Positions 1 through 64,000 of a DNA stretch of 64,000 nucleotides are shown piece by piece. The notes under the pieces are model-generated. The model searched no databases and had not been told where the DNA came from. It saw nothing but the letters and a program-made list of their open reading frames with translations. Origin of the DNA: Thermomonospora catenispora (GTDB lineage: Bacteria > Actinomycetota > Actinomycetes > Streptosporangiales > Streptosporangiaceae); NCBI RefSeq assembly GCF_006363815.1, contig NZ_RRYT01000007.1, positions 62,001 to 126,000 on the forward strand, written 5' to 3'. Position 1 is the first letter of the stretch, and the number at the start of each line of letters is the position of its first letter. Both the position numbers and the translations under genes were made by a program.

Positions 1-1534
1 CCGGGTCAACCCCGGCGACCGGGTGGGCCTGGTGGGCCGCAACGGCGCCGGGAAGACCACCTTGACCAAGGTGCTGGCCGGCGAGGCGCTGCCCGCCGGC
101 GGCACGGTGACCCGCAGGGGCTTGATCGGCTATCTGCCGCAAGACCCTCGCGAGGTGGACCTGACGGAGTCGGCGCGCGATCGCATCCTGTCCGCCCGCG
201 GACTGGACGAGGTGCTGCGCGGGCTGCGCGCCGCCGAGGAGGCCATGGCCGCCGCCTCCGGTGCCGAGCGGGACCGGGCGGTGCGCCGCTACGGACGGCT
301 GGAGGAGCGGCTGCACGTGCTCGGCGGGTACGCCGCCGAGGCCGAGGCCGCCTCCATCGCCTCCAGCCTGGGACTGCCGGACCGGGTGCTGGGGCAGCCG
401 CTGGGCGCGCTGTCGGGCGGGCAGCGCCGGCGGGTGGAGCTGGCCCGGATCCTGTTCTCCGGGGCGGAGACGCTGCTGCTGGACGAGCCCACCAATCACC
501 TGGACGCCGACTCCATCGTGTGGCTGCGCGAGTTCCTGCGCTCGCACTCCGGCGGGCTGGTGGTGATCAGCCACGACGTCGGCCTGTTGGACGCGGTGGT
601 CAATCGGGTGTTCCACCTGGACGCCAACCGGTGTGTGATCGATATTTACAACGTCGGTTGGCAGGCATACCTGAAACAGCGGGAGACCGACGAGCGGCGC
701 CGCAAGCGTGAACGGGCCAACGCGCAGCGGCAGGCGGCGGCGCTGATGGCTCAGGCCGACAAGATGCGCGCCAAGGCCACCAAGGCGAAGGCGGCGCAGC
801 AAATGGACCGTCGTGCACGGCGGCTGCTCGCCGGAGTGGAAGAGGAGCGGAAGGCGGACCGGGTCGCGAAAATCCGTTTTCCGGATCCTGCACCCTGTGG
901 GCGAACACCGCTCATCGCCGAAGGTTTGTCGAAAACCTACGGATCCTTGGAGATTTTCACCGATGTGAGTCTGGCCATCGACCGCGGCAGCAGGGTGGTC
1001 GTTCTCGGCCTGAACGGCGCGGGGAAAACCACGTTGCTGCGGCTGCTGGCCGGGCTGGACAAGCCCGATACCGGGCGAGTGGTGGCCGGACACGGGCTGC
1101 GGTTGGGCTACTACGCCCAGGAGCACGAGACGCTGGACGCCGAGCGCACCGTGCTGGAGAACATGCGCTCGGCGGCGCCCGACCTGCCCGAGACCGAGAT
1201 GCGCAAGATCTTGGGTTCGTTCCTGTTCACCGGGGATGATGTGGATAAGCCCGCCGGAGTGCTCTCCGGGGGAGAGAAGACCCGATTGGCGTTGGCGACG
1301 CTGGTGGTCTCCAGTGCCAACGTGCTGCTGCTGGACGAGCCGACCAACAACCTCGATCCGGCCAGCCGGCAGGAGATCCTGGCGGCGCTGCGCACCTTCC
1401 GCGGCGCCATCGTGCTGGTGACCCACGACGAGGGCGCGGTGGAGGCGCTCGCCCCGGAAAGAGTGATTTTGCTGCCCGATGGTGTCGAGGACATCTGGAG
1501 TGACGAGTTTGCCGATCTGGTGGCACTTGCGTGA
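1..1534 (+). CDS. ABC-F family ATPase, 5' end cut off by the window
   Basis: The frame is open from the first base, so the true start lies upstream; a GTG at 23 is internal because Walker A follows at once. It has two ABC domains and no membrane segments. The first has GRNGAGKTT, LSGGQ and LLLDEPTNHLD; the second has GLNGAGKTT, LSGGEK and LLLDEPTNNLD. A Lys/Arg/Ala-rich linker at about nt 690-830 looks like the coiled-coil arm of ABC-F proteins, which act on ribosomes rather than in transport. The next genes are a small HTH protein and an enoyl-CoA hydratase; from memory the same trio occurs in mycobacteria (Rv1473, Rv1473A, echA12). Whether it gives antibiotic resistance or has a housekeeping translation role cannot be told from sequence. 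Confidence 0.93.
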   Translation, partial: RVNPGDRVGLVGRNGAGKTTLTKVLAGEALPAGGTVTRRGLIGYLPQDPREVDLTESARDRILSARGLDEVLRGLRAAEEAMAAASGAERDRAVRRYGRLEERLHVLGGYAAEAEAASIASSLGLPDRVLGQPLGALSGGQRRRVELARILFSGAETLLLDEPTNHLDADSIVWLREFLRSHSGGLVVISHDVGLLDAVVNRVFHLDANRCVIDIYNVGWQAYLKQRETDERRRKRERANAQRQAAALMAQADKMRAKATKAKAAQQMDRRARRLLAGVEEERKADRVAKIRFPDPAPCGRTPLIAEGLSKTYGSLEIFTDVSLAIDRGSRVVVLGLNGAGKTTLLRLLAGLDKPDTGRVVAGHGLRLGYYAQEHETLDAERTVLENMRSAAPDLPETEMRKILGSFLFTGDDVDKPAGVLSGGEKTRLALATLVVSSANVLLLDEPTNNLDPASRQEILAALRTFRGAIVLVTHDEGAVEALAPERVILLPDGVEDIWSDEFADLVALA

Positions 1535-1649
1535 CCGGCACGGCAAACAGACAGATCTTTTCTGGCGTAGTGGGTAGCCGATCGGGCGGGAATGACTGAT
1601 CATGGCGGGGGATAACGCAGCGGTCACCACATCACTACGGGAGGTACTC

Positions 1650-1862
1650 GTGGCCGAGACCCTCAAGAAGGGCACCCGCGTGACCGGTGCCGAGCGCGAC
1701 AAGCTGGCAGCCGAACTGAAGAAGAGGTACGACTCCGGCGAGAGCATCCGTGCCTTGGCCGCCGCCACCGGCCGCTCTTATGGGTTCATTCACCGGATTC
1801 TCACCGAATCCGGGGTCAACCTGCGCGGGCGCGGCGGCGCGACTCGCGGTAAGAAGTCCTGA
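1650..1862 (+). CDS. Small helix-turn-helix protein (70 aa)
   Basis: A short basic protein with a helix-turn-helix core (ESIRALAAATGRSYGFIHRI) and a Gly/Arg/Lys-rich tail. I chose the GTG at 1650 because a GGGAGGT ribosome site ends 4 nt before it; an ATG at 1602 would add 16 residues without a comparable site. Homologues are annotated as putative transcriptional regulators and often sit next to the ABC-F gene, as here (115 nt apart). Its target is unknown. The gene is small but has strong actinobacterial codon bias. Confidence 0.85.
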   Translation: MAETLKKGTRVTGAERDKLAAELKKRYDSGESIRALAAATGRSYGFIHRILTESGVNLRGRGGATRGKKS

Positions 1863-2044
1863 CCGCCGGGGCGGGAGGCCGCCCCGGGAACGGTGCGCCG
1901 GCGCCGGTCGTCCGGCCGCACCGCCTCGGTGCGAGCGTGCGCCTGGACCGCCGCCGCACCGTGACCGAGTAAGGTTCGGTCGCGGCGGCGGTCGGGCGGG
2001 CGCCCGGCCCGCGCAGGCCGCCACGACGGAAAGGAGACGTCCTG

Positions 2045-2830
2045 GTGGACGCGAGGGCAGAGCAGGACGGGTCGCCGGTGCCCGCCGAGACGCTGGCGGA
2101 GGCCGGGCTGCGGCTGGACGTCGCGGGCCCGGTGGCGACGATCACGCTGGACCGGCCGGACAAGCGCAACGCGATGACGTTCGCGATGTGGCGCACCCTG
2201 GCCCGGATCGGGGAGACGCTGCCCGGCTCGGTGCGGGTGGTCGTCGTGCGCGGCGCCGGCAAGGCCTTCTCCGCGGGCATCGACCTGGGAATGTTCAACC
2301 AGGGGCCGTCCGGGGAGGACCCCCAGGAGGCCGACCGCTTCATCGCCGAGCTGCAGGCCGGCTACCTGTGGCTGCGCCGCCCGGAGATCGTCTCGATCGC
2401 CGCGGTGCACGGCTACGCCATCGGCGGCGGCTTCCAGCTCGCGCTGGCCTGCGACCTGCGGGTGATGACCGACGACGCCTGGTACTGCATGAAGGAGCCG
2501 ACGCTGGGCCTGGTGCCCGACCTGACCGGCACCAAGCCGCTGGTGGACATCGTCGGGCCCAACCGGGCGATGGACATCTGCCTGACCGCTCGCAAGGTCC
2601 CGGCCGCCGAGGCCGAACGGCTCGGCCTGGCCGAGCGGGTGGTCCCCGCCGCCGAGCTCGACACGGCGGTGGACGAGCTGGTGTCGGCCCTGCTGGCGGT
2701 GAACGCCGAGGCCGCGGTCGCCACCAAACGGCTGCTCCGTCAGGCCCCCTCCAACACCCTCGAGGAGCAGTGCGCCGCCGAACGCCGCGAGCAGCTGGCC
2801 CGACTGCGGGCGCTCTCGGCCTCCTCGTGA
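2045..2830 (+). CDS. Enoyl-CoA hydratase/isomerase family protein
   Basis: Crotonase-fold enzyme of 261 aa, the usual length, expected to hydrate trans-2-enoyl-CoA in fatty-acid breakdown. It shows ITLDRPDKRNAM near the N terminus, the oxyanion-hole segment SAGIDLGMF (about residues 77-85), GYAIGGGFQLALACD (about 123-137) and KEPTLGLVPD, which carries the C-terminal catalytic Glu. The GTG start has AAGGAGA about 7 nt upstream. It follows the ABC-F and HTH genes, an arrangement also seen around mycobacterial echA12. Exact substrate unknown; isomerase activity is possible. Confidence 0.9.
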   Translation: MDARAEQDGSPVPAETLAEAGLRLDVAGPVATITLDRPDKRNAMTFAMWRTLARIGETLPGSVRVVVVRGAGKAFSAGIDLGMFNQGPSGEDPQEADRFIAELQAGYLWLRRPEIVSIAAVHGYAIGGGFQLALACDLRVMTDDAWYCMKEPTLGLVPDLTGTKPLVDIVGPNRAMDICLTARKVPAAEAERLGLAERVVPAAELDTAVDELVSALLAVNAEAAVATKRLLRQAPSNTLEEQCAAERREQLARLRALSASS

Positions 2831-2895
2831 GGCCCTCGACGGGAGGGCCCCGCACGGTCTTCGCCGGAATCGGGACGGCGAAGGGGATCTTCGCC
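2831..2895 (+). terminator. Two tandem hairpins after the enoyl-CoA hydratase
   Basis: GGCCCTC/GAGGGCC (2831-2837 with 2843-2849) has a 5-nt loop directly after the stop codon. GGCGAAG/CTTCGCC (2877-2883 with 2889-2895) also has a 5-nt loop. Neither has a T-run, which is common for actinobacterial terminators. Confidence 0.5.
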
Positions 2896-2979
2896 CATAG
2901 CTGATCCGGGAAGCAGGCCGGTGCTCGGTACGTTGAGGCCGGGTGCCGGCTGATTACTTGATCACGCGGGAGGGCGTCG

Positions 2980-4914
2980 ATGGGGATGCCGGGAATGCCG
3001 GGCAACGGCTGGCAGGTGATGGCCTCATACCGCCGCGACCGGTCGGTCACCAACGCCAAGCTCAAGCCCGGGACCGTCCGCCGGATCGCCGGATACGCCC
3101 GTCCCTACGTCCGCGAGCTGGTGCTGTTCCTGCTGCTGAACGCCTTGGCGGCGGCGATCGTGGTGGCCGGGCCGCTGCTGCTCAAGGCGATCATCGATCA
3201 CGGCGTGCTCCCGCGCCGCTCGGACGTGGTGATCTGGCTGGCGCTGGCGGTCGCCGGCCTGGCGCTGGTGGAGGCCATGCTCTCGCTGGCGCAGCGCTGG
3301 TATTCGGCGCGGATCGGCGAGGGGCTGATCTACGACCTGCGCACCCAGGTGTTCGACCACGTGCAGCGGATGCCGGTGGCGTTCTTCATGCGCGCCCAGA
3401 CCGGCTCGCTGACCAGCCGGCTCAACACCGACGTGATCGGCGCCCAGCGCGCGCTGACCACCACCCTGCAGTCGGTGGTCTCCAACGTGATCAGCCTGGC
3501 GCTGGTGCTCGGCGCGATGTTCTGGCTGTCCTGGCAGGTCACCGTGATCGCGCTGGTGCTGCTGCCGATCTTCATCGTGCCGGCCAAATGGGTGGGCAGG
3601 CGGCTGCAGCGCATCAGCCGTGAGCAGATGCAGCTGGACGCCGAGATGAGCTCGCTGATGACCGAGCGGTTCAACGTGGCCGGCGCCATGCTGGCCAAGC
3701 TGTACGGCCGCCCGGAGGACGAGTCGCGGATGTTCGCCGAACGGGCCGGACGGGTCCGTGACATCGGCGTGGTCTCGGCGATGTACGGACGGGTGTTCTT
3801 CGTCGCCCTCACCCTCGTCGCCGCGCTGGCGACCGCGATGGTGTACGGCGTCGGCGGCGTGCTGGTGGTGGGGGGCGGCTTCCAGCTCGGCACCCTGGTC
3901 GCGCTGGCCGCCCTGCTCACCCGCATGTACGGTCCGCTGACCGCGCTGTCCAACGTCCAGGTGGACGTGATGACCGCGCTGGTGAGCTTCGACCGGGTCT
4001 TCGAGGTGCTGGACCTGGAGCCGATGATCGCCGAACGGCCCGACGCCGTTCCGCTGCGCCGGGCCGACGACCGCCGGGCCCCCGCCGTCGAGTTCGACCG
4101 CGTCGGGTTCCGCTACCCCTCCGCCGAAGAGGTCTCGCTGGCCTCGCTGGAGTCGATCGCGCGGACCGACACGGCGCCGGGCCGGCAGGTGCTGCGCGAT
4201 GTGACGTTCACCGCCCGGCCGGGCGAGCTGGTGGCGCTGGTCGGGCCCTCGGGGGCGGGCAAGACCACCATCACCCACCTGGTGGCCCGGCTGTACGACG
4301 TCACCGAGGGGGCGGTGCGGCTCGACGGGCAGGACGTGCGGGACGTCACCCTGCAGTCGCTGCGCGACACCGTCGGCGTGGTCCCCCAGGACCCCCATCT
4401 GTTCCACGACTCGATCCGGGAGAACATGCGCTACGCCCGCCCGGACGCCACCGACGAGGAGATCGTCGAGGCGCTGCGCAGCGCGCAGATCTGGGACCTG
4501 GTGGAGGCCATGCCCGACGGGCTGGACACCGTGGTGGGGGAGCGGGGCTACCGCCTGTCCGGCGGGGAGAAGCAGCGGCTGGCCATTGCCCGGCTGCTGC
4601 TCAAGGCCCCCTCGGTGGTGGTCCTGGACGAGGCCACCGCGCATCTGGACTCCGAGTCCGAGGCCGCCGTGCAGCGCGCGCTGCGGACCGCCCTGGCCGG
4701 GAGGACCTCACTGGTGATCGCGCACCGGCTGTCGACGATCCGGGAGGCCGACCAGATCCTGGTGGTCGACGACGGGCGGATCGTCGAGCGCGGCCGGCAC
4801 GAGGAGCTGCTGCTGGCCGGCGGGCTGTACGCGGACCTGTACCGCACCCAGTTCGCCCGGCAGGAGTCCGGGTCCGACGACGGCCGGCGGCCCGCCCCGC
4901 TGGCCGCCGAATGA
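2980..4914 (+). CDS. ABC exporter, fused membrane and ATPase domains
   Basis: A 644-aa half-transporter that would work as a dimer. An N-terminal six-helix ABC exporter membrane domain (about residues 35-340) is followed by an ATPase domain with GPSGAGKTT (about 422), LSGGEKQR (about 526) and VVVLDEATAHLD (about 546), plus the switch His in VIAHRLSTI. A GGGAGGG site precedes the ATG at 2980. The substrate could be a lipid, peptide or drug. It appears to be transcribed alone, between a terminator and a gene-poor 200-nt stretch. The intact motifs imply a working transporter. Confidence 0.93.
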   Translation: MGMPGMPGNGWQVMASYRRDRSVTNAKLKPGTVRRIAGYARPYVRELVLFLLLNALAAAIVVAGPLLLKAIIDHGVLPRRSDVVIWLALAVAGLALVEAMLSLAQRWYSARIGEGLIYDLRTQVFDHVQRMPVAFFMRAQTGSLTSRLNTDVIGAQRALTTTLQSVVSNVISLALVLGAMFWLSWQVTVIALVLLPIFIVPAKWVGRRLQRISREQMQLDAEMSSLMTERFNVAGAMLAKLYGRPEDESRMFAERAGRVRDIGVVSAMYGRVFFVALTLVAALATAMVYGVGGVLVVGGGFQLGTLVALAALLTRMYGPLTALSNVQVDVMTALVSFDRVFEVLDLEPMIAERPDAVPLRRADDRRAPAVEFDRVGFRYPSAEEVSLASLESIARTDTAPGRQVLRDVTFTARPGELVALVGPSGAGKTTITHLVARLYDVTEGAVRLDGQDVRDVTLQSLRDTVGVVPQDPHLFHDSIRENMRYARPDATDEEIVEALRSAQIWDLVEAMPDGLDTVVGERGYRLSGGEKQRLAIARLLLKAPSVVVLDEATAHLDSESEAAVQRALRTALAGRTSLVIAHRLSTIREADQILVVDDGRIVERGRHEELLLAGGLYADLYRTQFARQESGSDDGRRPAPLAAE

Positions 4915-5125
4915 CCGGATCATTGCCGACCGTTGCCGCCGGCCGGGCGAGGGGAACGGGCCCGACGGGGTACCGCACCGCAGTGACCGTCGTGACCGGC
5001 GGGACGTCGGGGGCCGAGGTTAGCCCGGCCGAGAGACGTTCGCAAACCTCCCGTCATCGGACGACGTCATGGTCGAGACTCATCCAGCGTCAGGACGCGA
5101 TCACTGCGATGTGGAGGTGAACGGA

Positions 5126-5299
5126 ATGCGTCCGGCCACCCTTCCGGCCGCCCGCTTCAGACTCAGAGTCGGCAACCCGCTGCGCAGCGGGGCGGGGCGG
5201 TACGCCATCCTGTTCCTCGGCCTGGGAGCCGCCGGCATGGTGATCGGCTGGGTCGCCCCCCACGTCCCGGGCCTCGACCGGTTCATCCGGCGACACTGA
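5126..5299 (+). CDS. Small single-pass membrane protein (57 aa)
   Basis: A short ORF with a strong GGAGGTGA ribosome site 5 nt before the ATG at 5126. The N-terminal half is basic; residues about 25-45 form one hydrophobic helix, and the protein ends in a short basic tail (FIRRH). I recognise no family. Its last 17 nt overlap the 3' end of the converging sulfotransferase gene. The ribosome site and coding bias favour a real gene; function unknown. Confidence 0.6.
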   Translation: MRPATLPAARFRLRVGNPLRSGAGRYAILFLGLGAAGMVIGWVAPHVPGLDRFIRRH

Positions 5300-6227
5300 G
5301 GGTGTAGCCCAGGCGGCGCAGCTCCCGGCCCGCGACCCGCTCCACCTGCACGAGCTGCCGGGGGGTCAGCCGGTCGCGCCAGGCCCCCACGGCGCCGGGA
5401 CCGCGGTCGGCGATCCGCACCAGCTCCGCCTTGGGCAACGGGGTGATCTGCGCGCCCAGATACTCCGACACCCGCTCGGTGACCTCCTCCGGACGCGTCA
5501 CCAGGTCCTCGTACCGGACCGTGTAGAGCTGATCCTCAGGGGTCTGGGCGCGCAGCCGCGCCGACAGGCGCACCGAGCCGCGCCACCGCAGCGCGCACTT
5601 GACCGCCGGGGCGGCCTTCGGCCACCGGTCCCGATCGATGGGCTCCTCCACCCCCAGGAACGGGTTGGGGAACACCTCGTCCAGGTTGGCCACCCCGGGC
5701 TTGAACCAGGCCAGGCAGCGCTCGTCGTTCAGCATGTCGGCCACCACGTCCCGGCCGTCCCTGATCACCTGCAGCAGCTGGGCGTCGGGGAACGCGTCCA
5801 GCAGCACGTCGGCGCTGTAGAGCAGGTCGGGGGCGGCGTCGGCGTACCGGTACACCCCGCGGGGCCGCTCGCAGGTCTGCGGGGCGGTCCGGGCGGCGGG
5901 GGAGTCGGCGGGCGGCAGCCCCGCCGCGGCGCGGCACTCCGGCGGGCACTGCGCGCACCCTTGCGGAGTGAGCTGCCATGTCGTGGCGTAGGCGTCGCGC
6001 AGCACCCGGGCCGCGCCCCGGCCCCGCTCGCCGGCGATGGCCGGGCGGCGGGCGAAGGCGTAGGTGACCCGGAGCAGCTCGGGACGGCCGTGCGTCAGGT
6101 GGAAGCCCGGCGACCTCTTCACGGCGCGGGCCAGCAGCTCGGTCCCCGAGTGCGGGGCGCCCAGGATGAACACCGGCCGGCGGACCTTGGTGCCGTTGAT
6201 CACCAGGATGTGCGGGGTGGGCCTCAT
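5283..6227 (-). CDS. Sulfotransferase family protein
   Basis: A 314-aa protein with a PAPS-binding P-loop near the N terminus (FILGAPHSGTELLARAV, residues 20-36) and LQVIRDGRDVVADML, which resembles the 3'-phosphate-binding motif. It should transfer sulfate from PAPS to an unidentified acceptor. GGAGGT lies 5 nt before the ATG. A cysteine cluster (C91, C94, C98, C119) lies between the two motifs; it could bind metal or form disulfides, but I cannot assign it. Its neighbours give no pathway clue. Confidence 0.82.
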   Translation of the reverse strand: MRPTPHILVINGTKVRRPVFILGAPHSGTELLARAVKRSPGFHLTHGRPELLRVTYAFARRPAIAGERGRGAARVLRDAYATTWQLTPQGCAQCPPECRAAAGLPPADSPAARTAPQTCERPRGVYRYADAAPDLLYSADVLLDAFPDAQLLQVIRDGRDVVADMLNDERCLAWFKPGVANLDEVFPNPFLGVEEPIDRDRWPKAAPAVKCALRWRGSVRLSARLRAQTPEDQLYTVRYEDLVTRPEEVTERVSEYLGAQITPLPKAELVRIADRGPGAVGAWRDRLTPRQLVQVERVAGRELRRLGYTLSVAG

Positions 6228-6364
6228 AGCGACCTCCAGTCTCCCACTCGTGGCCGGGTTCCGCGGCCTGCGCCGCGTCGTGACGTGGACTTATTACCGA
6301 CCGTGACGAGGTCGGGCGGGTGAGACGAGCCGGACGCACCACCGCAGGTCCGGCGCCCGGACCT

Positions 6365-6370
6365 TAATCT
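6365..6370 (+). promoter_or_regulatory. -10 box of a leaderless sirtuin transcript
   Basis: TAATCT ends 6 nt before the ATG at 6377 and no ribosome site lies between, so transcription probably starts at the start codon. No clear -35 element is visible. Confidence 0.5.
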
Positions 6371-6376
6371 TGGGGC

Positions 6377-7156
6377 ATGGACCTGCCCGACTCCCTCGCC
6401 GCATGGCTGCCGCAGGCCCGTTCGATCACCGTGCTGACCGGCGCGGGCATCAGCACCGACAGCAGCATCCCCGACTTCCGCGGGCCGCAGGGCGTGTGGA
6501 CCAAGGATCCGGCCGCCGCCGCGCTGTCCTCCATCGACGCCTACCTGTCCGACCCCGCGGTGCGGCGCCGCTCCTGGCAGGCCCGACTGAACCACCCCGG
6601 GCTGACCGCCCGCCCCAACGCCGGCCACGCCGCCCTGGTGGAGCTGGAGCGCACCGGCCGGCTGCGCGCCGTCGTCACCCAGAACATCGACGGGCTGCAC
6701 CAGGCCGCCGGGTCGAGCCCGGACCTGGTGATCGAGATCCACGGCACCATGCACGAGGCCGAGTGCCTGGCCTGTGGGGCGCGCACCCCGATGCGCCGGG
6801 TGCTGCGCCGGGTGGAGCAGGGCGAGGAGGATCCGCTCTGCCTGGAGTGCGGCGGCATCCAGAAGTCGGCGACGATCTCGTTCGGGCAGGCGCTCAAGCC
6901 GGACGTGCTGGAGGCCGCGGTGCGGGCGGCGCGCGAGTGCGACCTGTTCCTGGCGGTGGGCACCTCGCTGACCGTGCACCCGGCCGCCGGGCTGTGCCCG
7001 GAGGCGGTCGAGCACGGGGCCCGGCTGGTGATCGTCAATGCCGAGCCCACCCCCTATGACCCCCTCGCCGACGCGGTGGTGCGCGAACCGATCTCCGACT
7101 CGCTGCCCCGACTGGTGCGGGCCATCGCGGGCGCGCCGATCGACGGCGCTTCGTGA
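6377..7156 (+). CDS. NAD-dependent protein deacylase, sirtuin family
   Basis: A 259-aa Sir2 protein that removes acyl groups from lysines using NAD. It has the NAD-binding GAGIST (residues 22-27) and IPDFRG, then QNIDGLH, the catalytic His122 in EIHGTMHE, and a zinc ribbon of four cysteines (C130, C133, C155, C158). The ATG at 6377 follows a -10 box by 6 nt, suggesting leaderless expression. It is transcribed alone or with the next gene 68 nt downstream. All key residues are present. Whether it prefers acetyl or longer acyl groups cannot be read with confidence. Confidence 0.93.
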   Translation: MDLPDSLAAWLPQARSITVLTGAGISTDSSIPDFRGPQGVWTKDPAAAALSSIDAYLSDPAVRRRSWQARLNHPGLTARPNAGHAALVELERTGRLRAVVTQNIDGLHQAAGSSPDLVIEIHGTMHEAECLACGARTPMRRVLRRVEQGEEDPLCLECGGIQKSATISFGQALKPDVLEAAVRAARECDLFLAVGTSLTVHPAAGLCPEAVEHGARLVIVNAEPTPYDPLADAVVREPISDSLPRLVRAIAGAPIDGAS

Positions 7157-7224
7157 TCGGCGGGACTTTCCTTCGTGACCTTCGCCTGCCAAGCTCTATC
7201 CGTTGCGGAGCAAGGAGGGGTGGG

Positions 7225-8091
7225 ATGCACGGGGGCGCTCTGAACGAGGCGGACGGCACCTTGGACTCGCTCGTCGTCCTCGTGGCGGAGAGCCTCGGGT
7301 ACGCCTGCCGGAGAATGCCGGGCGACATCATGCTGCTGGAGGGGGCCAGCCGGCTGCACGTCAGCATGCGCAACCTGCGTCAGCTGGCCCGGCAGGTGCC
7401 GCGTGACGACTGGCCCGCACTGGTGTCGGACCACATCTCCACGATCGTCACCGCGATCGAGGAGCCGCTGGACCTGTCGAACTTCGAGCTGGCGCAGCAT
7501 CTGCTGCGGACCCGCATCTACCCGGCGGAGGCCGACAACGGGATGCTGGCGTCCCGGCCGTTCGCGCCCGGGCTGATCGAGGCGGTGGTGGTGGACACCC
7601 CCACCACGGTCCGCACGGTCACCGTCGACGAGATGAACGGCTGGCCGGTGTCCGGGGACGCGCTGTTCATGCTGGGCCGGGCCAACGTGCGCGCCGACGG
7701 CCCGCTGCAGGTCGAGGACTCGACGCTCGGCGGGGCGCCGGTGGCTGCGCTGCACGGCTGGAGCTTCTACGCCGCCACTCATCTGGCCTGGCTGGAGGAG
7801 TACCTGGACATCGGCCCCTGCGGGGCGCTGGTGATCGCACCGAACCGCAGCCTGATCATGGCCCACCCGATCCGGCCGCGCGCCGGCTACCGGATGGTGC
7901 TGGCGGCGGCGCACGAGCTGCAGGTGCAGGCGCATCAGGCGTACGAGCAGGGGCCGGGGTCGCTCAGCCCGCACCTGTTCTGGCGGCGCGGCGGAGAGAT
8001 GATCCTGCTGGAGACCCGGTACGAGGACGGGGCGCTGAGGCTGCCGCGCGACTTCGTGGACGCGTTGAGCACCCTGGCCGCCGAGTCCTGA
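7225..8091 (+). CDS. Conserved hypothetical protein (288 aa)
   Basis: A soluble protein without signal peptide or membrane helix. I chose the ATG at 7225 because GGAGGGG lies just upstream; an earlier in-frame start at 7153 would overlap the sirtuin stop. The middle and C-terminal parts (FMLGRANVRADGP; a region rich in GALVIAPNRSLIMAHPI) loosely resemble proteins of the YtpQ/DUF1444 type, but I cannot make a firm match. It precedes glycerate kinase by 13 nt, so the two are probably cotranscribed. Function unknown. Confidence 0.75.
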   Translation: MHGGALNEADGTLDSLVVLVAESLGYACRRMPGDIMLLEGASRLHVSMRNLRQLARQVPRDDWPALVSDHISTIVTAIEEPLDLSNFELAQHLLRTRIYPAEADNGMLASRPFAPGLIEAVVVDTPTTVRTVTVDEMNGWPVSGDALFMLGRANVRADGPLQVEDSTLGGAPVAALHGWSFYAATHLAWLEEYLDIGPCGALVIAPNRSLIMAHPIRPRAGYRMVLAAAHELQVQAHQAYEQGPGSLSPHLFWRRGGEMILLETRYEDGALRLPRDFVDALSTLAAES

Positions 8092-8104
8092 GGGGCCCGC
8101 CGGG

Positions 8105-9232
8105 ATGCGCGTGGTGCTCGCCCCCGACTCGTTCAAGGGCAGCCTGGACGCCGCCGCGGTGTGCGCGGCCCTCGAGGAGGGGGTGCGTCGGGCGGTGCCC
8201 GACGCCGAGGTGGTGCGGGTGCCGATGGCCGACGGCGGCGAGGGCACCGTGGACTGCTTCCTCGGCGCGCTCGGCGGCACCGAGGCGTGGCTGGAGTGCA
8301 CCGACCCGCTGGGCCGCCCGGTCCGCGCCCGCTACGGGCTGTCGGGCGACGGCCGGTCGGCGGTGGTGGAGCTGGCCGCCGCCTCCGGGCTGCCGCTGGT
8401 CGCCGAGGACGAACGCGACCCGTTGCGCGCCGACACCGCCGGCACCGGGGCCCTGATCGCCGACGCGGTGCGGCGGGGGGCCGAGGAGGTGCTGGTGTGC
8501 CTGGGCGGCAGCGCCACCAGCGACGGCGGCGCCGGCCTGCTGCGCGCGCTGGGCGTCCGGTTCATCGGCGCCGACGGTGCGGAGCTGCCGCCCGGGGGAG
8601 GGGCGCTGGCGCGGCTGGCCGACATCGACGACTCCGGCGTGCCCGAGCCGATCCGCCGGACGCGGCTGCGGGTCGCCTGCGACGTCACCAACCCGATGGT
8701 CGGGCCGGACGGTGCGGCGGCGGTGTTCGGGCCGCAGAAGGGCGCCACGCCCGAGCAGGTGCGGGAGCTGGACGCGGCGCTGACCCGGCTCGCCGACGTG
8801 ATCGCCGCCCGGTTCGGCGTCCGGGTGCACGATCTGCCGGGCGCCGGGGCCGCGGGCGGGGCCTGCGGCGGGCTGGTCGGGGTGCTCGGAGCCGAGACCG
8901 CCCCCGGCGGGGAGCTGGTCGCCGACCTGGTGGGGCTGGACGCCGCGGTGGCCGGGGCGGACCTGGTGATCACCGGGGAGGGGAGGCTGGACGCCCAGAG
9001 CGCCGCCGGGAAGGTGGTGTCGGTGGTCGCCGGACGGGCCGCCCGCGCCGGGGTGCCGGTGGTGGCGCTGGCCGGAACGGTGGCCGGCCCGCTGGCCGGG
9101 CTGCACGCCCGAGGGCTGACGGCGGCGTTCAGCATCGCCGACGGGCCGCGCGGCACCGCGGAGATGATCGCGGACGCGGGCCGGCTGCTGGCCGACGCCG
9201 CCGAGCAGGCGGTGCGGCTGCGGCTGGGCTGA
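8105..9232 (+). CDS. Glycerate kinase
   Basis: A 375-aa glycerate 2-kinase of the GarK/GlxK family, which phosphorylates glycerate with ATP in glyoxylate, serine or sugar-acid use. Family signatures include the N-terminal LAPDSFKGSL, PMADGGEGT, GLGGSATSDGGAG-type glycine-rich segment, CDVTNPM, FGPQKGA and the C-terminal ITGEGRLDAQS. Length is typical. It starts 13 nt after the upstream hypothetical gene and is followed by a hairpin, so those two genes may form one unit. Confidence 0.93.
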   Translation: MRVVLAPDSFKGSLDAAAVCAALEEGVRRAVPDAEVVRVPMADGGEGTVDCFLGALGGTEAWLECTDPLGRPVRARYGLSGDGRSAVVELAAASGLPLVAEDERDPLRADTAGTGALIADAVRRGAEEVLVCLGGSATSDGGAGLLRALGVRFIGADGAELPPGGGALARLADIDDSGVPEPIRRTRLRVACDVTNPMVGPDGAAAVFGPQKGATPEQVRELDAALTRLADVIAARFGVRVHDLPGAGAAGGACGGLVGVLGAETAPGGELVADLVGLDAAVAGADLVITGEGRLDAQSAAGKVVSVVAGRAARAGVPVVALAGTVAGPLAGLHARGLTAAFSIADGPRGTAEMIADAGRLLADAAEQAVRLRLG

Positions 9233-9236
9233 ACGC

Positions 9237-9267
9237 CGGGCGCGGGCCTCGGCCTCGACCGCGCCCG
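9237..9267 (+). terminator. Hairpin after glycerate kinase
   Basis: A perfect 9-bp GC-rich stem (9237-9245 with 9259-9267) with a 13-nt loop lies 4 nt after the stop codon. There is no T-tract. Confidence 0.5.
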
Positions 9268-9428
9268 CCCCGCGCCACGGGCCCGGCGCGAGGCGGGCGG
9301 AGGCGGATCGCCGCGGCGCCCTGGAACGGTCCGCCGAACACCCTCCGACGTGGGACTTTTCCGCACGGCCGGAACGTGCGACGGTGTCAGCAAGAGCCTT
9401 GCACCCTATCCCTGGCGGAGTGTGGTCC

Positions 9429-9857
9429 ATGCGCATCAGCGACATCTTGCGGAAGAAAGGTCATGCGGTCGCCACGGTGCGCCCCGACGCGACCGTCCGG
9501 GAGCTGCTGGCCCGGCTGGCCGAGCTGAACATCGGCGCGGTGGTGGTCTCTCCGGACGGCGCCGCGATCGCCGGGATCGTCTCCGAGCGGGACGTGGTCC
9601 GGCGGCTGCACGAGCGCGGTGCGGCCCTGCTGGACGCCCCCGTGTCCCAGATCATGACCGAGCAGGTCCGCACCTGCGCCCCCGACGAGGCCGTGGACGA
9701 CCTGCGCAAGACCATGACCGAGCATCGCATCCGGCACGTGCCGGTCGTCTCCGACGGTCGCATGGTCGGCCTGGTCAGCATCGGCGACGTGGTCAAGAGC
9801 GCCATCGACGAGCTGGAGACCGAGCGCGAGCACCTGGTCGGCTATCTGCACGGGTGA
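9429..9857 (+). CDS. CBS-domain pair protein
   Basis: A 142-aa protein made of two CBS motifs: VATVRPDATVRELL through GIVSERDVVRRL, then QIMTEQVRTCAPDEAV through GLVSIGDVVKSAI. Stand-alone CBS pairs bind adenine nucleotides or other ligands and are common in actinobacteria, for example the mycobacterial Hrp1 type. I chose the ATG at 9429 because the first CBS motif begins right after it and a GGAG lies about 10 nt upstream. It ends with an acidic helix. Ligand and partner unknown. Confidence 0.88.
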   Translation: MRISDILRKKGHAVATVRPDATVRELLARLAELNIGAVVVSPDGAAIAGIVSERDVVRRLHERGAALLDAPVSQIMTEQVRTCAPDEAVDDLRKTMTEHRIRHVPVVSDGRMVGLVSIGDVVKSAIDELETEREHLVGYLHG

Positions 9858-10010
9858 CGCCCCGACCGGGCCGGCGGCCGCGACCGCGCCGGGGAGACGG
9901 GCCCGCGGCGGGCGGTGCCGCCCGGGCGACCGGGACGTCCCGCGAGAGGCGATCCCCGAGGCCGGGCGGGCCGGTCGCGCGCGGCGGCCGGGGACCGGCT
10001 CCCGGGGCGC

Positions 10011-11465
10011 TCAGACGTAGGCGGGGAGAGGCCGGGGCGGCGGGGCCGTCTCGATCTCCCGGTAGGCGCCGGCCAGCCGCTCGACCGCGGTGCGCAGCCG
10101 GTCCGGCGGCAGCACGTACGGCAGGCGCAGGCAGTCCTCCAGGACGCCGTCGACCGCGAACGCCGGGCCGGGCACCACGCGGACGCCGCGCCGCCACGCG
10201 GCTTCGGCGACCAGGGTGGCGACCGGGGCGCTCAGCCGCGCCCACACGATCATGCCCCCGCCGGGGAGGGTGAACCGCCAGTCCGGCAGCAGCTCGCGCA
10301 GCGCGCCGGCCAGGGCGTCGCGGGAGGCGGTCAGGGCCCGTGCGCGTTCGGCGCGGATCTGTTCGATCCGCTCCATCAGCCGGGCGGTGATCAGCTGGTC
10401 GACCACCGGCCCGGCGATGTCCACGGACTCGCGGGTGGTCACCAGCCGGCGCAGCAGCGGGGCGGTGGCCCGGATCCATCCGACCCGCAGGCCGCCCCAC
10501 ATCAGCTTGGAGGCCGAACCCACGCTGATCACCCGGCCGCCGGCGTCGTGGCGGGCCACCGGCAGCGGCCGGGGGGCGTCCGGGTCGAGTCCCAGCTCCG
10601 CGAAGGTCTCGTCGACGATGAGGAACGCGTCGGCCGCCCGCGCCGCCTCCACCAGCGCGGCCCGCCCGGCGTCGTCCAACAGGTGGCCGGTCGGGTTCTG
10701 GAAGTCGGGGATGACATAGGCGGCGCGGACCGCGGCCTGCCGCATGCTCGCCGCCAGCAGCTCCAGGTCCCAGCCGCCGGTGACGCCCACCGGCACCAGC
10801 CGCGCGCCCCGGCGGCGCAACGCGTCCAGGGCGTGCGGGTAGGTGGGGCGCTCCACCAGCACCGGATCCCCGGGGTTCAGCAGGGTCTGGACGATCAGGG
10901 AGAGCGCCTGCTGCCCGCCGGTGGTCACCATGATCTGATCGGCCCGGGTGGGGACGCCCCGTTCGGTGTAGCGGGCCGCGATCGCCTCTCGCAGCACCGC
11001 CAGCCCGGCCGGTTCGTATCCGGCGCCGCGGGCGTACTCGGGCAGCTCGGCGACGGCCTCGGCGGCCGCCTCCGCGAAGACGGCGGGTGCGGGGGGCGCG
11101 GCGCATCCCAGGTCGATGGTCTCCGTGTCGCCCGCGGGGGCGGAGACGATGCCGAAGCGGGTGACGGCCTGGCGGGTCGTGGCCGGCGGCGTCTGCGGCA
11201 GCGCGGTCCAGCTCCCGGCCCCCTGCCGGCTGGCGATGTAGCCCTCGGCGCGCAGTGCGTCGTAGGCGGCGGTGACCGTGGTGCGGCTGACGCCGAGGGC
11301 GGCGGCCAGGTCCCGCTCGGCGGGCAGCCGGACCCGCGGCGGCAGCTGTCCGCCCAGGATCAGACCGCGGACCGCCCGGGCCAGGGCGGTGTAGTAGGGC
11401 CGTTCCCGCGGCGGGGCTCCGAGCAGCCGGGCCAGTTGCGGTCCGCTGATGTGGCGGGTGCTCAT
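10011..11465 (-). CDS. MocR-type regulator (GntR wHTH plus aminotransferase domain), YczR-like
   Basis: A 484-aa transcription factor. An N-terminal GntR winged helix (about residues 20-90, with LPAERDLAAALGVSRTTV) is joined to a fold-type-I aminotransferase domain carrying the PLP lysine K320 in SASKLMWGG and an Asp in VDETFAELG. The ATG at 11465 matches the usual N terminus; an ATG at 11480 is also possible. It is divergent from a YczE-like membrane gene. From memory, a MocR subgroup called YczR is found divergent from yczE, so it probably controls that gene, with PLP or a PLP adduct as signal (inference). An inverted repeat lies just upstream of its start. Confidence 0.9.
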   Translation of the reverse strand: MSTRHISGPQLARLLGAPPRERPYYTALARAVRGLILGGQLPPRVRLPAERDLAAALGVSRTTVTAAYDALRAEGYIASRQGAGSWTALPQTPPATTRQAVTRFGIVSAPAGDTETIDLGCAAPPAPAVFAEAAAEAVAELPEYARGAGYEPAGLAVLREAIAARYTERGVPTRADQIMVTTGGQQALSLIVQTLLNPGDPVLVERPTYPHALDALRRRGARLVPVGVTGGWDLELLAASMRQAAVRAAYVIPDFQNPTGHLLDDAGRAALVEAARAADAFLIVDETFAELGLDPDAPRPLPVARHDAGGRVISVGSASKLMWGGLRVGWIRATAPLLRRLVTTRESVDIAGPVVDQLITARLMERIEQIRAERARALTASRDALAGALRELLPDWRFTLPGGGMIVWARLSAPVATLVAEAAWRRGVRVVPGPAFAVDGVLEDCLRLPYVLPPDRLRTAVERLAGAYREIETAPPPRPLPAYV

Positions 11466-11481
11466 ACAGGCCACTTTCATT

Positions 11482-11508
11482 GATTGGCTCTTAAATGGCA
11501 AGCCAATC
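11482..11508. promoter_or_regulatory. Inverted repeat between MocR regulator and yczE-like gene, candidate operator
   Basis: Perfect 8-bp arms GATTGGCT (11482-11489) and AGCCAATC (11501-11508) are separated by 11 nt. The AT-rich centre stands out in this GC-rich region. The position, 17 nt upstream of the regulator ATG and 62 nt before the divergent ATG, suits an autoregulated shared operator. Confidence 0.6.
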
Positions 11509-11569
11509 CGGTCCACCCTGGGATCGGTTTTCCGCAAGTGGCCTCAAGTCTCGGTGAGGAACGACGTCC

Positions 11570-12310
11570 ATGGTGATCGCTCACGCGCTCCGCGCGTCCC
11601 GGCTCGGCGCCGATTCCCGCGGTGGACCGGGTCCGGCCGCGAACCGGTCCGGATCGACGGACCGGCGCCGCCACGGGCCGTCCGGCGGGCGGACGGGGCT
11701 GTGGATCCGGCGATTGGTCCAGCTGTACGGCGGATTGGCCCTCTACGGTCTCGGCATCGCCCTGCAGGTGGCCTCCGGGCTGGGCAACGACCCCTGGGAC
11801 GTGTTCCATCAGGGCCTGGCGCTGCGGTTCGGGCTGTCCATCGGAGCCTGGATCATCATCGCCGGAGCGGTGGTGATGCTGCTGTGGATCCCGCTGCGGC
11901 AGCGGCCCGGCCTCGGCACCGTCAGCAACGTGATCTTCGTCGGGCTGTTCGCCGACCTGTTCCTGGCGGTGCTGCCCGATCCGGAGCCGACCGCCGCGCG
12001 CTGGGCGTACCTGATCGCGGCGATCCTGGTCGGCGGATTCGCCACCGGCTGCTACATCGGCGCCGGCCTGGGGCCGGGCCCGCGCGACGGCCTGATGACC
12101 GGGCTGGCGGCCCGGGGCCACTCCATCCGCGTGGTCCGCACCGGCATCGAGGTGACCGTCGTGACGGCCGGCTGGCTGCTGGGCGGCACGGTGGGGATCG
12201 GCACCCTGCTGTACGCGGTGACCATCGGGCCCCTGGCGCATGTGTTCATCCCGGCGCTGGAGATCAAGCCGCTCCCGGCCTCTCCGCCGCCGCGGGCGTC
12301 CGGGACCTGA
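11570..12310 (+). CDS. YczE/YitT-type integral membrane protein
   Basis: A 246-aa protein with about 45 polar, Arg-rich N-terminal residues followed by five or more hydrophobic helices. The segment YGLGIALQVASGLGNDPWDV and the later CYIGAGLGPGPRDGLMTG are typical of the YczE family. Biochemical function is not established; transport is a guess. The divergent MocR regulator and the inverted repeat between the genes imply PLP-linked control. The start is less certain than the frame because several codons could serve. Confidence 0.85.
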   Translation: MVIAHALRASRLGADSRGGPGPAANRSGSTDRRRHGPSGGRTGLWIRRLVQLYGGLALYGLGIALQVASGLGNDPWDVFHQGLALRFGLSIGAWIIIAGAVVMLLWIPLRQRPGLGTVSNVIFVGLFADLFLAVLPDPEPTAARWAYLIAAILVGGFATGCYIGAGLGPGPRDGLMTGLAARGHSIRVVRTGIEVTVVTAGWLLGGTVGIGTLLYAVTIGPLAHVFIPALEIKPLPASPPPRASGT

Positions 12311-12332
12311 GCGGCGAACCGCGGCGCCGCCC

Positions 12333-13304
12333 TCACGCCCGGGAGCGCACCCGCGCCCGCTCCAGTGCGCGCCGCTCCTCCTCCGTCAGCGGCCCGCCCT
12401 CCACCCGGGTGACGTGCTCGCGGACCCAGCGGGCGATCACGTCGGGATGGGTGCGCGGCACCCAGTGACCCGCCCGGACGGTCCGCAGCGACAGGTCCGG
12501 GGCCCGCTCCGCCAGCCCGGCCACCAGGTGCGGGGACACGAACAGGTCCCGGGTCGGCACGATCACCTGCACCGGCACGTCGGTGCGCCGGTCGCGGGGG
12601 CGGCGCAGCCGTTCGCGCATGTCGGCCCGGTACAGCCCCAGCCCCGCCACCGCGTCGTCGGTCAGCGTCCGCGCCGGATGTCCGGGCCGGGGCCGCACGC
12701 CCTCGCCGCGCAGCGCGACCGTGAAGAGGCGTCCGCCGCCCGCCCGCCACATCGCCTCCGGCAGCACCGGAGCCCGGAAGAACGCGATGTAGGCCGACCG
12801 CAGCGCCTGGCCCGCCGCCTGCCGCAGCCCGCGCGCCGACCGTCCGGCCAGCCGCGTCCGCATCCACTGCCCCACATGGTCCAGGCACGGCCCCGAGATC
12901 GAGGTGAACGAGGCGAAACGGCCGGGCATCGTGCAGACCGCCTCCCACCCCTGGATGGACCCCCAGTCGTGGCCCACCAGATGGACGCGGCGATCCCCGG
13001 CGACCGCGTCCAGCACCGCGCCGAGGTCGGCCATCAGGTGCTCGAACGCGTACGGCTCGACCCCGGACGGGCGGGAGGAGTCCCCCGCGCCGCGCACGTC
13101 GTACCGGACGAGGTGGAAGCGCTCCGCCAGGGCGTCGACGACCTCGTCCCACACCGCCTTGGTGTCGGGATAACCGTGCACCAGCAGCACGATCGGCCGG
13201 GAGGGGTCGCCCTGCCGCCGGACGGCCAGCCGCACCCCGCCGGGCGCGGTCACCACCTCGTCGCGCACCACCGAAGCATTGGACACCGGGTCAATGAATC
13301 GCAC
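12333..13304 (-). CDS. Alpha/beta hydrolase, epoxide-hydrolase-like
   Basis: A 323-aa hydrolase with LLVHGYPDTKAVW (oxyanion region), RYDVRGAGDSSRP, and GHDWGS, where D113 replaces the serine nucleophile. An Asp nucleophile marks epoxide hydrolases and haloalkane dehalogenases. The later DLFVSPHLV and RAGHWVPRTHPD segments supply the acid and catalytic His. I chose the GTG at 13304 because GGAG lies 5 nt before it; a TTG at 13322 is less likely. It resembles the N-terminal part of mycobacterial EphD, without the C-terminal SDR domain. Substrate unknown. Confidence 0.85.
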   Translation of the reverse strand: MRFIDPVSNASVVRDEVVTAPGGVRLAVRRQGDPSRPIVLLVHGYPDTKAVWDEVVDALAERFHLVRYDVRGAGDSSRPSGVEPYAFEHLMADLGAVLDAVAGDRRVHLVGHDWGSIQGWEAVCTMPGRFASFTSISGPCLDHVGQWMRTRLAGRSARGLRQAAGQALRSAYIAFFRAPVLPEAMWRAGGGRLFTVALRGEGVRPRPGHPARTLTDDAVAGLGLYRADMRERLRRPRDRRTDVPVQVIVPTRDLFVSPHLVAGLAERAPDLSLRTVRAGHWVPRTHPDVIARWVREHVTRVEGGPLTEEERRALERARVRSRA

Positions 13305-13344
13305 GGCGGCTCCGCGGGTCAAGCGACGCGCCGCGCCGCCGCGG

Positions 13345-14280
13345 TCAGTACGGGGCGTACCCCGCGGCGCGGGCGGCGGGGGAGCGCATCAGGTACTCCA
13401 GCGCCTGCCGGGTCGAGCACACCTTCGACGGGTGGTGCGAGGGGCGCAGATAGACCGGGGCCTGGCCGAGCAGCAGCTTGAAGATCCCGGGGATCAGCCC
13501 CTTGCGCACCGAGCGCCGGTAGGAGCGGTACACCCGCCACGGCGTCACCTCGCCCTTGACGTAGGGGTCCTGCTTGAGGAACAGCAGGGTCCCCCCGATC
13601 AGCGCCCAGTACAGGAAGAACAGCGCGACCGCCCAGGAGGCCGCCCGCATCAGGTATCCGCCGCCCAGGTGCCGGTAGACGTCGAACACCACCGACCGGT
13701 GCTCGACCTCCTCGGCGCCGTGCCAGCGCAGCAGGTCCAGCATCATCGGGTCCACCCCGGCCGCGTCCAGCCGGTCGTTGTCCATGACCCACTGCCCGAG
13801 CACCGCGGTGTAGTGCTCGATCGCCGCCACCGCCCCCAGCTCGAACAGCAGCCGCTTGCGGAACAGCCGGGGCCGCCGCCGCTCCAGCTCGGCCATCCGG
13901 GCGGTCCACTCGGCGTTGCCCCGCGCGGCCGGCTCGGTGATCGGCTTCACGTCGATGCCGTGGGCCGCCAGCAGGTCGTCCAGCACCCCCTGGTGCGAGC
14001 GGGAGTGCACCATCTCCTGCCCGATGAAGCCCTTGATCTCCTTCCGCAGCCGCTCATCGGCGACGTAGGGCAGGGCGGCCTTGACGCAGTTGATGAACCA
14101 CTTCTCGCCCTCGGGCAGCACCACGTGGAACGAGTTGATCATGTGGGTGGCCACCGGATCGCCGGGGATCCAGTGCAAGGGCGTGTCGGACCAGTCGAAC
14201 GACACCCGTCGCGTCTTGATCGGGGGATGCCGCTCGTCGATCTCGAACGCGGCGCCGCCGGATCCCGCCGAAGTCGTCAT
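13345..14280 (-). CDS. Predicted metal-dependent hydrolase (PF10118-type, diiron-like)
   Basis: A 311-aa protein with the layout of the PF10118 family: EGEKWF, then QEMVHSRSH, a central Glu-rich helix, and HGAEEVEHRSVVFDV, which together place Glu and His residues like ferritin-like diiron enzymes. One hydrophobic stretch (AVALFFLYWALIGGTLLFL) suggests membrane contact. GGAGAGGAC precedes the ATG. It lies 40 nt after an epoxide-hydrolase-like gene on the same strand, which hints at shared lipid or xenobiotic metabolism (inference). The biochemical reaction is not known. Confidence 0.82.
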   Translation of the reverse strand: MTTSAGSGGAAFEIDERHPPIKTRRVSFDWSDTPLHWIPGDPVATHMINSFHVVLPEGEKWFINCVKAALPYVADERLRKEIKGFIGQEMVHSRSHQGVLDDLLAAHGIDVKPITEPAARGNAEWTARMAELERRRPRLFRKRLLFELGAVAAIEHYTAVLGQWVMDNDRLDAAGVDPMMLDLLRWHGAEEVEHRSVVFDVYRHLGGGYLMRAASWAVALFFLYWALIGGTLLFLKQDPYVKGEVTPWRVYRSYRRSVRKGLIPGIFKLLLGQAPVYLRPSHHPSKVCSTRQALEYLMRSPAARAAGYAPY

Positions 14281-14442
14281 GTCCTCTCCTCACCTCGGCC
14301 GTGGCACCGAAAGAGTGCAGGTCGTCATGCAGTTCAGGCAGAGCAGTCAAGCCCGGCCGCGGGGCGCCGTCTTGCCCGTCAGGCCACAAATTCCCCCACG
14401 GGATTGGCGCCGCGATGACAAACGCCCGAGGGGACGCCGGGA

Positions 14443-15255
14443 TCAGACCTGGAGCCGGCGGGCCCCGCAGTAGACGTTCATGGACTCCCCGCGCAGGAAC
14501 CCCACCAGCGTCATCCCGCTCTCCTCGGCCAGCGACACGGCCAGCGAGGACGGCGCCGACACCGCCGCCAGCACCGGGATCCCCGCCTGCAGCGCCTTCT
14601 GCGCCAGCTCGAACGAGGCCCGCCCGCTGACCATCAGGATCCGCCCGGTCAGCGGCAGCAGGTCCGCCCGCAGCGCCCAGCCGATCACCTTGTCCACCGC
14701 GTTGTGCCGGCCCACGTCCTCGCGGATCGCCAGCAGCTCGCCCGAGGCGTCGAACAGCCCTGCCGCATGCAGCCCGCCGGTGCGGTCGAACACCCGCTGC
14801 GCGGCCCGCAGCCGATCCGGCAGCTCCGCCAGCACCCGGGGATCCACCCGCACCGGGTCGGCGGTCAGGTCGTAGCGGGCGAAGGTGCGCAGCGCCTCGA
14901 TGCTCTGCTTGCCGCACACCCCGCAGGCGCTGGTGGTCTGGAACGCCCGCGCGGCCAGGGCGTCCGGCGGCGCCACCCCCTCGGCCAGCGTCACGTCCAG
15001 CACGTTCTGCTCGGCGGCGTCGGCGCAGTACCGCATCGTCCGCACGTCGCCCGGTCCGGCGATCACCCCCTCGGCCGCCAGGAATCCGGTGACCAGGTCG
15101 AAGTCGTCACCGGGGGTGCGCATGGTCATGGTCAGCGGTCGGCCGTCCACCCGGATCTCCAGGGGCTCCTCGACGGCCAGGGTGTCGGGGCGGCGGATCG
15201 GCTCCCCGCTCACCTTCAGTTTGAGAACCGGTCTGCGGACGGTCACTCGGCCCAT
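14443..15255 (-). CDS. fdhD: Formate dehydrogenase accessory sulfurtransferase FdhD
   Basis: A 270-aa FdhD that passes sulfur from a cysteine desulfurase to the molybdopterin cofactor of formate dehydrogenase. It carries the sulfur-relay CxxC in SACGVCGK, plus [23 protein letters not shown] and [14 protein letters not shown]. The ATG at 15255 begins a standard N terminus; the open frame upstream of it is only antisense to the histidine kinase region. Together with selA/selB/selD/selC and moaA/mobA in this window it points to a functional formate dehydrogenase, whose structural gene is not in the window. Confidence 0.95.
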
Positions 15256-15358
15256 GGGGCGACCGTACCTCGTCGCGTGCGCGGAGAGGACCGACGATCC
15301 GGCGGTGCGGCCCACCGGCGGACCCGGGCGACCGCCCGCACGACTCCCCTTCCGGCGC

Positions 15359-16765
15359 CTACCCCGCCCCCTGCCGGGGCGGCGCGGACGATCGCCCCGT
15401 GGGCCGAGCGACCGTCCGGGGCCGGCACGGCAGTTCGATCCGCACCCGGGTGCCCTTCCCGGGCGCCGACCACAGCGTCGCCCGCCCGCCGTGCGCCGTG
15501 GCGATCGCCTCCACGATCGACAGGCCCAATCCGGTGCCCTTGCCGGACGTCCGGGAGGCCCGGTGGAACCGGTCGAACGCCCGGGCCGCGTCCTGCGGCG
15601 CCATGCCCGGCCCCCGGTCCTCGACCTCCAGCACGACCTCGTCCGCCCGTCGCGCCAGCCGCACCTCGGCCGCGGTGCCGGGCGGGGTGTGGTCCCGCAC
15701 ATTGGTCAGCAGATTGGCCAGCACCTGCCGGATGCGGGCCTGGTCGACCTCGGCGACCAGCTCGTCCGGAGCCCGCAGCGTCACCGGATGGTCCGCGCCG
15801 ACCGCCTGCGCGTCGGCGACGGCGTCGCGCGCCAGCGCCACCAGATCCGTCGGAGCGGGCTGCAGGCCCGCGTCCCGGTCCAGCCGCGCCAGCTCCAGCA
15901 GCTCCCCGACCAGCCGGTTCATCCGCCCGGCCGCCTCCTCGATGCGGCGCATCGCGTCCGGCAGGTCCTCCAGCGCGCCGTGCCGGTACAGCTCGGCGTA
16001 CCCCTGGATGGTGGTCAGCGGGGTGCGCAGCTCGTGCGAGGCGTCGGCGGCGAAGTCCCGCAGCCGCTGCTCGGACCGGGCGCGGGCGGCGAACGCCTCG
16101 GCGATCCGGTCCAGCATCACGTTGATCGCCACTGCCAGCCGCCCCACCTCGCTGTCGGGCCGTTTCACCGGCATCCGGGCGCGCAGGTCCCCGCCGGTCG
16201 CCACCGCCTGCGCGGTGGCGGCCATCCGGTCCAGCGGCGCCAGCCCGCGCGCGATCAGCCACCGGCTCGCCAGCGCCAGCCCCGCCATCAGCGCCGCTCC
16301 GGTCACCAGCTCGGTGAGCACCAGCCGCCGCACCGCCGCGTCGATCTCCTGCAGCGGCGCCGCCACCACGACCACCGTGCCGGTCCGGTCCCTCCGGGCG
16401 ACCGCCCGGGCGCCCCCCAGGTCGAACGGCCCACCGGAGGCCGCCCGCCGCGCCAGCGCCGCAGGATCCGTTCGGCGCAGCTCCTCCAGGACGGGGGAGG
16501 GATCGAGGACCGTGCCGCTGTAGACCCGGATCTCCCCGTCGGGCCGCACCCCGACCACCACGTACCGGGCCGGCGCCGGCCCCTCGGCGGGCAGCCCCGG
16601 TCGCACCAGCCGGATCACCGCCCGCTTGCGCGCAGCCTCCAGCTGGGCGTCGACCCGGTCCAGCAGGTAGCCGCGCAGCACCAGCGCGCTCACCGCGCCC
16701 AGGATCAGCAGTCCTGCGCCGGTCACCGCCAGCAGTCCGGCGACCAGCCGGGCGTTCAGGCTCAC
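15359..16765 (-). CDS. Sensor histidine kinase
   Basis: A 468-aa membrane kinase starting at a GTG whose GTGA overlaps the response-regulator stop. It has an N-terminal transmembrane helix, an extracytoplasmic domain of about 120 residues, a second helix, a HAMP segment, the HisKA box [15 protein letters not shown] with phospho-acceptor H244, and a HATPase domain with the N box in [17 protein letters not shown] and [10 protein letters not shown]. The translational overlap fixes its partner as the OmpR-type regulator. The layout is like mycobacterial TrcS or MprB. The signal is unknown, but a secreted protein starts the operon. Confidence 0.93.
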
Positions 16766-17481
16766 GGCCGCAGCGTGTAGCCGATCCCGCGCCGGGTGTG
16801 GATGATCGGCGGTCCGTGCGGATGCAGCTTGCGGCGCAGATAGCTGATGTAGGTCTCCAGGATCTGCGTGTCGCCTCCCCGGTCCCAGCCCCACACGTGC
16901 TCGACGAGCTGCGCGCGGGTCAGCACCCGTCCGGCGTTGCACATCAGATACGCCAGCAACCGGGACTCGGTCGCCGACAGCTCCACGACCGCATCGCCGC
17001 GCCGCGCCGTCCAGCTCGTCTCATCCAGCTCCAGGTCGCCGACCCGCAGCACCTTCTCCTCGTCCCGCGGCGGAGGCGGCGGCGCCGCCCGCCGCAGCAC
17101 CGCCCTGATCCGCGCCACCAGCGCCTCGATCGAGAACGGCTTGGTGACGTAGTCGTCGCCGCCCAGGGTGAGGCCGGTGACCGTGTCCGAGGGGGTGTCC
17201 CGGGCGGTCAGGAAGATGACCGGCACGTCCCGTCCGGCGGCGCGCAGCCTGCGGCACACCTCGAACCCGTCCAGGTCCGGCAGCATCACGTCCAGCACCA
17301 TGAGGTCGGGCCGCTCCTGCTCGGCCAGGCGCAGGGCCTCGGCCCCGGTCGCCGTGGCGACCGGGGCGAAGCCGTGGAAGCGCAGCGCCACCTGCACCAA
17401 GTCGCGGATGTCGGGCTCGTCGTCGACGACCAGCACCCGCCGCGGGCGACCGGCGTCGTCCGCGCTCATGAGGGATTTCAT
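16762..17481 (-). CDS. OmpR/PhoB-family response regulator
   Basis: A 239-aa regulator with a receiver domain (acidic VVDDEPD, phospho-acceptor D64 in LMVLDVMLPD, conserved Lys in VTKPF) and a C-terminal winged helix ending in TRRGIGYTL. The proposed ATG at 17481 is 13 nt after the secreted-protein stop; an internal ATG at 17469 is also possible. The end overlaps the kinase start by 4 nt. The three genes therefore look like one operon: secreted protein, regulator, kinase. Confidence 0.93.
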   Translation of the reverse strand: MKSLMSADDAGRPRRVLVVDDEPDIRDLVQVALRFHGFAPVATATGAEALRLAEQERPDLMVLDVMLPDLDGFEVCRRLRAAGRDVPVIFLTARDTPSDTVTGLTLGGDDYVTKPFSIEALVARIRAVLRRAAPPPPPRDEEKVLRVGDLELDETSWTARRGDAVVELSATESRLLAYLMCNAGRVLTRAQLVEHVWGWDRGGDTQILETYISYLRRKLHPHGPPIIHTRRGIGYTLRP

Positions 17482-17494
17482 GAGGAAGATGGTG

Positions 17495-17950
17495 CTATGG
17501 GCGGCGCGGTGCGATCACCCCCTTGGCGGTGCGGACCGTGCCGGCCCGGACGCCGAGGACCTTGACCCGGTCTCCCCGGGCCAGGGCGGACGCCTCGGCC
17601 TTCTCCCCGTTCTTGCGGATCCTGGCCTGCGGGTCCAGCGTCCACTGCCAGGCGACCCCGTCGGCGCTGCGGACCGTGATCGACCCGGCGGACGCCGCGA
17701 CGATCTCGCCGTTCTGCCATGCCATCGTCACGAAACGGTCGTCGCGGCGCACCACGGTCTCGCCGCGGACGGTCCGTCCGCCCCGATCGCGCAGCCGCTC
17801 GAAGGGACGGCGGGCGCGGTCGTCGGGCGCGACGGCGGTCGGAGCCTTCCCGGAGGCCGTCGCGGGGGCGGGGACGGCGGCGTACAGACCGGCGCCGAGC
17901 AGACCGGTCACCGCCACGGCGACGGCGGTGGTCTTGACATCGAACCTCAT
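17495..17950 (-). CDS. Secreted DUF5666-like protein
   Basis: A 151-aa protein with a signal peptide (residues 1 to about 32, ending ATASG) and a C-terminal beta-rich part. The repeating pattern GEIVAASAGSITVRSADG through GDRVKVLGVRAGTVRTAKGV resembles DUF5666 domains. GGGAGGC precedes the ATG at 17950. It ends 13 nt before the response regulator and is probably the first gene of that operon, so it may feed a periplasmic or cell-wall signal to the kinase or be a target of the system (inference). I see no catalytic motif. Confidence 0.75.
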   Translation of the reverse strand: MRFDVKTTAVAVAVTGLLGAGLYAAVPAPATASGKAPTAVAPDDRARRPFERLRDRGGRTVRGETVVRRDDRFVTMAWQNGEIVAASAGSITVRSADGVAWQWTLDPQARIRKNGEKAEASALARGDRVKVLGVRAGTVRTAKGVIAPRRP

Positions 17951-18024
17951 GCCTCCCAGCCAACCGGGAGAGGCTGGGATCAAGGCCGGGGAATCCTGGG
18001 AAGAACCTGGGAAACGGTCCCCGG

Positions 18025-18558
18025 TCAGCCGTCGGTCCCCTGGCGGCGCCCCCACAGCCGGCGACGGGCCGGGCGCTCCTCGCCGCCGGGGACGGTGAGC
18101 GACCCGATCTTCGGCGGGGCCACGGAGATGAACGTCGATCGGGCGTGGGCGGCGCAGTGCCGGTGCACCGACGGGCGCACCAGCCGCGACAGCAGGCTCC
18201 GCGAGCTGCGCCCCACCACCAGGATGTCCTCCTCGCGGGCCAGCCGCACCAGCGCGTCGCCGGGCGCGCCGAGGAGCGTCATGCCCGACACCCGGGCCGG
18301 GTCGCAGCCGCCGCTGGAGCGCAGCTCGGCGAGCAGCCGGGTGATCAGCTCGCTGCCCGCCTCCCGCAGCTCGCACGCCGTGCCGTGGGCGGGCACCCCG
18401 GCCGCCGCCGCGTACGAGGGCACCGGGGCGACGTGCACCAGCAGCAGTTCCATGCCGCGCAACCGGGCCTCGCCGAGTGCCCAGGACAGCGCCCAGCGCG
18501 AGGCGTCGGACTCGTCGACTCCGACGATGATGCGCGGCGGGGCGGATGATGCGGACAC
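18025..18558 (-). CDS. Universal stress protein family
   Basis: A 177-aa Usp domain starting IIVGVDESDASRWALSWAL, with the ATP-binding-like end of the fold at DILVVGRSSRSLLSRLVRPSV; the usual G-2x-G-9x-G pattern is imperfect. The GTG at 18558 has AGGAGGC 5 nt upstream and removes a non-homologous extension. A C-terminal basic tail of about 25 residues follows the domain. Role presumed in stress or dormancy; a second Usp gene lies at 56663-57124. Confidence 0.85.
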   Translation of the reverse strand: MSASSAPPRIIVGVDESDASRWALSWALGEARLRGMELLLVHVAPVPSYAAAAGVPAHGTACELREAGSELITRLLAELRSSGGCDPARVSGMTLLGAPGDALVRLAREEDILVVGRSSRSLLSRLVRPSVHRHCAAHARSTFISVAPPKIGSLTVPGGEERPARRRLWGRRQGTDG

Positions 18559-18666
18559 GGCGGCCTCCTGGAGTGCGGGGATCCAGGCTCCCGGCGCAGG
18601 CGGCTCGGCGGAGGGCCTCACCGCACTCCCAGCTTACTTGTGCAAAGCCTTCCGATCACCCTTCGT

Positions 18667-19848
18667 TCACGGTCGCAATAGAACCTTGATGGCCCCGTCC
18701 CGCTTCTTCTGGAAGATCTCATAGCCGTACGGGGCCCGTTCCAGCGGCAGCCGATGGGTGGCCAGATCCTCCGTGCCCAGCGGGTCGGCGGGGTCGGTCA
18801 CCAGCGGCATCAGATCGTCGATCCACCGTTTCACGTGGGCCTGCCCCATCCGCAGCGTGACGCCCTTGTCGAACATCCGCAGCATCGGCAGCGGGTCGGT
18901 CATCCCGCCGTACACCCCGATGATCGAGACGGTGCCGCCGCGCCGGACGATGTCGATCGCCTGGTGCAGCGCCGCCAGCCGGTCCATCCCGGCCCGCTCC
19001 ATCAGGCCGGCCGCCGCCCGATCCGGCAGCAGACCGGTCACCGTCTGCGCGAGCTTGGCGCCGGGGGAGCCGTGCGCCTCCATCCCGACCGCGTCGATCA
19101 CCGCGTCGGTGCCGCGCCCCTCGGTCATCTCGCGGATCTCCTCGGCGGCCGCGTCCACCCGGCCGGGGTCCAGCACCTCGACGCCGTGCCGGCGGGCCAT
19201 CTCCGCCCGCTCGTGGACCCGTTCCACGCCGATCACGCGGTATCCCAGGTGGCGGGCGATGCGGGCGCACATCTGCCCGATCGGCCCGAGTCCCAGCACG
19301 GTCACGCTGCCGCCGTCCGGGACGTCGGCCCAGGCGACCGCCTGCCAGGCGGTGGGCAGCACGTCCGACAGGTACACGAACCGTTCGTCCGGCATCCCCT
19401 CGGGCACCTTGATCGGCCCGAACCGGGCCTGCGGCACCCGCAGGTACTCGGCCTGCCCGCCGGGCACCTCGCCGTACAGCCGGGTGTAGCCGAACAGCGC
19501 CGCGCCCATCCCCTGGTCGCGGACCTGGGTGGTCTCGCACTGCGCGTACAGCTCCATGGCGCACATGCGGCAGTGCCCGCAGGCGATGTTGAACGGGATC
19601 ACCACCCGGTCGCCCGGCTTGATGTGGGAGACCTCCGGACCGACCTCCTCCACGATCCCCATCGGCTCATGCCCCAGGATGTCGCCCTCGGCGAGGAACG
19701 GCCCGAGCACCTCGTACAGGTGCAGGTCCGAGCCGCAGATCGCGGTGGTGGTGATCTGCACGATGGCGTCGGTCGGCTCCTTCAGCGCGGGGTCGGGCAC
19801 CCGCTCGACCCGCACGTCGCGTTTTCCGTGCCAGGTCACTGCTTTCAT
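18667..19848 (-). CDS. Zinc-dependent alcohol dehydrogenase, formaldehyde-dehydrogenase-like
   Basis: A 393-aa medium-chain dehydrogenase. It has catalytic zinc ligands C38 (AICGSDLHLYE) and H60-E61 (ILGHEPMG), the structural-zinc lobe CGHCRMCAMELYAQC, and the nucleotide-binding LGLGPIGQMCA. The long insert around TVTGLLPDRAAAGLMERAGMDR is typical of glutathione-independent formaldehyde dehydrogenase-like members. GGAGGAG precedes the ATG at 19848. The neighbours (stress protein, EF-hand protein) do not define the substrate. A link to formate metabolism through FdhD is tempting but unproven. Confidence 0.9.
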   Translation of the reverse strand: MKAVTWHGKRDVRVERVPDPALKEPTDAIVQITTTAICGSDLHLYEVLGPFLAEGDILGHEPMGIVEEVGPEVSHIKPGDRVVIPFNIACGHCRMCAMELYAQCETTQVRDQGMGAALFGYTRLYGEVPGGQAEYLRVPQARFGPIKVPEGMPDERFVYLSDVLPTAWQAVAWADVPDGGSVTVLGLGPIGQMCARIARHLGYRVIGVERVHERAEMARRHGVEVLDPGRVDAAAEEIREMTEGRGTDAVIDAVGMEAHGSPGAKLAQTVTGLLPDRAAAGLMERAGMDRLAALHQAIDIVRRGGTVSIIGVYGGMTDPLPMLRMFDKGVTLRMGQAHVKRWIDDLMPLVTDPADPLGTEDLATHRLPLERAPYGYEIFQKKRDGAIKVLLRP

Positions 19849-20371
19849 CCGCACTCCTCCACGTCCCCGCGGGGCGTCGGGCCTCCGCCGTCGGACCGGG
19901 CCCCGGCACGGGCCGTGTCCGCCGCCGGGGGAGACGGCCTCCGCGGCGCGGCGCCGGCTTTGCGGCGGCGGGCGGTTTCCGGGGTCGCGGACCCGGCGAC
20001 GACGCCGGCATGCGGGCGGTGGGGGAGCCGCACGCACACGCCGCCCTCCCGGCGGTCCTTCACCCCGCCCTTGCGCTCCTCGGGGAGCGACTACCCGCAC
20101 GGGGCGTTCCAAACGGAGCGCCGGGAGGCCGGGCGGAGCGCAGGGAGGAGGTCCGGCGGCGGTGCGCCCCGCCCTCGGCGTGCGGGCGGCCGGGCCGTCG
20201 TGACGGGCCGCGCCGCCCGGCCTCCGGGGCCGGGCGGCCGACGCGCGAACGGCCGGCTCGTCCCGCGACCGCCCTCGCCTCGGCTCGCCGGGGCGCCAGG
20301 GGGATGTCGGGGAGCGTCGAGGAGCCCGGCGCGGCGGAGCCGGCGACCGCGCCGGTGCCGACCGGTCCGCC
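19849..20371. other. 523-nt intergenic region, no gene seen
   Basis: Very GC-rich sequence upstream of the alcohol dehydrogenase and downstream of the EF-hand gene. Open frames here are Arg/Pro/Gly-rich shadows without ribosome sites. It should contain the minus-strand promoter of the dehydrogenase, but I could not pick a convincing -35/-10 pair. Confidence 0.5.
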
Positions 20372-20614
20372 TCAGCGCCCGGCGTTCCGGGTCATGAAGG
20401 CGGCGAACTCCTCCAGCGACATCTTCCCGTCGCGGCTGCCGTCGGCCTCCACCATCACCTCGACCGCGCGGGCATGGCTGATCTCCTGGCCGAGCGCCTT
20501 CATCAGGCTCTTCAGCTCCTCCACGGAGATGAACCCGTCCCCGTCGAGGTCGACCATCCGGAACGTGGGGGCGTATTCCTGCACGGCGTCGTTCACATCG
20601 CTCACGACGGGCAC
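20372..20614 (-). CDS. Small EF-hand calcium-binding protein
   Basis: An 80-aa protein with two EF-hands. Loop 1 is DLDGDGFISVEE and loop 2 is DGSRDGKMSLEE; both have Asp/Ser ligands at positions 1, 3 and 5 and Glu at 12. It is a calmodulin-like lobe similar to the small calcium-binding proteins of streptomycetes. Start is GTG at 20614 or 20605; no clear ribosome site distinguishes them. It stops 19 nt after the Crp-type regulator on the same strand would end, reading the minus strand, so the two may be cotranscribed. Confidence 0.85.
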   Translation of the reverse strand: MPVVSDVNDAVQEYAPTFRMVDLDGDGFISVEELKSLMKALGQEISHARAVEVMVEADGSRDGKMSLEEFAAFMTRNAGR

Positions 20615-20633
20615 GCTAGCAGGCCGGCCGGGG

Positions 20634-21338
20634 TCAGTCCTCGGCGCAGCGGGCGGCGAACTCCCGCAGTCCCGGCAGGTCCAGCACGGTGACCTTGCGG
20701 TAGGCGGTCTGCACCAGCCCGCGTTCGCGCAGCTCGCCGAAGCCGCGGGCGGCGGTCTCCCGGGAGGCGTCCACCCAGCTGCCCAGGTCGGCCTGCGACA
20801 GCGGGGGCAGGATCGGGATCTGGCCGTCCGGCCCCGGCTCGGTGTACCGCAGCGACACCTCGGCCAGGTGCACCAGCAGGTGCGCCAGCCGGCAGGTGCC
20901 GTCCGCGCCGGCGTTCACCCGCAGCCGGTTGCCCAGCTCGCCCATGCGGTCCACGATGGTCGCCATCAGCGGCCACCAGCTGCGCGGGTGCTCGTCCAGG
21001 AACGCCTTGAACCGGGCCGCCGGCACGCTGAGCGCGCGGAGCGGCACCAGCGCCTGTACGGTGGCGGTGCGGGGCCGGTCGAACATCGCCGAGATCTCGC
21101 CCACCATGTCGCCGGGCCCCCGTACGGCCAGCACCACCTCCTTGCCGGAGTCGGTGGGGGAGACGACCTTGGCCCACCCGTCCAGGATGACGAGCATGTG
21201 CGCGGAGACGTCGCCCTCGAAGGTGAGCGCCTCGCCGCCGGGGCGGAAGGTGCGGATCCGGCCCGCCCGGCTCAGCGCCGCCCGCTCCTCGTCGGTGAGC
21301 GCTTCCCAGAAGGGGCGGGTCATCGGGACCCGTTCCAT
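20634..21338 (-). CDS. Crp/Fnr-family transcriptional regulator
   Basis: A 234-aa regulator with a cyclic-nucleotide-binding jelly roll (about residues 15-130, including FRPGGEALTFEGD and GPGDMVGEISAMFDRPRTATV) and a C-terminal winged helix (LSQADLGSWVDASRETAARGF as the recognition region). I chose the ATG at 21338 because GAAGGA lies 4 nt upstream; an ATG at 21323 is also reasonable. The phosphate-binding segment is not a clear match to cAMP sites (FGEIALL...RTAT), so the ligand is uncertain. It is followed by the EF-hand gene, a possible calcium-linked partner. Confidence 0.88.
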   Translation of the reverse strand: MERVPMTRPFWEALTDEERAALSRAGRIRTFRPGGEALTFEGDVSAHMLVILDGWAKVVSPTDSGKEVVLAVRGPGDMVGEISAMFDRPRTATVQALVPLRALSVPAARFKAFLDEHPRSWWPLMATIVDRMGELGNRLRVNAGADGTCRLAHLLVHLAEVSLRYTEPGPDGQIPILPPLSQADLGSWVDASRETAARGFGELRERGLVQTAYRKVTVLDLPGLREFAARCAED

Positions 21339-21676
21339 GGGTCCTTCGCGCACGGGCGCCTCCACTGTGTCGTGCCCCCCGTCGGGAGGTGAACGGACCG
21401 TGAAAGCAATTGACCCATCTCCCGCTCCCCGTGACAAGCGTTGCCGGACGCGTTCGTGACGCTACCGTGAGCCCGGCTTGACCATGAAGGGGCCGTCCCG
21501 TCCGGCGGGCGTCCCACGCGGTCGGGGCGCGGGATCCGGCGATCGGGACGTCGGTCCGGGCGGGGTCCCGCCGCTCGTGCGGTCGGCTCACACGGCGCCC
21601 CGAGCCGGGTTGGGAATCGCCACAGTGCCGCCTTCGCGCCCGGAACGGCGGTGACGCACGGGGCTATCGTCCCCGT
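21339..21676. other. 338-nt divergent intergenic region
   Basis: Lies between the Crp-type regulator (minus) and the lipoprotein (plus). Apart from the -10 box at 21665-21670, I see no gene and no clear palindromic Crp site. Confidence 0.5.
21665..21670 (+). promoter_or_regulatory. -10 box of a leaderless lipoprotein transcript
   Basis: TATCGT ends 6 nt before the ATG at 21677, with no ribosome site between. Confidence 0.45.
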
Positions 21677-22069
21677 ATGCGACGCATGGTCACTTCTGTG
21701 GTGGTGTGCGGTGTGCTGCTCGCCGGCTGCGGCGGCGGATCCGACGACGGCGCCGCCGGGAGCCCCGCGGCCTCGGGGCCCGCGACGAGCGCCGCCGCGG
21801 ACGCCGGCGGCTCGAGCGGCGGGCCGGGGAGCCTGGCGCCCGACGAGCGGATGGCGTACATGACCACGCTGGTGGAGATCGACCCCTCCCTCGCCGCGAA
21901 CGAGGAGACGGCGATCGGCAACGCCCGGGCCCTCTGCCGGGAGATCGCCGAGGGCGCGTCCTCGCGGCGGCTCGTGGAGGACGTGCGCGCCCGCTTCGGC
22001 GGCGGGCTCGGCCCGGACGAGGCCGAGCGGGTGCTCGAAGCGGTCCGGCGGTACGTGTGCTCCTCCTGA
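21677..22069 (+). CDS. Lipoprotein, DUF732-like
   Basis: A 130-aa exported lipoprotein: a short signal peptide ends in the lipobox LLAGC (lipidated Cys18), then a Gly/Ser/Ala-rich spacer and a small helical domain with two cysteines (RALCREIAEGAS and VRRYVCSS). That pattern resembles DUF732 domains, known from mycobacterial secreted proteins. Transcription probably starts at the ATG. Function unknown. Confidence 0.78.
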   Translation: MRRMVTSVVVCGVLLAGCGGGSDDGAAGSPAASGPATSAAADAGGSSGGPGSLAPDERMAYMTTLVEIDPSLAANEETAIGNARALCREIAEGASSRRLVEDVRARFGGGLGPDEAERVLEAVRRYVCSS

Positions 22070-22123
22070 CCGCCCCGGGGTCCGGCCGGGCGGGGACGCG
22101 GGAGGCGAGGCGGGGGAGGGCGA

Positions 22124-22216
22124 CGGAGGCGTACGGGAATCGAACCCGCCGACCCGAGATGCTCGGGTCCGCCGGCTTTGAAGGCCGGGGAGCCCACCAG
22201 GCGCTCGCACGCCTCC
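22124..22216 (-). tRNA. selC: tRNA-Sec (anticodon TCA)
   Basis: The minus strand folds as a selenocysteine tRNA of 93 nt. It has an 8-bp acceptor stem GGAGGCGT/ACGCCTCC with discriminator G, a 5-bp anticodon stem CCGGC/GCCGG enclosing loop CTTCAAA with anticodon TCA, an extra arm of 8 bp GACCCGAG/CTCGGGTC with a 3-nt loop, and a T arm GCGGG-TTCGATT-CCCGT. The 8-bp acceptor and long variable arm are diagnostic. CCA is not encoded. It lies near selD, selA and selB. Confidence 0.97.
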
Positions 22217-22252
22217 GCCGACGACCTTACGTCATCGCCGCGCCGTCCCCGC

Positions 22253-24103
22253 TCAGGACCGGTACAGCTCCTCGATGACGTCGGCGTACTTGGCGTGCAC
22301 GACCCGCCGCTTCAGCTTGAGGGTCGGGGTCAGCTCCTCGCTCTCGGCGGTCCACTCGGTCGGCAGCACCCGCCACCTCTTGACCTGCTGGACCCGCGCC
22401 AGCCGGGCGTTGGCGTCCTCCACCGCCTTCTCGATCTCGGCCAGCACCACCGGATGCCGCGACAGCGCGGTCAGGTCGGTGGCGTCGATCCCGGCCGCGG
22501 CGGCCCACACCGGCGCGACCTCGCCGTCCAGAGTGATCAGCGCGACCACGTACGGGCGACGGTCGCCGTAGGCCAGCGCCTGCCCGACCAGCGGGTGCTC
22601 CTTGAGCAGGTTCTCGATCAGGGACGGGGCGATGTTCTCCCCGCCGGCGGTGATGATCAACTCCTTCTTCCGGTCGACGATCTTCAGGAAGCCGTCGGCG
22701 TCCATCTCGCCCACGTCGCCGGTGTGCACCCAGCCGTCGGAGTCGATCAGCTCGGCGGTGGCCTCCGGCCGGTTCAGGTAGCCGGGGGTGCAGGTGGTGC
22801 CGCGGATCAGGATCTCCCCGTCCTCGGCCAGCTTGACCTCGATGCCGGGGAACGCCCGGCCGACCGTGCCCAGCCTGAAGGCGTCCTCGGTGTTGCCGGT
22901 GGCCGCCCCGGTGGTCTCGGTCATGCCGTACACGTCCATGATCCGCATCCCCAGGCCGGAGAAGAACCGGGCGACCTCGATCGGCAGCGGGGCGGCGGCG
23001 CTGAGGGCCTGCACCACCCGGTCCAGCCCCAGCAGCCCGCGGATGTTGCTCAGCACGGCGGCGTCGGCCTTCTCGAAGGCCTCGCGGACCTCGTCGGAGA
23101 CGGTGTTGCCGTACTCCTGCCCCCGCACGTAGGCGCGGCCGGCCTCCATCGCCTCGGCCACGGCCTGCTTCTTGGCCTCGTCGGCCTCCCCGCCCAGCGC
23201 CGCCTGGACGCCCGCCATGATCTTCTCCCAGACGCGGGGCACCCCGAAGAAGAAGTGCGGCCGGGCCTCCCGCAGCACCGTGGTGAGCTGGGCGGGGTCG
23301 GGGCACATGTAGACGTGGGAGGCGCGCAGCGCCGGCAGGTACATGCTCAGCACCCGGTCGGCGATGTGGGCGTAGGGCAGGTAGGAGACCGAGACGCTGT
23401 GCGGGGGCAGGTTGGAGAGCGCCTCGGACACCGCGGCCTCATACAGCGCCATCCGGTGGGTGATCAGCACGCCCTTGGGGTTGCCGGTGGTGCCGGAGGT
23501 GTACAGCACGCACAGGGTGTCGTCGGGGGTGATCGCCTGCCAGCGCCGATCGATCTCGGCGGCGTCGGCGGCCAGCCGCTCCCGGCCCAGCGCCATGAAG
23601 TCGTCCCAGGTCATGAACTTCTCGCCGTCCGGGCAGGCGGCGGCGTCCACGACGATCACCTTGCGCAGCGCGGGGAGCCGGTCCAGCACCGGCAGCCACC
23701 GGTTCAGCTGGTCCCGCCCGTCCAGCACCGCGTAGGCGGCCGAGCAGTTGCCCGCCACGAACGCGACCTGGTCGGGGGCCAGGGTGGCGTAGACGGTGGT
23801 GGGAGTGCCTCCGGCGTGCACGACGCCGAAGTCGGCCAGTACGTGCTCGGCCCGGTTGGGCATCATCAGCGCCACGACCTCGCCGGGCGCCAGGCCGAGC
23901 GCGACGAACCCGGCCGCGGCCTCCAGCGCCCTGCGTCGGACCCGGCCCCAGGTGAGGGTGACCCACTCGCCGTCCGTCCCCCGGTCGGAGTAGGCGGGCA
24001 GATCCGGATGCCGTTCGGCGGTGTCGCGCAGCCGGGTGCACAACGTCATGCCGTCGATGGACCGCTCGAACTCGGCTCTCTGCTCGAGGATCTCCGCCTG
24101 CAT
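22253..24103 (-). CDS. Long-chain fatty-acid-CoA ligase (AMP-binding)
   Basis: A 616-aa acyl-CoA synthetase that activates fatty acids with ATP and CoA. It has the AMP-binding P-loop LYTSGTTGNPKGV, VYGMTETTGA, GWVHTGDVGEMDADGF, the hinge-proximal VDRKKELIITAGGENIAPS and a C-terminal catalytic-lysine region (LTPTLKLKRRVVHAKY). These features match the FadD15/AAE type. The ATG at 24103 has GAAGGGG about 9 nt upstream. It lies between tRNA-Sec and selD on the opposite strand to selD. All core motifs are intact, unlike the related decayed gene at 25608-27059. Confidence 0.93.
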   Translation of the reverse strand: MQAEILEQRAEFERSIDGMTLCTRLRDTAERHPDLPAYSDRGTDGEWVTLTWGRVRRRALEAAAGFVALGLAPGEVVALMMPNRAEHVLADFGVVHAGGTPTTVYATLAPDQVAFVAGNCSAAYAVLDGRDQLNRWLPVLDRLPALRKVIVVDAAACPDGEKFMTWDDFMALGRERLAADAAEIDRRWQAITPDDTLCVLYTSGTTGNPKGVLITHRMALYEAAVSEALSNLPPHSVSVSYLPYAHIADRVLSMYLPALRASHVYMCPDPAQLTTVLREARPHFFFGVPRVWEKIMAGVQAALGGEADEAKKQAVAEAMEAGRAYVRGQEYGNTVSDEVREAFEKADAAVLSNIRGLLGLDRVVQALSAAAPLPIEVARFFSGLGMRIMDVYGMTETTGAATGNTEDAFRLGTVGRAFPGIEVKLAEDGEILIRGTTCTPGYLNRPEATAELIDSDGWVHTGDVGEMDADGFLKIVDRKKELIITAGGENIAPSLIENLLKEHPLVGQALAYGDRRPYVVALITLDGEVAPVWAAAAGIDATDLTALSRHPVVLAEIEKAVEDANARLARVQQVKRWRVLPTEWTAESEELTPTLKLKRRVVHAKYADVIEELYRS

Positions 24104-24268
24104 AAGGCGCCCCTTCGATGTCAGTGATTGCTTGCAGCGGAGGTATCGCACCACACAGAACGTCGTTCGGACAAGCCTCGCGGCCCGCCCTCGTCCTCGG
24201 CGTGCGTGCGCGTGCACGACGCCGGGACACGGGGCGGCGCGGACGTTGCCCGGCGGCGGGCCCGGTGC

Positions 24269-24274
24269 GATAGT
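24269..24274 (+). promoter_or_regulatory. Possible -10 box of leaderless selD
   Basis: GATAGT ends 6 nt before the GTG start at 24281; there is no Shine-Dalgarno sequence between. Confidence 0.4.
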
Positions 24275-24280
24275 GACCGG

Positions 24281-25270
24281 GTGACCTCCGTACGGCTGAC
24301 CGGTTACGCCCACGGCGGCGGGTGCGCGTGCAAGATCCCCCCGGGCGAGCTGGAGAGCATGGTCGCCGGGCTGGGCGCCGCCTCCGGTCCCGAGCAGGGG
24401 ATGCTGATCGGACTGGGCGACGACGCCGCGGTGCTGTCCATCGACGGCGACCGGGCGGTGGTGTCCACCGTCGACTTCTTCACCCCGGTCGTCGACGACC
24501 CCTACGACTGGGGCCGGATCGCCGCCGCCAACGCCCTGTCGGACGTCTACGCGGTCGGCGGACGCCCGCTGATGGCGGTCAACCTGCTGGGCTGGCCGCG
24601 CGACACGCTGCCGATGGAGCTGGCCCGCGAGGTGCTGCGCGGCGGTCACGACGTCGCCGCCAAGGCCGGCTGCCAGGTGGCCGGCGGGCACAGCGTCGAC
24701 GACCCCGAGCCCAAGTACGGGATGGCGGTGACCGGCGTGGCCGACCCCGATCGGCTGCTGCGGATGGACGCCGCCCGCCCCGGACTGCCGTTGTCCCTGA
24801 GCAAGCCGCTGGGCATCGGGGTGCTCAACACCCGGCACAAGGCCACCGGCGAGTCGTTCCCGCAGGCGGTCGCCGTGATGACGGCGCTGAACGATGTCGC
24901 CGCCCGGCTGGCCCTGGAGGCCGGCGCCGAGGCCGCCACCGACGTGACCGGCTTCGGCCTGCTCGGCCACCTGTACAAGATGGCCCGCGCCAGCGGGGTC
25001 GCCGCCGTGGTGGACGCCGCCGCCGTGCCCTACCTGGAGGGCGCCCGCGAGGCGGTCCGCGACGGATTCGTCTCCGGAGGCACCCGCCGCAATCTGGCCT
25101 GGGTCGCCCCGCACACCGACTTCGGCCGGATCGCCGAGTCCGAACGGCTGCTGCTGGCCGACGCCCAGACCTCCGGCGGGCTGCTGGTGGCCGGCGAGGT
25201 GCCCGGCTCGACCGTCATCGGCGAGCTGGTCGAACGCGACCCGGACGGCCCCGTCCTCATCGTCCGCTGA
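24281..25270 (+). CDS. selD: Selenophosphate synthase SelD
   Basis: A 329-aa enzyme making selenophosphate from selenide and ATP, the selenium donor for Sec-tRNA. The N-terminal active-site motif is GGGCACK: the catalytic position is Cys, not selenocysteine, and is followed by the essential Lys. GLGDDAAV, GGHSVDDPEPKYG and DVTGFGLLGHL are standard. I chose the GTG at 24281, which gives the normal N terminus and sits 6 nt after a -10-like box. It is divergent from the acyl-CoA ligase and precedes selA/selB by 3.5 kb. Confidence 0.96.
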   Translation: MTSVRLTGYAHGGGCACKIPPGELESMVAGLGAASGPEQGMLIGLGDDAAVLSIDGDRAVVSTVDFFTPVVDDPYDWGRIAAANALSDVYAVGGRPLMAVNLLGWPRDTLPMELAREVLRGGHDVAAKAGCQVAGGHSVDDPEPKYGMAVTGVADPDRLLRMDAARPGLPLSLSKPLGIGVLNTRHKATGESFPQAVAVMTALNDVAARLALEAGAEAATDVTGFGLLGHLYKMARASGVAAVVDAAAVPYLEGAREAVRDGFVSGGTRRNLAWVAPHTDFGRIAESERLLLADAQTSGGLLVAGEVPGSTVIGELVERDPDGPVLIVR

Positions 25271-25344
25271 CGCCGCCCCGCCCGGTTTCCGCCCCCCGGC
25301 CGGGGTAGGCACCGGTCTGCGGACGCGACGGAAGGGGACCGTTC

Positions 25345-25611
25345 ATGGCCATCGGGGGCATCGTCACCGCCATCGTCTTCGGCGCGCTCATCGGGGTGCT
25401 GGGCCGGCTGGTGATGCCGGGCAGGCGGCGCATGTCGATCTGGCTGACCGTCCTGGTCGGCGTCATCGCCGCCATCATCGGCACCTGGCTGGGCCATGCG
25501 GTGTTCGGCTGGGGGCGGACCTTCCCCTTCCCGGTGGTGCTGCTGCAGATCCTGCTCGCCGCCGTCGGCGTGTTCGCGGTCACCGCGCTGTGGTCGCACC
25601 GGGGCGTCTAG
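25345..25611 (+). CDS. GlsB/YeaQ/YmgE-family small membrane protein
   Basis: An 88-aa protein with three hydrophobic helices and the pattern FGALIGVLGRLVMPGRR near the first loop, typical of the GlsB/YeaQ/YmgE family (often called transglycosylase-associated). GAAGGGG lies 8 nt before the ATG. Family members are stress-induced, but their function is not established. Its stop codon TAG overlaps the stop of the converging gene in the tetranucleotide CTAG (25608-25611). Confidence 0.85.
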   Translation: MAIGGIVTAIVFGALIGVLGRLVMPGRRRMSIWLTVLVGVIAAIIGTWLGHAVFGWGRTFPFPVVLLQILLAAVGVFAVTALWSHRGV

Positions 25612-27059
25612 CCGCCGGAACGCCCCGTCACCCACACCCGGCCCCGCTCGTCCATCCGACCGATCACGCCGGTCAGGCAGTGGCCCGGACAGCGCGACAG
25701 GTACCGCTCCATGAACCGGTCGTCCTCGCGCCACAACGAGGACAGCGTCCCGGGCGGCAGCGGCAGCCGGACCGCCAGCTCCCCCTGCCCGCCCGGCGGC
25801 ACCGGCTCGCCCGCCGGGTCCAGCACCCGCAGGTCGAACCCCGGCGCCGGGAGCCCGACCGAGTCCGCCGGGACCGGCGGCGGCTCCAGCGCATGCGGCG
25901 CGCAGGCGAGCGGGCGGCCGTACTCCGGCTCCTGCCATGCCCCGGCCGCCGGGCGGCCCAGCGCCCGCGCCGTCCACCGGGCGATCTCCCCGCCCGGCGC
26001 GCCGTCCGGCAGATGCAGCGCCTGCAACGGCGTCAGGTCGCAGTCGGCGGGAGGCTCGCCGTCCGGGCCCGCCGCGCGGAGGGCCGCCAGCTCCGCACGG
26101 GTGATCAGCATCGCCTTGACCCGGTGCCGGGCGATCGTCCGCCAGGGGGCGAAGCCCGCCGGGCACAGCACGATCGTGCTCCCGGTCAGCAGCGGCGCGT
26201 ACACCGCGCCCGGCAGCGCCGCGGGGGGCACGGCCGTGGAGACCCCGACCGCCTCGCCGGGGCCGACCCCGTAGAGGTTCTCCAGCGACCAGCGCAGCGC
26301 CACCGCGGACCCGCCGTTGTCGCGCACCACGCCTTTGAGCGGCCCCGTCCGGTCCGGGGCGAACACGATCTGCAGCGGATCGGTGGCGGCCACCGGCACG
26401 CATCGGGCCGGACCGGCCGACGCCATCGCCTCGTCCCAGTCCACGTCACGCGGCGGCGCCGGCTCCGCCCCCGCGCCCGGCCGGCGCCACAGCACGCAGT
26501 GCGCCGCCCGATGCGTCGCCAGCCGCAGCGCCGTCGCCATCGCTGGCTTGCCGGTCCCGGCCCCGGCCGCGGTCACCACGACCTTCGGCCCGGTGGCGTC
26601 GATCATCGCGGCCAGCTCCTCCGGCTCGGGATCCGCATCGGCCGGGATCACATGGACCGCCCCCAGCCGGGCGCACGCCAGCATCGCGACGACGGCGCGC
26701 GCCCCCGGCGGCAGGTGGACCAGGACCCGGTTCCCCGCTTCGACCCCCAGCTCTGCCAGCACCCCTGCGAACCGGGCCGTCAGCGCGGTCAGCTCCGCGT
26801 ACGTGTAGCTCCGCGCATCGCCCCCCGGGCCCGCGACGACCAGCGCGGGCAGGTCGCCGCGGCCCTGCTCCACGTGCCGGTCCAGCGCGTTGTCGCAGGT
26901 GTTCAGCTCACCTCCGGTGAACCACCGGTAGAACGGCGGGGCCCCGTCGTCCAGCACCCGGTCCGGCGGCACCGACCAGCGCACGTCCCGGGCCGCCGGC
27001 CCCCAGAAACGGGCCGGGTCGGAGATGCTGCGCCGGTAGACGGTCGGGTAGGCGCCCAT
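25608..27059 (-). CDS. Decayed propionyl/acetyl-CoA synthetase-like protein, C-terminal domain missing
   Basis: A 483-aa AMP-binding family member that begins like PrpE/Acs (YRRSISDPARFWG, FYRWFTGGELNTCDNALDRHV). The ATP P-loop normally reading TSGTTGxPKGV has become VFAPDRTGPLKGV (about residues 232-244), yet the following VVRDNGG is conserved. The later WWQTETG position reads WQEPEYG. The protein stops at GRVWVTGRSGG, just at the A8 hinge, so the about 110-residue C-terminal domain with the catalytic Lys is absent. It should not make acyl-CoA. GGAGGACC precedes the ATG. It may be a pseudoenzyme or a gene in decay; an uninterrupted frame of this length favours retained expression. Confidence 0.75.
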   Translation of the reverse strand: MGAYPTVYRRSISDPARFWGPAARDVRWSVPPDRVLDDGAPPFYRWFTGGELNTCDNALDRHVEQGRGDLPALVVAGPGGDARSYTYAELTALTARFAGVLAELGVEAGNRVLVHLPPGARAVVAMLACARLGAVHVIPADADPEPEELAAMIDATGPKVVVTAAGAGTGKPAMATALRLATHRAAHCVLWRRPGAGAEPAPPRDVDWDEAMASAGPARCVPVAATDPLQIVFAPDRTGPLKGVVRDNGGSAVALRWSLENLYGVGPGEAVGVSTAVPPAALPGAVYAPLLTGSTIVLCPAGFAPWRTIARHRVKAMLITRAELAALRAAGPDGEPPADCDLTPLQALHLPDGAPGGEIARWTARALGRPAAGAWQEPEYGRPLACAPHALEPPPVPADSVGLPAPGFDLRVLDPAGEPVPPGGQGELAVRLPLPPGTLSSLWREDDRFMERYLSRCPGHCLTGVIGRMDERGRVWVTGRSGG

Positions 27060-27160
27060 GCGGTCCTCCAGGACGGGTGCGGCTGGCGCGTCATGGGGAC
27101 GTGCCCCCATGGGGCATCCCCGGCGGGGCGTTCGTCAAGGGCCGCGACCGGACCCGGCCG

Positions 27161-28609
27161 TCAGCGGGCCGGGGACCGCTCTCCGCCGCGGTGCCGCACG
27201 CCGTGCAGCGCGGCCACCCCCGCCGCCAGCGCCGCGCCCACCGCGGCGATCGCGAAGCACCACACGTATCCCCGCAGCTCGGGGGCGACCGCGCCGGCCG
27301 GGGTGCAGGCGGCGAGCACCGAGGCGGTGACGGCCCCGCCGACGCTGCCGCCCGCCACCCGCACCAGCGAGTTGATCCCGCTGGCGATGCCGCTCTGGTG
27401 CATCGGCACGTGCTGCACCGCCAGCGTGCCCATCGCCGCGTACGCCGTGCCCAGGCCCAGGCCCTGGATCGCGCCGAACACCATGAGGTCGACCGGGCCG
27501 TCGTGCCATGCGACCAGCCAGGCGAAGCTCAGCGCCGTGAACGCCGCCCCGCCCGCCAGCGCGAACGCCGAGCCGAGCCGCAGCACCGCCCGCCCGGCCA
27601 GCATGGAGGCCGCCAGCATCGTCACCGTGCTGGGCAGCGACAGCAGTCCCACGTCCAGCACCGACCCGCCCATCCCGTATCCGGTGGTGCGCGGGGTCTG
27701 GATGAACTGCGCCGTGAGGGTGAACCCGGCGAACATCGCGAACCCCAGCAGCAGCGCCGTCAGGTTCGCCGCCAGCGACTGCGCGCCGGCCAGCAGCCGG
27801 ATGTCGACCAGCGGGGCGCGGACCCGCAGCTCCACCAGCGTCCACACCGCGCACCCGGCCGCCGCGGCGGCGAACAGGCCCAGCACCCTCGCCGAGGACC
27901 ACCCCCAGGAGTCGCCTTGGCTGATCCCCAGCAGCAGGCAGGCCAGCCAGCCGCCGAGCAGCACCGCGCCGAGGACGTCCGGCCGTCCGCCCACCCGGGC
28001 CCCCACGTCCCGGGCGCACGCCGCCACCAGCAGCAGCACCGTCGCCGACAGCGCCACGTTGATCCAGAACACCGGCCGGTGGCTGTCGGTGCGGGCCGCC
28101 ACCAGCCCGGTCACGATCATCCCGAGGGTTCCGCCGATGCCCATGGTGGCGCTGATGAAGCCGATCGCGGTGGCCACCCGCTCCCGGGGGAAGGTGTCCC
28201 GGATCAACGCGATGGCCAGCGGGACCAGCGCCATCGAGGTGCCCTGCAGGGCGCGCCCGGCGATCAGCGGGCCCAGCGAGCCGGACAGCGCGCACACCAC
28301 CGACCCGGCCAGCTGCAGCCCCAGCGCCGTCACGATCATCGGCTTCTTGCCGTACAGGTCGCCGAACCGGCTCAGCAGCGGGGTGGTGACCGCCCCGGCC
28401 AGCAGGGACACGGTGAACACCCAGGCGACCGCGGTGACCGACGCGTCCAGGGCGACCATCAGCCGCGGCAGCAGCGGCAGCACCAGGGTCTGCTGCACCG
28501 ACACCACCAGACCGGCCGCCGACAGCGCCGCCAGCTGGGCGACCGTGCCGCGGCGCGCGCCGCTCCGTCCCCCGGCGACGTCGGACACCGCAGGAACGGC
28601 GGCGGTCAT
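27161..28609 (-). CDS. MFS drug-type exporter (EmrB/QacA-like, 14 TM)
   Basis: A 482-aa transporter with about 14 hydrophobic helices. Motif A-type LLSRFGDLYGKKPM follows TM2, and LIAGRALQGTSMALVPLAIALIRD plus GFISATMGIGGTLGMIVTGLV match the drug:H+ antiporter-2 family. GGGAGG precedes the ATG at 28609. An inverted repeat at 28645-28660, 36 nt upstream of the start, is a likely operator, but the regulator gene is not adjacent. Substrate unknown; a physiological metabolite is as likely as a drug. Confidence 0.88.
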   Translation of the reverse strand: MTAAVPAVSDVAGGRSGARRGTVAQLAALSAAGLVVSVQQTLVLPLLPRLMVALDASVTAVAWVFTVSLLAGAVTTPLLSRFGDLYGKKPMIVTALGLQLAGSVVCALSGSLGPLIAGRALQGTSMALVPLAIALIRDTFPRERVATAIGFISATMGIGGTLGMIVTGLVAARTDSHRPVFWINVALSATVLLLVAACARDVGARVGGRPDVLGAVLLGGWLACLLLGISQGDSWGWSSARVLGLFAAAAAGCAVWTLVELRVRAPLVDIRLLAGAQSLAANLTALLLGFAMFAGFTLTAQFIQTPRTTGYGMGGSVLDVGLLSLPSTVTMLAASMLAGRAVLRLGSAFALAGGAAFTALSFAWLVAWHDGPVDLMVFGAIQGLGLGTAYAAMGTLAVQHVPMHQSGIASGINSLVRVAGGSVGGAVTASVLAACTPAGAVAPELRGYVWCFAIAAVGAALAAGVAALHGVRHRGGERSPAR

Positions 28610-28644
28610 CGGCAACCTCCCTGGTCGATCGCCGCAGCAGCATA

Positions 28645-28660
28645 CAAGTTGCTTAACTTG
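28645..28660. promoter_or_regulatory. Palindrome upstream of MFS exporter, candidate operator
   Basis: CAAGTT (28645-28650) and AACTTG (28655-28660) are perfect 6-bp arms around GCTT. This AT-rich patch is unusual in the local sequence and resembles MarR/TetR-type operators. No MarR or TetR gene lies next to it. Confidence 0.5.
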
Positions 28661-28746
28661 GGTAACGACTCCGATTCCGTCATACGGGACGCCGGGCGCT
28701 CGGCGGGGCAGATGCGGATCAGCATCGCACACCCGCGCCGTGCGCT

Positions 28747-28774
28747 TTGAAAGGCCCGACGAGGTCCATAGAGT
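28747..28774 (+). promoter_or_regulatory. selA promoter (-35 TTGAAA, -10 TAGAGT)
   Basis: TTGAAA (28747-28752), a 16-nt spacer and TAGAGT (28769-28774) end 8 nt before the GTG of selA at 28783. This predicts a leaderless selA-selB mRNA. The TTG of the -35 box could be mistaken for an in-frame start codon. Confidence 0.65.
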
Positions 28775-28782
28775 TACCTCGC

Positions 28783-30075
28783 GTGAGCTCCAGGCGACAG
28801 GTGCCCCGTACCGACGTCGTGCTGGCCGACCCGCGCCTGGTGGAGGCCGCCGAACGGCTCGGGCGCACCGTGGTGAAGGCGGCCGTCGCCGGGGCGCAGC
28901 AGCGGGCCCGGGAGGGGGAGATCCCGCCCGACGCCGTCGCCGACGCGGCCGTCGCCGCCCTGCCCCCGCACGCCGCCACGCTGCGGCCGGTGGTGAACGC
29001 CACCGGGGTGCTGCTGCACACCAACCTGGGCCGCGCCCCGCTGTCGCCCGCCGCCCGCGAGGCGGTCGCGGCCGCCGCCGGATGCACCGACGTGGAGTAC
29101 GACCTGGCCACCGGTCGGCGCGGCGTCCGCGGCCGGGGCGCGCTGGAGGCGCTGCGCGAGGCCTGCCCGGCGGCCCAGGACGTCATCGTGGTCAACAACA
29201 ACGCCGCCGCGCTGGTGCTGGCCGCCACCGCGCTGGCGGCCGGTCGCGAGATCGTGCTCAGCCGCGGCGAGATGGTGGAGATCGGCGACGGTTTCCGCAT
29301 CCCCGAGCTGCTGGTCTCCACCGGTGCGCGGCTGCGCGAGGTCGGCACCACCAACCGCACCACCACCGCCGACTACGCCGCCGCCCTCGGCCCCGACACC
29401 GGGTTCGTCCTCAAAGTCCACCCGTCCAACTTCCGCATCGAGGGGTTCACCGCCCAGGCCCCGGTCGCCGAACTGGCCGCCCTGCCGGCGCCCGTCGTGG
29501 TGGACATCGGTTCCGGCCTGCTGGCGCCCGAGCCGCGGCTGCCGCACGAGCCGGACGCCGCCACCGTGCTGGCCGCCGGCGCCGACCTGGTCACCGCCAG
29601 CGGGGACAAGCTGCTCGGCGGCCCGCAGGCGGGGCTGATCCTCGGCCGCGCCGAGGCGGTGGCCCGGCTGCGGCGGCATCCGCTGTACCGGGCGCTGCGC
29701 GTCGACAAACTCACCCTCGCCGCCCTGGAGGCCACCGTGCGCGGTCCCGAGCCGCCCGTCACCCGAGCGCTGCGCACCGACGTCGTCGAGCTGCGCCGGC
29801 GGGCCGAGCAGCTGGCCAAGGAGCTGGCCGCGCACGGCGTGGCCGCCGACGCCGTCGACAGCGAGGCCGCCGTCGGCGGCGGAGGAGCCCCCGGCGTCAC
29901 CCTGCCCAGCGCCGCCGTCGCGCTGCCCGGCGAGTACGCCGGGCCGCTGCGGGAGCGCGGGATCGTCGGCCGCGTCGCGCGCGGCAGGCTGCTGCTGGAC
30001 CTGCGCGCCGTGCCGCCCGACGAGGACGCGCCGCTGGCCCGCGCCGTCGCGGCCGTCGCCCGCGGGGAGGCCTGA
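28783..30075 (+). CDS. selA: L-seryl-tRNA(Sec) selenium transferase SelA
   Basis: A 430-aa PLP enzyme that converts Ser-tRNA(Sec) to Sec-tRNA(Sec) using selenophosphate. Signatures are NATGVLLHTNLGRAPLS, EYDLATGRRGVRG, VVNNNAAALVL, KVHPSNFRIEGF and the PLP-lysine K276 in SGDKLLGGPQAG. The GTG at 28783 follows the -10 box by 8 nt. The TGA stop shares one base with the selB ATG (TGATG), so the two are translationally coupled. Length is slightly below the enterobacterial enzyme. Confidence 0.97.
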   Translation: MSSRRQVPRTDVVLADPRLVEAAERLGRTVVKAAVAGAQQRAREGEIPPDAVADAAVAALPPHAATLRPVVNATGVLLHTNLGRAPLSPAAREAVAAAAGCTDVEYDLATGRRGVRGRGALEALREACPAAQDVIVVNNNAAALVLAATALAAGREIVLSRGEMVEIGDGFRIPELLVSTGARLREVGTTNRTTTADYAAALGPDTGFVLKVHPSNFRIEGFTAQAPVAELAALPAPVVVDIGSGLLAPEPRLPHEPDAATVLAAGADLVTASGDKLLGGPQAGLILGRAEAVARLRRHPLYRALRVDKLTLAALEATVRGPEPPVTRALRTDVVELRRRAEQLAKELAAHGVAADAVDSEAAVGGGGAPGVTLPSAAVALPGEYAGPLRERGIVGRVARGRLLLDLRAVPPDEDAPLARAVAAVARGEA

Positions 30076-31832
30076 TGCAGGTCGTCGCCACCGCCGGGCA
30101 CGTCGACCACGGCAAGTCCGCGCTGGTGCGGGCGCTCACCGGGATGGAGCCCGACCGGCTGGAGGAGGAGCGCCGCCGCGGCCTGACCATCGAGCTGGGG
30201 TTCGCCTGGACCGCCCTGCCCTCGGGGAAGAGGGTGGCGTTCGTGGACGTCCCCGGGCACGAGCGGTTCGTCACCACCATGCTCGCCGGCGTCGGCCCGG
30301 TCCCCGCCGTGATGATGGTGGTCGCCGCCGACGAGGGCTGGATGCCCCAGTCCGAGGAGCATCTGGCCGCCCTCGACGCCCTCGGCGTCCGTTCCGGCCT
30401 GCTGGTGATCAGCCGAGCCGACCTGGCCGACCCCACCCCGGCGCTGCGGCAGGCCCGGGCCCGCCTGGAGGGCACCGGGCTGCGCGGCGTGGAGACCGTC
30501 GCGGTCAGCTCCGTCACCGGCGAAGGGCTGCCCGAGCTGACCGCCGCGCTGGACCGGCTGACGTCCCGGCTGCCGGTCCCCGCCCCGGACGCCCCGGTCC
30601 GGCTGTGGGTGGACCGGGCGTTCACCGTCAAGGGCAGCGGCACCGTCGTCACCGGCACCCTCCCCGCCGGCACGATCTCGGTCGGCGACGAACTGGTGCT
30701 GACCCCGGAGGGCCGCCGGGTGCGGGTCCGGGCGCTGGAGTCGCTGAAGGAGCCCGTCGAGACGGTCCGCGGGGTGGCGCGCGTCGCGGTCAACCTGCGC
30801 GGCGTCGACCACGACCGGGTACGGCGCGGCATGGCGCTGGTCGGCCCCGACCAATGGACCATGACCACCTGCGTCGACGTGCGGATCGGCTCCGCCGAGG
30901 CGTCCGGACGGCTGCCCCGCCAGATGATCCTGCACATCGGTTCGGCCGCCGTTCCGGTGCGGCTGCGTCCGCTGGGCCCCGACACCGCCCGGCTCACCCT
31001 CAACGCCCGGATCCCGCTGCACGTCGGCGATCGGGCCCTGCTGCGCGACCCGGGCCGCCGCTCCGTCGCCGGGGTCCGGGTGCTGGACGTGCAGCCGCCC
31101 CCGCTGGTGCGGCGCGGCGCGGGGGCCCGACGCGCCCGGGAGCTGGCGGCCTGGCCGGATCGGCCCGGCGGCGAGCTGCTGCTGCGCCGGCACGGGGTGC
31201 TGCGCGAACGCGAGCTGACGATCATGGGCTGCGCGCCGCCCTCCGGCGCGATCCGGATCGAACCGGACTGGCTGGCCGATCCCGACCACTGGGAGCGGCT
31301 GCGCCGCCGTCTCGCCGAGGAGGTCGCCCGGCAGGCGGCCGAGCAGCCGCTGGCCCCCGGGATCACCCTGGAGGCCGCCCGGCTGCGGCTGGGCCTGCCG
31401 TCCCGGCGGCTGGTGGCCGAGCTGGTCCGCCCGCCGCTGCGGCTGGACGGCGGCCGGGTGCACGGCCCGCGCACCGGGCCGCCGCCCCAGGTCGTCGAGG
31501 CGGTGCGGCGGCTGCGCGCCGAGGTCGCCGCCGCCCCGTTCCGCGCCCCCGACGCCGGGCGGCTGGCCGAGCTGGGGCTGACCGGCCGCACCCTGGCCGC
31601 CGCGGTGGCCGCCGGAGCGGTGCTGCGGTTGGACGAAGGGGTGGTGCTGCCGGCCGGCGCCGACGAGCAGGCAGCCCGGGTGCTGGCCGAGCTGCCCCAG
31701 CCGTTCACCGTCGCCCAGGCCAAGCAGGCGCTCGGCACCAGCCGCCGGGTGGCGATCCCGCTGCTGGAGCATCTGGACCGGCGCGGCCTGACCGAGCGCG
31801 ACGGCGACCACCGGCGCGTGCGCGCCCGCTGA
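30075..31832 (+). CDS. selB: Selenocysteine-specific elongation factor SelB
   Basis: A 585-aa GTPase that delivers Sec-tRNA to UGA codons marked by a SECIS hairpin. G1 is GHVDHGKS (residues 8-15); RGLTIELGF is the switch-I segment, DVPGHERF is G3 and SRAD stands in for G4. EF-Tu-like beta-barrel domains follow, then C-terminal winged-helix repeats (about 380-585) that bind the SECIS; the last contains FTVAQAKQALGTSRRVAIPLLEHLD. It overlaps selA by 1 nt. The open frame upstream of the ATG is antisense to other genes and is not part of SelB. Confidence 0.97.
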   Translation: MQVVATAGHVDHGKSALVRALTGMEPDRLEEERRRGLTIELGFAWTALPSGKRVAFVDVPGHERFVTTMLAGVGPVPAVMMVVAADEGWMPQSEEHLAALDALGVRSGLLVISRADLADPTPALRQARARLEGTGLRGVETVAVSSVTGEGLPELTAALDRLTSRLPVPAPDAPVRLWVDRAFTVKGSGTVVTGTLPAGTISVGDELVLTPEGRRVRVRALESLKEPVETVRGVARVAVNLRGVDHDRVRRGMALVGPDQWTMTTCVDVRIGSAEASGRLPRQMILHIGSAAVPVRLRPLGPDTARLTLNARIPLHVGDRALLRDPGRRSVAGVRVLDVQPPPLVRRGAGARRARELAAWPDRPGGELLLRRHGVLRERELTIMGCAPPSGAIRIEPDWLADPDHWERLRRRLAEEVARQAAEQPLAPGITLEAARLRLGLPSRRLVAELVRPPLRLDGGRVHGPRTGPPPQVVEAVRRLRAEVAAAPFRAPDAGRLAELGLTGRTLAAAVAAGAVLRLDEGVVLPAGADEQAARVLAELPQPFTVAQAKQALGTSRRVAIPLLEHLDRRGLTERDGDHRRVRAR

Positions 31833-31833
31833 G

Positions 31834-31858
31834 CGGAGGGAAAACCGGTTGCCCTCCG
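31834..31858 (+). terminator. Weak hairpin after selB
   Basis: CGGAGGG/CCCTCCG (31834-31840 with 31852-31858) makes a 7-bp stem with an 11-nt loop just after the selB stop. There is no T-run; rtcB follows 80 nt later. Confidence 0.4.
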
Positions 31859-31937
31859 GGCGGCGTCTCTGGCGTCATTGATCTGGCCGCGGAACCGCGC
31901 GGCGATTGGCGTCCGCATACGGGAAGGGGCTGGGGAG

Positions 31938-33131
31938 ATGCCGTACACGACCCTCGACGGCGGTCGTGTTCCGATCCGCATGTGGACCGACCCGGCGCAG
32001 GTCGAGTCGGCGGCCCTCGAGCAGCTGCGCAACGTGGCCGAGCTGCCGTGGGTGCACGGCGTCGCGGTGATGCCCGACGTGCACTACGGCAAGGGCGCCA
32101 CCGTCGGCTCGGTGATCGCGATGCGCGACGCGGTGTCCCCGGCCGCCGTGGGGGTGGACATCGGCTGCGGCATGACCGCCGTCCGGTCCAGCCTCACCCT
32201 CGAGGACCTGCCCGACGACCTGTCCCGGCTGCGGTCCGATCTGGAGAAGGCGATCCCGGTCGGCCACAACGCGCACAAGACCCCGGTCGACCCCTCGGCG
32301 GTGCCCGGGCTGCGCGAGCGCGGCTGGTACGAGTTCTGGAAGGGGTTCGACGCGCTGATCCCCTCGGTGCGCGGCCGGTTCGGCCGGGCCCGCGCCCAGA
32401 TGGGCACCCTCGGCGGCGGCAACCACTTCCTGGAGGTGTGCACCGACGACGAGGGCGCGATCTGGATCGTGCTGCACTCCGGCTCCCGCAACATCGGCAA
32501 GGAGCTGGCCGAGCGGCACATCGAGGTGGCCCGCCGACAGCCGCACAACCAGGACCTGCCCGACAAGGACCTGGCGGTGTTCTTGAGCGGCACCCCCGAG
32601 ATGGAGGAGTACCGCCGGGACCTGTTCTGGGCGCAGGAGTACGCGCGGCGCAACCGCGCCCTGATGATGGCGCTCGCCCAGAACGTGGTGACGCGGTTCT
32701 TCGGCGGCCGCACGATCCGGTGGGACGAGCACATCTCCTGCCACCACAACTACGTGGCCGAGGAGGAGTACGACGGCGTCAGGCTGCTGGTCACCCGCAA
32801 GGGGGCGATCCGGGCGGGGAACGGCGACCTGGGCATCATCCCCGGCTCCATGGCGACCGGCACCTACATCGTGCGCGGCCTGGGCAACCCGCGGGCGTTC
32901 AACTCCGCCTCGCACGGCGCCGGCCGGCGGATGAGCCGCAACAAGGCCCGCAAGACCTTCACCGTGGAGGACCTGCGGGCCCAGACGCAGGGGGTGGAGT
33001 GCCGCAAGGACGCGGGGGTGCTGGACGAGATCCCCGGCGCCTACAAGGACCTGGAGTCGGTGATCGCCGCCCAGACCGACCTGGTCCGCGTCGAGGCGCA
33101 CCTGCGGCAGCTGATCTGCGTCAAGGGCTGA
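31938..33131 (+). CDS. rtcB: RNA-splicing ligase RtcB
   Basis: A 397-aa RNA ligase that joins 2',3'-cyclic phosphate or 3'-phosphate ends to 5'-OH ends with GTP and Mn. Metal ligands appear in MPDVHYGKGATVGS and GVDIGCGM (C77), then GGGNHFLEV and HSGSRNIGKELAERH; H326 in SASHGAGRRMSRNKA is the guanylated His. Length matches bacterial RtcB. The ATG at 31938 is preceded by AAGGGG and GGGGAG. The next gene begins 1 nt after the stop and is surely cotranscribed. No archease or rtcA gene is visible. Confidence 0.95.
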   Translation: MPYTTLDGGRVPIRMWTDPAQVESAALEQLRNVAELPWVHGVAVMPDVHYGKGATVGSVIAMRDAVSPAAVGVDIGCGMTAVRSSLTLEDLPDDLSRLRSDLEKAIPVGHNAHKTPVDPSAVPGLRERGWYEFWKGFDALIPSVRGRFGRARAQMGTLGGGNHFLEVCTDDEGAIWIVLHSGSRNIGKELAERHIEVARRQPHNQDLPDKDLAVFLSGTPEMEEYRRDLFWAQEYARRNRALMMALAQNVVTRFFGGRTIRWDEHISCHHNYVAEEEYDGVRLLVTRKGAIRAGNGDLGIIPGSMATGTYIVRGLGNPRAFNSASHGAGRRMSRNKARKTFTVEDLRAQTQGVECRKDAGVLDEIPGAYKDLESVIAAQTDLVRVEAHLRQLICVKG

Positions 33132-33132
33132 G

Positions 33133-34245
33133 ATGGCGAGGGGCGCCGCACGGCAGCGGCCCGCCAACGCGCGGGCCGTCGGGGACGGCCTCAAGCTCCA
33201 CCGCCGCGTCCTGCGACTGGCCGGACGCGAGTACACGGTGATCGGACTGCGTCCCGGCACCGCCGTGCGGTTCAGCACCAACCGCTTCCACGACACCTGG
33301 CACGTCCTGTCCGACCAGCGCGGGGCGAGGCTGCTGGCCCGGCTGATGTGGGGCCTGGCCCACCAGTCCCGCCCCGGCACGCTGGTGCTGGTCGACCGGC
33401 CGTTCCTGGTGCCGACCCCGTTCGACGCCGACCCGGCCGACCCGTTCGTGATCGTGCCCGGTTGGCACACCGCGCTGGACCGGCGGGCCGCCCGCGCGCT
33501 GGCCGCCCGGCTGCCGCTGCGCTCCGCGCCCGACGGCACGGTGCGCTGGCGCACCCACGGGCTGGACGCCGCACGGGCCGATCGGCGGCCGTTCTGGGAG
33601 CGCCATCCGGACCACCGGTCCGGCCCCGACCGCAGCCGGGTCACCCGGATGCCCGGCGGCCTGATCTCCTTCCTCGCCCACCGGCCCGATCAGTTGCGCC
33701 GCTGGGCGGAGTCGATCGACCGCCTGCGCGTGACGAACGCCCGCGGCATGGACTACTGCTACCTCGGACCCTGGGAATACGGCCCTCCGGGGGAGGTGCA
33801 GATCTTCCGGACGTTCCGCCGGGACGTGGGCGTCGCCCGCCGCGCCCGTGCCGACGTGCTGGCCCGCCCGCACCCGCCCGCCGACCCCTTCGAACGGCGG
33901 GTGCGGATCTGGCGGCAGTGCGGCGCGATCGAACGGGGGAGGGACAAGTCGATCGCCAACTGCCGCAACCTGGATCCCGGCTCCGCCGAACGGCTCGCCC
34001 TGATCGGCATCGAGACCCTCGACGACCTGGCCGAACGCGGCGTCGTGCAGGCCTGGCTGGACCTGCGCGACGCCGGTGCGCCGGATCTGGACCACGCCCT
34101 GCTGTGGGCGATGGAGGGCGCGCTCACCGACACCGACCGCCGCGCCCTCCCGCCCGAGCGCAGACAGGAGCTGCTCAGCGAGCTGAAGCGCGCAGAACGC
34201 GATCGACGAAGGCGATCACATCGCCCAGCACCTCGGCCGAGTTGA
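33133..34245 (+). CDS. RtcB-linked protein with TfoX-C-like domain
   Basis: A 370-aa basic protein, one base after rtcB. The last about 90 residues (NLDPGSAERLALIGIETLDD through LLWAMEGALTDTDRRALP) match the TfoX C-terminal helix-hairpin-helix-like domain, which typically contacts nucleic acid. The first about 270 residues are not recognised; they contain GLRPGTAVRFSTNRFHDTWH, a His/Trp-rich part and MDYCYLGPWEYGPPGEVQIFRTF. Coupling to rtcB suggests a role in RNA repair or end processing (inference). The last 71 nt overlap the 3' end of the converging hydrolase gene. Confidence 0.78.
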   Translation: MARGAARQRPANARAVGDGLKLHRRVLRLAGREYTVIGLRPGTAVRFSTNRFHDTWHVLSDQRGARLLARLMWGLAHQSRPGTLVLVDRPFLVPTPFDADPADPFVIVPGWHTALDRRAARALAARLPLRSAPDGTVRWRTHGLDAARADRRPFWERHPDHRSGPDRSRVTRMPGGLISFLAHRPDQLRRWAESIDRLRVTNARGMDYCYLGPWEYGPPGEVQIFRTFRRDVGVARRARADVLARPHPPADPFERRVRIWRQCGAIERGRDKSIANCRNLDPGSAERLALIGIETLDDLAERGVVQAWLDLRDAGAPDLDHALLWAMEGALTDTDRRALPPERRQELLSELKRAERDRRRRSHRPAPRPS

Positions 34246-34993
34246 TCTCGTTGAACACCTCGTGCCGGGCCTGCGGATAGATCTTCTCGGTCAGGTCCGA
34301 GCCGCGGATCGCCTCGATCCCGGTCCGGGTGCCCTCCAGCGGCACCAGCCGGTCGTCCTCGCCGTGCACCCACAGCGTCGGCAGGTCCCCTAGCGAACCG
34401 TGCTCGTTGATGGTCTTGATGCAGCGGTCCAGCGCCTCCACCGTCGGCCGTTTGAACGGCCCGTGCCACACCAGCGGGTCGGCGGCGTAGGCCTCTCCGA
34501 CCGCCGGATCCCGCGACAGGGTGGTCGGGTCGATGGGGATCTCGGGGATCTCCTCCAGCCCCAGCAGCGCCTCCAGCGCCTCCCAGCGGCCCAGCACCGG
34601 GCCCGACAGCACCAGCGCCGTCAGCCGGTCGCGGTGCAGCTGCGCGTACCGGGCGGCGATCATCCCGCCCATCGAATGGCCGATCAGCACCACCGGGAGC
34701 TCCGGGGCGTCGGCGCGGGCGTCGGTGACCAGGGTGTGCAGATCGGCCACCACGTCCTCGAAGTCGGTGATCAGCACCCGCTCCCCGGCCGACCGGCCGT
34801 GCCCGATGTGGTCCAGCCCGCACACGCTCGCCCCGTGCTCGGCCAGCGTCCGCACCACGTGCCCGTACCGGCCCAGGTGCTCGCCGTACCCGTGCACCAG
34901 GACGGCCAGGTAGCGGGGGTCGGGGTGGGGCCAGGAGCGGGCGGCGATCGCGCCGTTGCGTCCCGCGAACTCCCATTCCCGCGGCGTGTCCAT
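34175..34993 (-). CDS. Alpha/beta hydrolase, monoacylglycerol-lipase-like
   Basis: A 272-aa serine hydrolase. It has LVHGYGEHLGRYGHV, GLDHIGHGRS, the nucleophile elbow GHSMGG, the acid in HGEDDRLVP and the catalytic His in ARHEVFNE; these features match lysophospholipase/monoacylglycerol lipases (PldB/MGL type). GGAGGATC precedes the ATG at 34993. Its 3' end overlaps the converging RtcB-linked gene by 71 nt. Substrate is probably a glyceride or small ester; not resolved. Confidence 0.9.
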   Translation of the reverse strand: MDTPREWEFAGRNGAIAARSWPHPDPRYLAVLVHGYGEHLGRYGHVVRTLAEHGASVCGLDHIGHGRSAGERVLITDFEDVVADLHTLVTDARADAPELPVVLIGHSMGGMIAARYAQLHRDRLTALVLSGPVLGRWEALEALLGLEEIPEIPIDPTTLSRDPAVGEAYAADPLVWHGPFKRPTVEALDRCIKTINEHGSLGDLPTLWVHGEDDRLVPLEGTRTGIEAIRGSDLTEKIYPQARHEVFNEINSAEVLGDVIAFVDRVLRASAR

Positions 34994-35103
34994 CGCGATC
35001 CTCCTCGTGCGCCGGATGGGGATCAACCGTGCCCCGCGCGGCGCCGGCGCGTCAATCGCCCGAATACAGTGGGACGGTCCATGTCGACAGGAAGGGGCCG
35101 CCC

Positions 35104-36093
35104 GTGCTGGTCGACGGTTTCGGCCGGGTCGCGACGGACCTGCGGGTCTCCCTCACCGACCGGTGCAACCTGCGGTGCTCGTACTGCATGCCGCCGGAGG
35201 GCCTGCCGTGGCTGCCCAAACCCGAGCTGCTCACCGATGACGAGGTGGTGCGGCTGGTGACGCTCGGGGTGACGCGGCTGGGCATCACCGAGGTCCGCTT
35301 CACCGGAGGGGAGCCGCTGCTGCGCCGCGGGCTGCCGGACATCGTCGCCCGCACCGCCGCGCTGGAGCCCCGCCCGCAGATCTCCCTGACCACCAACGGG
35401 ATCGGCCTGGACCGGCTGGCCCCGGTGCTGGCCGAGGCGGGCCTGGACCGGGTGAACGTCTCGCTGGACACCCTGGACCCGGAGACGTTCCGGCGGCTGG
35501 CGCACCGGGACCGGCTTCCCGACGTGCTGGCCGGGCTGCGCGCCGCCGCCGAGGCGGGGCTGCGCCCGGTCAAGGTGAACGCGGTGCTGATGCGCGGCCT
35601 CAACGAGCACGAGGCGGTCCCGCTGCTGCGGTACTGCCTGGAGCACGGCTATGAGCTGCGGTTCATCGAGCAGATGCCGCTGGACGCCCAGCACGCCTGG
35701 CGCCGCTCGGACATGGTCACCGCCGAGGAGGTCCTGGACCTGCTGTCGGAGGAGTTCGACCTGACCCCCGAGGAGTCCGAGGCCCGCGGCAGCGCCCCCG
35801 CCGAACGGTTCCTGGTCGACGGGGGCCCCGCCCGGGTCGGCGTGATCGGCTCGGTCACCCGGCCGTTCTGCGGCGCCTGCGACCGGGTCCGCCTCACCGC
35901 CGACGGCCAGATCCGCAACTGCCTGTTCGCCACCGAGGAGACCGACCTGCGCGCCGCCATGCGCGCCGGCGCCACCGACGAGGAGCTGGCCGAACGCTGG
36001 CGCGCCGCCGTCCGGGGCAAGAAGGCCGGCCACGGCATCGACGACCCCGGCTTCCTCCGGCCCGCCCGCCCCATGTCCGCCATCGGCGGGTGA
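35104..36093 (+). CDS. moaA: GTP 3',8-cyclase MoaA (molybdopterin synthesis)
   Basis: A 329-aa radical-SAM enzyme that turns GTP into 3',8-cyclo-GTP, the first step of molybdopterin synthesis. The SAM cluster ligands are C21, C25 and C28 in DRCNLRCSYCMPPEG; the second cluster is in FCGACDRVRLTADGQIRNC, and the protein ends with the needed Gly-Gly (SAIGG). The GTG at 35104 follows AGGAAGGGG. mobA overlaps its stop by 4 nt, giving a two-gene cofactor unit. A -10-like TACAGT lies about 35 nt upstream. Confidence 0.95.
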   Translation: MLVDGFGRVATDLRVSLTDRCNLRCSYCMPPEGLPWLPKPELLTDDEVVRLVTLGVTRLGITEVRFTGGEPLLRRGLPDIVARTAALEPRPQISLTTNGIGLDRLAPVLAEAGLDRVNVSLDTLDPETFRRLAHRDRLPDVLAGLRAAAEAGLRPVKVNAVLMRGLNEHEAVPLLRYCLEHGYELRFIEQMPLDAQHAWRRSDMVTAEEVLDLLSEEFDLTPEESEARGSAPAERFLVDGGPARVGVIGSVTRPFCGACDRVRLTADGQIRNCLFATEETDLRAAMRAGATDEELAERWRAAVRGKKAGHGIDDPGFLRPARPMSAIGG

Positions 36094-36917
36094 CCGGCGT
36101 GATCGGCGACGCCTTCGACGCCGTGATCCTCGCCGGCGGATCGGCCCGCCGGATGGGCGGTGCGGACAAGCCCGCCGAGACGGTCGCCGGACGCTCGTTG
36201 ATCGCCTGGACGGCCGACGCCGTCGCCGGCGCCGGCCGGCTGGTGGTGGTGGGGCCTCACCGCCCCGAGCCCGCCGGGGCGGTGTTCGTCCGGGAGGACC
36301 CGCCGGGCGGCGGGCCGGTGCCGGCGCTGCGGGCGGGGCTGGCCGAGGTGACGGCGCCGTGGACGGTGCTGCTGGCGGCGGATCTGCCGTTCCTGCGGAG
36401 CCGTCAGGTGACGGAGCTGCGCGGGGCGGCGGCCCGGCGGGGGACGGGCGCGGTGCTGGTGGACGCCGGCGGGCGGGAGCAATGGCTGATCGGGTGCTGG
36501 AGCACCGGGCGATTGCACGCGGCGCTGGAGGGGTATGCGGGCGGATCGTTGCGGGGGCTGCTGGAGCCGCTGCGGCCCGCCCGGGTGAGGGTCGCGGCGG
36601 AGGGGCCGCCCCCCTGGTACGACTGTGACACACCGGAAGCACTGGGACAGGCACGACGCATCGCGGAGGGTCGGATGCTGGAGGAGTGGATCGAGGCGGT
36701 CTGCCGGGAGCTGGGCTTGGACCGGGAGCAGATCGACCGGGACCTGGTCCTGGACCTGGCACGGGACGTGGCGCACGGCGTGGCGCGTCCCGCCGCGCCG
36801 CTGACCGCCTATCTGCTCGGCCTGGCGGTGGGCCGCGGCGACGCCGCCCGGGACGCCGCCGCGCGGATCACCGACCTGGCGGAGAGCTGGGCCGACCGGC
36901 CCGTCGCCAGCTCCTGA
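36090..36917 (+). CDS. mobA: Molybdenum cofactor guanylyltransferase MobA fused to a DUF6457-like domain
   Basis: A 275-aa protein starting at GTG in GTGA, overlapping the moaA stop. The first about 190 residues are a MobA nucleotidyltransferase: VILAGGSARRMGGADKP, then REDPPGGGP and VLLAADLPFL; it makes the guanine dinucleotide form of the cofactor. From about residue 195 an extra helical domain (MLEEWIEAVCRELGLDREQI to the end) matches actinobacterial DUF6457 proteins, usually encoded separately. The bis-MGD form is what formate dehydrogenases use, so this fits FdhD and the Sec genes here. Confidence 0.9.
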   Translation: MTGVIGDAFDAVILAGGSARRMGGADKPAETVAGRSLIAWTADAVAGAGRLVVVGPHRPEPAGAVFVREDPPGGGPVPALRAGLAEVTAPWTVLLAADLPFLRSRQVTELRGAAARRGTGAVLVDAGGREQWLIGCWSTGRLHAALEGYAGGSLRGLLEPLRPARVRVAAEGPPPWYDCDTPEALGQARRIAEGRMLEEWIEAVCRELGLDREQIDRDLVLDLARDVAHGVARPAAPLTAYLLGLAVGRGDAARDAAARITDLAESWADRPVASS

Positions 36918-36937
36918 CGGCGGGCCCTCAGCCGTCG
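36917..36937. terminator. Hairpin between converging mobA and small Cys protein
   Basis: GACGGC/GCCGTC (36917-36922 with 36932-36937) has a 9-nt loop and overlaps both gene ends. It is short and without T-run, so only a weak bidirectional terminator. Confidence 0.35.
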
Positions 36938-37158
36938 TCCTCGGTCAGCTCCTCGACCGGCACCACCTCCCGCAGGAAGCCGCGGCGGCCGAGGAAGGCC
37001 GACAGGTGCTCGCGGTGGTCGGCGCAGGCCAGCCAGACCTTGCGGCGCTCGGGGGCGTGGATCTTGGGGTTGTTCCACCGCAGCGCCCACGCCGCGGTCC
37101 GCCGGCAGCCCTTGGCCGAGCACAGCAGCGGCTCGGCGGTCTGTTCGCTCGCGTTCAC
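36928..37158 (-). CDS. Small cysteine-containing protein (76 aa)
   Basis: A 76-aa protein with C13-x4-C18 and C45-x2-H48, which could bind one zinc, a central Trp-rich basic part (WALRWNNPKIHAPERRKVWLAC) and an acidic tail. Proteins of this kind occur widely in actinobacteria without a known function. The start is GTG at 37158, without a clear ribosome site. It converges on mobA with 10 nt between stop codons. Confidence 0.7.
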   Translation of the reverse strand: MNASEQTAEPLLCSAKGCRRTAAWALRWNNPKIHAPERRKVWLACADHREHLSAFLGRRGFLREVVPVEELTEDDG

Positions 37159-37289
37159 GGCTTCAGTCTGGCCTGCGGCGCGCGGCGATGCGCACCCCTC
37201 GTGCCCGACGTTCGTGCGCGGACGTCATGCATGAACGGCGGTTTTGGTGGCATGTGCAGGGCCAAGGGGATCTGACGGTTGGAGGGAAC

Positions 37290-37844
37290 GTGGGAGATCA
37301 GGCGGTGAGGCGACGGCTGCGCCGGCGACGGGCGACGGGGGTGCCGGCCGAGCCGAAGCTGCTGGAGATCTACCTCAACGACCATCTGGCGGGGGCGGCC
37401 GCCGGCACCGAGCTGGCGCGGCGGCTGGCCCGGGCGCATCAGGGCACGCCGGCAGGGCCGGAGCTGGCCCGGCTGAGCACCGAGATCGCCGAGGACCGCC
37501 GGACGCTGCGGACCATGATGACGACGCTGGGGGTTCCGGTGCGGCGCTGGATGACGCTGGCGGGCTGGCTGGGGGAGAAGCTCGGACGGCTCAAGCCCAA
37601 CGGCCGCTTCCTGTCCCGTTCGCCGTTGAGCAGCGTGATCGAGCTGGAGATCATGCGGCTCGGGGTGGAGGGGAAACTGTCGGGCTGGCGGCTGCTGCGC
37701 ACGGTCGCCGACCATGATCGGCGGCTGGACCGCGAGCGGCTGGACCGGCTGATCGAGCGGGCCGAGCGGCAGTCGCGGCTGCTCGAGGAGCTGTGGATGC
37801 GCTCGGTGGAGGACATCATCGGAGTCCCCGAGCCCACCAAATGA
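37290..37844 (+). CDS. Conserved hypothetical helical protein (184 aa)
   Basis: An Arg/Leu-rich, entirely helical cytoplasmic protein. GGAGGG lies 4 nt before the GTG at 37290. The two long helical stretches (LLEIYLNDHLAGAAAGTELA; RLIERAERQSRLLEELWM) suggest a four-helix bundle, perhaps ferritin-like, but I do not see metal ligands in a firm pattern. I recognise no family with confidence. Confidence 0.7.
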   Translation: MGDQAVRRRLRRRRATGVPAEPKLLEIYLNDHLAGAAAGTELARRLARAHQGTPAGPELARLSTEIAEDRRTLRTMMTTLGVPVRRWMTLAGWLGEKLGRLKPNGRFLSRSPLSSVIELEIMRLGVEGKLSGWRLLRTVADHDRRLDRERLDRLIERAERQSRLLEELWMRSVEDIIGVPEPTK

Positions 37845-38192
37845 TCTACAACGTAAAGGCGTCGGGCCGTCGTCTCCGCGTCGCGTGCGACAGACGCCCG
37901 CCGGCGGCCCGGGCCCTCCGCCCCCGCCCCCGGGGCGCTGTCCGTCCGCGGCCGGAGGCAGAGCGGCTCCTCGGCCGGAGGGGACCGCCGTGACCGCCCC
38001 GCCCGCCGGAAGGACGAGAAGACCGTCGCCCGGAGGCCGTTCCGCCGGATCGCCCGGCGTGCGGAGTCGGGACGCCGCCCCTTCGCGCGAGCCGGCGGGC
38101 GCTTCGGCGGCCCGGAGGAAGCCGGTTAGTTCCGGCCGGCAGCGGGCACCGAGTCAACTCGCCGAGGACCAATCCGGAAGGGAGCGGTCGAG
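37845..38192. other. 348-nt intergenic region, no gene seen
   Basis: GC-rich, with Pro/Arg-rich shadow frames only. It must hold the promoter of the DUF2267 gene, but no clear -35/-10 pair is visible. Confidence 0.45.
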
Positions 38193-38594
38193 ATGCAGCA
38201 TGACCAGTTCATCGGCCTGGTGCAGCACCGTGCCCGGCTGGCCAGCCGAGGGGAGTCGGAGCGGGCGTGCCGGGCCGTCCTGGAGACGCTCGGCGAACGG
38301 GTGCCCGAAGGACTGGCCGACAAGCTCGCCGCGCAGCTGCCCCACGAGATCGGCGAGCATCTGCGCCGCACCGAGGTGTACGGCGGGGCCGGCACCGGCG
38401 AGCGCTTCGACCGGCACGACTTCGTCGAGCGGGTCGCGGCCCGCGCGGGCGTGGACGGACCCAGGGCCGCCTACCTGATCCGCGCCGTGCTGGAGATCGT
38501 GCACCAGGCCACCGAGGGCCGGATCACCGAGAAGGTCGAAGAAAGCCTGCCGCCGGACATCCGCCAGCTGGTCACCGCGGGCACCAGGGGCTGA
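38193..38594 (+). CDS. DUF2267 family protein
   Basis: A 133-aa all-helical protein; the pattern HDQFIGLVQHRARLASRGES, then ERVPEGLADKLAAQLPHEIG and the closing helices are typical of DUF2267. GGAAGGGAG precedes the ATG. The family is widespread in actinobacteria and its function unknown. Confidence 0.88.
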   Translation: MQHDQFIGLVQHRARLASRGESERACRAVLETLGERVPEGLADKLAAQLPHEIGEHLRRTEVYGGAGTGERFDRHDFVERVAARAGVDGPRAAYLIRAVLEIVHQATEGRITEKVEESLPPDIRQLVTAGTRG

Positions 38595-38714
38595 GCGAGG
38601 CCCGGAGCACGAGCGGCGGCGGGGCGGACCTTCCCGGCGGCCGGTCGACCGCGCGTTCGGCCGCCGAGCATCACGGCCGCCTCCCGGAGCACGGAGAGGA
38701 CCCCGTGGAGGACG

Positions 38715-39848
38715 ATGACCGAGCCCACGCTCCACGACCGGTCTCCCGCGATCGGTCTGTTGGGCTCCTACGGGGGCCTGAACCTCGGTGATGAGGCCAT
38801 CTTGGAATGCGTACTGGGCTGCCTGCGGCGTCACCGGCCCGCCGGGCGGCCCGTGGTGTTCAGCCGCAATCCCGAGCACACCCGCGCCCACCACCGGGTC
38901 GCCGCCACGGTCGCCTGGCAGCGGGTGGGGCGTGAGCACACGCTCGGCTCCATCCGGCGGCTGGACGGGCTGGTGATCGGGGGCGGCGGCATCATCTACG
39001 ACGGCGAGGCCGCCGGCTATCTGCGCCTGGTGCGCGACGCCCAGGAGCACGGCGTCCCCACCTTCGCCTACGCGATCGGCGTCGGGCCGCTGCGGGAGGC
39101 CGAGGACCGGCGCATCGTCCGCGAGGTGATGAACGACCTGACCGATCTGACCGTGCGGGACGAGGAGTCCAAGCTCGTCCTGGAGGACGTCGGGGTCACT
39201 CGGGCCATCACGGTGACCGCCGACCCGGCGATGCTGCTGGAGCCGGAGCCGTTCACCCACGAGATGCTCCGCGACGAGGGCGTCCGGCCGGGCGGCCGGC
39301 TGATCGGCATGTCGGTGCGCGAGCCGGGCCGCGCCGCCGAGCATCTGGACGTCGACAGCTACCACGCGCTGCTCGGCGAGGTCGGCGACTTCCTGGTGCG
39401 CAGGCTGGACGCCCATCTGCTGTTCGTCCCGATGGAGGCCGACGACGTGCGGCACTCTCACGCCGTGCTGTCGCACATGACCGCCGCCCGCCGCGGGCGG
39501 ATCCTGTACGGCCGCTACCGCCCGGCGCAGATCCTCGGGCTGGCCCGGCACCTGGATCTGGCGGTGGGGATGCGGCTGCACTTCCTGATCTTCATGGCGT
39601 TGGCGGGCGTACCGTTCCTGCCCCTGCCGTACGCTGGGAAGGTCTTCGACTTTGCGCAGGTCGTGGGCGCTCCCGCGCTGACGGGCGTGGCGCGCTCGGA
39701 GGCCGGACCGTTGCTGGCCGAGGTGGATCGGCTGTGGGATGAGCACGACGAGCGGATGCCCGTGCTGCGCGAGCGGGTCGCCGCACTCCGTGAGCGGGCC
39801 CGGGCGACCTGCGAACGCTTCGGGGACTTCATCGACAAGATCGGCTGA
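38715..39848 (+). CDS. Polysaccharide pyruvyl transferase family protein
   Basis: A 377-aa protein with GLLGSYGGLNLGDEAILECV at the N terminus, LDGLVIGGGGIIYDG, VRDEESKLVLEDVGV, and the C-terminal VGMRLHFLIFMALAGVPFL, the signature of the CsaB/WcaK pyruvyl transferase superfamily. These enzymes add pyruvate ketals to cell-wall glycans or act as related GT-B transferases. The next gene, an FAD oxidoreductase, starts 22 nt later, so they form an operon. The acceptor glycan is unknown. Confidence 0.85.
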   Translation: MTEPTLHDRSPAIGLLGSYGGLNLGDEAILECVLGCLRRHRPAGRPVVFSRNPEHTRAHHRVAATVAWQRVGREHTLGSIRRLDGLVIGGGGIIYDGEAAGYLRLVRDAQEHGVPTFAYAIGVGPLREAEDRRIVREVMNDLTDLTVRDEESKLVLEDVGVTRAITVTADPAMLLEPEPFTHEMLRDEGVRPGGRLIGMSVREPGRAAEHLDVDSYHALLGEVGDFLVRRLDAHLLFVPMEADDVRHSHAVLSHMTAARRGRILYGRYRPAQILGLARHLDLAVGMRLHFLIFMALAGVPFLPLPYAGKVFDFAQVVGAPALTGVARSEAGPLLAEVDRLWDEHDERMPVLRERVAALRERARATCERFGDFIDKIG

Positions 39849-39870
39849 CTGATCCCGAGGAGAACCCCCC

Positions 39871-41307
39871 ATGCCGCCCCTGCGACCGCCCGCGGACGCG
39901 GTGCACGTCACGCTGCCTCCCCGCCGGGCCCGCTACGGCGCCCGCACCCAGGTGCTCGTGGTCGGCGGGGGACCGGCCGGACTGGGCGCCGCGCTGGGCG
40001 CCGCGTCCGCCGGAGCCCGCGTCGTGCTGGCCGAGCGGTACGGATTCCTCGGCGGCAACGCCACCGCCGCCCTGGTCATGCCGTTGATGTCGTTCCACAA
40101 CGAGAAGCGGCAGCAGACCCCCGGCGAGGAGGTCCGGCTGCTGCCCACCGACCACGGCGAGGGCGACCCGCTGGTCGGGGGAGCGCTGTGGCGGCTGCTG
40201 GAGCGGCTCGCCGGGCGCGGCGGCGCCGTCGCCCCGACCGTGCGGACCGGCTACACGGTGCCGTTCGATCCCGAGCAGTTCAAGCTGGTCGCCCTGGAGC
40301 TGCTGGACGAGGCCGGCGTCGAGCTGCTGCTGCACTCGCTGGCCTCGGACGTGCTGACCGGCCCCGACACCCGGCAGGTGGTGTTCGAGACCAAGTCCGG
40401 CCCCATCGTCATCGAGGCCGACGTGGTGATCGACTGCACCGGGGACGGGGACGTGGCCGCGGCGGCCGGCGCCCGGTACGAGGTGGGCCGCCCCGAGGAC
40501 GGGCTGGTCCAGCCGATGACCTTGATGTTCCGGATGGTGGAGTTCGCCCGGCCGCGGTTCGCCGAGTACGTGCGCGAGCACCCCGACCAGTGGCGCGGCG
40601 TGCACGGGTTGTGGGAGCTCATCGAGCAGGCCGCCGCCGCCGGCGAGCTGGAGCTGCCCCGAGAGGATCTGCTGTTCTTCGCCACCCCTCATCCGCGGGA
40701 GGTGAGCGTCAACAGCACCCGGGTGACCGGGGCGCTGGGCACCAGCGTGTGGGACCTGACCCGGGCCGAGTGCGCGGGACGTCGGCAGATGGAGCAGATC
40801 GCCCGTTTCCTGCGCAGGCGGGTGCCGGGGTTCGAGGACGCCTACGTGGTCCAGAGCGGGGTGCAGATCGGCGTGCGCGAGACCCGCCGCATCATCGGCG
40901 ATCACGTGCTCACCGGCGAGGAGGTCCTGGGCGCCCGCAAGTTCGACGACGCGATCGCCCACGGCGCCTATCCGGTCGACATCCACAACCCCCGGGGGAG
41001 CGGGACGACGCTGCGCCGGCTGCCGTTGGGGGAGTTCTACGACATTCCGCTGCGGTGTCTGCAGCCGGCCGGGGTGGAGCGCGTGCTGGTGGCCGGGCGC
41101 TGCATCTCCGGCACCCATGTGGCGCACTCGTCCTATCGGATCATGCCGATCTCCATGGCCACCGGTCAGGCCGCCGGCGTCTGCGCGGCGCTGGCCGTGC
41201 GCACCGGGAGGCCGCCCCGCGAGGTGCCCGCCGCCGCCGTGCAGCGGGAGCTGCTGCTCCAGGGGGCGGTGCTGCGCGAGGAGCTGCGCCGAGCGGTGGC
41301 GGGGTAG
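39871..41307 (+). CDS. FAD-dependent oxidoreductase (FAD_oxidored type)
   Basis: A 478-aa flavoprotein: VLVVGGGPAGLGAALGAASAG binds the ADP part of FAD, followed by LAERYGFLGGNATAA, the IDCTGDGDVAAAAGA motif and a C-terminal VAGRCISGTHVAHSSYR plus MATGQAAGVCAAL. This matches the FAD_oxidored family of unknown substrate. GAGGAG lies about 8 nt before the ATG. It is cotranscribed with the pyruvyl-transferase-like gene; joint action on a cell-surface sugar is only a guess. Confidence 0.87.
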   Translation: MPPLRPPADAVHVTLPPRRARYGARTQVLVVGGGPAGLGAALGAASAGARVVLAERYGFLGGNATAALVMPLMSFHNEKRQQTPGEEVRLLPTDHGEGDPLVGGALWRLLERLAGRGGAVAPTVRTGYTVPFDPEQFKLVALELLDEAGVELLLHSLASDVLTGPDTRQVVFETKSGPIVIEADVVIDCTGDGDVAAAAGARYEVGRPEDGLVQPMTLMFRMVEFARPRFAEYVREHPDQWRGVHGLWELIEQAAAAGELELPREDLLFFATPHPREVSVNSTRVTGALGTSVWDLTRAECAGRRQMEQIARFLRRRVPGFEDAYVVQSGVQIGVRETRRIIGDHVLTGEEVLGARKFDDAIAHGAYPVDIHNPRGSGTTLRRLPLGEFYDIPLRCLQPAGVERVLVAGRCISGTHVAHSSYRIMPISMATGQAAGVCAALAVRTGRPPREVPAAAVQRELLLQGAVLREELRRAVAG

Positions 41308-41418
41308 CGGGCCGGTGAAATCCGAGCAAAATCCTCCGCCGGATCGGACCATGGAGCGCCCTGCGGACGGCATGCCGCGCGTCGATCGCGGAGCGGGGCG
41401 GAGGGCCGGGCAGGAAAG

Positions 41419-41530
41419 GCGACGCCGGGTGGATACGGGGGCAATCCACCCGGCGTCGCATCATCATCGGTGTTCCGACGGGGGCCCGGAACACCGGTAT
41501 GAGCGCTCCGACGGGGGACCAGAGCGCCGG
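41419..41530 (-). ncRNA. Candidate 6C-type small RNA: three tandem C-loop hairpins
   Basis: On the minus strand three hairpins follow each other. The first pairs 41520-41527 with 41503-41510 (one mismatch), the second is a perfect 10-bp stem (41487-41496 with 41468-41477), and the third a perfect 16-bp stem (41444-41459 with 41419-41434). All three loops are 9 nt and end in CCCCCGT. The tail after the third reads CTTTCCTG, a plausible terminator. A sigma-A-like promoter sits just upstream. Actinobacterial 6C RNAs are known for two stem-loops with C-rich loops, so this is probably a variant, with a third C-loop in the terminator. The same structure read on the plus strand could terminate the FAD oxidoreductase mRNA. 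Confidence 0.75.
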
Positions 41531-41535
41531 AATAA

Positions 41536-41567
41536 ATCGTACACCCGATCCCCCTGCGGTTAGTCAA
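41536..41567 (-). promoter_or_regulatory. Promoter for the 6C-like RNA
   Basis: On the minus strand TTGACT (41567-41562) and TACGAT (41541-41536) are separated by 20 nt, slightly long. Transcription would begin near 41529, right at the first hairpin. It lies immediately after the DUF3099 stop codon. Confidence 0.55.
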
Positions 41568-41574
41568 GGAAAAG

Positions 41575-41925
41575 TCATGCACCGATTTCCGGAGGAGGTC
41601 CGGAAATCTGCTTTCGGTCTGTCCCCAGACGGGGGGCCGAGCCGGCCGGATCGTCGGTCGGCTCCATCCGCGGCTGCGGCTCCCGCCCGCCGTTGGCCAT
41701 GACCACGCTCACGTACGGCAGGACCGTCGCCCCGACGACCAGCAGGAGCGCCACCCAGAACGGGGCCCCCGCCGCCGCCGCGATCACGGCCGTCACGAAG
41801 CACACCGTGCGGACGCCCATGGAGAGCAGATAGCGCCGCTGGCGGTACCCGATGTCCTGGGACAACGGCACCGGGGCGTCGGTGACGGTGTACACGTCGG
41901 CGCGTCTGCGGGGAAACACCTTCAC
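41575..41925 (-). CDS. DUF3099 small membrane protein
   Basis: A 116-aa protein with YTVTDAPVPLSQDIGYRQRRY before two hydrophobic helices (MGVRTVCFVTAVIAAAAG and FWVALLLVVGATVLPYVSVV) and a polar tail; this is the DUF3099 pattern found across actinobacteria. The start is GTG at 41925 (or 41919) without a strong ribosome site. Its stop is directly followed by the promoter of the small RNA. Function unknown. Confidence 0.85.
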   Translation of the reverse strand: MKVFPRRRADVYTVTDAPVPLSQDIGYRQRRYLLSMGVRTVCFVTAVIAAAAGAPFWVALLLVVGATVLPYVSVVMANGGREPQPRMEPTDDPAGSAPRLGTDRKQISGPPPEIGA

Positions 41926-41975
41926 ACATCCACGTTAGGCGCAGGCGGTGCGCACCACGACATCGGGGAGCACTC

Positions 41976-42188
41976 ATGACCGACCGCACGTACCGGGTGA
42001 CCGAGATCGTCGGAACCTCACCGGAAGGGGTGGAGCAGGCCATCCGCAACGGCGTCGCCCGGGCCGCCCGGACCCTGCGGCATCTGGACTGGTTCGAGGT
42101 GACCGAAATCCGCGGACAGATCGATGAGGGCCGGGTGGCGCACTTCCAGGTCGGGTTGAAGGTCGGCTTCCGGCTCGAGGACGCCTGA
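41976..42188 (+). CDS. Dodecin family flavin-binding protein
   Basis: A 70-aa dodecin: YRVTEIVGTSPEGVEQAIRN, a central flavin-stacking W in HLDWFEVTEIRGQI and HFQVGLKVGFRLE. Dodecins form hollow 12-mers that store riboflavin, FMN or CoA. GGGAG lies upstream of the ATG. It is followed by a strong hairpin and converges on tldE. Confidence 0.93.
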   Translation: MTDRTYRVTEIVGTSPEGVEQAIRNGVARAARTLRHLDWFEVTEIRGQIDEGRVAHFQVGLKVGFRLEDA

Positions 42189-42192
42189 ACGC

Positions 42193-42245
42193 CGGACGGG
42201 CCGCCGCGGGCGCCTTCGACGGCGGGGCCCGCGGCGGCCCGTCCG
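42193..42245. terminator. Perfect 19-bp hairpin between converging dodecin and tldE
   Basis: Arms 42193-42211 and 42227-42245 are fully complementary, with a 15-nt loop, starting 4 nt after the dodecin stop and ending 6 nt before the tldE stop. It can serve as terminator in both directions; no T-run. Confidence 0.7.
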
Positions 42246-42251
42246 ATCCGG

Positions 42252-43651
42252 TCAGGAGGCCTGGCTGACCGTCGACATGTTGAAGTCGGCCACCCGGACC
42301 GGCGGCATCGCGGCCCGGGTGAAGTAGTCCGACCACTCCCGCGGCAGGGTCCGCTCGGTCGCGCCGACGTCGGTGATCCGCGACAGCAGGTCGACCGGGC
42401 TCTCGTTGAACCGGAAGTTGTTGACCTCGCCGACCACCTCGCCGTCCTCCACCAGGTACACCCCGTCGCGGGTGAGCCCGGTCAGCAGCAGCGTCTGCGG
42501 GTCCACCTCGCGGATGTACCACAGGCAGGTCAGCAGCAGCCCGCGCTCGGTGCGCGCCACCATCTCCTCCAGCGACGCCGACGCGCCGGCCGGCCCCCGC
42601 ATGATCAGGTTGTCCGCGCCGGGGGTCAGCGGCAGCCCGGTCAGGCCCGCCGAGTGCCGGGTCTGGATCAGCGCCGCCAGCGTGCCATCGCTGATCCAGT
42701 CGACGGCGCCGATCGGCAGCCCGTTGTCGAACACCGAGGCGGTCGGGCCGGAGGCGTGCGCGATCACGAACGGGGCGCACTCCAGCCCCGCCGCCGTCGG
42801 GTCGCTGGACAGCGTGACCGGCAGATCGGCCAGCTTCTCGCCGACCCGGGTGCCGCCGCCCGGCGCGCTGAACACCGTCCGCCCGTCGTGGGCGTCGCGC
42901 GCTCCCGCGCTCCAGTACAGATAGACCATCAGGTCGGCGACCGCGCTGGGCGGCAGGATCGTCTCATAGCGCCCCGCCGGCAGGTCCACCCGGCGGCGGC
43001 TCCACTCCAGCCGCCGGGCCAGATCGCCGGTCAGGGCGTGCACGTCCACGTCGGTGAAGTCGCGGGTGCTCACCCCCGCCCACGCCGATCCGCCGCCGGA
43101 GGCCCCGGCCAGCTTGGCGTTCAGCTCCACCAGCCCGGTCGGCTGATCGTGCCGCAGCCGTAGCCCGCCGGACGTGCCGAGGTAGGTCGAGGTCACCATG
43201 TGGTTGGCGAACCCGTACAGCCGCCGCCCGGCGGCCTCGGCCTCCGCGAACGCCTCGCCGAGCGCCGGGGCCAGGTCCGAGAACACCCCGATCTCGGTCT
43301 CGGCGGGCGGCTCGTCCCACGACCCGCCGTCGGCGATCTCCGCGGGGACGTCGGTGATCAGCGGCGCGGCGTCCTCGGCGGGACCGCTGGCGGCGGCGAC
43401 CCGTTCGGCCTCGCGCACCACGTCCTCGATCTGCGCGTCCTGCACCGCGGACCGCGACACGGCCCCGGCCGCCACGCCGTCCCCCGACCTGCGCATCGCG
43501 ATCACGGTGAGCCGCCGCGACCGGGTGACGCCGTTGGTGGTCAGCGTGTTGCCCGCCCACCGCAGGTTGGCCGTGCCGGACTCCTCGGCGATCACCACGC
43601 ACTCGTCGGCCCGCGACAGCGACAGCGCCTTCTCCACGGTCTCCTGCGGGG

Positions 43652-43655
<4 letters not shown>
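42252..43655 (-). CDS. pmbA: TldE/PmbA-type protein, partner of TldD
   Basis: A 467-aa member of the TldD/PmbA family without the HExxxH motif, as expected for the TldE subunit. With TldD it forms a protease that trims leader peptides or unfolded peptides. Family segments include LRWAGNTLTTNGVTRSRR, YGFANHMVTSTYLGTSGG and LTRDGVYLVEDGEVVGEVNNFRFN near the C terminus. It starts at GTG in GTGA, overlapping the tldD stop by 4 nt, with GGAGG upstream inside tldD. A natural-product peptide substrate is not indicated by the neighbours. Confidence 0.9.
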
Positions 43656-45163
<1,508 letters not shown>

Positions 45164-45342
45164 GCCCTCGAACTTACCGGCGTACAAAGACACCGGAGGG
45201 TTCTTGTCGGGATGCCACATCTCCTCGCGAGCGGCCCCGCCACTAGTCTCGAGCGCTGATGAGCGCCGGTCCGTGCACCGGCCCGCCTGCCATGCAGCGC
45301 CTTCCGCGGGCCGTGCGCCGCGCGGGGACATCCAGGAGGTAG

Positions 45343-46050
<708 letters not shown>

Positions 46051-46051
46051 G

Positions 46052-46831
46052 ATGGGCATTCTCGAAGGCAAGCGGATCCTGGTCACCGGCGTCCTGACCG
46101 ACGCCTCGATCGCCTTCCACGTGGCGCGGCTGGCCCAGCTGGAAGGCGCGCAGATCGTGCTGACCGCCTACCCGCGGCCCACGCTGACCCAGCGGATCGC
46201 CAAGAGGCTGCCGTCCGGGCTGGAGGGCGACCCGCCCCCGGTCATCGAGCTGGACGTCACCGACGCCGACCACCTGGCCGGGCTGGCCGACCGGGTCCGC
46301 GAGCACCTGGACGGCCTGGACGGGGTGGTCCACGCGATCGGGTTCGCGCCCGAGACCGCGCTGGGCGGCAACTTCCTGGACACCCCGTGGGAGGACGTCG
46401 CCACCGCGGTGCACGTGTCGACCTACTCGCTGAAGTCCCTCACCATGGCCTGTCTGCCGCTGATGAAGGACGGCGGGTCGGTGGTCGGGCTGGACTTCGA
46501 CTCCAGCGTGGCCTGGCCGGTGTACGACTGGATGGGCGTGGCCAAGGCCGGGTTGGAGTCCACCGCCCGTTACCTGGCCAAATACCTCGGCCCGCAGGGC
46601 ATCCGGGTCAACCTGGTCGCCGCTGGCCCGCTGGGCACCATGGCGGCCAAGAGCATCCCCGGCTTCAACGAGATGCGCGACCTGTGGCCCAAGCACGCCC
46701 CGCTCGGCTGGGACGTCGCCGACGCCGAGCCGGCCGCCAAGGCGTGCGTGGCGCTGCTGTCGGACTGGTTCCCCGCGACCACCGGGGAGATCGTGCACGT
46801 GGACGGCGGCGTCCACGCGGTCGGCGCCTGA
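46052..46831 (+). CDS. fabI: NADH-dependent enoyl-ACP reductase (FabI/InhA)
   Basis: A 259-aa SDR-type reductase catalysing the last step of the elongation cycle. It has GILEGKRILVTGVLTDASIA (NADH site), HAIGFAPETALGG, and YDWMGVAKAGLES with catalytic Tyr and Lys; GPLGTMAAKSIPGF is the substrate loop, resembling mycobacterial InhA more than E. coli FabI. Translationally coupled to fabG (1-nt gap). Strong hairpins follow. Confidence 0.95.
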   Translation: MGILEGKRILVTGVLTDASIAFHVARLAQLEGAQIVLTAYPRPTLTQRIAKRLPSGLEGDPPPVIELDVTDADHLAGLADRVREHLDGLDGVVHAIGFAPETALGGNFLDTPWEDVATAVHVSTYSLKSLTMACLPLMKDGGSVVGLDFDSSVAWPVYDWMGVAKAGLESTARYLAKYLGPQGIRVNLVAAGPLGTMAAKSIPGFNEMRDLWPKHAPLGWDVADAEPAAKACVALLSDWFPATTGEIVHVDGGVHAVGA

Positions 46832-46893
46832 ACGCCCGAGCGGTGCCGCCCGGGCGTTCGCCGGCGCCCTCCCCCAAGGCTCGGGGGCGCCGG
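46830..46893 (+). terminator. Double hairpin after the fabG-fabI pair
   Basis: The first stem, 9 bp (46830-46838 with 46851-46859), holds an inner GCGG/CCGC and begins at the stop codon. The second, 9 bp CCGGCGCCC/GGGCGCCGG (46861-46869 with 46885-46893), follows directly, then a pyrimidine-rich run. They lie between converging genes, so they may work in both directions. Confidence 0.65.
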
Positions 46894-46967
46894 CGCGTCC
46901 GCCTTCTTCCCCGTCCTCTCCCCGGCTCCGCCCGATGCGCGGACGGGGCCTCGCCGCGTCCCGCCGG

Positions 46968-47615
46968 CTAGCCGAGCGCCCGGCGGCGCAGGCTGCGGGA
47001 CAGCACGCTCAGATGCAGCGCCCCCACCATGCCGGCGGCGCCGGAGGCGATCGCCACCCACGTCATCCGGTCGCCCTGCCGCGGTCCGGCGGCGGCCAGC
47101 GGGGCGATCCGGGTCTGCTCCAGCGTCCGGTCCACGGGCGGAGGGGCATCGGGCGCCACCTGCGGAGCGGGCAGCGCCGACGACAGCTTCGGCGCCTTCG
47201 GGGCCTCGTACGAGCGCAGGTCGCCGTTCACCGTGGGGATGTCGGTCGCGAGGCCGCCGACGGACGTCCGGCTCGGCGCCCGGAAGGGCTTCCGGGCGCC
47301 CTTGCGCTGCGACCGAGTGGTCGTCTTCTCACCGGAGCCGGACGTGCGCGGCCCGGTCGACGCGCTCGATTTGGGCGCGGTGGTCGTGGTCTTCGCCGGG
47401 GCGGGGGAGGGGGCCGAAGGGGAGGCCGTGGGACGCGGATTCCAGAAGTTGTTCCACTGGCATTCCCAGTTCTTCAGCGTGCTCTCCAGGTCGGTCCCCG
47501 GGGGGCACGGGTCGGCCGCCAGAGCAGGGGCCGCCCCGATCGCCATCGCCATGACCCCCGCCGACATCGCCGTGGCCACCGTACCGATCCGCCGCAACCG
47601 CGTGCGCTGGGACAT
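46968..47615 (-). CDS. Secreted proline/threonine-rich protein with C-terminal membrane anchor
   Basis: A 215-aa protein: a signal peptide (basic start, hydrophobic core, cut near APALAAD), a short domain with two cysteines (DPCPPGTDLESTLKNWECQW), a Pro/Ser/Thr/Lys-rich middle, and a C-terminal helix (MTWVAIASGAAGMVGALHLSV) ending in a basic RSLRRRALG tail. This resembles a wall-spanning surface protein, but there is no LPxTG motif, so sortase anchoring is not supported. GGAGGG precedes the ATG at 47615. Function unknown. Confidence 0.72.
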   Translation of the reverse strand: MSQRTRLRRIGTVATAMSAGVMAMAIGAAPALAADPCPPGTDLESTLKNWECQWNNFWNPRPTASPSAPSPAPAKTTTTAPKSSASTGPRTSGSGEKTTTRSQRKGARKPFRAPSRTSVGGLATDIPTVNGDLRSYEAPKAPKLSSALPAPQVAPDAPPPVDRTLEQTRIAPLAAAGPRQGDRMTWVAIASGAAGMVGALHLSVLSRSLRRRALG

Positions 47616-47799
47616 CGCCCTCCTCTGCGAGGCCGCTGTTGACGACAAGTCTAAAGAAGCGATCGGAGAAAGGCCATGCTCATCGAGGGCTCATCGACGG
47701 CTCGCTGAGGGCTCGCTGAGGGCTCATCGGCGGCCCGGTCGCGGCGTCCCCGCGCCGAGCTCCACAGGGTCCCGGGCTCCCGAGGCCCCGGCCGGCGGC

Positions 47800-49542
47800 T
47801 CACTGCCGCAGCAGCCGCACCAGCCGGGTCTCGCGGGGCGCGCCGGTCTCCTCGCGGACCGCCCGGGCCAGGGCCGCTCCGGCGTTGTGCACCACCGACA
47901 GATGCCGCCGGGCCAGGCCGAACGCGGTCACCGCCAGCGGGCGCGACAGCGCCCCGGCCGCCTCCTGCGGCAGCACCGCCACCACCGCCGGCGGACGGGC
48001 CGTCCGTGCCAGGGCGATCGGGGCGGCCCAGCCGTGCCGCAGCCGGGACAGCGCCGTCGCCGGCACCGCCACCGGGTCCCCGTCCGCTCCGAACGCCACC
48101 CGCAGCCCGGCGGGGGAGGCGTCGGCCACGGTGCCGATCTCGCCCGCCGCGACCCCCTCCACCGGCACCGCGACGATCACCCGGTCCCCCGGGTCGAATC
48201 CGCCGCACACCCCGGGACCGGGGTTGAGACGCGCCTTGAGGGCGGCGTTCAGCGCCCCGGCCCCCGCCTCGCCTCCGGTCAGCGGCGTCACCACCTGGAC
48301 GTCCCGGGCGGGAATGCCCAGCGCCCGCGGGATGGAGTCGGTGACGAGCTGGACCGCACGGTGCACCGCCTCCCGTTCCGACCGCGTGGGGACCACCACG
48401 ACCTCCCGGTCCGGCGCCTCCACCGTCGCCAGCCCGCCGTTGCGCACCGCGCCGGTGAACTCGGCCAGCGGGCCGTCCCCCGGCGCCAGGTCGATCACCG
48501 GGACGGTCTCGGAGGCGGCCAGATCCGCCAGCACCCGGCCCGGCCCCGCCGACGGCAGCGCCGCCGGATCCCCGCCCAGCACCAGATGGGTCCCGTCGGC
48601 GCACGCCTCCACCAGTGCGCCGACCGCCTCCACGTCCAGCGCCTGCGCGTCCGGGACGATCACCAGTCCGGCCTCCAGCGGACGCCGCCCGTCCCGCCCG
48701 AACGCCACCGTCCCGGCCGCGGCCCCCGGCGGACACGAGGCCTCCAGCAGGCCGTACAGCCCGGTGCCCGCGCCCAGATGCCGCGCCGCCGTCATCGTGG
48801 CGGAGACGACGGCGACGTCCACCCCCTGCCCGGCGAACCCCCGCGCGATGAGCAGGGCGGTCTGCTCCACGTCGTCGGGGGCGCCGTGCAGCACGCTCAC
48901 ACCCGTCCGGTCCGCCGCCGTGAACGCCAGCGCCCGGTCCTCGGGCAGCTCCGCGCGCAGCGACCGGACCGTCTCCTCCGGCAGCAGCGGCCCGGCGGTC
49001 GCCGTCAGCCGCCGCAGCCCCTCGCCCGCGGCCTCCTCGGCCAGCGCGTAGCGGGCCAGTCCCAGCGACTCCTCCGGCTCGGGCGGCTCCTCCCCCTCCG
49101 GCGCGTCGAAGTCGGGCTCCTCCAGCAGCGGCACCACCTCGGCCCCGTCCAGCGCCGCCTCGATCGCCCGGTCGGCGTCGGGCGCCCGCAGCGCGCCCAG
49201 CGCCGACCGGACCGCCTGCGGCGTCATCGCGGTGTGCCCCCGGCGCGCCGCCTCGGTCAGCACGTGCACCACCAGCGCCCGGCCGCGCCGCGGATCGTCG
49301 GGGCGCGGCCGCTCGCCCAGCCGTTCCAGCACCCGGCGGGCGAAGTGGTCGGCCTGGTCGGGCCGCACCCCCGGCACCCGCAGCAGCCGCCACGGGTCCT
49401 CCCGCAACAGCTCGGCCGCCCGCGCGCCGAGCCGGTCGGCGGCCCGCCGGGCATATCCCTCCGGAGCGCCGGCGATCGCGAACAGCTCCGCCAGGGCGGG
49501 GTCGAGAGCCGGCTCAGACATCGGAGATGTCGTCGAGGGCAT
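47800..49542 (-). CDS. RecD2-like helicase homologue with decayed ATPase motifs
   Basis: A 580-aa protein. Residues 30-80 look like the helix-hairpin-helix region of RecD2 (DPWRLLRVPGVRPDQADHFAR). In the motor core, the Walker A slot reads HGAPDDVEQT (219-228) with no GKT, and the Walker B slot reads LVIVPDAQAL instead of a DEAS-type motif. The downstream GDPAALPSAGPG (324-335) is still very close to RecD2. It is therefore likely to be an ATPase-dead paralogue. The ATG at 49542 has GGAGGAG upstream and overlaps the aldo/keto reductase end by 29 nt, implying coupling. Confidence 0.75.
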   Translation of the reverse strand: MPSTTSPMSEPALDPALAELFAIAGAPEGYARRAADRLGARAAELLREDPWRLLRVPGVRPDQADHFARRVLERLGERPRPDDPRRGRALVVHVLTEAARRGHTAMTPQAVRSALGALRAPDADRAIEAALDGAEVVPLLEEPDFDAPEGEEPPEPEESLGLARYALAEEAAGEGLRRLTATAGPLLPEETVRSLRAELPEDRALAFTAADRTGVSVLHGAPDDVEQTALLIARGFAGQGVDVAVVSATMTAARHLGAGTGLYGLLEASCPPGAAAGTVAFGRDGRRPLEAGLVIVPDAQALDVEAVGALVEACADGTHLVLGGDPAALPSAGPGRVLADLAASETVPVIDLAPGDGPLAEFTGAVRNGGLATVEAPDREVVVVPTRSEREAVHRAVQLVTDSIPRALGIPARDVQVVTPLTGGEAGAGALNAALKARLNPGPGVCGGFDPGDRVIVAVPVEGVAAGEIGTVADASPAGLRVAFGADGDPVAVPATALSRLRHGWAAPIALARTARPPAVVAVLPQEAAGALSRPLAVTAFGLARRHLSVVHNAGAALARAVREETGAPRETRLVRLLRQ

Positions 49543-50452
49543 CGCGGATCTCCTCCGGCAGGGTCACCTGCTCGGTCGCCAGGATCGCGGTCAGCTGGGC
49601 CGGGGTGCGCGGGCCGACGATCGGGGCGGTCACCCCCGGACGGTCCCGTACCCACGACAGCGCCACCGCCAGCGGCGACACGCCCAGCCCCTCGGCGGCC
49701 GTGACCACCGACTCCACGATCAGCCGGCTCTGCTCGCCCAGATAGGGGCGGACGAATTCGGCGTACCGGGCGGTGGCCGCGCGCGAGTCGGCCGGGATCC
49801 CGGTGCGGTACTTGCCGGTCAGCACGCCGCGGCCCAGCGGGGACCACGGCAGCACCCCCGCCCCGGCGTCCTCGGCGGCCGGCAGCACCTCCCGCTCGAT
49901 CTCCCGGTGCAGCAGCGAGTACTCCATCTGGGTGGACACGATCGGGGCGCGGCCCGGCCAGGCCCGCTGCCAGGCGGCGGCCTTGGCCAGCTGCCAGCCG
50001 GCGAAGTTGGAGACCCCCACATAGCGGGTGCGGCCGGAGGCCACCGCCTCGTCCAACGCGGACAGGGTCTCCTCCAGCGGGGTCGCCGGATCGTAGGCGT
50101 GCAGCTGCCACAGGTCCACGTGGTCGACGCCGAGCCGGTCCAGGGAGGCGTCCAAGGCGGCCAGCAGATGCCGGCGGGACCCGTCGTAACGGCCGTCCGG
50201 GCGGATCGCGGCCTTGGTGGCGATGATCAGGTCCTCGCGGGGCACCACCTCCCGCACCAGCCGGCCCAGCACCAGCTCGCTGGCGCCGTCGCCGTAGACG
50301 TCGGCGGTGTCCACCAGGTTGCCCCCGGCCTCCACGAAGGCGGTCAGCATCGCGGCGGCCTCCTCGGGAGGGGTGTCCTGCCCCCAGGTCATCGTGCCCA
50401 GTCCCAGCCGGGAGACCACAAGCCCACTCCGCCCGAGGTGACGCAATTCCAT
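49514..50452 (-). CDS. Aldo/keto reductase
   Basis: A 312-aa NADPH-type reductase with the TIM-barrel start LRHLGRSGLVVSRLGLGTMTWG, active-site residues in VDTADVYGDGASE (Asp, Tyr), ATKAA (Lys) and LHAYDP (His), and the cofactor region GVTAPIVGPRTPAQL. It looks catalytically competent. Its 3' end overlaps the RecD2-like gene. Substrate unknown. Confidence 0.93.
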   Translation of the reverse strand: MELRHLGRSGLVVSRLGLGTMTWGQDTPPEEAAAMLTAFVEAGGNLVDTADVYGDGASELVLGRLVREVVPREDLIIATKAAIRPDGRYDGSRRHLLAALDASLDRLGVDHVDLWQLHAYDPATPLEETLSALDEAVASGRTRYVGVSNFAGWQLAKAAAWQRAWPGRAPIVSTQMEYSLLHREIEREVLPAAEDAGAGVLPWSPLGRGVLTGKYRTGIPADSRAATARYAEFVRPYLGEQSRLIVESVVTAAEGLGVSPLAVALSWVRDRPGVTAPIVGPRTPAQLTAILATEQVTLPEEIRDALDDISDV

Positions 50453-50598
50453 AGCTGCGCAGACTAGCGGTCACCGGCTGCGACGTCGGTGCGGCGGGCC
50501 GTGCGCCCGGTCGTCCCGCGGCCCTCTCGCCGCCCCGCGGCGCGGCGGGCTCCCGCGGGCGCGCGGGGCCGGGGTGATCGTCCGCACCGGATCTTGCG

Positions 50599-50604
50599 TA
50601 GAGT
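50599..50604 (+). promoter_or_regulatory. -10 box TAGAGT, leaderless histidine phosphatase
   Basis: TAGAGT ends 7 nt before the GTG at 50612. The same hexamer stands before selA (28769) and metH (57244). Confidence 0.55.
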
Positions 50605-50611
50605 CGGGACC

Positions 50612-51307
50612 GTGACCACGCTTCTGCTGGTGCGGCACGGCCTCACCGAGCTGACCGGCCCCGTCCTGGCCGGCTGGACTCCCGGGGTGTCCCTGAACGA
50701 CCGGGGACGCGCCCAGGCGCGGGCGGTGGGGGAGCGGCTGGCGTCCGTCCCCCTGGCGGCGGTGGTGTCCAGCCCGCTGGACCGCTGCCTGCAGACCGCC
50801 GAGGCGATCGTCTCCGCCCCCGGGCGCGACGGACCGCACGAGATCCACCGCGACGAGCGGTTCGGCGAGGTCCGCTACGGCGACTGGACCGGGCGGCCGC
50901 TTGAGGAGCTGGCCGCCGAACCGCTGTGGAAGGTGGTGCAGACCCATCCCAGCGCGGTGACCTTCCCCGGGCCCGAGGGGGAGGCGATGGCCGCCGCCCA
51001 GCACCGGGCGGTCGCCGCGGTCCGGGACTGGAACGCCCGGATCGCCGCCGAGGCCGGACCGAACGCCGCCTACCTGGTGTGCAGCCACGGTGACATCATC
51101 AAGGCGATCGTCGCCGACGCCCTCGGTCTCCACCTGGACCAGTTCCAGCGCATCCACGTCGAGCCGGCGTCGCTGACCGTGATCCGCTACACCGAGCTGC
51201 GGCCGTTCGTGATCCGGCTGAACGACACCGGCGGCGGCGTCGACGGGCTGCTGCCGCCGCCGGACGCCGCGCCGGAAGGCGACGCGCCGGTGGGCGGCGG
51301 TGCGTAA
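50612..51307 (+). CDS. Histidine phosphatase (phosphoglycerate-mutase superfamily)
   Basis: A 231-aa protein starting MTTLLLVRHGLTE; the RHG supplies the phospho-His. Other residues are Arg in SSPLDRCLQTAEAI, Glu in GEVRYGDWTGR and the second His in VCSHGDIIKAI. This subgroup regularly precedes the DUF3090 and SCO1664 genes in actinobacteria, as here. The GTG start follows a -10 box by 7 nt. Substrate unknown; an acid sugar phosphate or mycothiol-pathway intermediate is possible but unproven. Confidence 0.9.
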   Translation: MTTLLLVRHGLTELTGPVLAGWTPGVSLNDRGRAQARAVGERLASVPLAAVVSSPLDRCLQTAEAIVSAPGRDGPHEIHRDERFGEVRYGDWTGRPLEELAAEPLWKVVQTHPSAVTFPGPEGEAMAAAQHRAVAAVRDWNARIAAEAGPNAAYLVCSHGDIIKAIVADALGLHLDQFQRIHVEPASLTVIRYTELRPFVIRLNDTGGGVDGLLPPPDAAPEGDAPVGGGA

Positions 51308-51363
51308 GGTCATGCCACAGGGGCGTCGACTCACCGGTCGGCCTCTGGGAGGGAGGTCTCCTC

Positions 51364-51924
51364 ATGCCCGTCATCAGCTATGACCAGCCGGACAGGTTCG
51401 TGGCCGGCGCCGTGGGGCGCCCGGGCGAGCGCACCTTCTACCTGCAGGCCCGCGCCGGCGGCCGGATCACCAGCGTGGCGCTGGAGAAGTTCCAGGTGAG
51501 CATGCTGGCCGAACGCCTGGAGGAGCTGCTGGACGAGGTGCTGCGACGCAGCGGCGGCACCGCCCCGGTGCCCGCGGTCACCCCCGCGGAGCTGCGGGAC
51601 GAGGACCCCCTCGATCAACCGGTGGAGGAGGAGTTCCGGGTCGGCACCATGGCGCTGGCCTGGGACCCGGAGGACGAACGGGTGGTCATCGAGGCCCAGG
51701 AGGCCACCGACCGGGAGGGGCCCGAGCCGCTGACCGCCGAGCCCGGCGAGGACGACCCGCCGATCTCGGTGCTGCGGGTGCGGATCACCGCCGGGCAGGC
51801 CCGCGCGTTCGCCGAGCGGGCCATGAAGGTGGTCTCCGCGGGACGTCCCCCCTGCCCGCTGTGCGGGCTGCCGCTGGACGCCGCCGGGCACGTGTGCCCC
51901 CGGCAGAACGGGCATCTGCGGTGA
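51364..51924 (+). CDS. DUF3090 family protein with zinc-ribbon end
   Basis: A 186-aa protein (SCO1665 type): VISYDQPDRFVAGAVGRPGER, LEKFQVSMLAERLEELLDEV, and a C-terminal CPLCGLPLDAAGHVCPRQNGH that looks like a four-ligand zinc ribbon. GGGAGGGAGG lies about 9 nt before the ATG. It is part of a conserved actinobacterial block with the phosphatase, the kinase-like gene and mshC. Function unknown. Confidence 0.92.
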   Translation: MPVISYDQPDRFVAGAVGRPGERTFYLQARAGGRITSVALEKFQVSMLAERLEELLDEVLRRSGGTAPVPAVTPAELRDEDPLDQPVEEEFRVGTMALAWDPEDERVVIEAQEATDREGPEPLTAEPGEDDPPISVLRVRITAGQARAFAERAMKVVSAGRPPCPLCGLPLDAAGHVCPRQNGHLR

Positions 51925-51976
51925 CCGGCCGGAGACGGCGCGGCGGACCGGGTTGGCCGTCGCCCCCCGCGATCAG

Positions 51977-51982
51977 GACAAT
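51977..51982 (+). promoter_or_regulatory. Possible -10 box, leaderless SCO1664-type gene
   Basis: GACAAT ends 6 nt before the ATG at 51989; there is no Shine-Dalgarno. Confidence 0.35.
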
Positions 51983-51988
51983 GAGCCC

Positions 51989-52765
51989 ATGACGCAGCCC
52001 TCCCGCGACCCCGCCGCGGCCTCCGGCGGCACCGTCGACCCGGCCGACGTGGCGACCGCCGAGCGGCTGCTGGCCGAGGGCCGGCTGACCGTCGAGGGGC
52101 GCCTGGTGCAGGCCTCCAACGCCACCCTGTACTGCACCGTCGAGCACGACGGGCTGCGCGCCGCCTGCGTCTACAAGCCGGTGGCGGGGGAGCGGCCGCT
52201 GTGGGACTTCCCCGACGGCACGCTGGCCGGCCGGGAGGTCGCCTCCTACCTGGTGTCGGAGGCGATGGGCTGGCACATCGTCCCCCCCACGGTGCACCGT
52301 GACGGGCCCTACGGCCCCGGCATGGTCCAGCTGTGGATCGAATCCGACCCGGACGTGGACGTGGTGGCGCTGTCGCGCTCGCAGGACCCGGCGATTCGCC
52401 GGGTGGCGGTGTTCGACGCGGTGATCAACAACGCCGACCGCAAGATCGGGCATCTGCTGCCGCCCGGCGACGCCCGACCCGGCCACGTGTACGGCTGCGA
52501 CCACGGGGTCACGTTCTCGGTGGACTACAAGCTGCGGACGGTGCTGTGGCAGTGGCGGGGCGAGCCGTTGCCCGAGGAGGCGCTGGAGGCGCTGCGGCGC
52601 CTGGACGGGCGGCTGCGCTCCGGGCCGCTGCGGCGGCGGCTCGGCGAGCTGCTCACCGCCGAGGAGATCGACGCCACCGTGCACCGGGTGGAGCTGATGC
52701 TCAAGCACCGCATCCACCCCTACCCGCCGGAGGACTGGCCCGCCGTTCCCTGGCCCCCCTACTGA
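51989..52765 (+). CDS. SCO1664-family, PI3/4-kinase-like protein
   Basis: A 258-aa protein with a compact phosphoinositide-kinase-like fold: the ATP-binding Lys in VYKPVAGERPLWDF, the catalytic-loop pattern NNADRKIGHLL and the metal-binding GCDHGVTFS. These replace the usual HRD and DFG motifs of protein kinases. Actinobacterial members sit next to DUF3090 and mshC. The substrate is unknown and may be a small molecule or protein. The ATG at 51989 gives the expected length and may be leaderless. Confidence 0.88.
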   Translation: MTQPSRDPAAASGGTVDPADVATAERLLAEGRLTVEGRLVQASNATLYCTVEHDGLRAACVYKPVAGERPLWDFPDGTLAGREVASYLVSEAMGWHIVPPTVHRDGPYGPGMVQLWIESDPDVDVVALSRSQDPAIRRVAVFDAVINNADRKIGHLLPPGDARPGHVYGCDHGVTFSVDYKLRTVLWQWRGEPLPEEALEALRRLDGRLRSGPLRRRLGELLTAEEIDATVHRVELMLKHRIHPYPPEDWPAVPWPPY

Positions 52766-52796
52766 GCATGCGCGCCCGTAATGATCCAATGGGGGC

Positions 52797-53570
52797 ATGT
52801 GTACGGCGGTGGTCGCTTTCGACCCCTTGTCTCCTTGTCCGGTGCTCCTGGCCGGGGTGCGCGACGAGTTCGCCGACCGGCCCTGGCTGCCCCCCGATGC
52901 GCACTGGCCGGACCGCCCCGGCCTGATCGGCGGCATCGACCTGCAGGCGGGCGGCACCTGGCTGGCCGTGGCCCCCGACGCGCCGCGGGCGGCGTGCGTG
53001 CTCAACGGGCAGGGCCGCCCGGCCCCGCCCGACGGCCGGATCTCGCGCGGTGAGCTGCCGCTGCGCGTCGCGGCCGCCGGCGAGATCGGCGACCTGGACC
53101 TGGCGCGGTTCGACCCGTTCCACCTGGTCTGCGTCGAGCCCGCGACGGCGCGGCTGTGGAGCTGGGACGGCGTGGAGCTGACCGAGCGCAAGCTCTCGGC
53201 GGGCCTGCACATGATCGTCAACACCGGGCTGGAGGGTCGGGAGCCGCACCCGGAGGCGCATCCGCAGGCCGTCGCCCAGATGGCGGCGCGGGTCGCGCAC
53301 TTCCGGCCGCTGCTGGAGGCCGCGCCCCGTCCCGAGCCGCGCGGCGGGACCGTCGCCGAGGCGTGGGGCGCCTGGCTGCCGCTGGTGGAGGGCGGCGGCC
53401 TGGACCGCGAGGACCCCCGCGCCCTGGTGCTCAGCCGCGACTTCGGCGACGGGCGGTTGTGGGGGACCTCCTCGATCAGCCTGGTGGCGCTCTCGTCCGA
53501 CGGCGTCCGCTACGACTTCACCGCCGCCCCCGGCGACAGGAGCGCCTGGACGACGGTGCTGTCCGCCTGA
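52797..53570 (+). CDS. NRDE/TANGO2-family protein
   Basis: A 257-aa protein beginning MCTAVVAF with the conserved Cys2, followed by [12 protein letters not shown] (the Asn-Arg-Asp-Glu segment of the family, with the Asn replaced) and [14 protein letters not shown]. Homologues of human TANGO2 have no clear biochemical role; an N-terminal-nucleophile fold and haem or acyl-lipid roles have been proposed. It starts 31 nt after the kinase-like gene; no ribosome site is obvious. Confidence 0.85.
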
Positions 53571-53622
53571 TAACGGGACGGCGGGCTGCGATCTCCGCTT
53601 CAAGGTCGATTCGGTGCACAGA

Positions 53623-53628
53623 TAAGCT
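53623..53628 (+). promoter_or_regulatory. -10 box of leaderless mshC
   Basis: TAAGCT ends 7 nt before the ATG at 53636, with no ribosome site between. Confidence 0.5.
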
Positions 53629-53635
53629 TTCAGGC

Positions 53636-54883
53636 ATGCGATCGTGGTCCGCCCCCGAGGTGCCCCGTCTGTCCGACGCCGGTCTCACCGGACCCGCGGT
53701 GCCGTTGCGCCTTCACGACACCGCCTCCGGCGGGATCCGGCCCGTCGAGCCCGAGGGCCCGACCGCACGGATGTACGTGTGCGGCATCACCCCCTACGAC
53801 GCCACCCATCTCGGCCACGCCGCCACCTATCTGGCGTTCGACCTGGTCAACCGGGTGTGGCGGGACGGCGGCCACGAGGTTCGCTACGTGCAGAACGCCA
53901 CCGACGTCGACGACCCGCTGTTGGAACGTGCCCAGCAGATCGGCGAGGACTGGCGGGCGCTGGCCGACCGGGAGATCGCGCTGTTCCGCCGGGACATGAC
54001 CGCGCTGCGGATCCTGCCGCCGGACGAGTACGTCGGCGCGGTGGAGGCCATCCCGCTGATCATCGAGATGGTGGAGCGGCTGCGCGCCCGCGGCGCGGTC
54101 TACGAGGTGGACGGCGACCTGTACTTCCCGATCGCCGCCGACCCGGAGTTCGGGCAGGTCAGCGGGCTGTCCCGGGACCAGATGCTGCCGCTGTTCGCCG
54201 AGCGCGGCGGCGACCCGGACCGGCGCGGCAAGAAGGACCCGCTGGACGCGCTGCTGTGGATGGCGCAGCGGCCGGGCGAGCCCGCCTGGGACTCCCCGTT
54301 CGGCCGCGGCCGCCCCGGCTGGCACGTGGAGTGCTCGGCGATCTCCATCCGCTATCTGGGCATGGCCTTCGACGTCGAGGGCGGCGGCTCGGACCTGGCG
54401 TTCCCGCACCATGAGATGAGCGCCTCGCACGCCCAGGTGGCCACCGGCGAACGCCCGCACGCCAAGGCGTACGTGCACGCCGGCATGGTCGGCCTGGACG
54501 GCGAGAAGATGTCCAAGTCCCGCGGCAACCTGGTGTTCGTCTCCCGGCTGCGGGAGGGCGGCGCCGACCCGATGGCGATCCGGCTGGCGCTGCTGGCCCA
54601 CCACTACCGCTCCGACTGGGAGTGGACCGACGGGGACCTGACCCGCGCCGCCGAACGCCTGGAGCGCTGGCGCGCCGCCGTGCGGCTGCCCGCCGGCCCC
54701 GCCGCGGCCCCGGTCGCCGCCGAGGTCCGCCGCGCCCTGGCGAACGACCTGGACGCCCCCGCGGCGCTCGCGGCCGTCGACCGCTGGGCCGAGCGGGCCC
54801 TGTCCGCCGCGGGCGACCCGGACGAGGCCGCCCCCGCCCAGATCCGCGCCCTCGCCGACGCGCTGCTGGGCGTCGAGCTGTAG
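53636..54883 (+). CDS. mshC: Mycothiol ligase MshC (cysteine to GlcN-inositol)
   Basis: A 415-aa cysteinyl-tRNA-synthetase relative that joins cysteine to the amine of glucosaminyl-inositol in mycothiol synthesis. It has the zinc/adenylation segment [46 protein letters not shown] and KMSKS (residues 291-295). The short C terminus lacks a tRNA-binding domain, which separates it from CysS. The ATG at 53636 follows a -10 box by 7 nt. Marks the organism as an actinobacterium. Confidence 0.96.
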
Positions 54884-54906
54884 CCGGACCGGCCGGGCCG
54901 CCGCGA

Positions 54907-54933
54907 GGCCGCCCGGCGACGGGCCGGGCGGCC
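54907..54933. terminator. 11-bp hairpin between converging mshC and methyltransferase
   Basis: Perfect arms 54907-54917 and 54923-54933 with a 5-nt loop lie between the two stop codons; likely bidirectional. Confidence 0.65.
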
Positions 54934-54937
54934 CCCG

Positions 54938-55483
54938 CTACACCAGCCCGGCCAGCTTGTAGAGCACCAGCGATCCGGCCACCGCCACGTTCAGGCTCTG
55001 CCCGGTGCCCACCATCGGGATCTCCACCGCGGCGTCCAGCAGATCCAGCGCCTCGGGGGGGATGCCGTGCTGCTCGTGCCCCAGCACCACGACGGTGCGG
55101 GTCCGCGCCGGAGGCAGGTCGGCCAGCCGGATCGCCTCGTCGGCCAGCTCCACCCCGATCACGCGGCTTCCCCGGGCGCGCTGCCGTTCCAGCCACGACA
55201 GCGGGTCGCCGACCCAGTGCACGCAGGACGGGTGCCGCAGGGTGTTGCCGCGCCGCAGCGCCTCGGGCACCCAGGGGAACCGCGGCACGGCCAGGCAGGC
55301 GCCCACCGCGTCGCAGGTGCGCAGCAGCGTCCCCAGATTGGCGCCGTGCAGCGGCCACAGCGGGGCGGCGATCAGGTGGTCCCAGCAGGAGTGCGCCCGG
55401 CGGCGCCGCTGGCGGCGCAGCTCGCGGCGGGGCCGGACGCGGAGCGCGGGGGAGGCGGGCCGCCCGGCCCGCACGGCGGTCAT
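54938..55483 (-). CDS. TrmH/SpoU-family RNA methyltransferase
   Basis: A 181-aa methyltransferase with the trefoil-knot fold. Motif 1 is GANLGTLLRTCDAVG, motif 2 VVLGHEQHGIPPEALDLLD and motif 3 IPMVGTGQSLNVAVAGSLVLY. It uses SAM to methylate a ribose or base in tRNA or rRNA. The N terminus is very basic (RVRPRRELRRQRRRR). The start at 55483 lacks a strong ribosome site. Converges on mshC. Confidence 0.9.
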   Translation of the reverse strand: MTAVRAGRPASPALRVRPRRELRRQRRRRAHSCWDHLIAAPLWPLHGANLGTLLRTCDAVGACLAVPRFPWVPEALRRGNTLRHPSCVHWVGDPLSWLERQRARGSRVIGVELADEAIRLADLPPARTRTVVVLGHEQHGIPPEALDLLDAAVEIPMVGTGQSLNVAVAGSLVLYKLAGLV

Positions 55484-55619
55484 CGCGCCGAGGGGCGCAC
55501 ACCCCTCCGGAAGGTCGGAACGTCCATGCTTCGGCGCACTTGGCGGCGTGCGCGGGCCATCGACGACACGGGGCCGGCGAACGGTCGTTCCGCCAGCCCC
55601 GTCAAGTGTAGATCACGTC

Positions 55620-56480
55620 TCAGCCGTTCTCCCGGCCCCGCAGATACCGCTCGAACTCCCGGGCGATGGCCTCGCCGCTGGCCTCCGGAAGCTCGGCGGC
55701 GTCCTTCTGCTCCTCCAGCGCCCGCACGTACTCGGCCACCTCGGTGTCCTGCTCGGCGAGCTCGTTGACGCCGTGCTCCCAGGCGCGGGCCTCCTCCGGC
55801 AGCTCGCCCAGCGCCACGGTGAGTCCCAGCAGGTCCTCGACCCGGCGCAGCAGCGCCAGCGTCGCCTTCGGGGACGGCGGGTGGGACACATAGTGCGGCA
55901 CCGACGCCCACAGCGCCACCGTGCCGATGCTGGCCTTGGCGCAGGCGTCCTGCAGCACCCCCAGGATTCCGGTCGGACCCTCGTAGCGGCTGGGCTCGTA
56001 CCGGTGGGGCTCCAGGTGCAGGCCGCCGGCCGCGCTCGGGCCGGAGGTGGAGCCGCTCACCGGCACCGGGCGGGTGTGGGGGGCCTCGGCCAGCAGCGCG
56101 CCCAGCAGCACGCCGGTGCGCACGCCGAGCCGCTCCAGCGCCTCGATCAGCTCGCGGCAGAACGACTTCCAGCGGATGTTGGGCTCGATCCCGCGGATCA
56201 GCACCATGTCGCGCTCCGATCCGGGCGGACGGGCCCACGAGATGCGGGTGGTGGGCCAGGTGATGCTGCGGTGGACGCCGTCGACCAGCTCCACCGTCGG
56301 GCGGGTCACCTGGAAGTCGTAGTAGTCCTCCGGATCCAGCTCCGCGAGCGGGGACGCGTCCCAGGCGGACTCCAGATGCCGGATCACCCCGCTGGCCGCC
56401 TCCCCGGCGTCGTTCCAGCCCTCAAAGGCGGCCACAAAGACCGGGTCGACCAGCTCGGGCACGTTTTCGAACTCGATCAC
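55620..56480 (-). CDS. PAC2-family protein
   Basis: A 286-aa protein with VFVAAFEGWNDAGEAASGVI near the start and GILGVLQDACAKASIGTVAL, GLTVALGELPEEA in the later half, the pattern of PAC2 (proteasome-assembly-chaperone-like) proteins. The GTG start has AAGGAGG 8 nt upstream. In streptomycetes a similar gene adjoins mshC (SCO1662), as here. A role with the actinobacterial proteasome is possible but not shown. Confidence 0.92.
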   Translation of the reverse strand: MIEFENVPELVDPVFVAAFEGWNDAGEAASGVIRHLESAWDASPLAELDPEDYYDFQVTRPTVELVDGVHRSITWPTTRISWARPPGSERDMVLIRGIEPNIRWKSFCRELIEALERLGVRTGVLLGALLAEAPHTRPVPVSGSTSGPSAAGGLHLEPHRYEPSRYEGPTGILGVLQDACAKASIGTVALWASVPHYVSHPPSPKATLALLRRVEDLLGLTVALGELPEEARAWEHGVNELAEQDTEVAEYVRALEEQKDAAELPEASGEAIAREFERYLRGRENG

Positions 56481-56615
56481 CCCGCGCCTCCTTCCGACCT
56501 AGGTACAGCGTCACGGCGCGCGCCGTTGTTCCCGGGCGGGGCCGGGCCGGCGGCTGCGGTCGGCCGCTCATGATCGAATGAAGCCACCCTACGTCCTGGG
56601 GCGCCCGCGCGTCCT

Positions 56616-56657
56616 CCGCCGCGGGTCCCGGCCCGGCCGGGCCGGGACCCGCGGCGG
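56616..56657 (-). terminator. Near-perfect 20-bp palindrome after the stress-protein gene
   Basis: The 42-nt segment is almost fully self-complementary (arms 56616-56635 and 56638-56657), 5 nt after the minus-strand stop at 56663. Likely a strong hairpin terminator; no clear T-run. Confidence 0.65.
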
Positions 56658-56662
56658 ACGGG

Positions 56663-57124
56663 TCACTTCCTGCCGTCGGTGGTGTGCACGATGAGGATGT
56701 CGCACGGCGCCCGGTGCGACAGGTTGGCCGGCACCGAGCCCAGGATCCTGCCGGCCAGGCTGTTGAGGCCTCGGTTGCCGACGACCAGCAGGTCCGCCTT
56801 GCGCTCCTTGGCCGCCTTGACGAGCACGTCCACCGCGTCGCCCTGCACCGCGATCTCTTCGATCTCCGTGGCGCCGGCCGCCACCGCCCGCTCCCGCGCC
56901 GCCCGCAGCGCGTCCTCGGCCGGAGTCGCCCCCTGGACCTTGTAGGCCAGATCGCCCAGCTGGTCGGCCGCGCTGAGCCGGTCGCGCTCCCGCATCGGGT
57001 AGTACGCCGTCACCAGCACCAGGGTGGCCTCGGTGTCCGCGGACAGGCGCGCGGCTGCCTCCACCGCGCGGAAGGAGGAGTTCGAGCCGTCGGTGCCGAC
57101 GAGGATGGTGCGGTACGAGCCCAT
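56663..57124 (-). CDS. Universal stress protein (ATP-binding type)
   Basis: A 153-aa single-domain Usp. It starts ILVGTDGSNSSFRAVEAA, and LVVGNRGLNSLAGRILGSVP carries the G-2x-G-9x-G(S) ATP-binding pattern, more canonical than the Usp at 18025. It is divergent from metH, with 133 nt between the starts. GGAG lies upstream of the ATG. Confidence 0.93.
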   Translation of the reverse strand: MGSYRTILVGTDGSNSSFRAVEAAARLSADTEATLVLVTAYYPMRERDRLSAADQLGDLAYKVQGATPAEDALRAARERAVAAGATEIEEIAVQGDAVDVLVKAAKERKADLLVVGNRGLNSLAGRILGSVPANLSHRAPCDILIVHTTDGRK

Positions 57125-57243
57125 CGCCGCTCCTTACCGGGGAGTTAGTTACCGAAAGGAAACTTATCCGCTCCCCTATCGTCCCGTCACGGGATGCGGT
57201 GTTATTCACCTCCCTCTCCGAGGGTTCGGGAAAGGGCTGCGGC

Positions 57244-57249
57244 TAGAGT
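57244..57249 (+). promoter_or_regulatory. -10 box TAGAGT, leaderless metH
   Basis: TAGAGT ends 8 nt before the ATG at 57258. No room remains for a cobalamin riboswitch in the mRNA if transcription starts here. Confidence 0.6.
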
Positions 57250-57257
57250 TGTGGGCT

Positions 57258-60200
57258 ATGAGTGCATCCCCACAGTCGTTGCGTCAGGCTCTCCGGGAAC
57301 GAGTCGTCGTGGCGGACGGCGCGATGGGGACGATGCTCCAGGCGCAGAACCCCACCCTGGACGACTTCCAGGGCCATGAGGGCTGCAATGAGATCCTCAA
57401 CGTCACCCGTCCGGACATCGTCCGGGCGGTGCACGAGGCCTACCTGGACGTCGGCGTCGACTGCATCGAGACCAACACCTTCGGCGCCAACCTGGGCAAC
57501 TTCGGCGAATACGGCATCGTCGAGCGGATCGAGGAGCTGTCCGAGGTCGGCGCCCGCATCGCCCGCGAGGTCGCCGACGCCTACTCCACGCCCGACCGGC
57601 CCCGCTGGGTGATCGGCTCCATGGGCCCCGGCACCAAGCTGCCGACGCTCGGCCACGTCACCTACGCCGAGCTGCGCGATGCCTACGAGCGCAACGCGGC
57701 CGGACTGATCGCCGGGGGCGTCGACGCCCTGCTGGTGGAGACGTGCCAGGACCTGCTGCAGGCCAAGGCCGCCCTGAACGGCGCCCGCCGGGCCATCGAG
57801 GCCGCCGGCGTCGACGTGGTGCTGATCGGCCAGGTCACCATCGAGCAGAACGGCGCCATGCTGATGGGGTCGGAGATCGGCGCCGCGCTCACCGCGTTGG
57901 AGCCGCTGGGCCTGGACCTGATCGGCCTCAACTGCGCCACCGGCCCCGCGGAGATGAGCGAGCACCTGCGCTACCTGGCCCGGCACGCCCGCATCGGCCT
58001 GTCCTGCATGCCCAACGCCGGGCTGCCCGAGCTGACCGCCGACGGCGCCCGCTATCCGCTGACCCCGCAGGAGCTGGCCGACGCCCACGAGATCTTCGTC
58101 CGCGACTACGGCCTGTCCCTGGTGGGCGGCTGCTGCGGCACCACCCCCGAGCATCTGCGCCTGGTCGTCGAGCGCGTCCGGGGGCGCGAGGTCGCCGCCC
58201 GCCGGCCGCGTCCCGAGCCCGGCGCCTCCTCGCTGTACCAGCACGTCCCGTTCCGCCAGGACACCTCCTACCTGGCGATCGGGGAGCGCACCAACGCCAA
58301 CGGCTCCAAGGCCTTCCGCGAGGCGATGCTGGCCGAGCGATGGGACGACTGCGTGCGGATCGCCCGCGACCAGGCCCGCGACGGCGCCCACATGATCGAC
58401 CTGTGCGTCGACTACGTGGGCCGCGACGGCGTGTCCGACATGCGGGAGCTGGCGTTCCGGCTCGCCACCGCCTCCACCCTGCCGATCGTGCTGGACTCCA
58501 CCGAGCCGGACGTGCTGCGCGCCGGGCTGGAGATGCTCGGCGGCCGGGCGCTGGTCAACTCGGTCAACTACGAGGACGGCCGGGGCCCCGGGTCCCGGTT
58601 CCACCGCACCATGACCGCCGTCCGCGAGCACGGCGCCGCGGTGGTGGTGATGTGCATCGACGAGAACGGCCAGGCCCGCACCGCCGCCGACAAGGTCCGC
58701 ATCGCCTGCGAGATCATCGAGGACCTGACCGGCGAGTGGGGGATGCGGCTGGAGGACATCGTCGTCGACTGCCTGACCTTCCCCATCGCCACCGGCCAGG
58801 AGGAGACCCGCCGCGACGCCCTGGAGACCATCGAGGCGATCGCCGAGCTCAAGCGCCGGTACCCGGACGTGCAGACCACGCTGGGCGTCTCCAACGTCTC
58901 CTTCGGCCTCAACCCGGCCGCCCGGATCGTGCTGAACTCGGTGTTCCTCAACGAGTGCGTCAACGCCGGGCTGGACTCGGCCATCGTGCACGCCTCCAAG
59001 ATCCTGCCGATGGCGCGGATCCCCGACGAGCAGCGCCGGGTCGCGCTCGACCTGGTCTACGACCGGCGCCGCGAGGGCTATGACCCGCTGCAGCGGTTCA
59101 TGGAGCTGTTCGAGGGCGTGGACGCCGCGTCGATGCGCGCTTCCCGCGCCGAGGAGCTGGCCGCGCTGCCGCTGTGGGAGCGCCTCAAGCGGCGCATCAT
59201 CGACGGCGAGGCCGACGGCCTGGAGGCCGACCTGGACGAGGCGCTCACCCAGCGCCCCGCCCTGGAGATCATCAACGACGTGCTGCTGGACGGCATGAAG
59301 ACCGTCGGCGACCTGTTCGGCTCCGGACAGATGCAGTTGCCGTTCGTGCTGCAGTCCGCCGAGGTGATGAAGACCGCGGTGGCCTACCTGGAGCCGCACA
59401 TGGAGAAGGTCGAGGGCGAGACGGGCTCCAAGGGCCGGATCGTGCTGGCCACCGTCAAGGGCGATGTGCACGACATCGGCAAGAACCTGGTCGACATCAT
59501 CTTGAGCAACAACGGCTATGAGGTGATCAACCTCGGCATCAAGCAGCCGATGTCGGCCATCCTCGAGGCCGCCAAGGAGCATCGCGCCGACGTCATCGGC
59601 ATGTCCGGGCTGTTGGTCAAGTCCACGGTGGTCATGAAGGAGAACCTGGAGGAGCTCAACGCCCGCGGCCTGGCGCGCGAGTGGCCGGTGCTGCTCGGCG
59701 GCGCCGCGCTCACCCGCTCCTACGTCGAGCAGGACCTGGCCGAGATGTTCGAGGGCGAGGTCCGCTACGCCCGCGACGCCTTCGAGGGTCTGCGGCTGAT
59801 GGACGCCTTCATGGCCGTCAAGCGCGGCGAGGAGGGCGCCCAGCTGCCGCCGCTGCGCAGGCGGCGGGTCAAGGCCGGGGCGACCCTCAAGGTCACCGAG
59901 CCGGAGGACATGCCGGCCCGTTCCGACGTGGCCGTCGACAACCCGGTGCCCGAACCGCCGTTCTGGGGCGACCGCATCGTCAAGGGCGTCCCGCTGGCCG
60001 ACTATGCGGCCTTCCTGGACGAGCGGGCCACCTTCATGGGCCAGTGGGGCCTCAAGCCCGCCCGCGGCGACGACGGCCCGAGCTATGAGGAGCTGGTGGA
60101 GACCGAGGGGCGTCCCCGGTTGCGGATGTGGCTGGACCGCATCCAGTCCGAGGGCCTGATCGAGGCCGCCGTCGTCTACGGCTACTTCCCGGCCGTCAGC

Positions 60201-60737
60201 GAGGGCGACGACCTGGTGATCTTGAACGAGGACGGCTCGGAGCGGGAGCGGATCACCTTCCCCCGGCAGCGCCGTGACCGGCACCTGTGCCTGGCCGACT
60301 TCTTCCGGCCGCGCGAGTCCGGGGAGACCGACGTGGTCGCCTTCCAGCTCGTCACCGTCGGGTCGAAGGTGTCGCAGGCCACCGCGGAGCTGTTCGCCAA
60401 GAACGCCTACCGCGACTATCTGGAGCTGCACGGCCTGTCGGTGCAGCTCACCGAGGCGCTGGCGGAGTACTGGCACGCCCGGGTGCGCGCCGAGATCGGG
60501 TTCGGCGAGGAGGACCCCGACGACCTGGAGGGCTTCTTCAGGGTCGACTACCGGGGCGCCCGCTACTCCTTCGGCTACCCGGCCTGCCCGGACCTGGAGA
60601 ACCGCGCCGTGGTGATGCGGCTGCTGCGGCCGGAGCGGATCGGCGTCGCCCTCTCGGAGGAGTGCCAGCTGGTGCCCGAGCAGTCCACCGACGCCCTCAT
60701 CGTGCACCACCCCGAGGCCAAGTACTTCAACGTCTGA
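57258..60737 (+). CDS. metH: Cobalamin-dependent methionine synthase MetH
   Basis: A 1159-aa modular enzyme transferring a methyl group from methyl-tetrahydrofolate to homocysteine through cobalamin. Domain order: homocysteine (about 1-310; zinc ligands C226, C292, C293), folate (about 340-610; ERTNANGSKAFREAM), cap (about 630-720), B12 (about 725-870; DVHDIGKN with lower-axial H738) and the SAM reactivation domain (about 900-1159; RVDYRGARYSFGYPACPDLE). The ATG at 57258 gives the standard start. It is followed by a HAD gene on the same strand. Confidence 0.97.
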   Translation: MSASPQSLRQALRERVVVADGAMGTMLQAQNPTLDDFQGHEGCNEILNVTRPDIVRAVHEAYLDVGVDCIETNTFGANLGNFGEYGIVERIEELSEVGARIAREVADAYSTPDRPRWVIGSMGPGTKLPTLGHVTYAELRDAYERNAAGLIAGGVDALLVETCQDLLQAKAALNGARRAIEAAGVDVVLIGQVTIEQNGAMLMGSEIGAALTALEPLGLDLIGLNCATGPAEMSEHLRYLARHARIGLSCMPNAGLPELTADGARYPLTPQELADAHEIFVRDYGLSLVGGCCGTTPEHLRLVVERVRGREVAARRPRPEPGASSLYQHVPFRQDTSYLAIGERTNANGSKAFREAMLAERWDDCVRIARDQARDGAHMIDLCVDYVGRDGVSDMRELAFRLATASTLPIVLDSTEPDVLRAGLEMLGGRALVNSVNYEDGRGPGSRFHRTMTAVREHGAAVVVMCIDENGQARTAADKVRIACEIIEDLTGEWGMRLEDIVVDCLTFPIATGQEETRRDALETIEAIAELKRRYPDVQTTLGVSNVSFGLNPAARIVLNSVFLNECVNAGLDSAIVHASKILPMARIPDEQRRVALDLVYDRRREGYDPLQRFMELFEGVDAASMRASRAEELAALPLWERLKRRIIDGEADGLEADLDEALTQRPALEIINDVLLDGMKTVGDLFGSGQMQLPFVLQSAEVMKTAVAYLEPHMEKVEGETGSKGRIVLATVKGDVHDIGKNLVDIILSNNGYEVINLGIKQPMSAILEAAKEHRADVIGMSGLLVKSTVVMKENLEELNARGLAREWPVLLGGAALTRSYVEQDLAEMFEGEVRYARDAFEGLRLMDAFMAVKRGEEGAQLPPLRRRRVKAGATLKVTEPEDMPARSDVAVDNPVPEPPFWGDRIVKGVPLADYAAFLDERATFMGQWGLKPARGDDGPSYEELVETEGRPRLRMWLDRIQSEGLIEAAVVYGYFPAVSEGDDLVILNEDGSERERITFPRQRRDRHLCLADFFRPRESGETDVVAFQLVTVGSKVSQATAELFAKNAYRDYLELHGLSVQLTEALAEYWHARVRAEIGFGEEDPDDLEGFFRVDYRGARYSFGYPACPDLENRAVVMRLLRPERIGVALSEECQLVPEQSTDALIVHHPEAKYFNV

Positions 60738-60814
60738 TCCAGCGGCCTTCAACGTCCGAACCAGCGGCGTTCGCGCCGCCGATCCCGGGCCGGGCCCGGG
60801 GAAGGGGGATGTGC

Positions 60815-61480
60815 GTGCCCGACACCGGGCCGCAGGCCGTCCTGTTCGACATGGACGGCCTGCTCATCGACTCTGAGCGGATGTGGTTCGAGGTCGAGAC
60901 CGAGGTGATGGCCTGGCTCGGCGGTCCCTGGGGTCTCGAGCACCAGAGGAAGATGGTCGGCGGCTCGCTGGGCCGGGCCGCCGCCTACATGCTGTCCCTG
61001 ACCGGGCCGGTCGCCTCGCAGCGGGAGGTCGAGCGGCGGCTGCTGGAGGGCATGGCGGAGCGGCTGAGCGAGTCGGCCCCCCTGATGCCCGGGGCCAAGG
61101 AGCTGCTCGCCGAGGTGCGCGCCGCGCAGATCCCCACCGCCCTGGTCTCCTCCAGCCACCGGGTGCTCATCGAGGCCGTGCTGGACGGCGTCGGCCGGGA
61201 GAACTTCGACGTCACGGTGGCCGGCGACGAGGTCGCGCGGCACAAGCCCGACCCCGAGCCGTATCTGACCGCCGCGGCGCGGCTGGCGGTCGATCCGCGG
61301 CGCTGCGTCGCCCTGGAGGACTCGCCGACCGGCGTGGCCGCCGCCGAGGCCGCCGGATGCGTCACGGTCGCGGTGCCGGGGGTCGTCCCCGTGCCCCCCG
61401 CGCCCGGCAGAACCGTCGTCGAATCGTTGCAGGATCTTGATCTCGCCGTGCTGCGGGACCTGGTCCGCGGGGCCCGCTGA
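60815..61480 (+). CDS. HAD-superfamily phosphatase
   Basis: A 221-aa hydrolase of the beta-phosphoglucomutase-like subgroup: motif I AVLFDMDGLLIDSE, motif II ALVSSSH, motif III Lys in RHKPDPEPYL and motif IV ALEDSPTGVAAAEAAG. The GTG at 60815 has GAAGGGGG 6 nt upstream; an ATG at 60809 is an alternative. It follows metH by 77 nt. Substrate is probably a sugar or nucleoside phosphate; not resolvable. Confidence 0.92.
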   Translation: MPDTGPQAVLFDMDGLLIDSERMWFEVETEVMAWLGGPWGLEHQRKMVGGSLGRAAAYMLSLTGPVASQREVERRLLEGMAERLSESAPLMPGAKELLAEVRAAQIPTALVSSSHRVLIEAVLDGVGRENFDVTVAGDEVARHKPDPEPYLTAAARLAVDPRRCVALEDSPTGVAAAEAAGCVTVAVPGVVPVPPAPGRTVVESLQDLDLAVLRDLVRGAR

Positions 61481-61613
61481 GGCCCTCGGGAGGACCTCCG
61501 TCGGGAGGATTCGCGGAGAACGGGAACCCTGCGCCCGGATGAGGAGTCTTTCGTTATGTACGTGTGACGATGGTCGTGGACGCGTACGCGAGGACGAAGG
61601 CGGGGGACCCGGC

Positions 61614-62033
61614 ATGGGAGACGAGATGCTCTTCATGATCAGCCTCGGGATCACGGTGCTGGGGCTGGTCATCAGCTACGGAGTGGGCAAGCGCCGGGGC
61701 GCCGCCTCGGGGTTGCGCGGCGTCTCGCTGTCGCTGATCCCGCTGGCGGCCGCCCTGACCGGCGTCACCGAGTTCATCGCCGATCTGGTGCTCAGCCCCG
61801 CCCGGTGGGTCGGCGTGGCCCTGGCCGGGCTCGCCGTGCTGCTGTACCTGGTCTCCGGCGTCATGCTCAGCCGCCGGGGCCCCGGCGGCGCCCTGGAGGG
61901 CGGCGGGCGGACGGCGCGCGGGGAGCAGGGGGCGGGCCGCCCCCGGCGGGCCGTCGAGCGCTCTGCGGGCCCCGCCGCCGACCCCGAGATGGCCGAGATC
62001 GAGGAGATCCTGCGCCGCCGCGGCATCACCTGA
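61614..62033 (+). CDS. Small multi-pass membrane protein (139 aa)
   Basis: Three hydrophobic helices (MLFMISLGITVLGLVISYGV, SLIPLAAALTGVTEFIADLV, VGVALAGLAVLLYLVSGVM) followed by a charged cytoplasmic tail ending in MAEIEEILRRRGIT. The ATG at 61614 begins just before the first helix, with GGGGGA upstream. Similar actinobacterial proteins are unannotated. Function unknown. Confidence 0.7.
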   Translation: MGDEMLFMISLGITVLGLVISYGVGKRRGAASGLRGVSLSLIPLAAALTGVTEFIADLVLSPARWVGVALAGLAVLLYLVSGVMLSRRGPGGALEGGGRTARGEQGAGRPRRAVERSAGPAADPEMAEIEEILRRRGIT

Positions 62034-62141
62034 TCCGCCGGCCGGGCCGGAAGTCCTCCCGACGAGCGGCGGCCTCCACGGCTGATCGGTATCACCTCGG
62101 ACTCGGAACGGTAAAGCTTCCTGCGGCGCCCTCGGTTCGAT

Positions 62142-62172
62142 TTGGCACCGGGTACCTACTCGCACGTAATAT
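62142..62172 (+). promoter_or_regulatory. Promoter of the peptide-transport operon
   Basis: TTGGCA (62142-62147) and TAATAT (62167-62172) with a 19-nt spacer; the -10 is AT-rich and stands out. Start of transcription would be near 62179. Confidence 0.5.
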
Positions 62173-62408
62173 CTGGGCGTTTTGTCCTCCCGGGTGATCC
62201 TGACCCGTCAGCGCCCCAGATGACGACGTGATCACAAGTCGGACACGGGTACTTTCGGGCATTGGTCCCGGGATGGATGCTCAGTGCTGGAGGGCTAGGT
62301 TTCCCTCCAGCGAACGCGCTGTCAGGAGCAGGAAGCCCCGGGTGCGCCCACCCGGGTCCGTGCCCTGACTGCTCGGCAGCGTTGCCGACGTGCAGGGAGG
62401 TACCGAGC
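62173..62408 (+). promoter_or_regulatory. Structured 5' leader (about 230 nt) of the peptide ABC operon
   Basis: Between the promoter and the GTG of the permease, four hairpins can form: 9 bp (62286-62294 with 62303-62311), an outer GTCAGG/CCTGAC (62321-62326 with 62364-62369) enclosing an 8-bp CCCGGGTG/CACCCGGG (62337-62344 with 62349-62356), and TCGGCA/TGCCGA just before the GGGAGGT ribosome site. I cannot match it to a known riboswitch class. It may regulate translation or protect the mRNA. Confidence 0.45.
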
Positions 62409-63407
62409 GTGACCGCGCCGATCGAGGTGTCCGGGTCTGAGACGCAGGCTCAGCCCGAGGCCGTCCTCGAGGGGGTCGAGAAGAAGTCCATCCAGGGCCG
62501 TTCGCTCGGCCAGATCGCCTGGATGCGGCTCAAGCGCGACAGGGTCGCCATGGCCGGCGGCGTCGTGATCGTCCTGCTGATCCTGCTCGCGGTGTTCGCG
62601 CCCCTGGTGGTCCGTCTGCTGGGGCACCCGCCCAATGAGTTCCACCAGGACCTCATCGACCCCACGCTCGGCAAGCCGCTGAAGCCCTTCGGCGGCGTCA
62701 GCGCCGACTTCCTGTTCGGTCTCGAGCCGGGCAACGGCCGGGACGTGTTCAGCCGGGTCGTCTACGGCGCCCGGGTCTCGCTGCTGGTCGGCTTCCTGGC
62801 CACCCTGGTCGCGGTGGTGATCGGCACCACCCTCGGCGTCGTCGCCGGCTACTTCGGCGGCTGGGTGGACTCCCTGATCGCCCGGCTGATGGACATCTTC
62901 CTGGCCTTCCCGCTGCTGCTGTTCTCCATCGCGGTGGTCGGCGTGATCCCGCAGCGGATGTGGGGACTGAGCGGGAACGGGCTGCGGATGGCCGTGCTGG
63001 TGTTCATCATCGGCTTCTTCAGCTGGCCCTACATCGGTCGTATCGTGCGCGGCCAGACCCTGTCGCTGCGCGAGCGCGAGTTCGTGGACGCCGCCCGCAG
63101 CCTGGGGGCGAGCAACACCTACATCATCGTCCGGGAGATCCTGCCCAACCTGGTGGCGCCGATCCTGGTCTACGCGACCCTGCTGATCCCCACCAACATC
63201 CTGTTCGAGGCGGGACTGTCCTTCCTCGGCGTCGGCATCAATCCGCCCACCCCCGCCTGGGGGAGCATGCTGTCGGACGCGATCGGCACCTACCGCATCG
63301 CCCCGCACTTCGTCCTCGCGCCCGGCCTGGCGATCTTCGTCACGGTCTTGGCCTTCAACCTGTTCGGCGACGGTCTGCGGGACGCGCTCGACCCGCGCAC
63401 GCGCTGA
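62409..63407 (+). CDS. Peptide/nickel-type ABC transporter permease (DppC-like)
   Basis: A 332-aa inner-membrane permease with an N-terminal amphipathic part, then helix VVIVLLILLAVFAPLVV and five further helices. The coupling motif region EFVDAARSLGASNTYIIVREILPN is typical of DppC/OppC, and the end GLRDALDPRTR is standard. GGGAGGT lies 8 nt before the GTG. It is followed by the substrate-binding protein, so the rest of the operon (DppB-like permease and ATPases) likely lies beyond the window. Substrate unknown. Confidence 0.93.
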   Translation: MTAPIEVSGSETQAQPEAVLEGVEKKSIQGRSLGQIAWMRLKRDRVAMAGGVVIVLLILLAVFAPLVVRLLGHPPNEFHQDLIDPTLGKPLKPFGGVSADFLFGLEPGNGRDVFSRVVYGARVSLLVGFLATLVAVVIGTTLGVVAGYFGGWVDSLIARLMDIFLAFPLLLFSIAVVGVIPQRMWGLSGNGLRMAVLVFIIGFFSWPYIGRIVRGQTLSLREREFVDAARSLGASNTYIIVREILPNLVAPILVYATLLIPTNILFEAGLSFLGVGINPPTPAWGSMLSDAIGTYRIAPHFVLAPGLAIFVTVLAFNLFGDGLRDALDPRTR

Positions 63408-63446
63408 ACGGATGCCTGGGAACACCGATCTATGAAAGGGCACTTG

Positions 63447-64000
63447 ATGAAAAGTCCCAGATTGCTGGCCCTCACAGCGGCCGGAACACTCGCCCTCAGC
63501 CTGGGGCTGACCGCCTGCGGTGGTGACGACGAAGGCGGCAACGGCGGAGGCTGGAACGCCGCGGTCAACAAGGTGCACAACCCTTCCGACAAGAAGGGCG
63601 GTGTCCTGCGGATGGCCATCAGCAGTGACATCGACAGCACCGACCCGGGCAACATGTACTACGCCTGGTCCACCAACTTCTCCCGGCTGTACTCGCGCAG
63701 CCTGCTGACCTACCCGGCCAAGCCGGGACCGGAGGGCGGCAAGCCGGCGCCGGACCTGGCCGAGTCCCTGGGCGTGCCCAGCGACAACAACAAGACCTGG
63801 ACCTTCAAGCTCAAGAAGGGCCTCAAGTACGAGGACGGCTCGGAGATCAAGGCCCAGCACATCAAGTACGCGGTGGCCCGCACCTTCGACCGCGGTGTGC
63901 TGCGCAACGGCCCGTCCTACTTCTCCCAGCTGCTGGACGCCGACGGCTACAAGGGCCCCTACAAGGACAAGAACCTCGACAACTTCAAGGGCGTCGAGAC
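63447..64000 (+). CDS. Peptide-type ABC substrate-binding lipoprotein, cut by the window end
   Basis: The frame stays open to the last base (about 184 residues visible). The signal peptide ends in the lipobox LTAC, with lipid-modified Cys24, then a Gly/Asp linker. GGVLRMAISSDIDSTDPGNMYY, LLTYPAKPG and WTFKLKKGLKYEDGSEIKA match family 5 (peptide/nickel) solute-binding proteins. I chose the ATG at 63447 because AAAGGG lies 6 nt upstream; an ATG at 63432 would add 5 residues. It delivers its ligand to the permease encoded 40 nt upstream. Confidence 0.92.
   Translation, partial: MKSPRLLALTAAGTLALSLGLTACGGDDEGGNGGGWNAAVNKVHNPSDKKGGVLRMAISSDIDSTDPGNMYYAWSTNFSRLYSRSLLTYPAKPGPEGGKPAPDLAESLGVPSDNNKTWTFKLKKGLKYEDGSEIKAQHIKYAVARTFDRGVLRNGPSYFSQLLDADGYKGPYKDKNLDNFKGVE

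Follow-up and report, generated by a model that had tools for sequence, protein, structure and literature searches.

The window, a stretch of 64,000 nucleotides from Thermomonospora catenispora, carries on its minus strand an RNA element that we consider rather probably to be a stand-alone small RNA (sRNA) gene of about 110-117 nt, binding G-rich mRNA sites via redundant C-loops and ending in a hairpin that serves as a terminator, within a mostly DUF3099-linked family with one to three C-loop hairpins. None of the tested loci of this wider family is matched by Rfam 15. The features of the element, which lies at G000:C76:103412-103531 within its own genome, are listed in Table 1.

Table 1. Features of the C-loop RNA element and its upstream neighbour (positions in the window).
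Feature	Position	Strand	Description	Basis
Element	41412-41567	-	promoter TTGACT/20-nt spacer/TACGAT and three hairpins	sequence
-35 box TTGACT	41562-41567	-	7 nt past the DUF3099 stop codon	sequence
-10 box TACGAT	41536-41541	-	TG immediately before	sequence
Predicted transcription start, about 41529	41527-41531	-	base of hairpin 1	inferred from the -10 position
Hairpin 1 (H1)	41502-41528	-	loop UCCCCCG, 41518-41512	10 pairs, 4 with two-sided changes
Hairpin 2 (H2)	41468-41496	-	loop GCCCCCG, 41485-41479	11 pairs, 2 with two-sided changes
Hairpin 3 (H3), terminator-like, 16 bp	41419-41459	-	loop UGCCCCCGU, 41443-41435	16 pairs, 6 with two-sided changes
Pyrimidine tail CTTTCCT, short, probable 3' end	41412-41418	-		sequence; end inferred
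DUF3099 gene (PF11298)	41575-41925	-	directly upstream, same strand as the RNA	Pfam 3.5e-25; synteny

The three inverted repeats of the original prediction, with stems of 8, 10 and 16 bp and 9-nt loops, were confirmed, as were the TTGACT and TACGAT boxes, the CTTTCC tail after H3, the presence of CCCCCG in each loop, and the run of five Cs rather than the classic six in all three loops. The mismatch that had been assigned to H1 is actually a U-G pair. The minimum free energy of the fold is -70.4 kcal/mol, as compared with -46.9 +/- 3.6 kcal/mol in 200 shuffles (z -6.5), and the minimum-energy fold contains inner pairs additional to the stems first described. Cs 2-5 of each C-run have a predicted unpaired probability of at least 0.91, and the first C is less unpaired (0.58 in H1, 0.65 in H2, and 0.20 in H3). 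In H3, the G of CCCCCG is also unpaired at only 0.14. Since the first C and the G are mostly paired in the model, H3 may expose four Cs instead of five.

Covariation demonstrates the predicted hairpin structure. In an alignment of thirty three-hairpin loci (A1), the window's own sequence included, 99.9% of the cells are paired and 12 of the 37 pairs are changed on both sides, a number that was matched by none of 500 shuffles. Cells with two-sided changes number 50, as compared with 14.7 in the shuffles, and just 0-2 such pairs remained when the partner was shifted by 1-3 columns. The CCCCCG cores are invariant in all thirty sequences. Among the pair cells, 998 are Watson-Crick, 110 are G-U, none is A-C, and one is of another kind. 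Because the 110 G-U cells would be A-C mismatches on the plus strand, the RNA is a minus-strand product; a plus-strand RNA is ruled out by these wobble pairs and by the score of R1, a model of the element, which is 26.9 bits on that strand and 127.8 bits on the minus strand.

A DNA search of sixty genomes (the own genome and its relatives) found the element in thirty-seven, of which thirty-five belong to the family of the window's genome (hereafter f1), one to another family of the same order (f2, locus L028), and one to a further family (G045). Neither BLAST nor model R1 gave a convincing copy in two f1 genomes (G014 and G033), through either loss or an assembly gap, and no convincing copy was found in three genomes from another family of the order (G038-G040). 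With loci added by model R1 and by pattern, the three-hairpin set examined comprises 66 loci with 61 distinct sequences, which are only partly independent (L002 and L032, for example, represent one place); L151, at a rearranged contig end, was excluded. Exactly three CCCCCG cores are present in 66 of 66 loci, and UGCCCCCGUA is found in H3 of every one of them. The loop-to-loop distances are 30-34 and 37-43 and vary by single bases. This single-base variation of the linkers argues against coding sequence, and a coding region was therefore ruled out.

Outside f1, the family appears mostly in a shorter form. Model R1 matched, at E up to 0.01, 69 of the 394 genomes in the class: 41 from f1, each with E below 1e-12, and 28 from outside it, which score lower; at least 305 genomes were without a match. 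Twenty of the 28 matches outside f1 were inspected and nineteen look real. L072, which has no C-run loops, was rejected as a family member and excluded from the DUF3099 synteny count. Most of the loci inspected have an extended -10 box (TGnCATAnT) followed by one hairpin and a terminator-like hairpin, with loops such as CAUCCCCCGU in the first hairpin and UCCCCCCGUG in the terminator-like one. In an alignment of sixteen such loci (A3), none of them from f1 and from which L065, L066, and L070 were kept out for lack of a C-run in the first hairpin, 9 of 21 pairs are changed on both sides, as compared with 0-4 pairs in slid controls, and there are 20 cells with two-sided changes, as compared with 4.3 in shuffles. 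Model R2, built from these sixteen loci, scores 59.9 bits on the window element (E 1.8e-7 in a search of its whole genome), and the alignment covers H2 and H3. Across the class, with E up to 0.001, R2 matched 147 of 394 genomes, which represent 55 of the 137 genera, and at least 227 genomes were without a match; five of the 147 matches are confined to the terminal hairpin, and at least one match (G260, L329) is probably spurious. L329, which has a self-complementary loop and no DUF3099, was rejected as a family member. In a phylum-wide draw, R2 matched 15 of 396 genomes at E up to 0.01, and two of these matches are weak. Rfam at gathering scores gave no match in the fourteen shorter-form loci tested.

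A pattern scan of named genomes returned at least 118 loci, all of which were examined. Among these are 102 two-hairpin loci with TGNCATACT and a close variant in Embleya (L192), as well as fourteen three-hairpin loci (Nonomuraea, Microbispora, Nocardiopsis, Actinomadura, others, and MAGs) and the rearranged L151. In the two-hairpin form, TGNCATACT and the stem are 7 nt apart in 68 of 68 and 33 of 34 listed loci (101/102). Among the matches listed, the two-hairpin loci are mostly from Streptomyces, and also from Kitasatospora, Streptacidiphilus, Actinacidiphila, and a strain labelled Saccharothrix. In many Streptomyces loci in the range L102-L181, the extended -10 box is preceded by a stretch like ATCATGnnGTTCCGGTGC, possibly an activator site; no TTGAC box was seen by eye in these loci.

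Upstream of the RNA and in the same orientation, the DUF3099 gene is present in 28 of 30 loci, in 18 of the 19 real-looking loci outside f1, in 77 of 80 of the matches listed (it is missing from L109 and L176 of Nocardiopsis and from the cut L151), and in 37 of 38 of a further set of matches listed, where the exception, L206, is cut near the element. It was also found upstream in 16 of 19 additional loci, in just 2 of 12 additional loci picked among weaker matches, and beside the RNA at none of the ten f16 loci. The three-hairpin RNA is retained with no DUF3099 neighbour detected in L109 and L176, as well as in L030 and L031. The window element has both marks of the proposed DUF3099-linked family: a match to R2, and the DUF3099 gene as its immediate upstream neighbour in the same orientation.

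Promoter-like boxes accompany the RNA throughout the three-hairpin form. With the spacing left free, TTGAC was found 20 nt ahead of TAnnnT in all thirty aligned sequences of A1 and in 34 of 37 additional rows; of the other three, L142 and L061 have TTGAT, and the third is the rearranged contig end L151. All 64 loci with TTGAC (30 + 34) thus have the 20-nt spacer, and the two TTGAT loci fit this spacing under a pattern that itself fixed 20. From the -10 box to the first stem there are 7-9 nt in 66 of 66 three-hairpin loci examined. Since the spacers differ in sequence (50 distinct), the constant 20-nt spacing looks selected. A spacer of 20 nt, a length that the original prediction does not give, is long for a primary-sigma promoter, and a long promoter spacer is reminiscent of MerR-type activation. 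A G-run was also observed within the spacer (41542-41561 in the window, and in f1 relatives): GGG occurs in 65 of 66 loci, and GGGG in 32 of the 50 distinct spacers, as compared with a shuffled mean of 15. The run is possibly a regulator site, or a partner for loop pairing in a read-through RNA.

These boxes bear on a rival reading, in which the element is no more than the 3' untranslated region and terminator of the DUF3099 mRNA, perhaps processed from it, and lacks its own promoter. In most loci the element does follow DUF3099 immediately and in the same orientation, and this, like the terminator-like last hairpin, would fit such an origin. However, the boxes keep a fixed spacing and a near-constant distance to the first hairpin, the loops are invariant although termination does not need them to be, and the RNA is kept with no DUF3099 beside it in the four three-hairpin loci named above and in the f16 loci. 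An origin as a mere untranslated region is therefore considered unlikely, and an sRNA gene of its own is considered more probable.

The original prediction took the element for a homologue of the actinobacterial 6C RNA (RF01066), and the two are alike in their C-run loops on stable hairpins, in the terminator-like last hairpin, and in their actinobacterial hosts; 6C is known as B11 in mycobacteria. However, the covariance search that had been suggested gave no RF01066 match in the window at the gathering score of 47 bits, and none at E up to 10 on the 401 bases from 41300 to 41700. The genome has a separate 6C on another contig (G000:C24:20315-20390, 65.4 bits), to which neither R1 nor R2 gave a match. 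According to the portion of the source available, 6C is defined by two stem-loops, each with at least six Cs (PMC8388888), whereas the element has three stem-loops with five Cs each, the family having up to three such loops and a DUF3099 neighbourhood. A class-wide search found 6C in 111 of 197 genomes at E up to 0.001, 86 of these above the cut-off, and in twenty genomes where the positions of 6C and R2 matches were compared by eye, they never coincided. Therefore, membership of 6C was rejected, and we regard homology to it as very improbable. What stands of the original interpretation is an RNA element with conserved promoter-like boxes and three C-loop hairpins, which belongs to a family of its own with DUF3099 synteny.

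Other known RNAs were compared as well. Over the whole window, the sole match to Rfam 15 at curated thresholds is a selenocysteine tRNA (22125-22216, minus strand, RF01852, 74.3 bits). The best-scoring Rfam match at E up to 10 within 41300-41700 is ar7 (RF02342), an alphaproteobacterial sRNA that also has three successive hairpins with C-rich loops; its score of 26.8 bits is far under the gathering score of 60, so membership was rejected, and, given the different phylum, the common layout was read as convergent. In the available portion of PMC3765725, scr5583 and scr1434 are described as highly expressed, conserved Streptomyces sRNAs with a C-rich loop. The loop and the occurrence in Streptomyces recall the family, as judged by description alone and not by sequence, but that portion of the text does not place them beside DUF3099. 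The Streptomyces-type gene order, as seen by eye (tyrosyl-tRNA synthetase-like, DUF3099, RNA, MoaA-like), does not obviously point to either name. PmaR of Agrobacterium likewise binds several mRNAs by a C-rich loop, but it is a single spoon-like hairpin from another phylum with mostly positive regulation, as far as the accessible part of the paper describes it (PMC6234868). Searches by 6C and C-rich-loop sRNAs, Streptosporangiales small RNAs, DUF3099, sRNA names, and the loop sequence covered open-licence PMC main texts, and the element was not described in the text portions returned. The RNA family may thus be new in the sense of having no Rfam 15 match in the tested loci and being absent from the searched open-licence main texts; a supplementary list could hold the transcript.

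The number of C-run loops differs between members of the family. One loop is found in, for example, L066, L070, L327, L334, and the f16 loci, two in most members, and three in f1 and L028. When aligned with the first hairpin of Streptomyces, H1 and H2 of f1 score 21.5 and 17.5, and H3 only 11.5. Since H1 and H2 both resemble this hairpin, a hairpin duplication is the likely source of the three-hairpin form, as far as can be judged from such alignments. In six of the ten f16 loci (L337, L338, L342, L343, L328, and L065), the single C-loop hairpin is preceded by ACGGGGG, to which the loop CCCCCGU is exactly complementary; of the other four, L336 and L340 have five or six Gs but lack the A, and L339 and L341 have four Gs. 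The upstream ACGGGGG could be an internal partner of the C-loop. A broader proposal, which we offer tentatively and hold to be somewhat doubtful, is that of a second C-loop sRNA system alongside 6C across much of Actinomycetia, usually linked to DUF3099, in which the number of CCCCCG modules would serve as an evolutionary dial, set to one in several families, to two in Streptomyces, and to three in Streptosporangiales, and the f16 G-run would hint at built-in control by self-pairing or dimers.

The element very probably acts through its loops. A proposed mechanism can be described as follows. Transcription from the element's own promoter, behind the DUF3099 stop codon, would run from about 41529 to about 41413, with H1 at the 5' end of the RNA and H3 presumably serving also as terminator. 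The three rigid hairpins would display an identical CCCCCG module, which most likely pairs with ACGGGGG or GGGGG in mRNAs, probably near ribosome-binding sites, and this pairing would lower the translation of the bound mRNAs. By analogy with mycobacterial 6C/B11, the loops may be redundant copies: in the part of PMC10470900 available, the loops of B11 of M. abscessus act redundantly on G-tracts, either of the two C-loops repressing a reporter with a G-tract 5' UTR, with restoration by a compensatory mutation.

Targets were sought in 864 kb of the own genome, at 675 predicted start regions (-30 to +10). ACGGGGG is not enriched there, with 3 sites as compared with scaled expectations of 4.6 (upstream) and 3.6 (coding). 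GGGGG occurs 77 times, as compared with 55-56 expected from the flanks, and this excess could be explained by Shine-Dalgarno (SD)-like G-richness; the test is coarse because the simple start-calling rule favours SD-like starts. In a slightly wider start window, four genes have ACGGGGG. For one of these four, an ECF-sigma-like gene (G000:C11:92539), conservation was followed up, and the heptamer is absent in 28 of 29 other loci, including the two nearest relatives, in a comparison with many distant relatives; the sole other locus with the heptamer, L285, has it far upstream. Overall, a small specific regulon is possible, and a genome-wide role as SD-blocker is not supported.

The loops may instead bind a protein, either a C-rich-loop binder or one that is sponged. 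The lack of target enrichment at the 675 start regions would agree with this, and protein-sponging RNAs also show repeated identical loops in rigid hairpins. However, we know of no protein that binds CCCCCG loops in actinobacteria. The 6C/B11 precedent, moreover, acts by base pairing in the available part of the report (PMC10470900), and protein binding in place of mRNA binding is considered improbable. That the loops pair with G-rich sites in mRNAs is the preferred reading.

The near-invariant repeated loops, found in 35 of 37 f1 genomes and in the named Streptomyces loci, characterise a family for which Rfam 15 gave no match in the tested loci. To our knowledge, a recognised Hfq is generally absent from Actinobacteria, whose trans-acting sRNAs are understood in few cases. 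The element may provide a handle for their study, since it has three equal modules that can be mutated singly, a set of homologues for target prediction, and 6C/B11 for comparison. A connection with the uncharacterised protein DUF3099 is also suggested, and the family reaches antibiotic-producing genera.
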